30,144 nt of DNA from a virus. Under the pieces are notes generated by a model that was not told the origin of the DNA, did not search any database, and was given only the letters and a program-made list of their open reading frames with translations. The stretch lies in IMG/VR virus record IMGVR_UViG_3300035698_014807, positions 1 to 30,144 of that record. One strand, 5' to 3'. The position numbers and the translations under genes were made by a program. Positions 1-30,144 of the stretch are shown here, piece by piece (position 1 is the stretch's first letter; each line of letters starts with the position of its first letter).

Positions 1-555
1 GGTTGAAACATAAGCTACCACCGACTCAGCGGTAGGAACGTTAGTGGCGCTTGCTGTGGTCATTGTGTCATCGTCAATAACACCGGAAATGGCAGTGCTT
101 GAATTAATTTGCAATAGTGTTGTGCCTGTCCCGGCAATAACTGCACCCGTGCCGCTTGGTGATAAATTAATATCTCCGTTCGTGCTAGTGCTAGAGACTG
201 TATTGCCATCGATTTGGATATTATCAACATTTAGCTGGGTTATATCACTCACCACTTCAGGAATAGATACAACTCCAAGCCCTTGGGTCGATATAGTGAG
301 GCCTACATCTGTCTCGGTGCCTATTGCGCTAATGGTTGGCGAGCTGCCAGAATCTGAGCTCGTGAAAGAGATATAATTTTCAGCATCTGAGCCGCTACTT
401 GCGTAAGCAATCAAATAATTACCGCTTGAGTCCTTAATCCCGTCCCCAGGAAAATCAAACTGGTAATTACTTCCGTCTCTTAGTCCGGCAACAATATCGC
501 CAACCTGAATATTGGACCCGTCAGTAAAGGCCGAGAACTTAAGTGTCGTTGTCAT
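1..555 (-). CDS. tail fibre or virion fibre protein, C-terminus outside window
   Basis: The reading frame starts at ATG 555 (MTTTLKFSAFTDGSNIQVGD) and runs off the left edge, so only the first 185 residues are seen. A stretch near residues 120-150 reads NIQIDGNTVSSTSTNGDINL followed by SPSGTGAV. This Ser/Thr/Gly-rich beta-strand repeat style is common in phage fibre and baseplate-spike proteins. It then reaches ATNVPTAESVVAYVST, a pattern often found before coiled or peptidase-like C-terminal parts of fibres. It lies 14 bases downstream of the large receptor-binding protein gene, as the last visible gene of the late operon. The fibre role is inferred from composition and position; there is no catalytic motif. 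An antisense open frame on the plus strand is ignored because it is only the shadow of this repeat-like gene. Confidence 0.7.
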   Translation of the reverse strand, partial: MTTTLKFSAFTDGSNIQVGDIVAGLRDGSNYQFDFPGDGIKDSSGNYLIAYASSGSDAENYISFTSSDSGSSPTISAIGTETDVGLTISTQGLGVVSIPEVVSDITQLNVDNIQIDGNTVSSTSTNGDINLSPSGTGAVIAGTGTTLLQINSSTAISGVIDDDTMTTASATNVPTAESVVAYVST

Positions 556-569
556 TTAACTTATCCTTT

Positions 570-2789
570 TTAAGTAATTCCAATTCGTGAATCTGCGGTG
601 TAGTGAAACCTAATTACAGGGGAGTACTTTAGCAATCCAATCAAAAAGCCGGGATTCGTTACCGCGTTTGTGTAAAATAAAGAGTCTTTTCCTGTCGAGT
701 AAATAGTGAAAATAGCACTAAATGTATAATCAACGCTTAGCGGGCTTGTAGCGACATTAAAAACTTCATATCTAAAAGTGTCCTCGGTTCCAGGCGATGC
801 TATCGTTGGGTTATAATAAGTCATTACGGTAGAGGTAGATCTTTTGGACGTTTTAAAGTGAAAATTAAGAGCGTTAATATAAAAATTTGTGGTGGTGGCT
901 GATGTGAAATAAGCACCCTGCGTGTAGGTGTATTGATTAACGTTTGTTTGCTCCCCTGTATCTGTACCAACCTCGTAACTTCTTTCATAATAGTACTGAC
1001 ATTTCCTAAGGATATCATTATAAGACTCTTGCACAGGCCTATAGCATAAGTCTCCAGGCACAAGGTTTACACTGTTAAGCGTTACAACCGAAGCATCTGA
1101 CACATATGAGAAGGTAACAACGCAAGCAAGCTTATCTAAATCAGTTATTTGTGCTCCGCTAAGCTCCCAGTTATTAAAAGAGTAATCATAATCAACTGTA
1201 TTTAATTCCGCCGGCGTGCTTGAGTCTATTCCTGAAAGTGTTGCTGTTGCCGTGGTCATATTACTGCGCGATACTTCAAACCACCCATCAGAACTCGCCG
1301 AGGACGTTAGTGTTGCAACACCTAAAACTGAAACATTGACAGCTACGGCAGCGGTTCCTGTAGATATATCGGGAAATGATGCGCTAGACGGTGCGGCAAA
1401 TAAATAAACCTGCATAGTTACATCTTCAAGGTCTGCAACTGAATCTTTAAAAGCGCTCACATTAACCGCTAATTTATTGCCTATTATTGCCTGAGCGTCT
1501 GCGCCTTCCAGGTATTGCATTACATAAAAAGAATCTGCGGACGTTGGGGCGACAGTAGTTGTAAACTCCATCCCTCCAGTTAATGAACTTCTTGCAACAG
1601 TTACATCGTTTGAAGTTCTAGCGCAGATTGTTTGATCCCAAATGTATTCGCCTACTCCGGTGGTGGAATCTTGAGATATAGTTTGCGTTACACCTATCTG
1701 AGCAGGGTTATATTTAAAGTCCCAAGCAGTCAAAATATTTTTTTGTTGAAGCTGAACAAGTCTTGGCGTGTAATAGTTAGCCATGAACGCTTTTTCTTGA
1801 TTGCTGGTTCTTTGGTCGTAACTGATAATATCATTTGTTGGCTGGGTAATGCTTGGGATAACCTGGACGCTTGTAAATTGAACCGTGGTTGACGGAGGAA
1901 TATCAACGATTATGTCGGTATACCCATCAGCCCCAGTATCTGAATTTGTCGAAGCGGTCAAATAAATGGAGCCGTAATAAGTGGTAAGGTCAGAAGTTAA
2001 TCCGGTCGTTAATAAATCCTCCTCACCAATTCCGCTTGATGGCAAATAAGTCATTGTTAGGTTACTGCTAGTGCCTGAGGTTAGCTTTGCTGTAACACTA
2101 GAGGACAAGTATCCATTTCTAAACACGCCCGAGTTAATATCAAGCCTTTGCCTTAACTCGCATATTGTAATGCCGGCGGGGACTGTGACGCTCAATGCGT
2201 ATGGTGGCTGCGTCTCTATATTTGAGCTTCCTGCAATCACATCTCTTGAAATGATAACCGAGCCGGTTCCGGTGACAACTAAATCCCACTCTGGCGCAAT
2301 AGGCACTTCCTCAGCGGCAGCACTAGAAAAAACTAACGTTGTAGTATCTTCATTTTCAAAAAAATACTCAGTAAATTGAGGATTAGATAGTTGATTGCTG
2401 TAGCTGTTAGAGGCGGCTAAAGTGTCGCTGTCTGAAGTTAAGTTTGGTATCGCGCTTCTTGTCCACTGACTGACTGCTCCAGAGCTCGCGCATTCAATAT
2501 AATAAAGCTCGACATTACCATCTGCGTCATAAGGGTATCCATAAATCAATGAATTATTACCCCCGGAATCTTGAGCCGTTCCAACGCTGTTTAAAATAAC
2601 TTGGTTAGTTAAAGAAACATAACTGTAATTGCCGTATGTGCCGGATAATTGATAAACCACCTTTGGGGTTATCTTATCCACGTCCGAATAAAAAGTTAAT
2701 GTTCCCTCAGATAAGGGTAAACCGGTATCTTTATCAACAAAATACTGATCTAAAGAGGTTAACGGTATGTATTTTTCACTTAATGCCAT
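570..2789 (-). CDS. tail appendage / receptor-binding protein
   Basis: A 739-residue protein. The N-terminus (MALSEKYIPLTSLDQYFVDK, then DTGLPLSEGTLTFYSD) matches a recognisable phage virion-attachment style in which PLTSLDQYFVDKDTGLPLSGG is followed by YSD, a PKVVYQLSGT strand and a GYPYDADGNVELYYIE strand. The remainder is Ser/Thr/Gly-rich and beta-strand-like, with an aromatic segment near residues 150-330 that could be a jelly-roll carbohydrate-binding domain. There is no P22 endorhamnosidase-like sequence that I recognise. It occupies the place of the P22 tailspike, after the ejection proteins. Its ribosome site is weak (GGA before ATG). Virion attachment is fairly likely; enzyme activity or receptor is unknown. 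Confidence 0.7.
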   Translation of the reverse strand: MALSEKYIPLTSLDQYFVDKDTGLPLSEGTLTFYSDVDKITPKVVYQLSGTYGNYSYVSLTNQVILNSVGTAQDSGGNNSLIYGYPYDADGNVELYYIECASSGAVSQWTRSAIPNLTSDSDTLAASNSYSNQLSNPQFTEYFFENEDTTTLVFSSAAAEEVPIAPEWDLVVTGTGSVIISRDVIAGSSNIETQPPYALSVTVPAGITICELRQRLDINSGVFRNGYLSSSVTAKLTSGTSSNLTMTYLPSSGIGEEDLLTTGLTSDLTTYYGSIYLTASTNSDTGADGYTDIIVDIPPSTTVQFTSVQVIPSITQPTNDIISYDQRTSNQEKAFMANYYTPRLVQLQQKNILTAWDFKYNPAQIGVTQTISQDSTTGVGEYIWDQTICARTSNDVTVARSSLTGGMEFTTTVAPTSADSFYVMQYLEGADAQAIIGNKLAVNVSAFKDSVADLEDVTMQVYLFAAPSSASFPDISTGTAAVAVNVSVLGVATLTSSASSDGWFEVSRSNMTTATATLSGIDSSTPAELNTVDYDYSFNNWELSGAQITDLDKLACVVTFSYVSDASVVTLNSVNLVPGDLCYRPVQESYNDILRKCQYYYERSYEVGTDTGEQTNVNQYTYTQGAYFTSATTTNFYINALNFHFKTSKRSTSTVMTYYNPTIASPGTEDTFRYEVFNVATSPLSVDYTFSAIFTIYSTGKDSLFYTNAVTNPGFLIGLLKYSPVIRFHYTADSRIGIT

Positions 2790-2809
2790 GTCTTAGTTCC
2801 ATTTAATGA

Positions 2810-2837
2810 TTGCAATTTGAGCACGATGCGCTATAAT
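2810..2837 (+). promoter_or_regulatory. sigma70-type promoter, plus strand, inside late operon
   Basis: TTGCAA (2810-2815), 16-base spacer, perfect TATAAT (2832-2837). The -10 box sits inside a short inverted repeat, GCGCT ATAATA AGCGC, so it could be a protein-binding site as well. It points against the surrounding minus-strand operon and lies just upstream of a 20-codon reading frame. Confidence 0.55.
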
Positions 2838-2877
2838 AAGCGCTCACTTATTCCAACCCCAACCTATAGGATTTATT

Positions 2878-2940
2878 ATGCCTTTTATCTTAGTGCTTAT
2901 TATATATGCTTGCTTGTATTATTACTTCTATGAGACTTAA
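2878..2940 (+). CDS. 20-residue hydrophobic peptide (putative)
   Basis: ATG at 2878 follows an AGGA ribosome site by six bases. The peptide is MPFILVLIIYACLYYYFYET and ends at TAA. It is almost entirely hydrophobic with many tyrosines, so it would form a single membrane helix. A good promoter lies upstream and a hairpin with a short T tail starts right after the stop codon, so all parts of a small transcription unit are present. It lies in the 152-base gap between two minus-strand structural genes. No known family is recognised. A short frame can arise by chance, so the gene call rests mainly on the promoter, ribosome site and hairpin being in the right order. Confidence 0.4.
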   Translation: MPFILVLIIYACLYYYFYET

Positions 2941-2962
2941 ACTATTGTCTTAATAGTCTTTT
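2941..2962 (+). terminator. possible intrinsic terminator of the small plus-strand unit
   Basis: ACTATT (2941-2946), five-base loop, AATAGT (2952-2957), then CTTTT. It begins at the base after the peptide's stop codon. The stem is AT-rich and short, so it would be weak. It overlaps the last codons of the minus-strand ejection protein gene. Confidence 0.35.
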
Positions 2963-4138
2963 AAGCATATCCAAACTTGCTATTGTCTTTATATCAACCC
3001 CTTTATTGGGTGATCCCATAATCTTCATAGCAGGCCTGGACATTCCTAGTTCTTTTCTTAGGTAATTTGCTGACTTCTCATCTTTCATGATGTCGCGTCT
3101 TAAACCTTTTGATATAGATCTTTCCTCACCTAAATAATCTCTAATGCTTTTATATTTTCTTAAGGGCAATTCTTTTTCTTTAAAGTGAGTCATTGCCTCT
3201 TTGAATTGCCCGTGCTTTTCTGGAGATATGGATTTAAAACTTTTTTCTAGGTCTGAACTAATAGAGCCCTCTAGTTCTTTAAGCGTTTTAAACATATCCG
3301 AATCTCTACCACCTAGCCCAGATTTTGCTTGTTTGCTTTGAAGGTTTCGAACCCCTTTTTGAACGTCTTTTCTAACATCATGAAGCCTAGATAATGAAGG
3401 GTCTTTGGAGAAATTCTTTACCGAGTCCATAACTTCACGACTACCTGACTTCCCTTTTAAATCTTGTATTATTTTTATTGTATTAGAGTTAATTACCGGC
3501 TTAACTGCTCCCGTGCCTGAGTAAGCTTTATCAAAAAGCTCAGAGGTCTTTTCGCCAGTTTTTTTACTTAGCTCATCGATTGCTTGACCTAGCTTTTTGG
3601 TTGAGGCGTGCTTTCTTGCGTAATTAACACCCCTCCCAATCATCTCGCCGCCTTTGCCTAACCCGTACCCAACAGCTGCGCTTTTAGTTCTATCACTAAC
3701 CTCACCAGGGTCAGAGACGAATGAGGCTGCTCCCATCGCAGCGGGAACACCCATGAAAGGTGCAGCCGCAGCCGTTAAAGCACCACCAGCAGCAAGCTCA
3801 CCGCCAAACTCCCCCGCTTGCGCCAATCCAGTTCGCTCAGACCCTACAGCACCGTAAACGTCAGGCTTAGGCGAGCTTAGTCTTGAGCCTATCAGTGAAT
3901 TAATTAATCTAGTCTCTAGGTCACCAATTCCGTGACCAATATTCGCAGCCCCTTGAACTACACCCGAACCTAAATTGGCAGCGCCTGATAGAAATTTAGA
4001 TAAATGGCTAGGGGATAATTGATTTAAAACATCTTTGTCGCTTACCTCTACTTCTTCTTTTCTTTCTACAGAACCACTATTATTAAGCTGCTTTAGCACC
4101 TCTTCGTCTGTGACTTCTATTTCTTGACCATTGTCCAT
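2942..4138 (-). CDS. ejection (pilot) protein-like, P22 gp16 position
   Basis: A 398-residue protein starting MDNGQEIEVTDEEVLKQL, with GAGG six bases before the ATG. Residues 10-45 hold two similar acidic segments (VTDEEVLKQL and VSDKDVLNQL). These are followed by an Ala/Gly-rich region (about 50-175, including AGGALTAAAAPF), which could insert in a membrane, and a Lys-rich helical second half. P22 relatives encode three ejected proteins (gp7, gp20, gp16) after the tail-plug genes, and this is the third of three genes in that place. It overlaps the preceding gene by 22 bases. The function is inferred from order and composition; no sequence motif proves it. Confidence 0.5.
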   Translation of the reverse strand: MDNGQEIEVTDEEVLKQLNNSGSVERKEEVEVSDKDVLNQLSPSHLSKFLSGAANLGSGVVQGAANIGHGIGDLETRLINSLIGSRLSSPKPDVYGAVGSERTGLAQAGEFGGELAAGGALTAAAAPFMGVPAAMGAASFVSDPGEVSDRTKSAAVGYGLGKGGEMIGRGVNYARKHASTKKLGQAIDELSKKTGEKTSELFDKAYSGTGAVKPVINSNTIKIIQDLKGKSGSREVMDSVKNFSKDPSLSRLHDVRKDVQKGVRNLQSKQAKSGLGGRDSDMFKTLKELEGSISSDLEKSFKSISPEKHGQFKEAMTHFKEKELPLRKYKSIRDYLGEERSISKGLRRDIMKDEKSANYLRKELGMSRPAMKIMGSPNKGVDIKTIASLDMLKRLLRQ

Positions 4139-5241
4139 TTGTCGCCTCTTCTATTATAAGTATTACCATTAATAACCCGCGTTTCCTTTATCTCCGCAGT
4201 TACACCGCTATTTGATACTTTTAACATTTCTTTAAACTTATCAATATTTTTACTTCTTGACGGGGATTTTCCTCGGATTCTAGATCCTTCATTAATAGTA
4301 TTACTGAATATATCCGATGCTTTTGACAGGTATTCATTTGTATATCTATTCATGGATGTTCGAGCATCGCCAGAGATAAGAGGCTCAAAGACATTAATAT
4401 TTGCCATTGCTTTATTTTGTAACTCTTTTATCGCTTCAATCCCAATACTGCTATTTGCAGCTTTTAGCCTTAAGGTCGCTATTTCCGGAGTCAAAGCCAT
4501 AGCAGCCAAATACTTTCCCTGAGTGTCTGCATCTTCATTTTTAAGAGAATCCCACATCTGCATAGGGCTATAACCCATTATTCTTCTTCCGTACTTATTC
4601 TGAACGTCCTCTGTAACCGAGTCCAAATAATTTAATTCTTTAACAAACGCCGACCTATTTCGTTGGTTTTTTATTTCCTCCCCCTGTAGTGGATATATGG
4701 GGACGGTATCCTCAAGAGAAACTTTTTTATTATCCGCTAAATCCTGGAGCGTCTTTCCTTCCCTTAATAATTTTGCCACCTCAGTCGGGTCGTAACCCAT
4801 GCCAACACCAGAGGAAATAACTCGGTTCTTCTCTCCCGATGGAAGCTTATCAAAAGACCCAGCAGCAGTTAAAGCATTCGCCCTGTCTGCTCTTGATTCT
4901 TGAGACATTACTTTTTGAGATAAAGCTTTTTTTGAACCCGTATATATGGGGCTTTCATCTCCGTATTGTTTCCTTACCATATCAAGCCATACTTGTTGAC
5001 CGACTTCGCCCGGAGGTATTTGACCACCAAAAGGAAGGTTTGCTTTTCTTCCTATCTCGCCGACTTTAGCTTTCATTAATGCTTCTTGAGTCGCCTCATT
5101 CTTGTCAGCTCTCGAGTCTGCGTTGTTAGCTCTGGCGTTCGCTTGCGCGGTTTGATAAGCACTCATAAAATGGTCGGCAATTTTTGATAAATTATCGCCC
5201 CCGCTTTGTGCGTTTGCAAAATTAATAGGTTGAAAAGGCAT
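4117..5241 (-). CDS. ejection protein-like, P22 gp20 position
   Basis: A 374-residue protein with a strong AGGAGG ribosome site overlapping the end of the preceding gene; the two are two bases apart. The N-terminal third (MPFQPINFANAQSGGDNLSK, then HFMSAYQTAQANARANNADS and similar) is Ala/Asn/Gln-rich and helical, like internal virion proteins that leave the head through the tail. The middle and end are soluble helical sequence with no recognisable enzyme motif. P22 gp20 is somewhat longer (about 470 residues). The role is inferred from gene order between the gp7-like and gp16-like genes. Confidence 0.5.
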   Translation of the reverse strand: MPFQPINFANAQSGGDNLSKIADHFMSAYQTAQANARANNADSRADKNEATQEALMKAKVGEIGRKANLPFGGQIPPGEVGQQVWLDMVRKQYGDESPIYTGSKKALSQKVMSQESRADRANALTAAGSFDKLPSGEKNRVISSGVGMGYDPTEVAKLLREGKTLQDLADNKKVSLEDTVPIYPLQGEEIKNQRNRSAFVKELNYLDSVTEDVQNKYGRRIMGYSPMQMWDSLKNEDADTQGKYLAAMALTPEIATLRLKAANSSIGIEAIKELQNKAMANINVFEPLISGDARTSMNRYTNEYLSKASDIFSNTINEGSRIRGKSPSRSKNIDKFKEMLKVSNSGVTAEIKETRVINGNTYNRRGDKWTMVKK

Positions 5242-5243
5242 TG

Positions 5244-5861
5244 TTATTTACCTCCTAAGTTAGACCACCAGTCGCCACCGCCGGAGGTAGGCATACCCAT
5301 AAAAGCGCCCGCTGTTTTGGCGGCCATATCTGCTCCTTGCTGAAATCTTGTTGGTCTTGATGCGGAGTTATAATCGGCTGTTGCTTTAGTGCCGAACATA
5401 TTAGTTAAGGTGTCCGTTATATTTTTATCAGCATCATAACCCCGATTTGCAGTATTCTCTTGCCCTTGCATACCTTGCGTATGAACACCCATAATATTGT
5501 TAAGCCAGCCCTGCATATCCTCGCCAAGTAATCCTTGGGTAATTTGTTGTTGCTGTGATTGCTCAGCTGTCCCGCCTCTTTGTCCGCCTGCCGCCGCCGA
5601 ATTTCCCGCCGCCTGGCCCATCATGTCTTGCTTATATTTATAACCCTCTGAAGGTTTATAATGCTTCATTAAAGCGTCCATAAATGCAGCCGGGTCATTC
5701 ATCATGTCGGAAGTTTCAGCATTAACGACTTCGCCTGCGGTTCTCCCTTGGTCAGCATATCCCTGCATATGATCGGATACAACGCCGGGGATATTATCCA
5801 GCTGCTTATTCGCCTCTCGACCAGGGTCTTTCCCGAAAATCATCTCCATCAAATCAAACAT
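5244..5861 (-). CDS. ejection protein-like, P22 gp7 position
   Basis: A 205-residue protein, MFDLMEMIFGKDPGREANKQ. It is rich in Gly, Gln, Met and Ala, with a run of Gln near residues 103-108 and a Gly/Trp-rich end (SGGGDWWSNLGGK). Small Gly/Ala/Gln-rich proteins at this position in P22-like phages are ejected with the DNA; P22 gp7 is about 229 residues. It starts 17 bases after the preceding gene, with AAGGA upstream. No enzyme motif is visible, so the call rests on order, size and composition. Confidence 0.5.
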   Translation of the reverse strand: MFDLMEMIFGKDPGREANKQLDNIPGVVSDHMQGYADQGRTAGEVVNAETSDMMNDPAAFMDALMKHYKPSEGYKYKQDMMGQAAGNSAAAGGQRGGTAEQSQQQQITQGLLGEDMQGWLNNIMGVHTQGMQGQENTANRGYDADKNITDTLTNMFGTKATADYNSASRPTRFQQGADMAAKTAGAFMGMPTSGGGDWWSNLGGK

Positions 5862-5878
5862 TTTTCTTATTCCTTATT

Positions 5879-6241
5879 CTATAAAGTTACGATTGTTTTA
5901 GTGCCGGCGGCGGTATAAAGCTTTAATACGTCATTATCAGTATCAAACCATAAAGTGCCTGATAACGCGGATGATTCCAGAGCTGTAATCTCTGCCGCTG
6001 TTTTATTGGGCGCTACTATACCGTTGTTTGTTGTCGTTCCGTTGCTGACTTCATTCGTTGAAGAATCAATAACGGTTCCGTTGAAAACAATATTAGACGT
6101 AATAACATCATTCATTAAATCTACAACAACATTTAGCGTTTGATAAAGACTGTCATTGTATTGCATTGCTTGAGATGTCAGGCTGCCATCACTTTCAACG
6201 TACTTCATATCATAAAAAACAGGCGTTAAAGGAATAGACAT
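5879..6241 (-). CDS. small virion protein, position of the P22 tail needle
   Basis: A 120-residue protein (MSIPLTPVFYDMKYVESDGS). The first half is probably helical; the end, ALSGTLWFDTDNDVLKLYTA, is a beta-hairpin of the type seen in phage fibre tips and attachment domains. The start overlaps the stop of the plug protein gene by one base (TAATG), so translation is probably coupled. P22 has gene 26 (tail needle) here, but this protein is half that length and has no long heptad coiled coil, so needle function is uncertain. Confidence 0.45.
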   Translation of the reverse strand: MSIPLTPVFYDMKYVESDGSLTSQAMQYNDSLYQTLNVVVDLMNDVITSNIVFNGTVIDSSTNEVSNGTTTNNGIVAPNKTAAEITALESSALSGTLWFDTDNDVLKLYTAAGTKTIVTL

Positions 6242-7806
6242 TATGCGATCTCCACTAATCCGTTGTTTACTACAAATCTTTGAAGACCCACAAAGCGCAG
6301 CTCAATAGTAAATTGGTTCGCAAACCCAAGTCGATGCCAGTTAATTATATTTCTATACTGACCCTCAGCGTTAAGGTATCTCCTCACGCTGTTACTAAAC
6401 GATATAGCGCCATTTTTACTTATAGCCATATCAACGCACGGCCGGTTAGGATTTAACCCGCATACGCCATCCTCTCCCTGCAATTGAACGCTACCCTCAG
6501 ATATTAAAAGAAACCCGTCTTCCCCGATAAGTACGTCAGTGCATGAAGTTTCGTCAACATCTGTAAGCGGGTAAGTATTAACGCCTTGCTCCATTGCGAA
6601 CGTGAAATAGTTAACGCGAAAGGGGGCGGTAGAGGGTTGCCGAATGGTGTTGCAGATTCTGACTCTTGGTAAAATTTCACCCTCTGAGTCACCGACAATA
6701 TTTACCTGATCTATTATGTCGGAACTCATCTCATAGACTGAACCATCGGAAATCGACGCGAAATAACTCTTTTCTTCAAAGTAAACTACTTGCCTTGCGG
6801 GGTGAAAATTTGACTTATAATCTGACACATGGAAAAACATCTTAGTCATAAAGTCATAAATTAACGAGATGTTGTCATTTTCATTGTAAAAAGTCAGCTG
6901 ATAAAACAGGTGCCCATCTTGCTTGAAGAAGAAAGCCGTTGATTCTAACGGGGTTGTTATTTCTTGTAATAAATAGTTGATTCCATCGGTAGAAAGCTGC
7001 TCAACCTGAGACCCATCTGTAAACATAATGATAGGCGCGTTGCTTTCATTTTTACCGAGCCAGCAAACTACGTTATCAGAGTATGCAATCGTTGACTTAC
7101 TGACACACCCGCTGTTTATATTAAACCCTGAATTTCGTCTATAGTTTTCCGTTCCGCCAACCATGCTATAAATCTCAGATACCGAACTACCTATGGCAAT
7201 AATATTATTACCTCGCCCTGGTATTCTGTGAACTGCCAAGCATATATCCGGCTTAGTTTGTATTGAAAAAGTCCCACCTACGTTGTCCGCAAGCTTTGTT
7301 ATGCTTGTTGCGTCGCCAGTTGTTAACTCGTAAACATACCAATTCTGAGGATTTAATGCGTTTTCATCTGAAGTAATAAGGAAAAAACTGTTGTGATAAG
7401 AGACATACCCAGGTGGCTGGCTAAAGTTCTGAGCAGTAAGAGAACGAAGCTTCCAGTTATATATGTATGCGTCCACGCCATCAACGATACATATTTGACT
7501 TGATAGATTCTCAGCAATATAAACCTCCCCAACTCGGGATTTCATTGTGCCAATTTTAACTTTACCTAGTCCGGATGTGATTTTGTAAACTGAAGAGCCG
7601 ACAACATAAACAAGGAAACCGCCGCGGATACTATGGAATAATCCTCGTCCTAACTCGCCCTCTCGGAAATCTAATACGTTTTTAAAACCTGGATAAGAGA
7701 CAAGCCAGTCGTTTGAAATAAACATGTTTAACGTTTTTTCTAAGCTTATTGTTGGGTATCTCCCAAACGTCGAGGAGCCAACTATTTTTATTTCTGCTTC
7801 TGCCAT
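6241..7806 (-). CDS. P22 gp10-like packaged-DNA stabilization / tail plug protein
   Basis: A 521-residue protein, close to P22 gp10 (472). It reads as a beta-propeller-like tail-hub protein. There is an SYPGFKNV segment near residue 37, then alternating strands such as GGFLVYVVGSSVYKI, IAENLSSQICIVDGVDAYIY and DNVVCWLGKNES. The final NWHRLGFANQFTIELRFVGL resembles the WKRVGRIRRLIGFKLRV end of P22 gp10. In P22 this protein sits below the gp4 ring and closes the channel to hold DNA in the filled head. It follows the gp4-like gene after eight bases and is coupled to the next gene by a TAATG overlap. Family assignment is by sequence pattern plus exact gene order. Confidence 0.8.
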   Translation of the reverse strand: MAEAEIKIVGSSTFGRYPTISLEKTLNMFISNDWLVSYPGFKNVLDFREGELGRGLFHSIRGGFLVYVVGSSVYKITSGLGKVKIGTMKSRVGEVYIAENLSSQICIVDGVDAYIYNWKLRSLTAQNFSQPPGYVSYHNSFFLITSDENALNPQNWYVYELTTGDATSITKLADNVGGTFSIQTKPDICLAVHRIPGRGNNIIAIGSSVSEIYSMVGGTENYRRNSGFNINSGCVSKSTIAYSDNVVCWLGKNESNAPIIMFTDGSQVEQLSTDGINYLLQEITTPLESTAFFFKQDGHLFYQLTFYNENDNISLIYDFMTKMFFHVSDYKSNFHPARQVVYFEEKSYFASISDGSVYEMSSDIIDQVNIVGDSEGEILPRVRICNTIRQPSTAPFRVNYFTFAMEQGVNTYPLTDVDETSCTDVLIGEDGFLLISEGSVQLQGEDGVCGLNPNRPCVDMAISKNGAISFSNSVRRYLNAEGQYRNIINWHRLGFANQFTIELRFVGLQRFVVNNGLVEIA

Positions 7807-7814
7807 GATTGCCC

Positions 7815-8519
7815 CTAAGGCGTATAGCCCGTGAAGAGATTAGCCCAGGCCCAGTTTCCGCTGCGATTAGTGCCTAATGATGAAATCTTTCTTATATGTA
7901 AATCTAAGGGTCTAGAGCGCTTGCTGATTAAAGCTTGATACTTGTTTAGCTGAGCTTGAACGCCGCCCGGCACTTGCATTGCATATTCATCACAAATTTT
8001 TTGTGATAATGCGTAACGTAAATAAGTTGTATAAAAAGTATCAAGCGTTAATGATAAATCATCACCCTCAGCAACTTCACTTAACCGATAAATACCCTTT
8101 ATTTCACACGTATAAGCTTCACTTGGATTAAAGTATACGTATAGCCTAGCGCCGCCTAGCTCTCGTTCCATATAATACATAACCGGAAGAGAGGTTGTGC
8201 TGTTAGACCGAACCATGGTGAAATATTGGTCTCTTGCCATTTTTTGAACGGGAAATCTTACGCTATCAATTGTAAAAGTTAATGTATCAATTTTAATTAA
8301 ATCTGTAATAAAGTATTCTTCGGTTCCTGCAATCAAATCAAGTGATGCGGTAGTCTCGTATGGAATCATATCCATATCGACAACTTTCTCATTAATGACC
8401 TCGTTCAACCAGTTGATCCCGTCGCTTAATTGCGCGCCGCTAACCGTCTCAAACTCGCGAGATACAATGCCCGACGCGTAAAACGCGCCAGACACCAACT
8501 CATTGACTGTGTAAGCCAC
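7815..8519 (-). CDS. P22 gp4-like head-to-tail adaptor (tail accessory factor)
   Basis: A 234-residue protein starting at GTG 8519 within TAGTG, so its first base is shared with the stop codon of the upstream gene. MAYTVNELVSGAFYASGIVS and the following SDGINWLNEVINE are the helical N-terminal pattern of gp4-type adaptors. The middle (SVRFPVQKMARDQYFTMVRS and MYYMERELGGARLYVYFNPS) is typical of this family. In P22 gp4 docks under the portal ring and carries the plug protein; here too the plug gene follows directly. It is longer than P22 gp4 (166) but similar to many relatives. Confidence 0.8.
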   Translation of the reverse strand: MAYTVNELVSGAFYASGIVSREFETVSGAQLSDGINWLNEVINEKVVDMDMIPYETTASLDLIAGTEEYFITDLIKIDTLTFTIDSVRFPVQKMARDQYFTMVRSNSTTSLPVMYYMERELGGARLYVYFNPSEAYTCEIKGIYRLSEVAEGDDLSLTLDTFYTTYLRYALSQKICDEYAMQVPGGVQAQLNKYQALISKRSRPLDLHIRKISSLGTNRSGNWAWANLFTGYTP

Positions 8520-9262
8520 TAGAGATTATCCTCAAACCCGGCTACTAATAAAGTAACAGCATCCGAAGCATTTCCAACTTTATATTGAATTGTTGGTACT
8601 GAAGATACTAAGTCGCAAGGCATAACAACAGAGCCAACCTGAGCCGCCGCAACACCATAACCATATCTAACGATTCCAGCAGTTGCAGAACTTGCGCCAG
8701 GTATCATTGATAATAAGTTTGTTGCACTAGCAGGTGTGTAAGCCACATCTAACATAACGCGAGTAGCGATTGGCGGTACACTTGTTGCTAAATCAACAGC
8801 GGCATAAGTAGCAGAGGCACCAGCGGCTAGCTCGGAAATAGCAACATCATAGTAATATGAACGATGCTCGTTTGTGCCGAACTGAACAAAAGCTAATAAA
8901 TCAGCGGTTCCGTCAGTTAAAGCCCAGCCAATTCTACGATAAACATCGTAACCGGCAGGAAGGTAAGGCGTTTCGTTAGTAGCTAATGACAATAAGCCAG
9001 CTGCGTCATTGTATTTTGTTGAGTCTGCAATAACATAAACGGCATACATTGAGCTATTAGCTAAAACAGCTAAATCAACACCGTTTGCACCAACAGAGCC
9101 GCCATTGATAGCTAAAGCTGAATCAATAACAATATCATTCACATTGCTTGAGTCACGAGCTGCACCAACGGCAACCGCAAGATAAGCATCGTCTGTACGA
9201 GATAATTCTAAACCGTTTACATAAGATAAACCGGCATTAACAATAGGTGTTAAAGATGACAT
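8519..9262 (-). CDS. putative head decoration or accessory virion protein
   Basis: A 247-residue protein (MSSLTPIVNAGLSYVNGLEL) with AGGAG before the ATG. It is Ala/Val/Ser-rich with regular short beta strands, has almost no basic residues, and shows no enzyme motif. The pattern AVAVGAARDSSNVNDIVID and later YVIADSTKYNDAAGLLSLAT looks like phage capsid-surface or fibre-base proteins. It lies between coat and gp4-like adaptor, where P22 itself has no gene but many relatives encode a decoration or structural protein. Abundant virion protein is a reasonable inference; its exact place in the particle is unknown. Confidence 0.55.
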   Translation of the reverse strand: MSSLTPIVNAGLSYVNGLELSRTDDAYLAVAVGAARDSSNVNDIVIDSALAINGGSVGANGVDLAVLANSSMYAVYVIADSTKYNDAAGLLSLATNETPYLPAGYDVYRRIGWALTDGTADLLAFVQFGTNEHRSYYYDVAISELAAGASATYAAVDLATSVPPIATRVMLDVAYTPASATNLLSMIPGASSATAGIVRYGYGVAAAQVGSVVMPCDLVSSVPTIQYKVGNASDAVTLLVAGFEDNL

Positions 9263-9292
9263 AAAGTTCTCCTGAACTAATTATTTCTAAGA

Positions 9293-9314
9293 TACCACCC
9301 CAAACGAGGTGGTA
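9293..9314 (-). terminator. stem-loop after the coat gene (attenuator or mRNA-stability hairpin)
   Basis: On the minus-strand RNA, TACCACCTC pairs with GGGGTGGTA (nine pairs, one G-U) around a GTTT loop. It begins 20 bases after the coat stop codon. No U run follows, so it may lower downstream expression or protect the coat mRNA rather than end transcription. Confidence 0.5.
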
Positions 9315-9333
9315 ATATCAAGATCTAGTAATG

Positions 9334-10572
9334 CTAAACAGGGATTATTAATTTCATGCAATAATCTTCAGCAAGCTGTTTTCCCCATATGCAGTCATGA
9401 ACAATACCTTGTTGGTTTTGGCCGAACAAAGAACCGAAATAAGTACGCATTGATGCGCCACTGTCTGGGTCAGAAGAGATTTTGCTATCGAAAGGTCTTG
9501 GCTCAGGTAGTCTTGGCATAGCCATGAAAAGCGGGCTGCCAGACATAATTAAACCACATCGGTGAGTTGGTAAAACAGTACACTGCATACCGGGTACGAT
9601 AGTTGTGCTAATGTTTTGATCTGAACCAGCGGTGACTTGTAGGGGCGGATTAACTGTTACAGTTACTTGGCTAGCGCCTGTTGATGCTGCGTCCGCGGTA
9701 GCTGAGAACTGAACCGGCGATTGTGTTTCTTTATGACCGATAAAGGACATGAAGCGTACGTTTGTTTGACCTGAAACGCCGTCACTGAACTGGAAGCTAT
9801 CGTATTTCTTAACTGAGTCCGCATCACTTGCAGAATCTGCCCCGCTAAATACAATCGCAGTTACCGCGCCGTTAGAATTAGTTGTTGTTGATACAACAGT
9901 TAAAACAGTTGCTGCATTACCTTCTGTTCCAGCTGTATGAACAGGCAATAAATTTGATTCAAACCATTGGCATCTTGAAAAGTCGCCGATTTCCCAGCTC
10001 ATTGCTTCACGATTACCGCGGTCAGTAGCGAACTGACTTAAGCCGCTGTTAACAATGCTTGGCACAGTGATGTTATCTAAAAATGCTTTTGTATCCATCT
10101 TTGTAGCGCCAAAATCTCTAAAGAAAGCAAGTGCATTAGCTAGCTGAGTGTAAGTTGTGAAAGCGGTTGTGCCATCGCCATAAAAACGATAAGGCGTAGT
10201 TTCGCAAACTTCAGCCACGTTAGATTCAATCTTAGTTCCTAGCTCTGCAATTGCGTCACGGCCATATTTACCCATGAATTGCTCAGCATTAAAGATGAAT
10301 TCTTGAGCGCTAAACTCGTAAGAAACGTTTGCTGCTTGGTCTACAGTTAAGCTTAAGCTTCTATCTTCTACAGCTTGAAAGCTGGCTACTAAGCCGCTAG
10401 CGGAAGTGAATCTGCTCGGTTGATCTAAAAGAATGGATGAGCCTAAGTTTTTCTCAACTTTGTCGAAGTCTTTAAACTTCATGTTACATGTGCCGATAAA
10501 TGGCTGGCTATTTAATAATAGTGCCAAACCTGATTCATTGTATGTTTGAACTGCTTGTAAGATGTTAGTCAT
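9334..10572 (-). CDS. major capsid (coat) protein, P22 gp5-like
   Basis: A 412-residue protein, close to P22 coat (430). I place the start at ATG 10572 (MTNILQAVQTYNESGLALLL) because GGAG lies nine bases upstream. The frame is open 13 codons further up, but those have no ribosome site. The family pattern is visible in FQAVEDRSLSLTVDQAANVS, the long helix-like AQEFIFNAEQFMGKYGRDAI, and the end RTYFGSLFGQNQQGIVHDCI, as in P22-type coats whose order is scaffold, coat, accessory, gp4. It assembles the HK97-fold T=7 shell around the scaffold. A strong hairpin follows the gene. Confidence 0.85.
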   Translation of the reverse strand: MTNILQAVQTYNESGLALLLNSQPFIGTCNMKFKDFDKVEKNLGSSILLDQPSRFTSASGLVASFQAVEDRSLSLTVDQAANVSYEFSAQEFIFNAEQFMGKYGRDAIAELGTKIESNVAEVCETTPYRFYGDGTTAFTTYTQLANALAFFRDFGATKMDTKAFLDNITVPSIVNSGLSQFATDRGNREAMSWEIGDFSRCQWFESNLLPVHTAGTEGNAATVLTVVSTTTNSNGAVTAIVFSGADSASDADSVKKYDSFQFSDGVSGQTNVRFMSFIGHKETQSPVQFSATADAASTGASQVTVTVNPPLQVTAGSDQNISTTIVPGMQCTVLPTHRCGLIMSGSPLFMAMPRLPEPRPFDSKISSDPDSGASMRTYFGSLFGQNQQGIVHDCIWGKQLAEDYCMKLIIPV

Positions 10573-10619
10573 TGAATTTGCTCCAAAAATAGCTAAACAA
10601 AACAATGCCAAATACTAAT

Positions 10620-10651
10620 GGGCTGCTATCTTGTAAAAAGATTAACAACCC
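10620..10651 (-). repeat. imperfect hairpin between scaffold and coat
   Basis: GGGTTGTTA pairs with TAGCAGCCC (nine pairs, two G-U) around a 14-base loop, starting seven bases after the scaffold stop on the minus-strand RNA. There is no U tail. It may separate scaffold and coat expression. Confidence 0.3.
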
Positions 10652-10658
10652 AAAAAGA

Positions 10659-11342
10659 CTAAGCTTTCAACCAGGGTTGACTGCGGTAATCTCGAATAGA
10701 CATTTGGCCATTGTTACCAGATATTCGAGAGGGTTGCATTCTATCAAGCGGCGCTTCAGTTCCTTGGCCTTGGGATTCTTGCATTGCATTTTTGTTTGCT
10801 GCAATACTTCCCCCAATGCGTTCAAGTTCCTTTTTAGCTTGCGCGGGTGAGATTTTAGACAAGTAGTCAACATTAGCTAGCTTAGATCCATTTTTTGATA
10901 ACTCATACATAATATCGGATGCGTTATCCATTTTAGCGACTAAGTATACAAGTTGCGGAAAGTCGGCAGGATTAAAATCCTTCATAACATCCCCGAAATC
11001 CTCATATGCCTCAGCGCCTTTGCTCATGTTAGACGAGTAAGATTCAGCTATGCCGCGCATTTCATCTTCAAGCGCTTTTTGTTGTGCTTCTTGATTGAAA
11101 CGTTCTTGCATTTGCTGAAACAATGCGTCTTGATCTATTTCTGCGGCCTGATTCGGGTAATCACTTTTTTGCATTTCTGCAATACGTTTTTCAAACTCAG
11201 CTTCTGCTTGCTTTTTGGCTCGCTCCGCTGACTCTGCCCGAGTCCGTCCTACTAGTGTATTGACTTCACTTTGCGATAACATTTTTTCAACAGCTTCTTG
11301 AGCAGGCTCTTGTGCTACCGCTTCCAAATTCTCTTCACTCAT
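10659..11342 (-). CDS. scaffolding protein
   Basis: A 227-residue protein, very acidic at the start (MSEENLEAVAQEPAQEAVEK) and almost wholly helical, with SQSEVNTLVGRTRAESAERA followed by a KKQAEAEFEKRIAEMQ coiled coil. The C-terminus is short and basic (ISGNNGQMSIRDYRSQPWLK), as expected of scaffolds, which bind coat through a basic C-terminal segment. A strong GGAGG ribosome site precedes the ATG. It lies directly before the coat gene, as gene 8 does in P22. It would drive procapsid assembly and leave before packaging. Assignment is by position, composition and size (P22 scaffold is 303). Confidence 0.8.
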   Translation of the reverse strand: MSEENLEAVAQEPAQEAVEKMLSQSEVNTLVGRTRAESAERAKKQAEAEFEKRIAEMQKSDYPNQAAEIDQDALFQQMQERFNQEAQQKALEDEMRGIAESYSSNMSKGAEAYEDFGDVMKDFNPADFPQLVYLVAKMDNASDIMYELSKNGSKLANVDYLSKISPAQAKKELERIGGSIAANKNAMQESQGQGTEAPLDRMQPSRISGNNGQMSIRDYRSQPWLKA

Positions 11343-11427
11343 TGCTTCCCTCCACTATTTCCGCGTGACCGTAAGTTGCCTAATGTCGTTTAGTAAAACG
11401 CTATAATTTCCGTTTTAGTACGTATTT

Positions 11428-11455
11428 GCCCGAAATTTCTCGGTAATGTTTCGGC
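11428..11455 (-). repeat. inverted repeat at the predicted start of scaffold/coat transcription
   Basis: GCCCGAAA and TTTCGGC form an inverted repeat (one bulged C) lying directly downstream of the candidate -10 box at 11460-11465. It would overlap the transcription start, so an operator role is possible. Confidence 0.3.
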
Positions 11456-11459
11456 TTTA

Positions 11460-11489
11460 ATTATAACTATCTTATCGTTTATAATACAA
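11460..11489 (-). promoter_or_regulatory. candidate internal late promoter for scaffold and coat
   Basis: On the minus strand: TTGTAT (11489-11484), 18-base spacer, perfect TATAAT (11465-11460). It lies in the 184-base AT-rich gap upstream of scaffold, so it could raise scaffold and coat expression above that of the terminase and portal genes. The -35 box is weak. Confidence 0.35.
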
Positions 11490-11526
11490 ATATATTTACT
11501 ATAGTGCTTATTGATTAATTGAAGCG

Positions 11527-11718
11527 TTAGAAAGGCGACCATGTGTTTCTATTGTCACCATTAATAAGTGAGTCGATAGCATCGATAATTAAATCTAGCG
11601 CGTCAATAATAATAGGTTGCAAAGGCTTTAAAAGAGAAAGGCCTGGATTCGATAGAATTAATATCGCGATACTATCCAGAGTGTGTTTAACGTTAGTAAA
11701 AAACTGTGAATGTCTCAT
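11527..11718 (-). CDS. hypothetical 63-residue protein between portal and scaffold
   Basis: MRHSQFFTNVKHTLDSIAIL starts after AAGGGG at a normal distance. The middle (PIIIDALDLIIDAIDSLI) is an amphipathic or hydrophobic helix. The strand matches the operon. An overlapping plus-strand frame (11543-11749) lacks a ribosome site and is less likely. A gap of 56 bases separates the start from the end of the portal gene. It is not recognised as any family. Confidence 0.5.
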   Translation of the reverse strand: MRHSQFFTNVKHTLDSIAILILSNPGLSLLKPLQPIIIDALDLIIDAIDSLINGDNRNTWSPF

Positions 11719-11774
11719 ACTTAACCCCTTTTTTAATTGCTCAAGTTAAGTATAGGACATAATTTTAGAAATGC

Positions 11775-13928
11775 TTAATTATCTTCGCTTTTTTCAAGAT
11801 TAACGCTTTGCATTCTATGCGCAGTCTCCATCATCTCGACCTGAGTTCTGGAATTTTCAGCGGCTATACGCTCTTTTTTCAGCTCGTTATCAACTCCAGA
11901 ATCACGAACTTTTGATATAGTTTCGATAAAGTCGTTTTGTATTTTCTGCTCTTTTAACGCTTCATCCGCTTTATATCTTTGTGCGTCTACTTGCAGTCTG
12001 GCCATGTCAATTTCTGACTTACTCGGTCCCTGCGACTCTTTCATTGCTTTTTGAGCATCCGCTTGATACAACTGCGTAGTAGCTTGACCTTGAGCCATCT
12101 GCATCTGCATTGCTGCTTGCTGCACTTGCTGTTGCTGCTCTTGATCTTTCTCTTGTTTTTGTTTTTGCTCAGCTTCATACTCGACAGCTTTTTCTTTTAA
12201 GTCTTCAATTCCTCGAATTTCAATGTTATCAAGCAAGAACGGCATGCCTTTTGCGTTGATAAACTGCGCGAAATTCTCGCTTGCTTGCATCATTGATATG
12301 ACTGTTTTAAGCGCCATATCTTTTTGCATTGAAAAGTTAACGCCTGTTTCTACTTTTACAAGCATATCTTTAGAATCGTAGTTGAAATACAAGTGCCCAG
12401 GCTTATTAATTACTTCATAGCCGCGCTTGCCAGTTGGCAATAAAATAGGCAGTGAGCGAGGCGTCCTATAAAACTTAGGTAATAAATCAACATATATTTG
12501 CGCAACGCGATTAAGACCTTTCGTGTATCCAACGACGTATGGAACCGATGCAGTGTTTGACATCATTGCGCCGCTTTGTATCGCTGTTCCGGATAATTGA
12601 TTATTATTAATTCCCAATGCCGCATCATAAGAGCCCAGGATTGTTTGGCTCATCTCATCTGAAATCTTGAATGTATTTGTAACTTCCGGCGGAATCGGCG
12701 TTCTTTGAACCTCGCGCGGCGGTGGCAAGATAATCTCTGGAGACTTTTTATCTAAGAAGTGATTATAAACAAGCGTGTCAGCTTTCTGAACGTTTTCATA
12801 AGCGTCTTGATAACTTTCCGGAATCGACTCAAGCGCTACAACAAACTTATGCTGAACCATGTTTTCAAGCTCGGCTGCTAGCGTTTGCCCTGCAAAGTTT
12901 TTAAGTTTTTGAATACCTTTTGCATTGTAAACGTAGGGTCTAGTAACTTGTTGTTGAGTATCACCCACTGACATCATCACACTATTACCGTCAACAAAAA
13001 CAAGCGGCAACTTAGAGTAATTTGTCTTAGTGCAATCTAGCATTTCATTTTCACAAAAACGATAACGCACAATTTCTAAAGTATATGATGAGCGTTCATC
13101 AATAATAATTGGCGGCTGCTCTAGCCTTCCCATTTCTTCCCATTCTTCAATTGCTTTTAAATACTCATTTTTTGATACAGTCTGACCATTAGCTAACTTA
13201 ACAATCTTATTTTTCTTGTATTGTTTTTCGTAGTAATCACAAATTAAAACGATATCTTGCTTTTCGTTCTTATATGACCACCCAAATCCTGATAGCTCTT
13301 TTGAAAACTTCATTGATTCACATAAATTAGAACCGTACTCATTTTCGAATTCGTCTTTTGTTTTTGGGTATAGTTGAAAGCAAAACTTCCCATCACCCTT
13401 GTGCGATTCTCTAGCAAGCGGGTCGAAGCCGGTTAGTGTTGGGTCAAATACTCTGTCAACGTAAATGTTTTGATCGAATGACATCTCGTTTACGTAGTCT
13501 GTATATACTTCCATCACACTAAACCCGCCCGCTAACAAATCAGAATAGATATTGTATTGCAGTTTATCGTTCTCAGCGTCAAAAAATAACGCACGTAAAT
13601 GAGACTCAACAACCTCAAGCATTCTAGTGAACTCGGGCGTTAACATCGAAATTGGTAAGCCATCCGCAGCTCTAACCTGCATTCCCGGTTGCTGTTTTGC
13701 GAACTCTCCGCGTAATCTTGATATATACGCTTCTAAAATATTAAATTCTAAATCAGGTTTGCCTAGGCTCGCTAATACACCCCTATCCTCGTCAGTTAAA
13801 GTTTCATAAAATACAAAGCGAATATATTCTTTATATCTATCTATATTGCTTTTAAAGTACTCGTTCCACTGTTCAACATTTGCTTTTAAATCTGAAAGTC
13901 TATCTTTATGTTTTTTTGAAATTTCCAT
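11775..13928 (-). CDS. portal protein, P22 gp1-like
   Basis: A 717-residue protein; P22 portal is 725. After MEISKKHKDRLSDLKANVEQ it has a portal core: EFNILEAYISRLRGEFAKQQ, an ENDKLQYNIYSDLLAGGFSV helix region, and IYVDRVFDPTLTGFDP, the equivalent of the P22 IIWDSNSK stretch. The C-terminal 130 residues are Gln-rich helix (about 590-705, KQKQEKDQEQQQQVQQ onward), corresponding to the barrel of P22-type portals. The ATG overlaps the terminase stop by TAATG. The dodecameric ring is the DNA entry vertex, holds terminase during packaging and later holds the gp4-like adaptor. Confidence 0.9.
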   Translation of the reverse strand: MEISKKHKDRLSDLKANVEQWNEYFKSNIDRYKEYIRFVFYETLTDEDRGVLASLGKPDLEFNILEAYISRLRGEFAKQQPGMQVRAADGLPISMLTPEFTRMLEVVESHLRALFFDAENDKLQYNIYSDLLAGGFSVMEVYTDYVNEMSFDQNIYVDRVFDPTLTGFDPLARESHKGDGKFCFQLYPKTKDEFENEYGSNLCESMKFSKELSGFGWSYKNEKQDIVLICDYYEKQYKKNKIVKLANGQTVSKNEYLKAIEEWEEMGRLEQPPIIIDERSSYTLEIVRYRFCENEMLDCTKTNYSKLPLVFVDGNSVMMSVGDTQQQVTRPYVYNAKGIQKLKNFAGQTLAAELENMVQHKFVVALESIPESYQDAYENVQKADTLVYNHFLDKKSPEIILPPPREVQRTPIPPEVTNTFKISDEMSQTILGSYDAALGINNNQLSGTAIQSGAMMSNTASVPYVVGYTKGLNRVAQIYVDLLPKFYRTPRSLPILLPTGKRGYEVINKPGHLYFNYDSKDMLVKVETGVNFSMQKDMALKTVISMMQASENFAQFINAKGMPFLLDNIEIRGIEDLKEKAVEYEAEQKQKQEKDQEQQQQVQQAAMQMQMAQGQATTQLYQADAQKAMKESQGPSKSEIDMARLQVDAQRYKADEALKEQKIQNDFIETISKVRDSGVDNELKKERIAAENSRTQVEMMETAHRMQSVNLEKSEDN

Positions 13929-16315
13929 TAAAATCTTGCTCCGATTCTTCGATTCATTGATGCCGCTAGTCCTAACATTACCCGCTTGTCTTTCGTGTCA
14001 TCTTGTTCAATTTGGTATATTGTTTTATCAATAAGAGCCATTTTTATGGCATCTGCAGCTGTATCGCAGTTAGAAACAAGTGTGTTATTTGCGTAATATA
14101 CCCCAAACGGTTCAACTGTCAGATTGAACACCTCTTTTAAAAGCGCGTTTTTCTCGGGCTCTTTTTGCATATTCAATATTGTGGCACTCTCTGGTGCAAT
14201 ATACTGCGGAAGCAGATCTTGCCTCAAACTCATCTCCACAAACCCTGCATTTAAATGATCTAATTTTGTTGAGGCTTGTTTTGGCATTATCTTTATGCCA
14301 CTCTTTCCCTTCATCGCTTTTGTGCCAGGCTTTAGCCAGGTGATTAATTTTCTTAAGCTGCTCTTTATTCGCGTCACTACCAACCCATTTAGCCCTATCT
14401 TTCTCATGATATTTAATATGTTGGCTACGCGAAACACACTCAAGATTTTTATAGTCGTTATTAAAATAATTATGATCTTTATGATGAACAATAAAACCGT
14501 CCGGAACTTCTTGCCCGCTATAAAACTCAAAAACCGCGACATGCAACCCTTTAGCGCCTCTCCTTCCTTTGTTCGTTTTTGACTGACTAAGATAATAGCG
14601 TCTCGCCCCCATGAGTCGATACGAGACTCCATTGAACTCAATAATTTCTTGTACTTCCATTCAAATAACTCCGTAAAACAAAATGAACTTATTTTACATT
14701 CATCTGTCATAGTATCCAACGGATAAAAATTGCAATCAGAAAAAACCGGATGATTTCCCGTTCCCTCTAACCCTATATTTGATATTGTTTTTTTAAATCC
14801 GGTACTACCGCAAGCTGTGACCGACCCAATACCAAAAGGTGTTATTATTTTATGATTAATATTTATATCTTCTATGTTTACATGCCCGATTGTCGTAGAT
14901 ATCTTTGTTCCAGATACAAAACAGATATCATCATGTCTATGCGTGTTGTTGCTTGTTATTTTAGACATGTGATTAATGCACATATCTTTATGCTTTGCTG
15001 TATCTGTAAACGATAATTGCTTAGATGCGATAAATGGCTGTATTTGCAAAAATCTATCTGTCTTACTTCCGCTTGCTCTTGAGCGTTCAATGTTTCTTAT
15101 TTGAATACCCCTCACTTCGCTTTGCAATATACTGACAAGCGTAACACCCGTCGACTTTCTTTCAATAGCTGCGATTTTCGGCGCTACTTTATGACGCATG
15201 CACTCTTGATAAAAGTCTATAAACTCGTCTTTCAAGTCCTTTGGCTCAATCCTGCACTCGTGACAATCAAGCCAATGCAGCCCTAATTCACCTGTTTTTT
15301 TACCGAAACTTTCAATCTCATAGATACCCCAGAAACTAAAAACGGTCGCGTCATTATAGCTTTTTGCTGTCTCAGCTGTATCAGCTGTTATGAATGTGCT
15401 TAGAATTTCAGGCTCAAAATCAAGGCAAATAAACCAATCTTTTTTGAATAATCCGCCCCCCGCAGGCAAGGGGTCTTGCTGATATTGCGAGCTGAAAACA
15501 TACGGAGACTTATCTTGTAGCTTTTTTAAATATTCTTCATCGTGAACTTCAGGATACAGCGCGTTTCCTGCATCATCTATAGATTTTAATATTACTCTGC
15601 GCCACGGCTTTACGTCTTTACCGCTTAAAACGTAAGCTGCCAAATCATCCTCGTGAACTCTTTGCCCGATAAAAATAATTGGCACGTTCTTGCCGCGCGG
15701 CCTCTGCCTAATCGTTTCTTCGTAGTTTTTTATAACTCTTGCGCGAATAGTATCAGAGTGAGCTTCGTCCGGCTTATGCATATCATCCAAAACCACAGCA
15801 CCTGAAAACTCATCACTGTACGGTAATCCAGCATTACGTCCAGTTATTGCACCCGCTGAGCCGAATGCAGCAATCTCGCCCCCGGCCGTTGTTTTGAAAT
15901 AGTCTTTTGCTCTTGTTTCTCTCGATACACTAACGTCAAAAAGATAGCTAAACATGTCTGAACTAATAATCTGTTTAACAAAAGAAGTATTAGCAGCTGC
16001 TAGCGTCTTAGAATATGACACGTAAATAAAGTTAGATTTTGGATATTGTGCGATGCACCATGCAATCCACATACAAACGTGCAAAGTCTTACCCGATCCA
16101 GGTTGAACATTGATTAAAAGATTGCTTTTTGTGTGTTTCATTCTTGTTATTTGTGTGAGCTCTTTGCAGATAGTAACTTGATGAGACTCGCGACACGCAG
16201 GTTTAGACTCAATGTAATTAATTTGTTTTATATGTTCTAAGAAGAACTTATTAAAATAGCTCAAACTACCCTTTAATTTAGCGGCTTCTTCTTCTTTGTC
16301 GAAATCTATTTGCAC
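13928..16315 (-). CDS. terminase large subunit interrupted by an in-frame intein
   Basis: The frame starts at GTG 16315, seven bases after AAGGA, and encodes 795 residues. Walker A is QPGSGKT (71-77) and Walker B is VVLDDMH (174-180) for the packaging ATPase. The RNase H-like nuclease has D312 (ITADTA), E385 (IAAIERKS) and HDD (461-463). Directly after HDDI the sequence becomes an intein (465-749), and the normal terminase end resumes at C750 (CDTAADAIKMALIDKTIYQI). Removing the intein leaves 510 residues, a normal length, with the joined motif HDDICDTAADAI. The protein needs splicing to restore motif III of the nuclease. The small lipoprotein gene overlaps its start and the portal gene its stop. 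Confidence 0.9.
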   Translation of the reverse strand: MQIDFDKEEEAAKLKGSLSYFNKFFLEHIKQINYIESKPACRESHQVTICKELTQITRMKHTKSNLLINVQPGSGKTLHVCMWIAWCIAQYPKSNFIYVSYSKTLAAANTSFVKQIISSDMFSYLFDVSVSRETRAKDYFKTTAGGEIAAFGSAGAITGRNAGLPYSDEFSGAVVLDDMHKPDEAHSDTIRARVIKNYEETIRQRPRGKNVPIIFIGQRVHEDDLAAYVLSGKDVKPWRRVILKSIDDAGNALYPEVHDEEYLKKLQDKSPYVFSSQYQQDPLPAGGGLFKKDWFICLDFEPEILSTFITADTAETAKSYNDATVFSFWGIYEIESFGKKTGELGLHWLDCHECRIEPKDLKDEFIDFYQECMRHKVAPKIAAIERKSTGVTLVSILQSEVRGIQIRNIERSRASGSKTDRFLQIQPFIASKQLSFTDTAKHKDMCINHMSKITSNNTHRHDDICFVSGTKISTTIGHVNIEDININHKIITPFGIGSVTACGSTGFKKTISNIGLEGTGNHPVFSDCNFYPLDTMTDECKISSFCFTELFEWKYKKLLSSMESRIDSWGRDAIILVSQKRTKEGEALKGCMSRFLSFIAGKKFRTVLLFIIKIIIILITTIKILSVFRVANILNIMRKIGLNGLVVTRIKSSLRKLITWLKPGTKAMKGKSGIKIMPKQASTKLDHLNAGFVEMSLRQDLLPQYIAPESATILNMQKEPEKNALLKEVFNLTVEPFGVYYANNTLVSNCDTAADAIKMALIDKTIYQIEQDDTKDKRVMLGLAASMNRRIGARF
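14069..14923 (-). other. intein in the terminase nuclease motif III, 285 residues
   Basis: The intein begins with C1 (CFVSGTKISTTIGHVNIEDI, a clear Hint block A). It has the block B pattern T55-x-x-H58 in GLEGTGNHPVFS, and ends with blocks F and G (VFNLTVEPFGVYYANN, then TLVSN) before Cys +1. The usual penultimate His is Ser, a substitution found in a minority of working inteins. Between about residues 88 and 265 the frame is not an in-frame homing endonuclease. It is a low-complexity, partly very hydrophobic peptide (for example LLFIIKIIIILITTIKILSV) that is the shadow of an HNH gene read in the other frame. Splicing chemistry is inferred from the blocks. Confidence 0.85.
14112..14660 (-). 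CDS. HNH homing endonuclease nested out of frame inside the intein
   Basis: 182 residues. The start MEVQEIIEFNGVSYRLMGAR, GAKGLHVAVFEFYSG and the core VHHKDHNYFNNDYKNL with H59, H60, N67, N68 and H81/H85 are those of free-standing phage HNH_3 endonucleases. A zinc ribbon follows (CRVCGDEF ... YCTREC, about 138-160). It has its own GGAG eight bases before the ATG, and a TGA stop in its own frame directly before that ATG, so it is not a frameshift product of the terminase gene. It is shifted by -1 from the terminase/intein frame and lies wholly within it. Its last codons overlap intein block F. It probably cuts an intein-free terminase allele. Confidence 0.85.
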   Translation of the reverse strand: MEVQEIIEFNGVSYRLMGARRYYLSQSKTNKGRRGAKGLHVAVFEFYSGQEVPDGFIVHHKDHNYFNNDYKNLECVSRSQHIKYHEKDRAKWVGSDANKEQLKKINHLAKAWHKSDEGKEWHKDNAKTSLNKIRSFKCRVCGDEFEARSASAVYCTRECHNIEYAKRAREKRAFKRGVQSDS

Positions 16316-16619
16316 TTAATAATCCTTTTTTTCTTTCGCGTTTGTCTTTAAATGATTGTATTGCGTGAGAAGTAGCAGCAGAAGCAGCCCCGGCCGCGAC
16401 TCCACCAGCCGCCCCTGATACTAAGTGCGATAATAGACCATTTTGACCTGAACTTGAAGGAGTGGGGGTTGATTCTGAAGTGGCAGCGGATGCAGGCAGT
16501 AAAGGCGTGACTGCCGTCGCTTTCTTCTCTTCATTGCAAGCAGATAACGAAAGAGATATAAAAGTAATTAGTAAATAGTTAACAAGCTTTTTCTTCTTCA
16601 ATAATTCTTTTATATTCAT
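16278..16619 (-). CDS. phage-encoded lipoprotein (putative)
   Basis: A 113-residue protein with a lipoprotein signal: Lys-rich start (MNIKELLKKKKLVNYLL), hydrophobic ITFISLSL, and lipobox LSAC at about residue 28. The next residue is Asn, not Asp, so the outer membrane is the expected place in a Gram-negative host. The mature part has a Ser/Thr/Pro/Ala linker (about 35-58), a Gly/Ala-rich segment (GAAGGVAAGAASAA) that could insert in a membrane, and a very basic end. It lies between the terminase genes and overlaps the large-subunit start by 38 bases. Functions such as receptor blocking are possible but only guesses. Confidence 0.65.
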   Translation of the reverse strand: MNIKELLKKKKLVNYLLITFISLSLSACNEEKKATAVTPLLPASAATSESTPTPSSSGQNGLLSHLVSGAAGGVAAGAASAATSHAIQSFKDKRERKKGLLSANRFRQRRRSR

Positions 16620-16746
16620 TTACAAGCTCTCTCACAAGTTCAGATTCAGACATAAAATGCTTTACTTCTTCTTTGCTGATTACTTCTTTATTCTTCATTT
16701 TGTTTCTTTTTGTTCTAGATAGAATTCTATTTTTAAATCTTAACAT
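16579..16746 (-). CDS. hypothetical 55-residue basic/helical protein
   Basis: ATG 16746 lies 18 bases after the terminase small subunit stop, with AGGA eleven bases upstream. The peptide is MLRFKNRILSRTKRNKMKNK followed by an amphipathic helical half (EVISKEEVKHFMSESELVRE and on). A second possible start is Met17. It overlaps the lipoprotein start by 41 bases. No family is recognised; the Lys/Glu helix pattern looks like real coding sequence. Confidence 0.5.
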   Translation of the reverse strand: MLRFKNRILSRTKRNKMKNKEVISKEEVKHFMSESELVRELVNEYKRIIEEEKAC

Positions 16747-16764
16747 TAAACGCTTAATCCTTTT

Positions 16765-17364
16765 TCAGTATTCTTTTTCATGTTTAGCAGCAAGTTTATC
16801 TCTAAGTTCTTGAAGCTCTTTTTTTAAGTAATCGTTCTCACTTGTAAGCGATTCTAGTTGTTTAGAGTCACCGTATAATTTGGGCATTAATTTGCCAGCC
16901 AGCCATTTTCTTGTGTCAACTCGAAGTCTTGAGCGCTGTACAAATTCTGAGTTAATTACCTCTGTGCCGTCTCCACTTATTTTGATATCATCGCGCTGAT
17001 CGTCGGATATGGTAAGTATCTGTTCTGCCAACAAGTCAGCCTGGGCGGCCTTTGCAGCTGCGTACTTGACCCTAAAACGCGCATCGTTATATCGCCACCG
17101 ATAAATCGTTTCTTTGCTGGGCATTTTGGGGTAAAGATTAATTATTCTCTCGATACCGCAATCATTTGTTGCTACTTTCATACATACGTATTCAGCAAGT
17201 TCGTCAGTATAAATCGCGGGCCTTCCGTGCGCGCATTTGCCATTCTTATCTTTCTTGCCCTCTTTAAAATTTTTCAATTCTTCGAAGTCTTTTTTTGTTA
17301 ACTTCTTAGCAACTCGCCTTTTTTTTGGTTTTTCTTTTTCATCTTCAACAGTTATATCAGTCAT
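16765..17364 (-). CDS. terminase small subunit
   Basis: A 199-residue protein. A basic N-terminus (KEKPKKRRVAKKLTKKDFEE) is followed by GRPAIYTDELAEYVCMKVAT and MPSKETIYRWRYND, a helix-turn-helix-like domain (about 47-95). The signature SEFVQRSRLRVDTRKWLAGK then LMPKLYGD (about 140-167) and a C-terminal coiled coil follow. The combination GRP(S)xYT ... PSKxTxYRW ... QRSRLRVDTRKWLAxKLxPKxYG is characteristic of phage terminase small subunits of the Sf6/P22-like group. It recognises the packaging site and regulates the large subunit. It overlaps the upstream zinc-ribbon gene by eight bases. Confidence 0.9.
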   Translation of the reverse strand: MTDITVEDEKEKPKKRRVAKKLTKKDFEELKNFKEGKKDKNGKCAHGRPAIYTDELAEYVCMKVATNDCGIERIINLYPKMPSKETIYRWRYNDARFRVKYAAAKAAQADLLAEQILTISDDQRDDIKISGDGTEVINSEFVQRSRLRVDTRKWLAGKLMPKLYGDSKQLESLTSENDYLKKELQELRDKLAAKHEKEY

Positions 17365-17572
17365 CGATTAATTCCTTTTTGTCTTTCACTTTCGCTTTCC
17401 GCTTTGATTTAACAGCCTTATCTTTTGACGCTTCAACAACTTTTGAACGCGTTACCTTGCCCTCGCCCAAACACATTGGGCAAGTAACTTTAACGCCCCC
17501 GGTGTCTGCTAAACTATAGCATCCATTGACCTTAAAAATGTTTTTTCTTCCGGCGCATCTAGGACAGTACAT
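17357..17572 (-). CDS. small zinc-ribbon protein
   Basis: A 71-residue protein starting MYCPRCAG at ATG 17572, six bases after AGGA; a TTG two codons upstream is too close to the ribosome site. Two Cys pairs (C3/C6 and C31/C34, CPRC and CPMC) form a DnaJ-like or ribbon zinc site with Gly around them (CLGEGKV). The C-terminal half is very basic (Lys/Arg), suggesting nucleic acid binding. It overlaps the terminase small-subunit start by eight bases. Its function is unknown. Confidence 0.7.
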   Translation of the reverse strand: MYCPRCAGRKNIFKVNGCYSLADTGGVKVTCPMCLGEGKVTRSKVVEASKDKAVKSKRKAKVKDKKELIDD

Positions 17573-17632
17573 AATCAATCCTTTTCATATAAAACAACGA
17601 TTATATGATCAATAGACGACTAATTCTATTAT

Positions 17633-17776
17633 CTAAAAGTTCCCACACTTTTCACAGCCAGAAAATGCTTCTTTGTACTCTGAATCGCACACACTACAAG
17701 TATGCACATTATCACTATCAATACTTTCTAAGATACGTTCAATATCAACACTATCAACACTAATTAACTCTGCCAT
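17633..17776 (-). CDS. 47-residue zinc-binding protein, first gene of the late unit
   Basis: Starts at ATG 17776 (MAELISVDSVDIERILESID) after GAGAG. The longer frame upstream (to 17959) encodes hydrophobic junk-like sequence with no ribosome site, so I exclude it. Two Cys pairs, C27/C30 (CSVC) and C41/C44 (CEKC), make a rubredoxin-like or ribbon zinc knuckle. The first half is acidic helix. A candidate promoter lies 36 bases upstream. The role is unknown; being first in the unit, it could be regulatory. Confidence 0.6.
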   Translation of the reverse strand: MAELISVDSVDIERILESIDSDNVHTCSVCDSEYKEAFSGCEKCGNF

Positions 17777-17811
17777 TTTATTCTCTCTATGTAATATTTG
17801 TTGTCGTAAGT

Positions 17812-17839
17812 ATAATAACACAAGTGAATTAATTGTAAA
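17812..17839 (-). promoter_or_regulatory. candidate promoter of the minus-strand late unit
   Basis: On the minus strand: TTTACA (17839-17834), 16-base spacer, TATTAT (17817-17812) with a TG one base before it (extended -10). It would read the zinc-ribbon genes and then the terminase and virion genes. Confidence 0.5.
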
Positions 17840-17974
17840 GTATAAATTAAACATTAAAAAATGTAACAAAGATAAGTTACTAACAAAATATGTTGAAAAC
17901 CACGTTAACAACTCGAGAATTCTATATATATAGTACGCAAGCAAACATGAGACAGTCATAAACTTACTGCTTTA

Positions 17975-17992
17975 TTAATATGTAAGTATTAA
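17975..17992. repeat. inverted repeat in the divergent control region
   Basis: TTAATA and TATTAA, exact, around TGTAAG. It belongs to a set of AT-rich symmetric sites between the divergent units. It is of low information on its own. Confidence 0.3.
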
Positions 17993-18014
17993 CTTCAAAA
18001 TAAATCACTATAAA

Positions 18015-18024
18015 ATACATGTAT
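18015..18024. promoter_or_regulatory. 10-bp palindrome ATACATGTAT, operator-like
   Basis: A perfect palindrome made of the same TGTAT half-site that occurs in the inverted repeat in the promoter spacer at 18052-18071. This suggests a second binding site for one regulator. Confidence 0.35.
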
Positions 18025-18027
18025 AAA

Positions 18028-18041
18028 TTTATTTAAATAAA
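18028..18041. repeat. 14-bp perfect AT palindrome next to the -35 box
   Basis: TTTATTTAAATAAA, four bases before the -35 hexamer at 18045. It may act as an A/T UP element or a binding site. Confidence 0.35.
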
Positions 18042-18044
18042 CTG

Positions 18045-18073
18045 TTGACTATGTATGAATTAAATCATACAAT
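18045..18073 (+). promoter_or_regulatory. strong sigma70 promoter for the 18121-19532 unit
   Basis: TTGACT (18045-18050), exact 17-base spacer, TACAAT (18068-18073). The first gene starts 47 bases after the -10 box, with AGGA before its ATG. This is among the best promoters in the window. Confidence 0.7.
18052..18071. promoter_or_regulatory. operator-like inverted repeat inside the promoter spacer
   Basis: TGTATGA and TCATACA, perfect seven-base arms around ATTAAA. It fills the space between -35 and -10, so a bound dimer would block RNA polymerase. The regulator is not identified; the Cro-like protein at 26311 is one candidate. Confidence 0.55.
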
Positions 18074-18120
18074 AGCTTTATCAAATCGAGACAGACTACA
18101 TAACAAACAGGATTAATAAC

Positions 18121-18606
18121 ATGAAAAATATTGAATTAAAATGCTCTGATTATAACTACGCAGGTTCAGAATACATAGAAAGCAATAACGTTTCTAATTA
18201 CACATTTCATCATTTAGCAGTGTTTAAAGATTTAATAATCGGCGATAAAAAGTTTTGTGCAAATTACAGCACAGGAAACACGTTCTATCACAATGATTTT
18301 AGCTTACCAAAAAATGAGCTAACTCTAGAAGACGGAGATAGCTTTATTTTTGAAATATCAAATATGTCTGAGGACGATATAGGTGTAGAAGAATTGAAGT
18401 ATTTACACGATGAATTTAACGCTACATTTATCGAAACAGTAGAAGAACTTAGAGATATAAACACACTTATCAACGAATGTCAGGAAAGTGAATACAGTTA
18501 TATTAATGACGATGAAATATTTTTCTTATGCGCAGTATGCGATAAAAAATTTAAATCTATAGAAGAAGTTCAAAAGTGCGAGAAAAATCATGATGACGAT
18601 AAATAA
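18121..18606 (+). CDS. unknown acidic protein with C-terminal zinc finger
   Basis: A 161-residue protein, MKNIELKCSDYNYAGSEYIE, with AGGA eight bases upstream. It is acidic overall. The last 25 residues have C137-x2-C140-x12-C153-x3-H157 (FLCAVCDKKFKSIEEVQKCE and on), spaced as in a C2H2-type finger with Cys in the third place. The body contains short beta-like and Asp/Glu-rich segments but no family I recognise. It is the first gene of a plus-strand unit under a strong, apparently regulated promoter, which suggests an early host-directed or regulatory role (inference). Confidence 0.65.
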   Translation: MKNIELKCSDYNYAGSEYIESNNVSNYTFHHLAVFKDLIIGDKKFCANYSTGNTFYHNDFSLPKNELTLEDGDSFIFEISNMSEDDIGVEELKYLHDEFNATFIETVEELRDINTLINECQESEYSYINDDEIFFLCAVCDKKFKSIEEVQKCEKNHDDDK

Positions 18607-18643
18607 ATAAATAAATATTATTAACAACATTAAGGTTTTAAAA

Positions 18644-19081
18644 ATGTATACAACTGAATTATTAAAAGATTACTTAGTAGAAAGCTGGTCATTAAAGCAT
18701 TTGATAGAAGAAAAACCTTCTTTCCTAGTTGATTTAGATGTATCTGAATTAGATCAAGAAGAGTGCGACATAGACGAAGCAATTGAAAGAGCTATCGATA
18801 TACATAAAGAAGACAATTTAATTGATGACGATGAAGTAGAAGAGCGCTTTGAATCTATGCTAAATGAGTCAAATAACATGATTAAAATTGAGGGCGGTGA
18901 GTATTTAGCTTCTGATGTATTAAAAGATATCGATTGGAGTCGCTACAAGCTAGCAAAATTGAATTATATTGAAAGAATGATACAGATAGGTGAGTGGGTA
19001 AAAATAGACGGGGAAATCTACTATAACGAGCATCCTACGATTAGCTTGCATATGAACAAACAGTATACAACTCAAGATTAA
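18644..19081 (+). CDS. unknown acidic protein
   Basis: A 145-residue protein with AAGG eight bases before the ATG. It is very acidic. Residues 20-60 read HLIEEKPSFLVDLDVSELDQ and then EECDIDEAIERAIDIHKED, a segment that recurs in degraded form just downstream (19093-19236). The C-terminal part (GEWVKIDGEIYYNEHP) has beta-strand character. Small highly acidic early phage proteins often act as DNA mimics or host inhibitors, but nothing here proves that. The gap before it holds a short AAAT repeat. Confidence 0.6.
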   Translation: MYTTELLKDYLVESWSLKHLIEEKPSFLVDLDVSELDQEECDIDEAIERAIDIHKEDNLIDDDEVEERFESMLNESNNMIKIEGGEYLASDVLKDIDWSRYKLAKLNYIERMIQIGEWVKIDGEIYYNEHPTISLHMNKQYTTQD

Positions 19082-19092
19082 ATCATTTATTT

Positions 19093-19236
19093 TGCGACTA
19101 TATATCACTTGATGAATTATTAAATACGTCACCGATTGATTTAACTAGACATATAGACGTTGATAGCGAATGCTGCATTGATGAAGCAATAGAAAAAGCA
19201 ATACAGCTTATAAAAGAAGGCGAAGAATTAGCATGA
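19093..19236 (+). pseudogene. degraded partial copy of the upstream acidic gene
   Basis: This frame reads CDYISLDELLNTSPIDLTRH and then IDVDSECCIDEAIEKAIQLI before a stop at 19234. It matches the upstream gene's pattern WSLKHL ... DLDVSE ... CDIDEAIERAIDIHKE. It has no Met, GTG or TTG start after the in-frame TAG near 19041, so it appears untranslated on its own. It is most likely a remnant of a tandem duplication. Confidence 0.5.
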
Positions 19237-19322
19237 ATTACATGCGAGCATAAAGAAACACAAAATGAACAATGAAGAGATATAAATGCAAAATAATTAA
19301 TTTAATAAAAAAAGGACGCTCA

Positions 19323-19532
19323 ATGGATATTGCAACAGAAACAGCATTAAACGTATTTCTGGAAACACTAGAATACTTAGAAGAAGCGTTAATTACTGAT
19401 GAACGTGTTTACAAAAAAGTAAAACAAGGATTTTTAAACTCAATAATAAGCAAAGAATTTTGTACTTATCACGATCTTGATGCTATTGAATCACTGCAAT
19501 CACTAAGAGAGCAATTAGCAGCCCCGTTTTAA
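19323..19532 (+). CDS. unknown 69-residue protein
   Basis: The start is ATG 19323 (MDIATETALNVFLETLEYLE), six bases after AGGA. A longer frame from 19272 has no ribosome site. It is helical and acidic in the first half, with EALITDERVYKKVKQGFLNS in the middle. It is the last gene before the hairpin at 19543. No family is recognised. Confidence 0.6.
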   Translation: MDIATETALNVFLETLEYLEEALITDERVYKKVKQGFLNSIISKEFCTYHDLDAIESLQSLREQLAAPF

Positions 19533-19542
19533 ACTATCAAAC

Positions 19543-19583
19543 AATCACTAGATACTGAGAAATTATCAAGGTATCTAGTGATT
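19543..19583. terminator. hairpin between convergent units (bidirectional terminator)
   Basis: AATCACTAGATAC (19543-19555) and GTATCTAGTGATT (19571-19583), 13 perfect pairs, with a 15-base loop. It sits 10 bases after the end of the plus-strand unit and 16 bases after the end of the minus-strand replication unit. U runs are weak on both sides, so its efficiency is uncertain, but location and stem strength fit a two-way terminator. Confidence 0.6.
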
Positions 19584-19598
19584 CATCATTTACAACGT

Positions 19599-20261
19599 CT
19601 AGCAGACCATTTTTCTTAAAGCACTTAACGCACTAACTCCTGCGCTTGTTACTTCAGTATTTGAATCGAACGTATTTTCAATTAAAATCGGAACACTATC
19701 TAATTCTTCATCATTTAAAAAAGATTTAATAATTAAATCGTAGTTAGAAAAAAATAACTCTTTAACCTTTCTTTCCTCGATATAGTTTCCCTGCCTCTGT
19801 AGAGCCGCTGAGGACGTTATTTTATATGCATTATAAACTACTGCATGAGACCACTTTTCGTTTGATGTATAGGGTCTAGAGCGCCTTAAAGCCTCATCGT
19901 ATGCGTCTGAGTGAGAAGGAAGTCCTAAAGATTTAGGATCTTGTTTACAAAAGTTAATAAATTCACCGGGCGTTGGGATGAATCTAACCCCGCTGCCCCT
20001 GATTTTTTCAATAGCGACATTGATGATATTCATTTCATTTACATTTTTTGATCTAAGCTCATAAATAAATTCTTTTTTAATGTTGCCAAGCGATACAGCT
20101 GAATCGTGTGTGTACTTCATAGAAGGAATGAAAGATTCAAAGCGCATAAAGATATGATTTATTATTTTGATCGACTGATCATCAATTGGAGCTTCTTGAT
20201 ATAAATCAACTTCATTCCTATTATTTTTTTTTGGAGTCATGCATTCATTAAATTTTTTCAT
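19599..20261 (-). CDS. replication protein P-like helicase loader
   Basis: A 220-residue protein. The core RFIPTPGEFINFCKQ (about 93-107) matches the FLPSPGQFVAWCRE signature of lambda P family proteins. Before it lies a helical segment (FEYIELR-like: KKEFIYELRSKNVNEMNIIN) corresponding to the domain where the protein meets DnaB. Lambda P brings host DnaB helicase to O protein at the origin. Its ATG overlaps the O-like gene stop by one base (TAATG), as expected for a coupled O-P pair. Length is close to lambda P (233). Confidence 0.8.
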   Translation of the reverse strand: MKKFNECMTPKKNNRNEVDLYQEAPIDDQSIKIINHIFMRFESFIPSMKYTHDSAVSLGNIKKEFIYELRSKNVNEMNIINVAIEKIRGSGVRFIPTPGEFINFCKQDPKSLGLPSHSDAYDEALRRSRPYTSNEKWSHAVVYNAYKITSSAALQRQGNYIEERKVKELFFSNYDLIIKSFLNDEELDSVPILIENTFDSNTEVTSAGVSALSALRKMVC

Positions 20262-21295
20262 TAATTAGCCCATTCTGTGCATGTGTGTCGTTTAATGTAA
20301 GCTTCGTCTGCTTCTTTAGTTTTCTGTTCATCTGGACTAGCTCTTTTTGCTCGTAGATTCTTTACCCATTGCATTTCAAACCCTTTCCAGCCCGACTCAA
20401 TAGCATCTATCAAGGATTCAGCTGCCCCAAGGCCTTCATCAACGCAACTGTTTAACTTTCTGTTCAACCCTTCTATAACCCCGAGCGGTAGCGCTATTCC
20501 TCTCTCTATTCTTGGCTCAATCCACTTCTCAATAACCTCATCAGAGATATTATGTGGATTGTTTGCTTTAAATAAATCGATTTGTTTTTGTTTTTTTGTT
20601 TTTGTTTTTGTTTTCTTGGCAGGTTTCTGAGTTTTGGGGGTTGAGGATTCTTTGATAATAGCTGGGGCAGATGGCTCTGAATCGTAGAGTGAAAGTGTAT
20701 CGTTTTCAAAATCTTTTTTTATTTTTTTTTCAATAATCTCCGAAGGGGATTTTGAATCTATATATATATTTGTACTTCTTTTTACTTCTTTTACTTTAGG
20801 TTCCGGTCCTGACCGTAACGGGTATACGGTGGAGACCGTAACGGGTATACGGTCATTACCGTAACGGTTATCAGCTCTTGAGGTTGATAAATCATCAGAA
20901 TGTATTTCTTTTCCCTTTTTCTTTCCCTTCCCCCTTGACGGCTTCCCATCTGGATTTAAACAGTCAACTAGCTTTCTACCCATAAACTCATGACTTAAAA
21001 ATTGATAATGATTAACACCGCTTTTTTTATTTTGATAAGTTTTAATTAGTTTGATTTTTTTAAGTTTATCGATATTGTCTTGCACTGTTCGGGGGGAGCA
21101 CCCTAACTCTTCGCCTAGTTGGGCTGCCGATCTATGGACCGTTCCGTTTATAGTGCTCCACTGAGCGAGTCGACCGTAAAGAATTTTTAAAGAGAATGAT
21201 AACTCATTGTTAGGAATTTGAATCAACCATGATGGGATATAAGCTGCCGGGGCATGTGATTTTGGATTATATAAAATTTCTGTTTCTGTGCTCAT
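20261..21295 (-). CDS. replication initiator O-like, with origin inside the gene
   Basis: A 344-residue protein. Residues about 18-105 form a winged helix-turn-helix (LSFSLKILYGRLAQWSTING ... RSAAQLGEELGCSPRTVQDN ... IDKLKKIKLIKTY), as in lambda O type initiators. A low-complexity middle (about 120-245, with Lys-rich KPAKKTKTKTKK) is encoded by the region that holds three 23-base-spaced iterons and an A-rich tract. The end (WIEPRIERGIALPLGVIEGL ... ESGWKGFEMQWVKNLRAKR) is the C-terminal domain seen in phage initiators that contacts the loader. The P-like gene follows directly. The initiator likely binds the iterons within its own gene. Confidence 0.85.
   Translation of the reverse strand: MSTETEILYNPKSHAPAAYIPSWLIQIPNNELSFSLKILYGRLAQWSTINGTVHRSAAQLGEELGCSPRTVQDNIDKLKKIKLIKTYQNKKSGVNHYQFLSHEFMGRKLVDCLNPDGKPSRGKGKKKGKEIHSDDLSTSRADNRYGNDRIPVTVSTVYPLRSGPEPKVKEVKRSTNIYIDSKSPSEIIEKKIKKDFENDTLSLYDSEPSAPAIIKESSTPKTQKPAKKTKTKTKKQKQIDLFKANNPHNISDEVIEKWIEPRIERGIALPLGVIEGLNRKLNSCVDEGLGAAESLIDAIESGWKGFEMQWVKNLRAKRASPDEQKTKEADEAYIKRHTCTEWAN
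20690..20805. other. AT-rich tract of the putative origin (DNA-unwinding element)
   Basis: Adjoining the iterons, the initiator-coding strand becomes a purine-rich A tract with a TATATATAT stretch near 20759-20768 and long A runs near 20715-20732. Lambda ori has the same order on the coding strand: iterons first, then an A-rich segment that melts. Confidence 0.5.
20811..20871. repeat. three origin iterons inside the initiator gene
   Basis: GACCGTAACGGGTATACGGT occurs exactly at 20811-20830 and 20834-20853. A third, partial copy (ACCGTAACGG at 20858, then T-TAT) follows. Start-to-start distance is exactly 23 bases for both steps. Each unit is itself partly symmetric (ACCGT ... ACGGT), as iterons bound by dimeric initiators are. 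Location inside the O-like gene is as in lambda. Confidence 0.8.
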
Positions 21296-21326
21296 TAAAC
21301 TATTTCCATTATATTCGTAATAACAC

Positions 21327-21355
21327 TTGCGTAGCTATTAGTATGGGCTTATAAT
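21327..21355 (+). promoter_or_regulatory. promoter of an OOP-like antisense RNA
   Basis: TTGCGT (21327-21332), 17-base spacer, perfect TATAAT (21350-21355), plus strand, just upstream of the O-like gene and pointing away from it. Confidence 0.65.
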
Positions 21356-21361
21356 GTGCAC

Positions 21362-21433
21362 CATGTTATGTGGGGCACATCAGGGATTAGATCCCCGCAT
21401 CAGATTTTATAGGTCTGATGCGGGTTTGTTTTT
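21362..21433 (+). ncRNA. OOP-like short antisense RNA, about 72 nt
   Basis: Bounded by a consensus promoter on the left and a strong intrinsic terminator on the right, with no ribosome site. Lambda OOP RNA (77 nt) also starts next to gene O, runs opposite to it, and ends before or within the upstream gene. Here the RNA ends 19 bases short of the upstream gene's stop codon, so it would pair with the leader between that gene and O. A small inner hairpin (GGGAT TAG ATCCC) precedes the terminator. The exact start is inferred from the -10 box. Confidence 0.6.
21394..21433 (+). terminator. strong Rho-independent terminator, plus strand
   Basis: CCCGCATCAGA (21394-21404) pairs perfectly with TCTGATGCGGG (21414-21424), 11 pairs with a nine-base loop, followed by TTTGTTTTT. 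It is specific to the plus strand; no T run follows on the minus strand. Confidence 0.85.
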
Positions 21434-21451
21434 ATTGTACTACAAACAAAG

Positions 21452-21844
21452 TTAACATACTGTTTCTATTACAGTCTTTATCGGATAGACGTTACAATTA
21501 TCTTTAGCTTTTTTAATTCTACAAAATCTAGTATCTATTATTTTTCCTATATTAATTTCTTTTTTAATTTCATTCTCAGGCGTTGAAACAACCCATAAGG
21601 CGTCAAAAAGTTTTCTATCACCATTTACTATCGCATTTTTAATATATTGTTTATCTATCAGGTAATGTATTAGTGAGTTAATATATTCCTTAGTGACTTC
21701 CATTTCATTACAAACAAAATCCATGCATCCACCATAAAGCTCAATGCTAATCTTTGGTAACCATGCAATATATACATATAATCTGAAGTGGTCAGATGTT
21801 AGGTTTTTATCTTTTAAAATATAAAGAGGCATTTCTGTTTTCAT
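21452..21844 (-). CDS. unknown winged-helix-like protein in the cII position
   Basis: A 130-residue protein with AAGG seven bases before the ATG. Residues 14-75 (LTSDHFRLYVYIAWLPKISI ... MEVTKEYINSLIHYLIDKQY) have the rhythm of a winged helix: helix, turn, recognition helix, then a wing-like VNGDRKLFDALWVV. It resembles the N-terminal style of the O-like protein but is shorter. It lies directly upstream of the OOP-like RNA and gene O, where lambdoid phages have cII or a replication accessory. There is no direct similarity to CII. DNA binding is likely; role unknown. Confidence 0.6.
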   Translation of the reverse strand: MKTEMPLYILKDKNLTSDHFRLYVYIAWLPKISIELYGGCMDFVCNEMEVTKEYINSLIHYLIDKQYIKNAIVNGDRKLFDALWVVSTPENEIKKEINIGKIIDTRFCRIKKAKDNCNVYPIKTVIETVC

Positions 21845-21871
21845 TTTATAACCTTTTTTATTTATGTAAGA

Positions 21872-22243
21872 CTAAAGACTAGGGTCGACTGCTAGACCAG
21901 CTTTAACAAGCTCTTGAAACTGCTTATCAATATTTTCAATTTCTTTATTAATTACATCTTTAACTTCTTCAGTTGTTAGGTCTGACTTGCTTGGTGGGGT
22001 GGCGTCTTTTACTTCTTTCCAAATTCGATAAAAATACTCCATGTATTGCTCGTTTATTTCTGAATTTTTAGGAACTTTTTTATTATTAATAAAGTCACCA
22101 ATCGACATATTGGAACTTAAACACGGCTTTATTTTATCCAAAGGAGTTGGATACGTTAATCGGCAAGCGATAATAATCATTTCAGGAGTGTCGATTTCTA
22201 CATTTTCTAAATCAATCAGTATCTGAAAGCAAAGGTGTTCCAT
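21872..22243 (-). CDS. unknown protein, paralog of the next gene; start disrupted
   Basis: 123 residues are open from ATG 22243. MEHLCFQILIDLE, IIIACRLTYPTPLDKI and SIGDFINNKKVPKNSEINEQ match the adjacent upstream gene's SILIDL, IAVACRLMYPTPIDDI and TIGQLIDSKPKTKTFKISPE. The ATG at 22243 has no ribosome site. The expected start, ATG 22273 with AAGG eight bases upstream, is in the same frame but an amber TAG comes eight codons later, followed by AAT and this ATG. Translation may restart after the amber. The family is unknown to me. Confidence 0.55.
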   Translation of the reverse strand: MEHLCFQILIDLENVEIDTPEMIIIACRLTYPTPLDKIKPCLSSNMSIGDFINNKKVPKNSEINEQYMEYFYRIWKEVKDATPPSKSDLTTEEVKDVINKEIENIDKQFQELVKAGLAVDPSL

Positions 22244-22273
22244 ATTCTAAAGGAGAGTTCTTTCGTTTTTCAT
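22244..22273 (-). other. original start region with in-frame amber codon
   Basis: The frame reads M K N E R T L L stop N M E H, with AAGGCTATAAAAATG as ribosome site and start. The same ribosome-site sequence (AAGGTTATAAAATG) precedes the gene at 21844. The 22 residues up to ILIDL align without gaps with the paralog, whose ninth residue is Glu (GAG/GAA type), so one base change would explain the TAG. Confidence 0.6.
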
Positions 22274-22362
22274 TTTTATAGCCTTTTTTAATTATTTTAT
22301 TTATATTTATGTGCGCATGACAGACCCCAAGTAAAGCTCACCTAGGGAATGATTTTTAATAG

Positions 22363-22872
22363 TTAAATAATTTCTTTACTGTCAATCAAATCCTTTATCA
22401 GTAAGTGCGCATCTTTAGTCAAAGATTCTAAAGCGCTGTTTTTAGCTCTTATTATTTTCTGTATTAGTTGTGACCTGCTATTAAGTATTGCCAATGTGTT
22501 TTTGTTATTAATTAAATTTTGGCAATCATTATCATGACAATAAGAAATCAAATAATCATCAAGCCTTAACGAACGACACAGAGGCATATGGTCTATTTTC
22601 GGTTTTTGAGGCCCTAATTTCCAATTTTTAGCAAAAAAACTTAAGTATTCAGGACTTATTTTAAATGTTTTAGTCTTGGGCTTGCTGTCAATTAGTTGAC
22701 CTATAGTTTTATCAGAATATAAAAGCTTTGGGATATCATCTATGGGGGTCGGGTACATTAATCTGCATGCTACTGCAATGATTTGATCAACACCAACTGC
22801 CATATGCAAATCTATTAAAATAGAAACCGCTTCATCTTCTAACTTCTCTTTTAAGTTTTGTTCAGTATTCAT
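22363..22872 (-). CDS. unknown protein, first gene of the replication unit
   Basis: A 169-residue protein, MNTEQNLKEKLEDEAVSILI, with AAGGA upstream of the ATG. The N-terminal 75 residues are paralogous to the following gene (see CRLMYPTPIDDI). The rest, absent from the paralog, includes CRSLRLDDYLISYCHDNDCQ with several Cys/His (a possible metal site, only suggestive) and a helical C-terminus. No family is recognised. Its place first in the operon suggests an early regulatory or replication-linked role. Confidence 0.6.
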   Translation of the reverse strand: MNTEQNLKEKLEDEAVSILIDLHMAVGVDQIIAVACRLMYPTPIDDIPKLLYSDKTIGQLIDSKPKTKTFKISPEYLSFFAKNWKLGPQKPKIDHMPLCRSLRLDDYLISYCHDNDCQNLINNKNTLAILNSRSQLIQKIIRAKNSALESLTKDAHLLIKDLIDSKEII

Positions 22873-22929
22873 TTTCTTTCCTTTTATCGTTACGTTGCAT
22901 AAAAAGATGCACCTGCCTAAGGATTAGAC

Positions 22930-22958
22930 TTGCATGATAAGAAAGAAAGAGAGATAAT
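22930..22958 (+). promoter_or_regulatory. sigma70-type promoter of the structured RNA
   Basis: TTGCAT (22930-22935), exact 17-base purine-rich spacer, GATAAT (22953-22958). A start near 22965 would place the first RNA helix at the very 5' end. Confidence 0.6.
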
Positions 22959-22964
22959 ATGCTC

Positions 22965-23165
22965 ACTTTCATGACTTAGAATCATGTCGGTCACACCCTT
23001 AGATGCTTGTACATCGTAAGGTTTAAATCTTGATTACATTTTCAGTCCGTCTAGGACTAGTGGCATTATCACAATGCTGGTAATCAAGAGAGTCAGCCGT
23101 AAGTTAGAGCTTGCGGCAAGACGCCAAGGTACTACATACTATATCTTCGATCAACACCTCGATTA
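22965..23165 (+). ncRNA. putative structured RNA with a three-way junction
   Basis: No gene fits this stretch, but it holds a run of exact helices. P1: CATGA/TCATG (22970-22986). P2: CCTTAGATG/CATC-G-TAAGG, nine pairs with one bulge (22997-23021). P3: a perfect ten-pair helix TCTTGATTAC/GTAATCAAGA (23028-23037 with 23080-23089) enclosing two further perfect hairpins, AGTCC/GGACT (23044-23058) and GCATT/AATGC (23063-23077). P4: GCCGTAAG/CTTGCGGC, eight pairs with one G-U (23096-23117). The plus strand is favoured by the promoter just upstream; the 3' end is uncertain. It could be a free RNA or an antitermination leader of the early operon. Confidence 0.5.
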
Positions 23166-23166
23166 A
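23138..23166 (-). promoter_or_regulatory. weak candidate minus-strand promoter facing the structured RNA
   Basis: On the minus strand: TTAATC (23166-23161), 17-base spacer, TATAGT (23143-23138). It could read the 22872 operon, and its leader would then be the antisense of the structured RNA. Confidence 0.3.
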
Positions 23167-23206
23167 AATTAATAACTTTCTTACTTATGTATTAAAAAAA
23201 TAAACA

Positions 23207-23215
23207 TGGTACAAT
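23207..23215 (+). promoter_or_regulatory. extended -10 promoter candidate for the recombination operon
   Basis: TGGTACAAT: TG, one base, TACAAT (23210-23215). The -35 region is poor (AT-rich). It would give a leader of about 190 bases before the first gene. Confidence 0.35.
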
Positions 23216-23285
23216 TACATTAGATTGTTTTTTTTGTTTTGATTCGCCTCAATTTCTTTTTAACAATCTGTGATAAAAAAAGATT

Positions 23286-23370
23286 ACACATATATTAAAT
23301 TATAAAATGGGCTGTCAGCATAATATTTACTCTGCCAAGATTTTTATTAATGCTCATCTAGCCCATGTGT
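23286..23370 (+). other. structured leader upstream of the RecE-like gene
   Basis: ATGGGCT (23307-23313) pairs with AGCCCAT (23360-23366). Inside, AGCAT (23317-23321) pairs with ATGCT (23350-23354), and outside ACAC (23286-23289) can pair with GTGT (23367-23370). The element ends 25 bases before the AAAGGA ribosome site. It may control translation or transcription elongation. Confidence 0.4.
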
Positions 23371-23408
23371 GATTTAATTCTTAGCTTATTATTTAAAGGA
23401 TTTATTAA

Positions 23409-24257
23409 ATGATTAAGCCGGGACTATACAAAGATATAAGTAACTACACTTATCACGCATCATCTGCGCTATCTCGAAGCGACATAATGAAATTCATAAA
23501 GTCACCCTATCATTTCAACAATAGACATCTAACCCCTTTCAAAGAAACTGAAGCAATGAACCTGGGCTCTCTTGTGCACTCTTTAATTCTAGAACCTCAT
23601 CTTGTCGAAAAAGAATATTTCTTTTACAAAAAAATAGATAAAAGAACTAAGAAAGGAAAGATTGACTACAACGACATGCTTGCAAGTAGTAAAGGAATGG
23701 TATCAATCAATGAAGAGACAGCAAAAACAGCTTACGAGATGCGTACGGCAGTAAAAAGCAATTCGTACGCTTGCGAGCTGCTTGAAGGGTGCTTAATTGA
23801 ACCTTCAATTTTCTGGCGCAATGACAAATCAGGCCTAGAACTTAAATCGAGACCCGACGCGATGAAAGACGACGGCGACAACAAGGTCATGGTTGTTGAC
23901 TTAAAGACAACTAAAGACGCAAGCCAACACAAGTTTCAGCGCTCATGCATCGATTTTGGGTATTTTCATCAAGCAGCAACAGCAAGCCTTGCACTTGAAA
24001 GCACGGGAAAAGAGATGACGCATTTTATGATTATTGCAGTCGAGAACACCGCCCCTTTCGCTACAGCTATCTATGAAATATCAAGCGATACTATCAAAAA
24101 AGTTTGTAATGAGCTTAAAGGTATTTACTTAGAGATAAGTAATTGTAAAAAAAATGACGCTTGGCCCTCCTACGGATTCAACACACTATCAATTCCAAAT
24201 TACATGCTCACTAAACAAAACAAAGAAAGCGAGAAAGATGCAGCTATCAACTTCTAA
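23409..24257 (+). CDS. RecE-like PD-(D/E)XK exonuclease
   Basis: A 282-residue protein with AAAGGA eight bases upstream. It shows the exonuclease VIII-like pattern: YHASSALSRSDIMKFIKSPY, NLGSLVHSLILEP with H57, KSRPDAM with D150, and VVDLKTT with D164 and K166, then GYFHQAA (184-190). The H, D, D-x-K set is the catalytic core of the RecE/Exo VIII-type domain. These enzymes chew 5' ends of double-stranded DNA to expose 3' single strands. A Sak4-like annealing protein and an SSB are encoded downstream, so the operon is a complete phage recombination set. Confidence 0.8.
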   Translation: MIKPGLYKDISNYTYHASSALSRSDIMKFIKSPYHFNNRHLTPFKETEAMNLGSLVHSLILEPHLVEKEYFFYKKIDKRTKKGKIDYNDMLASSKGMVSINEETAKTAYEMRTAVKSNSYACELLEGCLIEPSIFWRNDKSGLELKSRPDAMKDDGDNKVMVVDLKTTKDASQHKFQRSCIDFGYFHQAATASLALESTGKEMTHFMIIAVENTAPFATAIYEISSDTIKKVCNELKGIYLEISNCKKNDAWPSYGFNTLSIPNYMLTKQNKESEKDAAINF

Positions 24258-24295
24258 TAACTTCATAATTATTTTTACATTTGTTTAGATAAATC

Positions 24296-24323
24296 TTTAC
24301 ATAATAAATTATCATGCTATACT
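24296..24323 (+). promoter_or_regulatory. promoter upstream of the 24357-26863 genes
   Basis: TTTACA (24296-24301), 16-base spacer, TATACT (24318-24323) with TG-C before it (extended -10). It lies in the 99-base gap after the RecE-like gene, giving a separate start for the annealing and SSB genes. Confidence 0.55.
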
Positions 24324-24356
24324 TGCTTTAACTTAATCAACGGCAGAGATAATATT

Positions 24357-24767
24357 ATGACTGATAAGAATAGCGTTACTGAAGAGCAAGAAATTTATGA
24401 ATTACTGGGTGAGTTTGAATCTGTTGTCACACTTTTAAATGACCTTCAAATTCAAAAAAAAGCGCTTGTCGATAAAATTACTAGCTTTCGGTGTGCTAAA
24501 GAAGGCAAGTCCAAAACGTTTGATATCTTAGATAAGAAACTTAAGGTTGTATATCCTCTTGAGTTCAGGGTTGACGAAAAAAAATATAATGATTTTTGTG
24601 ATTTAATTCCCGACGACTGCAACCCTGTTACCGAGATTACTAAGTACAAAGTTAATTCAAAAATGGCTGAAACTCTTTTAATAAATAGTGAGCTTTGCGA
24701 AATAGCGAGCGAGTTCTTAATTAAAAGTGAGCGAAGCAAATCAATATCAATCAATTACGGGGGCTAA
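24357..24767 (+). CDS. unknown protein of the recombination operon
   Basis: A 136-residue protein, MTDKNSVTEEQEIYELLGEF. An N-terminal helical heptad-like region (12-45: YELLGEFESVVTLLNDLQIQ) is followed by KSKTFDILDKKLKVVYPLEF and RVDEKKYNDFCDLIPDDCNP. It ends one base before the Sak4-like gene's ATG (TAATATG). I do not recognise the family with certainty; its fixed place before the annealing ATPase suggests a helper in recombination, by association only. Confidence 0.65.
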   Translation: MTDKNSVTEEQEIYELLGEFESVVTLLNDLQIQKKALVDKITSFRCAKEGKSKTFDILDKKLKVVYPLEFRVDEKKYNDFCDLIPDDCNPVTEITKYKVNSKMAETLLINSELCEIASEFLIKSERSKSISINYGG

Positions 24768-24768
24768 T

Positions 24769-25437
24769 ATGGGAAATCCGATTTTAATTATTGGCGAACC
24801 AGGTTCTGGTAAAAGTACTTCAATTAGGAATTTAGACCCTAACGAGACTTTTATTATTAATGTTTTTGGCAAAGGTCTACCCTTTCGAGGAGCTAATAAG
24901 GTTTACAGTCAAAAAAAAGGCGAAGGGAATCTCTTTGCTAGTGATAATTACGACCATATTGTCAAATGCATTAAAGCGGTTAATAAGCGCTCGCAGTTTA
25001 AGACTCTCATTATTGATGATTGGCAATATATACTTGCTAATGAATTTATTAGACGCGCTGGGGAAGTGGGATTCACTAAGTTCTCAGAAATAGCGCAGCA
25101 TGGCTGGCTTACAATTAATGAGCTTCAAAATACTAGAGACGACTTAGATTGTTTTGTGTTATCTCATAGTGAAACCGATGAGTTCGGAAAGGTTAGGTGT
25201 AAAACTATCGGTAAAATGCTTAATGACAAGATATCAATAGAGGGTATGTTTACTACCGTGTTGCACTGCCTGGTTTCTGATAGCGGCCATAGCTTTCTAA
25301 CGGCGCATGATGGAAGGCATTTAGCTAAAAGCCCGATGGGCATGTTTGATGATGCAGTTATTGATAATGATTTAATTTTAGTTAAAGAAGCGTTAAATAA
25401 TTTTTATAATGATGATGTTGAGGAGTTACAAGAATGA
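24769..25437 (+). CDS. Sak4-like single-strand annealing ATPase
   Basis: A 222-residue protein. I start it at ATG 24769 (MGNPILIIGEPGSGKSTSIR), preceded by a G-rich ribosome site in the end of the previous gene. A GTG 14 codons upstream lies inside that gene. Walker A is GEPGSGKST (9-17) and Walker B is LIIDD (80-84), followed by FSEIAQHGWLTINEL and DCFVLSHSE. This is the AAA_24 / RecA-core pattern of phage nucleotide-binding proteins. Sak4 of coliphage HK620 belongs to it and anneals single strands with help of its own SSB. Here too the SSB gene follows directly with an ATGA overlap. Annealase function is inferred from family and context. Confidence 0.75.
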   Translation: MGNPILIIGEPGSGKSTSIRNLDPNETFIINVFGKGLPFRGANKVYSQKKGEGNLFASDNYDHIVKCIKAVNKRSQFKTLIIDDWQYILANEFIRRAGEVGFTKFSEIAQHGWLTINELQNTRDDLDCFVLSHSETDEFGKVRCKTIGKMLNDKISIEGMFTTVLHCLVSDSGHSFLTAHDGRHLAKSPMGMFDDAVIDNDLILVKEALNNFYNDDVEELQE

Positions 25438-26000
25438 GTTTTTATAGTTTGTCCGATGGAAGTAGCCCGACCGGAAGTGAAGAGGATTCCAATGCTTCAG
25501 TTATTTTAACAGTGTTTGATAATACTTTCGCAAAAGCAAAAATAACCGCATGTGAGATAAAAATATGGGGTGACAATAAGTACGTTGAAGTCAGGTGGCA
25601 GCTTATCGATACCAAGTTTAAAGGTATATTTGTCACTCAAAAAATAAAAGTATTTGAGCAGTCAGGGAAAGCCAGGGATAGAGCTATTAACATGCTTGTT
25701 CGACTTTATAAGATTGCCAATTTAAAGCTTAGTCATTCGGATGCCCCGGGCAATAGCGATTTAGCTATGCTTAAAGGAAGAGTTATGGGTATTAAAATCC
25801 AACAGTGGTTTTATCAAGGCAAAGAAGGGAACTGGGTAAGTGAAGTGCATAGCGCTGAGGAGTTCACTTCAAAAGAGGGTGTTTTAAAGAATGCGCCCGC
25901 TGAAAATCCTTTAATTGCGTCAAATTCAATGCCGATTGAAGCTTATCAGAAAATGAGCAATCAGGCTGATTCTATGGTTGATGATGATATACCGTTCTAG
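25434..26000 (+). CDS. single-stranded DNA-binding protein
   Basis: A 188-residue protein, coupled to the preceding ATPase gene by ATGA. The protein has an OB-like strand pattern (AKAKITACEIKIWGDNKYVE ... VRWQLIDTKFKGIFVTQKIK) and, decisive for the call, ends in an acidic tail finishing DDDIPF, the SSB C-terminal tip that binds partner proteins. It is not close to E. coli SSB in sequence; it fits the phage type found beside Sak4. It would coat the single strands made by the RecE-like nuclease and help the annealing protein. Confidence 0.8.
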   Translation: MSFYSLSDGSSPTGSEEDSNASVILTVFDNTFAKAKITACEIKIWGDNKYVEVRWQLIDTKFKGIFVTQKIKVFEQSGKARDRAINMLVRLYKIANLKLSHSDAPGNSDLAMLKGRVMGIKIQQWFYQGKEGNWVSEVHSAEEFTSKEGVLKNAPAENPLIASNSMPIEAYQKMSNQADSMVDDDIPF

Positions 26001-26048
26001 CATCGTCTAATAAATTATAAAATAACAATTAAATAAAGGAGCAGTTCT

Positions 26049-26333
26049 ATGGATGTTAAAGAGAAAGCAAACGACTTTTTAGAATTAATTAAACAAACTA
26101 AAGAGCGTCTTGACGTTTTATCAGCCTTGTCATTAGATTTAAAAGATAAAATTGATAATGAAAGTATCGATGAAGAGCAGCGCTTGCATGTGTGCCGTTT
26201 TTCGGTTGCTGCGACCGACTTAGTTAGCGTTTTAATTAACTTTAATAACAAATATCCGAAAGTAGAACTTTGCTCTGGGGAAGTTGAAGAAGATAAAGAG
26301 GGCTCTAGAGATGACGATAAACCAATTACTTAA
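26049..26333 (+). CDS. unknown 94-residue acidic helical protein
   Basis: MDVKEKANDFLELIKQTKER follows AAAGGAG. The first 45 residues are amphipathic helix, then an acidic tail (EEDKEGSRDDDKPIT). The end overlaps the Cro-like gene's start by 23 bases, so translation is likely linked. No family is recognised. Confidence 0.6.
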   Translation: MDVKEKANDFLELIKQTKERLDVLSALSLDLKDKIDNESIDEEQRLHVCRFSVAATDLVSVLINFNNKYPKVELCSGEVEEDKEGSRDDDKPIT

Positions 26334-26523
26334 GTATTATAAAACGCAGTCTGCCGCTTGTGCGGCGCTGCATGTTTCCAGAGCGTGCTTTACTTATTGG
26401 GGAAAGATTGGGTATATACCCTACGTCCGACAATGTAAGTATGAGAAGCTTACGGACGGAAAGTTAAAAGCAAGCCACAAGGAAATTAATGTCGCTATAA
26501 GAAAACGTTTTGGCTCTGATTAG
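26311..26523 (+). CDS. Cro-like repressor
   Basis: A 70-residue protein; start ATG 26311 (MTINQLLKYYKTQSAACAAL) after GAGG. A longer frame from a TTG at 26284 is less likely. The helix-turn-helix is clear: TQSAACAALHVSRACFTYWG (12-31), then YIPYVRQCKYEKLTDGKLKA. This is the pattern of P22-type and lambdoid Cro proteins (FGTQRAVAKALGISDAAVSQW; IP; IE-LT-G-L). It would bind operators as a small dimer. It is read in the recombination operon, not beside a CI gene as in lambda. Possible targets include the inverted repeat at 18052-18071. Confidence 0.7.
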   Translation: MTINQLLKYYKTQSAACAALHVSRACFTYWGKIGYIPYVRQCKYEKLTDGKLKASHKEINVAIRKRFGSD

Positions 26524-26560
26524 GTTGATTAGAGCTTAAATAAATTACAGGAGTTTTAAC

Positions 26561-26863
26561 GTGTTTTTAGATAAAGTTATTAGCAATTCTGATTTTGTAG
26601 AAGATGGGTTGATCGCGGTTAACTTGCAAAGAACAACATTTGAAAATTGTACTTTCTCGTCTTTGGTTATATATAAATCAAACTTTGCTGACTGCGCTTT
26701 TATAGATTGTGTTTTTGATAGGGTTTACTTTATAGACCCCGTTAGCACTGAAGACCTTCTTTTTGATCGATGCAAATTTGTAAATTGTGAATTTATAGAT
26801 GCAGCTATTTATGAGTTTAAAATAAGAAACTGTAGCTTTATTAAAAATATTGTATCAAACTAG
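26561..26863 (+). CDS. pentapeptide-repeat protein
   Basis: A 100-residue protein starting at GTG 26561, seven bases after AGGAG. From residue 24 it shows the five-residue rhythm of pentapeptide repeats with Phe or Ile in the centre and many Cys: TFENC TFSSL VIYKS NFADC, then AFIDC VFDRV, and after a short break LFDRC KFVNC EFIDA AIYEF KIRNC SF. This forms a right-handed square beta helix. Small ones such as Qnr and MfpA mimic DNA and act on gyrase; whether this one does is unknown. It is the last gene of the operon. Confidence 0.7.
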   Translation: MFLDKVISNSDFVEDGLIAVNLQRTTFENCTFSSLVIYKSNFADCAFIDCVFDRVYFIDPVSTEDLLFDRCKFVNCEFIDAAIYEFKIRNCSFIKNIVSN

Positions 26864-26894
26864 TTAATATAGATATTCCAAAGAATTAGAGTGT

Positions 26895-27275
26895 TTATTC
26901 AAACGATAAATACTTTTCCAGTGTATTAATAGCCTGTGTTGCGCTGTAGCAAATTGCTGTAGCGTAACCTTCATTAGACATATTAATTAAAAACTCCTTT
27001 TGACATGGAGTGGTCTTGTTTTTCCCTGCCTTCATTTCAACCCAAAGCCCGTGATACTCTCCGCTTGCAATAGCGATAAATATATCAGACACCCCAGCTT
27101 TTAATCCCATTCGCTTAAGAATCTTTCCATACCACCAGCTACGACGCCCTTCATTAGGTATGTGAATTGCAGCCTTTTTAATTCTTGGGTTTAATGCAAT
27201 CCACTCAAAAAAAGCTATTTGCTCCAGCGCCTCGGGGCCTATCTTAGATTTTGTTTGCATTGGGAACAGTTCCAT
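26895..27275 (-). CDS. VRR-NUC domain nuclease
   Basis: A 126-residue protein. The family pattern is complete: EALEQIAFFEWIAL (15-28), IPNEGRRS (39-46), LKRMGLKAGVSDIFIA with D64, GLWVEMKAG with E80 and K82, CQKEFLINMSNEGYATAICY with Q92, and a final YLSFE. Stand-alone phage VRR-NUC proteins are PD-(D/E)XK endonucleases acting on branched DNA such as Holliday junctions. It overlaps the lysozyme gene by 32 bases. An inner Met6 is an alternative start; neither has a strong ribosome site. Confidence 0.85.
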   Translation of the reverse strand: MELFPMQTKSKIGPEALEQIAFFEWIALNPRIKKAAIHIPNEGRRSWWYGKILKRMGLKAGVSDIFIAIASGEYHGLWVEMKAGKNKTTPCQKEFLINMSNEGYATAICYSATQAINTLEKYLSFE

Positions 27276-27684
27276 ATCTTAATCGAAATCTAATATCCGC
27301 AGATCTAGAAGCGCCAACGTCTTGCTTGGCCCATTTTGAGTCCATTAACTCATTAGATGCAAGTTTGAAATTTCTCGTACCTATATGCCCAATCATTTTT
27401 TTAAAAGTAAGAAGTGAAGGGAGCCCCATATTATACAAAAGCTCAATCATAACCTCTTTTCTAATTGGGCTTAACCCTACGTACCATTCTCGCTTAGATA
27501 AAGCTTTATCACAGCGTTTTAAATCATTCCTAAGCAAATATAACGCTTCTTCTTTTGTGATACCTAAACCGCCCTCTATATCGATACATCTGCCGTAACC
27601 AATCGTTAGTTTGCCGGCGGGACACAGGTAGCCAAAACTTCGAAATCCTTCATGTAATTTTATTCTTTGCTCGAGATTTTTCAT
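27244..27684 (-). CDS. T4-type lysozyme (endolysin, GH24)
   Basis: A 146-residue protein starting at ATG 27684, eight bases after GGAG; a GTG eight codons upstream is less likely. LHEGFRSFGYLCPAGKLTIG has the catalytic set E12, C21, T27, spaced exactly as E11, D20, T26 in T4 lysozyme, with Cys in place of Asp, as in many GH24 endolysins. Then GGLGITKEEALYLLRNDLKR and SKWAKQDVGASRSADIRFRL complete the fold. No signal peptide is visible, so a holin is needed for release. It degrades peptidoglycan at the end of infection. Confidence 0.9.
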   Translation of the reverse strand: MKNLEQRIKLHEGFRSFGYLCPAGKLTIGYGRCIDIEGGLGITKEEALYLLRNDLKRCDKALSKREWYVGLSPIRKEVMIELLYNMGLPSLLTFKKMIGHIGTRNFKLASNELMDSKWAKQDVGASRSADIRFRLRYGTVPNANKI

Positions 27685-27711
27685 GGGCTCTTCTCCGAAC
27701 TTAATCACTTA

Positions 27712-27727
27712 ACCAGATTTCTCTGGT
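27712..27727 (-). repeat. hairpin with GAAA tetraloop before the lysozyme gene
   Basis: On the minus-strand RNA, ACCAGA-GAAA-TCTGGT: six perfect pairs and a stable GNRA loop, 28 bases before the lysozyme start. No U tail, so more likely a stability or attenuation element than a terminator. Confidence 0.4.
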
Positions 27728-27756
27728 CAGCGATTTCAGGTCTAACCTTATAAAGC

Positions 27757-27924
27757 TTAGCCCAGATCATCTTGCTCTGGGTTTGAAGCTTCTTCTAAAG
27801 ATATAATTTGTCTTTCTAAAGCTTCGATAGCGCCGGTTAACTTAAGCACCATCTCGTTAGTTCTATCTCGATTATCTGAATATTCTTCAATCTGTTTCTG
27901 TATACCTGGTATATCTAAAGTCAT
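27757..27924 (-). CDS. 55-residue coiled-coil protein
   Basis: The start is ATG 27924 (MTLDIPGIQKQIEEYSDNRD), six bases after AGGA; the frame is open further up but without a ribosome site. Residues 8-48 form a heptad coiled coil (RTNEMVLKLTGAIEALERQI). No membrane segment. Unknown function; lies between fibre genes and lysozyme. The end of the gene holds a CCCAGA/TCTGGG inverted repeat. Confidence 0.55.
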   Translation of the reverse strand: MTLDIPGIQKQIEEYSDNRDRTNEMVLKLTGAIEALERQIISLEEASNPEQDDLG

Positions 27925-27940
27925 AATTAATCCTAAGTTA

Positions 27941-28135
27941 TTATCGTACGATTGCAGCGGCAATAGCGGCTAAGCTAGAATCCAATCCAACAAGGGTCAT
28001 TTCTTTTTCTTCTGTCTTAGCAAGAATAGAAACACCATCTTCTTTTACGATATTGGTATAAATAATATTTGCTACGCCAGTTTCTAAGCATAACTTACCG
28101 ATTGACGCGGGTAATTCTTCAGTTATAAAAGCCAT
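27941..28135 (-). CDS. hypothetical 64-residue protein
   Basis: MAFITEELPASIGKLCLETG follows GGAG by seven bases. It has mixed beta and helix pattern with an Ala-rich end (GLDSSLAAIAAAIVR). No family is recognised. It lies directly after the YadA-like fibre gene. Confidence 0.55.
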   Translation of the reverse strand: MAFITEELPASIGKLCLETGVANIIYTNIVKEDGVSILAKTEEKEMTLVGLDSSLAAIAAAIVR

Positions 28136-28155
28136 TTTATTTCTCCGGTTATTTA

Positions 28156-29088
28156 TTAAGTATCAGCAAAAAGCTGAACCTTATATTGTGTACCATTTAC
28201 TTTTATACGCCAATACCCAGCCGAAGCACCTGCCGTAGGGTAAATTGTTCCATCCCCTCTAAATCCAACCGGGCCACCTGAAGACCCAATGGCTATTCCT
28301 GGCCCATTAGTTGCCGATGAGGTGCCGGTTGAGGCTTCAGAAATGGAATTCAATCCTATTGAAATAGTTCCGGATGCTGCCGAAGAGTTACTAGACGATA
28401 GATATCCAATAAATGTATTATTTGATCCGGTTGTTACATCAGCACCAGTACCTCCCGAAGTTCCTGCCTTAGTCCCTAAGCAAGTATTACCCCCGCCGGT
28501 TGTCAGGGATTTACCGGCCCAAAGACCAAAAGCCGAAACATTACTGCTTGTAAGGTTATTCCCAGCGCGCGCACCAATAACCGTATTGCCCGATTCGGTC
28601 GTAAGTTTGTCTCCGCTATTTTGACCGACACACATATTCCAAAATCCAGAGGTCATCAATGCTCCGGCAGCTTTACCGATTAGAATATTCGCTGAACCAT
28701 CGGTCAAAGAAGTTCCTACGCTATCCGTGCCAATACATACATTAGCACCACCAGTTTGTAAGGAATTTCCAGCATCTCCTATATATACATTTGTGGCAAG
28801 TCCGGCAAGACCAGCTCCAAAATTAACGCCATTAAGTGTGACATCTGCTAGCACAGCATTGCCAATACTTGGGACTCCGGTAGCCGAGGTAACAAGGAGA
28901 CCACTATTTGCAGTAGTAAGTCCTGAGATGGTATTTCCAGCCGCAGCATAAACGCCTAGCTCATTAATAGTCCCGTCGCTGACTGTTCCGCTTGCAGCGC
29001 CGCCGCCATGACTTATGTTAAATACTTCAAGCCATTTTAAAAACTCACCTGCACCTATTCCTCTCGGGCTATATGAACTTGCACTCAT
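28156..29088 (-). CDS. YadA-head-like fibre protein
   Basis: A 310-residue protein; start ATG 29088 (MSASSYSPRGIGAGEFLKWL) coupled to the preceding gene by ATGA. From about residue 95 it has repeats of the trimeric autotransporter head type: ATNVYIGDAGNSLQTGGANV, SANILIGKAAGALMTSGFWN, SGNTVIGARAGNNLTSSNVS, GGNTCLGTKAGTSGGTG and SNNTFIGYLSSSNSS. This N-x-xIG-xxAG rhythm forms a left-handed beta roll and occurs in phage fibres as well as bacterial adhesins. It is likely a trimeric tail or head fibre used in host contact. Confidence 0.7.
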   Translation of the reverse strand: MSASSYSPRGIGAGEFLKWLEVFNISHGGGAASGTVSDGTINELGVYAAAGNTISGLTTANSGLLVTSATGVPSIGNAVLADVTLNGVNFGAGLAGLATNVYIGDAGNSLQTGGANVCIGTDSVGTSLTDGSANILIGKAAGALMTSGFWNMCVGQNSGDKLTTESGNTVIGARAGNNLTSSNVSAFGLWAGKSLTTGGGNTCLGTKAGTSGGTGADVTTGSNNTFIGYLSSSNSSAASGTISIGLNSISEASTGTSSATNGPGIAIGSSGGPVGFRGDGTIYPTAGASAGYWRIKVNGTQYKVQLFADT

Positions 29089-29270
29089 TGTAATACCCAC
29101 CCTGTGGTTGAGGTAATGTCTGTCCCGTCGTTAGTAAATGTTTGAACATAGGTATATTGCTGATAAACCGACGTGATTGTTGTCAGGAATCCGCCCGAAT
29201 ATCCGAATGTTTGAGGTAACGTCTCAAAGGGGATGTCTTCTAGAAGTGTTGGAACCATTAAAAATGTCAT
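29085..29270 (-). CDS. small fibre-associated protein, 61 residues
   Basis: MTFLMVPTLLEDIPFETLPQ with AAGGA eight bases upstream. The pattern FGYSGGFLTTITSVYQQYTY then VQTFTNDGTDITSTTGWVLQ is a repeated beta-hairpin motif often seen in short proteins or segments attached to phage fibres. It is coupled to the YadA-like fibre gene by ATGA, which supports a shared structure. Inferred. Confidence 0.55.
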   Translation of the reverse strand: MTFLMVPTLLEDIPFETLPQTFGYSGGFLTTITSVYQQYTYVQTFTNDGTDITSTTGWVLQ

Positions 29271-29330
29271 AATTAATATCCTTGTTTTTCAATTATTATA
29301 TTTTATATCATGAAGTAGCCGAAAGAAATA

Positions 29331-29522
29331 TTACTTTTCGTCTGGACTTAGGTCGACATCGATACCCTGAGTTCTCAGTACGGCCTCGGCAGCTTGCTCA
29401 ACCATACCATCAGGCGTCTTAGATACAAGGTAAGCCCCAAGACCTACAGTAAATGCGATAGCGACAATGACTTTCTTAATTGTCACATACTTTTTAATTA
29501 AAGATTTTAATTTAAATTCCAT
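29331..29522 (-). CDS. small single-pass membrane protein
   Basis: 63 residues, GAGG five bases before the ATG. A basic N-terminus (MEFKLKSLIKKYVTIKK) precedes one membrane helix (about 18-34, VIVAIAFTVGLGAYLV) and an acidic soluble tail (QAAEAVLRTQGIDVDLSPDE). It lies in the group with the lysozyme and could be a holin or a lysis accessory, but one helix and size alone do not show it. Confidence 0.55.
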   Translation of the reverse strand: MEFKLKSLIKKYVTIKKVIVAIAFTVGLGAYLVSKTPDGMVEQAAEAVLRTQGIDVDLSPDEK

Positions 29523-29543
29523 ATCAACCTCTTCAGAATATTA

Positions 29544-29618
29544 CTACTGCATAAAGCCTCCGCGCCCTATAATTTCTATAGCGCGCCAAGCCTCGTTTAT
29601 TAAAAGCTGCGTGTTCAT
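29544..29618 (-). CDS. possible 24-residue peptide
   Basis: Five bases after the stop of the preceding gene, ATG 29618 opens MNTQLLINEAWRAIEIIGRG and ends GFMQ at TAG. A GGA eight bases upstream is a weak ribosome site. Tight spacing to the upstream gene supports translation; its length allows chance. Confidence 0.3.
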   Translation of the reverse strand: MNTQLLINEAWRAIEIIGRGGFMQ

Positions 29619-29623
29619 GCAAG

Positions 29624-29893
29624 TTATCCGGCGGTATTTAAGACTGTGTACTTTTCAACAACCTCGTCTGTCCACACAGATTGCAAATAAGCAACTTCTT
29701 TAGCTATATCAATATCACCTACAAAGTTAGAAATATCTTCATAGCGTCCGGGCATAAAGCAGCGTGTATTTTTTTGCTTTCGCATAACCTCGACACCCCC
29801 CTCATATACAACACAATCTATCCGAACTTGCACGGTCATATTTTTTTTACTTACATTGAACTCGGAAAGCTCACATATTAATTCAGTTGTCAT
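29624..29893 (-). CDS. hypothetical 89-residue protein
   Basis: MTTELICELSEFNVSKKNMT follows AAGGA. A beta-rich first half (VQVRIDCVVYEGGVEVMRKQ) and a helical second half (DIAKEVAYLQSVWTDEVVEK). It directly follows the fibre gene at the right edge, so a virion or fibre-assembly role is possible. No family is recognised. Confidence 0.55.
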   Translation of the reverse strand: MTTELICELSEFNVSKKNMTVQVRIDCVVYEGGVEVMRKQKNTRCFMPGRYEDISNFVGDIDIAKEVAYLQSVWTDEVVEKYTVLNTAG

Positions 29894-29902
29894 GTTTATT
29901 CC

Positions 29903-30144
29903 TTATGCTTTGATGTACCACATTGAAAAATATAAATTGGAGGTTGCGCTTAAGTCAGTAATACCTATAGCGGTATTGTCTACATCGGCTCTTAGTATAC
30001 CGATAGTGTCGGACGCGCTTGTGTAACCACACATTACGTAATCATTAGTAAAGTTATTTCTAAATGATACTACTATGCCAGCCCTGTGAGTTGACGAGGT
30101 GCTAGCTGTAACAGGAAGGCCACCTATTTGAAAATTTCCTGCCA
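29903..30144 (-). CDS. C-terminal end of a tail fibre protein (start outside window)
   Basis: The last 80 residues of a protein entering from the right edge. GNFQIGGLPVTASTSSTHRA, IVVSFRNNFTNDYVMCGYTS and ASDTIGILRADVDN, ending NLYFSMWYIKA, is the C-terminal jelly-roll pattern common in phage tail fibres (NF-IGGLP ... S ... W-I-A), where the tip often binds sugars. It is followed after nine bases by the 89-residue gene. Length and the N-terminal part cannot be judged. Confidence 0.65.
   Translation of the reverse strand, partial: AGNFQIGGLPVTASTSSTHRAGIVVSFRNNFTNDYVMCGYTSASDTIGILRADVDNTAIGITDLSATSNLYFSMWYIKA

Follow-up and report, generated by a model that had tools for sequence, protein, structure and literature searches.

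To our knowledge, few systems are known in which phage early genes are controlled by RNA alone, namely put and P4. The immunity region of satellite phage P4, which gives the CI RNA, lies before the replication operon and comprises a leader with a terminator-like signal that releases free RNA. The nut sites of phage lambda occupy an early leader position and combine a boxA (CGCTCTTA / TGCTCTTTAACA) with a short boxB hairpin. In phage HK022, putL and putR are structured RNAs that start the divergent early operons, put being about 70 nt long with two stem-loops (PMC9378689).

The locus described here comes from IMG/VR virus record IMGVR_UViG_3300035698_014807, a single sequence from an uncultured phage. 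The window, i.e. the whole stretch of DNA that was analysed, covers positions 1-30,144 of that record (30,144 bases), and no near relatives of the record as a whole were found. A 536-base gap separates its leftward and rightward early operons, and the folded element sits in this gap, flanked by the following genes:

P22-like structural genes, minus strand
Leftward operon, minus strand: tandem paralogues of 169 aa and 123 aa, a 130-aa protein, and lambda O-like and P-like replication proteins
22363..22872, minus strand: first leftward gene, 169 aa, of unknown function, upstream of the O-like and P-like replication genes
Rightward operon, plus strand: exonuclease VIII-like protein, Sak4-like annealing protein and Cro-like protein
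23409..24257, plus strand: exonuclease VIII-like gene, which heads the rightward recombination operon, with the Sak4-like annealing protein next

The adjacent early tandem paralogues (21872-22243 and 22363-22872, minus strand) are 38% identical over 76 aa and have a YPTP motif in common; database searches found relatives of neither. Relatives of the terminase and of Sak4 are plentiful (identity up to 60% and up to 59%, respectively), and their early regions have a gene arrangement different from that of the present phage; no copy of the element was detected in any of them. The genome collection yielded a single relative of the terminase, a contig that was binned as Saccharibacteria in a metagenome and may be contamination. 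The terminase large subunit ORF itself (13928-16315, minus strand) carries an apparent intein with a weak Hint-like start at residue 464 (E 0.045) and the last residues ..NTLVSNC; the DNA that encodes the intein also contains, in a different frame, an HNH endonuclease ORF (14112-14660, minus strand; HNH_3, E 7e-13). An earlier, sequence-only reading of this DNA had seen no CI gene in the region. Neither CI nor integrase is present among the proteins scanned, a subset of the window's ORFs, and no N-like gene was recognised, but a regulator does exist: a P22-Cro-like protein is encoded at 26284-26520 (plus strand), late in the rightward recombination operon and far from the element. In relatives, e.g. 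L077, a P22-Cro-like regulator sits at the divergent gap.

The sequence-only reading had placed the structure at 22965-23165, and all six helices that it reported are present, covering only part of the element. While 22965-23125 is indeed well folded, the true start lies further left, where 22906-22953 pairs with 22962-23015; the addition of 65 bases leftwards gives an element of 226 bases, 22900-23125. Its parts and immediate surroundings are:

22906..23015, minus strand: long imperfect hairpin formed by these two arms, apex 22954-22961, 36-37 pairs; from the fold and also detected as an inverted repeat
22901..22905, minus strand: U5 tract immediately 3' of the long hairpin, a terminator-like 3' end; from the sequence
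23028..23089, strand unassigned: three-way junction, a perfect 10-bp stem (23028-23037/23080-23089) around hairpins 23044-23058 and 23062-23078; pair probabilities 0.96-0.98
23092..23122, strand unassigned: hairpin GCCGTAAGT/GCTTGCGGC (23096-23117) plus outer GTC/GAC pairs; from the fold
22970..23021, plus strand: two small hairpins (22970-22986 and 22997-23021), into which the long hairpin's right arm can fold instead
22876..22885, minus strand: Shine-Dalgarno AAAAGGAAAG of the first leftward gene; from the sequence
22930..22958, plus strand: promoter-like TTGCAT-N17-GATAAT, 8/12 to consensus, within the left arm of the long hairpin
23138..23166, minus strand: weak promoter-like TTAATC-N17-TATAGT, below background score, predicted start about 23131
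23294..23378, plus strand: second long hairpin, ATTAAATTATA..ATGGGCTG..AGCAT, before the exonuclease gene (23409); z -2.55, pair probabilities 0.77-0.93

This structured non-coding element between the divergent early operons is real and unusually well folded. Its predicted fold reaches -71.9 kcal/mol (z -5.56) on the plus strand and -72.2 kcal/mol (z -5.49) on the minus strand, the MFE structure coincides with the centroid on both, and on either strand 0 of 200 shuffles fold as well. When the whole window is scanned in 226-nt tiles, 22900-23125 ranks first (minus) and third (plus) among 402, a rank somewhat flattered by the fact that this tile was picked by eye and its boundaries were set after looking; the windows around it are also near the top, and independent 150-nt tiles across the element rank 5, 8 and 9 of 800. 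For the shorter stretch 22965-23125 as plus-strand RNA the energy is -51.1 kcal/mol (z -4.3 to -4.6), MFE and centroid are the same, and the ensemble is far better defined than that of shuffles (diversity 0.064 vs 0.234 per nt, p 0.005). The second-strongest folding stretch of the window, 29551-29776 on the minus strand (z about -5), lies mostly inside an ORF (29624-29893).

Chance folding, or decayed functionless sequence, would be consistent with a single sequence for which no relatives were found. The earlier argument that such stems are unlikely by chance holds for the perfect ten-pair stem (p 0.003 against shuffles; an equally long stem occurs in 6 of 300 windows of the phage), which encloses two hairpins as had been described, but not for the short hairpins taken alone, which are no rarer than in shuffles (p about 0.1). 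Against chance stand the tile ranks, with neighbouring windows again high, the shuffles on both strands and the unusually well-defined ensemble, and we regard this explanation as decidedly improbable.

As the sequence-only reading had stated, the region has no coding frame: 44% of shuffles contain an open frame at least as long as the longest one here (48 codons, 23020-23163), whose codon score is at the 1.7th percentile of the phage's genes, and no frame in the element has a protein-family match. A basic 30-aa ORF from the ATG at 23074, reminiscent of the arginine-rich peptides of the N type, was rejected on its weak codon use, a Shine-Dalgarno that is too far away and a lack of relatives. 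Two viral contigs carry a tRNA gene whose 3' end matches the 16-mer AGTCCGTCTAGGACTA; since ARAGORN finds no tRNA and the upstream tRNA half is absent, a tRNA origin was dropped and the match was taken as chance. Nor is the element a replication origin, because a lambda-type origin lies inside the O-like gene, where three 23-nt direct repeats (iterons; 20804-20872) are followed by an AT-rich tract.

No named family had been recognised at first reading, and this agrees with a scan against Rfam 15 (4227 families), which gave no match at the gathering cutoff in the whole window and, with the limit relaxed to E = 10, nothing but chance matches, all of which lie outside the element. The earlier proposal of an HK022-type put RNA is ruled out as family membership. 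We located putL and putR in HK022, confirmed the annotation in related records and aligned nine put sequences, taking two stem-loops and the conserved GAACGGC...GTCGG and GGCGGGTTCAGGATGAACGGCAATG blocks as criteria, into a covariance model (R2). Run with filters off, R2 matches nothing in 22900-23165 up to E = 10; the HK639 put, a positive control that is itself in the model alignment, matched at 8.7e-22. A second copy in the other early operon, which put would also lead one to expect, was not found, identical runs elsewhere in the window reaching 11 nt at most. Like putL and putR, the element would be a structured RNA starting divergent early phage operons, but it measures about 226 nt and consists of a three-way junction and a long hairpin. 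With the lambda nut sites it shares an early leader position; it is far larger in structure and there is no boxA in 22900-23165. The element is neither put nor nut nor origin.

Two further comparisons concern the way in which a leader may end. Like the P4 CI RNA, the element precedes a replication operon and, in the reading that we favour, would have a terminator-like end releasing free RNA; it differs in that it has no known sequence match, no complementary target was found in the window outside 22860-23240 and no integrase is present among the scanned proteins. Bacterial leaders of the attenuator or riboswitch type likewise combine a structured domain with a subsequent terminator-like hairpin and U tract and with alternative pairing of the Shine-Dalgarno, but the terminator-like hairpin of the element is imperfect and 110 nt long, and there is no Rfam match.

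The description of the locus as an undescribed structured RNA between divergent early operons therefore stands as regards structure, lack of coding and lack of an Rfam match, and that the element is an RNA is likely but no more than that, since this single sequence folds equally on both strands. The same symmetry would suit a DNA-level element, i.e. inverted repeats bound by phage proteins as operators or an enhancer, or a single-strand or cruciform structure: 64 of the 69 pairs are Watson-Crick on both strands, the single-stranded DNA fold is likewise strong (z -5.1), and there are five copies of TTAGA within about 330 bases (22900-23235; 0.9 expected in shuffles, p 0.0005 for a motif chosen after looking), two of the copies being hairpin loops. 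However, the palindrome half-sites are mutually unrelated, unlike operator sets, the origin lies elsewhere, with its iterons and AT-rich tract in gene O, and a nested three-way junction with a 110-nt long-range hairpin is typical of RNA and not of operators. We hold a DNA-level role to be rather unlikely.

The wobble evidence on strand is neutral, since besides the 64 of 69 shared Watson-Crick pairs there are five strand-only G-U pairs on the plus and four on the minus strand. The asymmetries of the helices are opposed: the long hairpin folds more stably on the minus strand (z -5.28, -39.0 to -40.4 kcal/mol, MFE equal to the centroid) than on the plus strand (z -3.80, -32.2 kcal/mol), whereas hairpin 23096-23117, with two G-U pairs, is stronger as plus-strand RNA (-16.4 vs -11.1). 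The main asymmetry lies at the left end. On the minus strand, UUUUU comes directly after the seven-pair base (GAUGUAC/GUGCAUC) of the long hairpin—TTTTT being found at 0.4% of minus-strand positions—and the leftward gene starts 29 bases on, with 20-30 bases from the U tract to the Shine-Dalgarno and ATG of the leftward operon. An alternative hairpin at 22877-22906 pairs the Shine-Dalgarno with the U tract. The nearest plus-strand gene downstream of the element is 284 bases off. A standard terminator scan makes no call at the long hairpin and U tract because the hairpin is too long. Elsewhere in the window, a strong plus-strand terminator-like hairpin of 14 pairs with a T tail (21394-21424) lies between two leftward genes and opposes them.

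No promoter above background was found on either strand at the element. The TTGCAT-N17-GATAAT that had been proposed as a plus-strand promoter is present in the sequence, but as a promoter it scores 5.6, against a median of 7.4 for the best scores in 540-nt stretches elsewhere, and it lies inside the long hairpin. A start at about 23131, as predicted from TTAATC-N17-TATAGT on the minus strand, would yield a leftward RNA whose limits coincide exactly with those of the fold. Neither candidate counts as evidence by itself. The original assignment to the plus strand thus finds no support, the terminator-like U tract being on the minus strand. Because the plus-strand candidate is below background and inside a hairpin, while the minus-strand hairpin runs into UUUUU near a Shine-Dalgarno and start codon, we consider the strand of the regulatory leader to be most likely the leftward one.

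A plus-strand leader of the rightward exonuclease and recombination operon is nevertheless a serious rival. It would start near 22965 and join a five-helix fold to the second hairpin (23294-23378) in a 440-nt leader that acts by put-type or other antitermination or by translation control. The first two hairpins of the sequence-only reading (22970-22986 and 22997-23021) belong to this arrangement: they are present, but as structures that the long hairpin's right arm adopts instead, and only in a plus-strand RNA starting near 22965. Such a leader would gain from the strong fold of 22965-23125, with its coinciding MFE and centroid, from the stronger plus-strand form of hairpin 23096-23117, from the absence of a terminator ahead of the exonuclease gene and, especially, from the better folding of 22965-23440 as a whole on the plus strand (z -4.49 vs -3.17 on the minus strand). 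Set against this, its promoter scores below background and belongs to the long hairpin's left arm, which would leave that hairpin's pairing meaningless, and the RNA would have neither similarity to put nor a boxA at its start; on balance we judge it unlikely. The second hairpin coincides exactly with a 21-aa ORF. Between it and the element, 23166-23300 is AT-rich (22-23% GC), a natural site for predicted divergent promoters, each of which would feed a structured leader.

The reading that we favour, plausible if short of probable, is a structured leader RNA of roughly 230 nt that is transcribed leftwards on the minus strand, from about 23131 to 22900, and acts in cis as an attenuator of the replication operon. 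It is supported because this is the best-folding place of the window (z -5.3 to -5.6 for 22900-23125), the long hairpin is stronger on the minus strand, a U tract follows, the leftward gene is a short distance away and an alternative hairpin reaches the Shine-Dalgarno. During transcription hairpin 23096-23117 would fold first, then the three-way junction and then the long hairpin, which together with the five U would form a terminator-like end ahead of the Shine-Dalgarno and start codon of the O/P-type replication operon. Some polymerases would halt at the U tract and let a free RNA go, and others would continue into the operon. Alternatively, the U tract may pair with the Shine-Dalgarno and restrain translation.

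A free RNA could also be the functional product, as a trans-acting phage small RNA from either strand that serves as an immunity factor of the P4 kind or regulates host or phage mRNAs. The compact and bounded fold, the terminator-like end on the minus strand and the lack of a CI found near the divergent operons are consistent with this. However, the longest complementarity of the element to the rest of the window (outside 22860-23240) is 12 nt, where shuffles reach 15, no sRNA family was recognised and the RNA would have no strong promoter of its own, which leaves a trans-acting role quite improbable. Least probable of our proposals is that phage RNAs of a new class stand in for the CI repressor or the N antiterminator at the divergent early control region, and that alternative folds of such a three-domain RNA decide on transcription of the replication operon. 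Should the element prove to be another RNA-only example, structurally larger and at the same genome place, RNA would seem to be a frequent means of control at this site in phages that lack a recognisable CI or N, hidden in stretches that are blank to gene finders. As a single sequence without relatives at present, it is a lead and not a family.

Relatives were sought at several levels. Both blastn in phages and plasmids and three DNA-pattern scans of viral contigs gave chance matches only, and nothing came of a profile of the tandem paralogues with flanking proteins in viral contigs or of the 169-aa flanking protein in genome contigs. Single-sequence models (R1/R3) detected no copy over about 80 loci and 37 records, and about 90 related phage loci in all gave no homologue; since such models are insensitive, these negatives exclude close relatives only. 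Model matches below E 0.02 at two loci, L087 and L100, are spurious and stem from tiny searches: the L100 match skips every helix and the L087 match breaks many pairs. One terminase relative, L028, carries a strongly folded, multi-hairpin non-coding stretch at 14156-14315 (z about -5) that is unrelated in sequence to the element and lies ahead of an ORF at 14329 that may encode a capsid scaffold.
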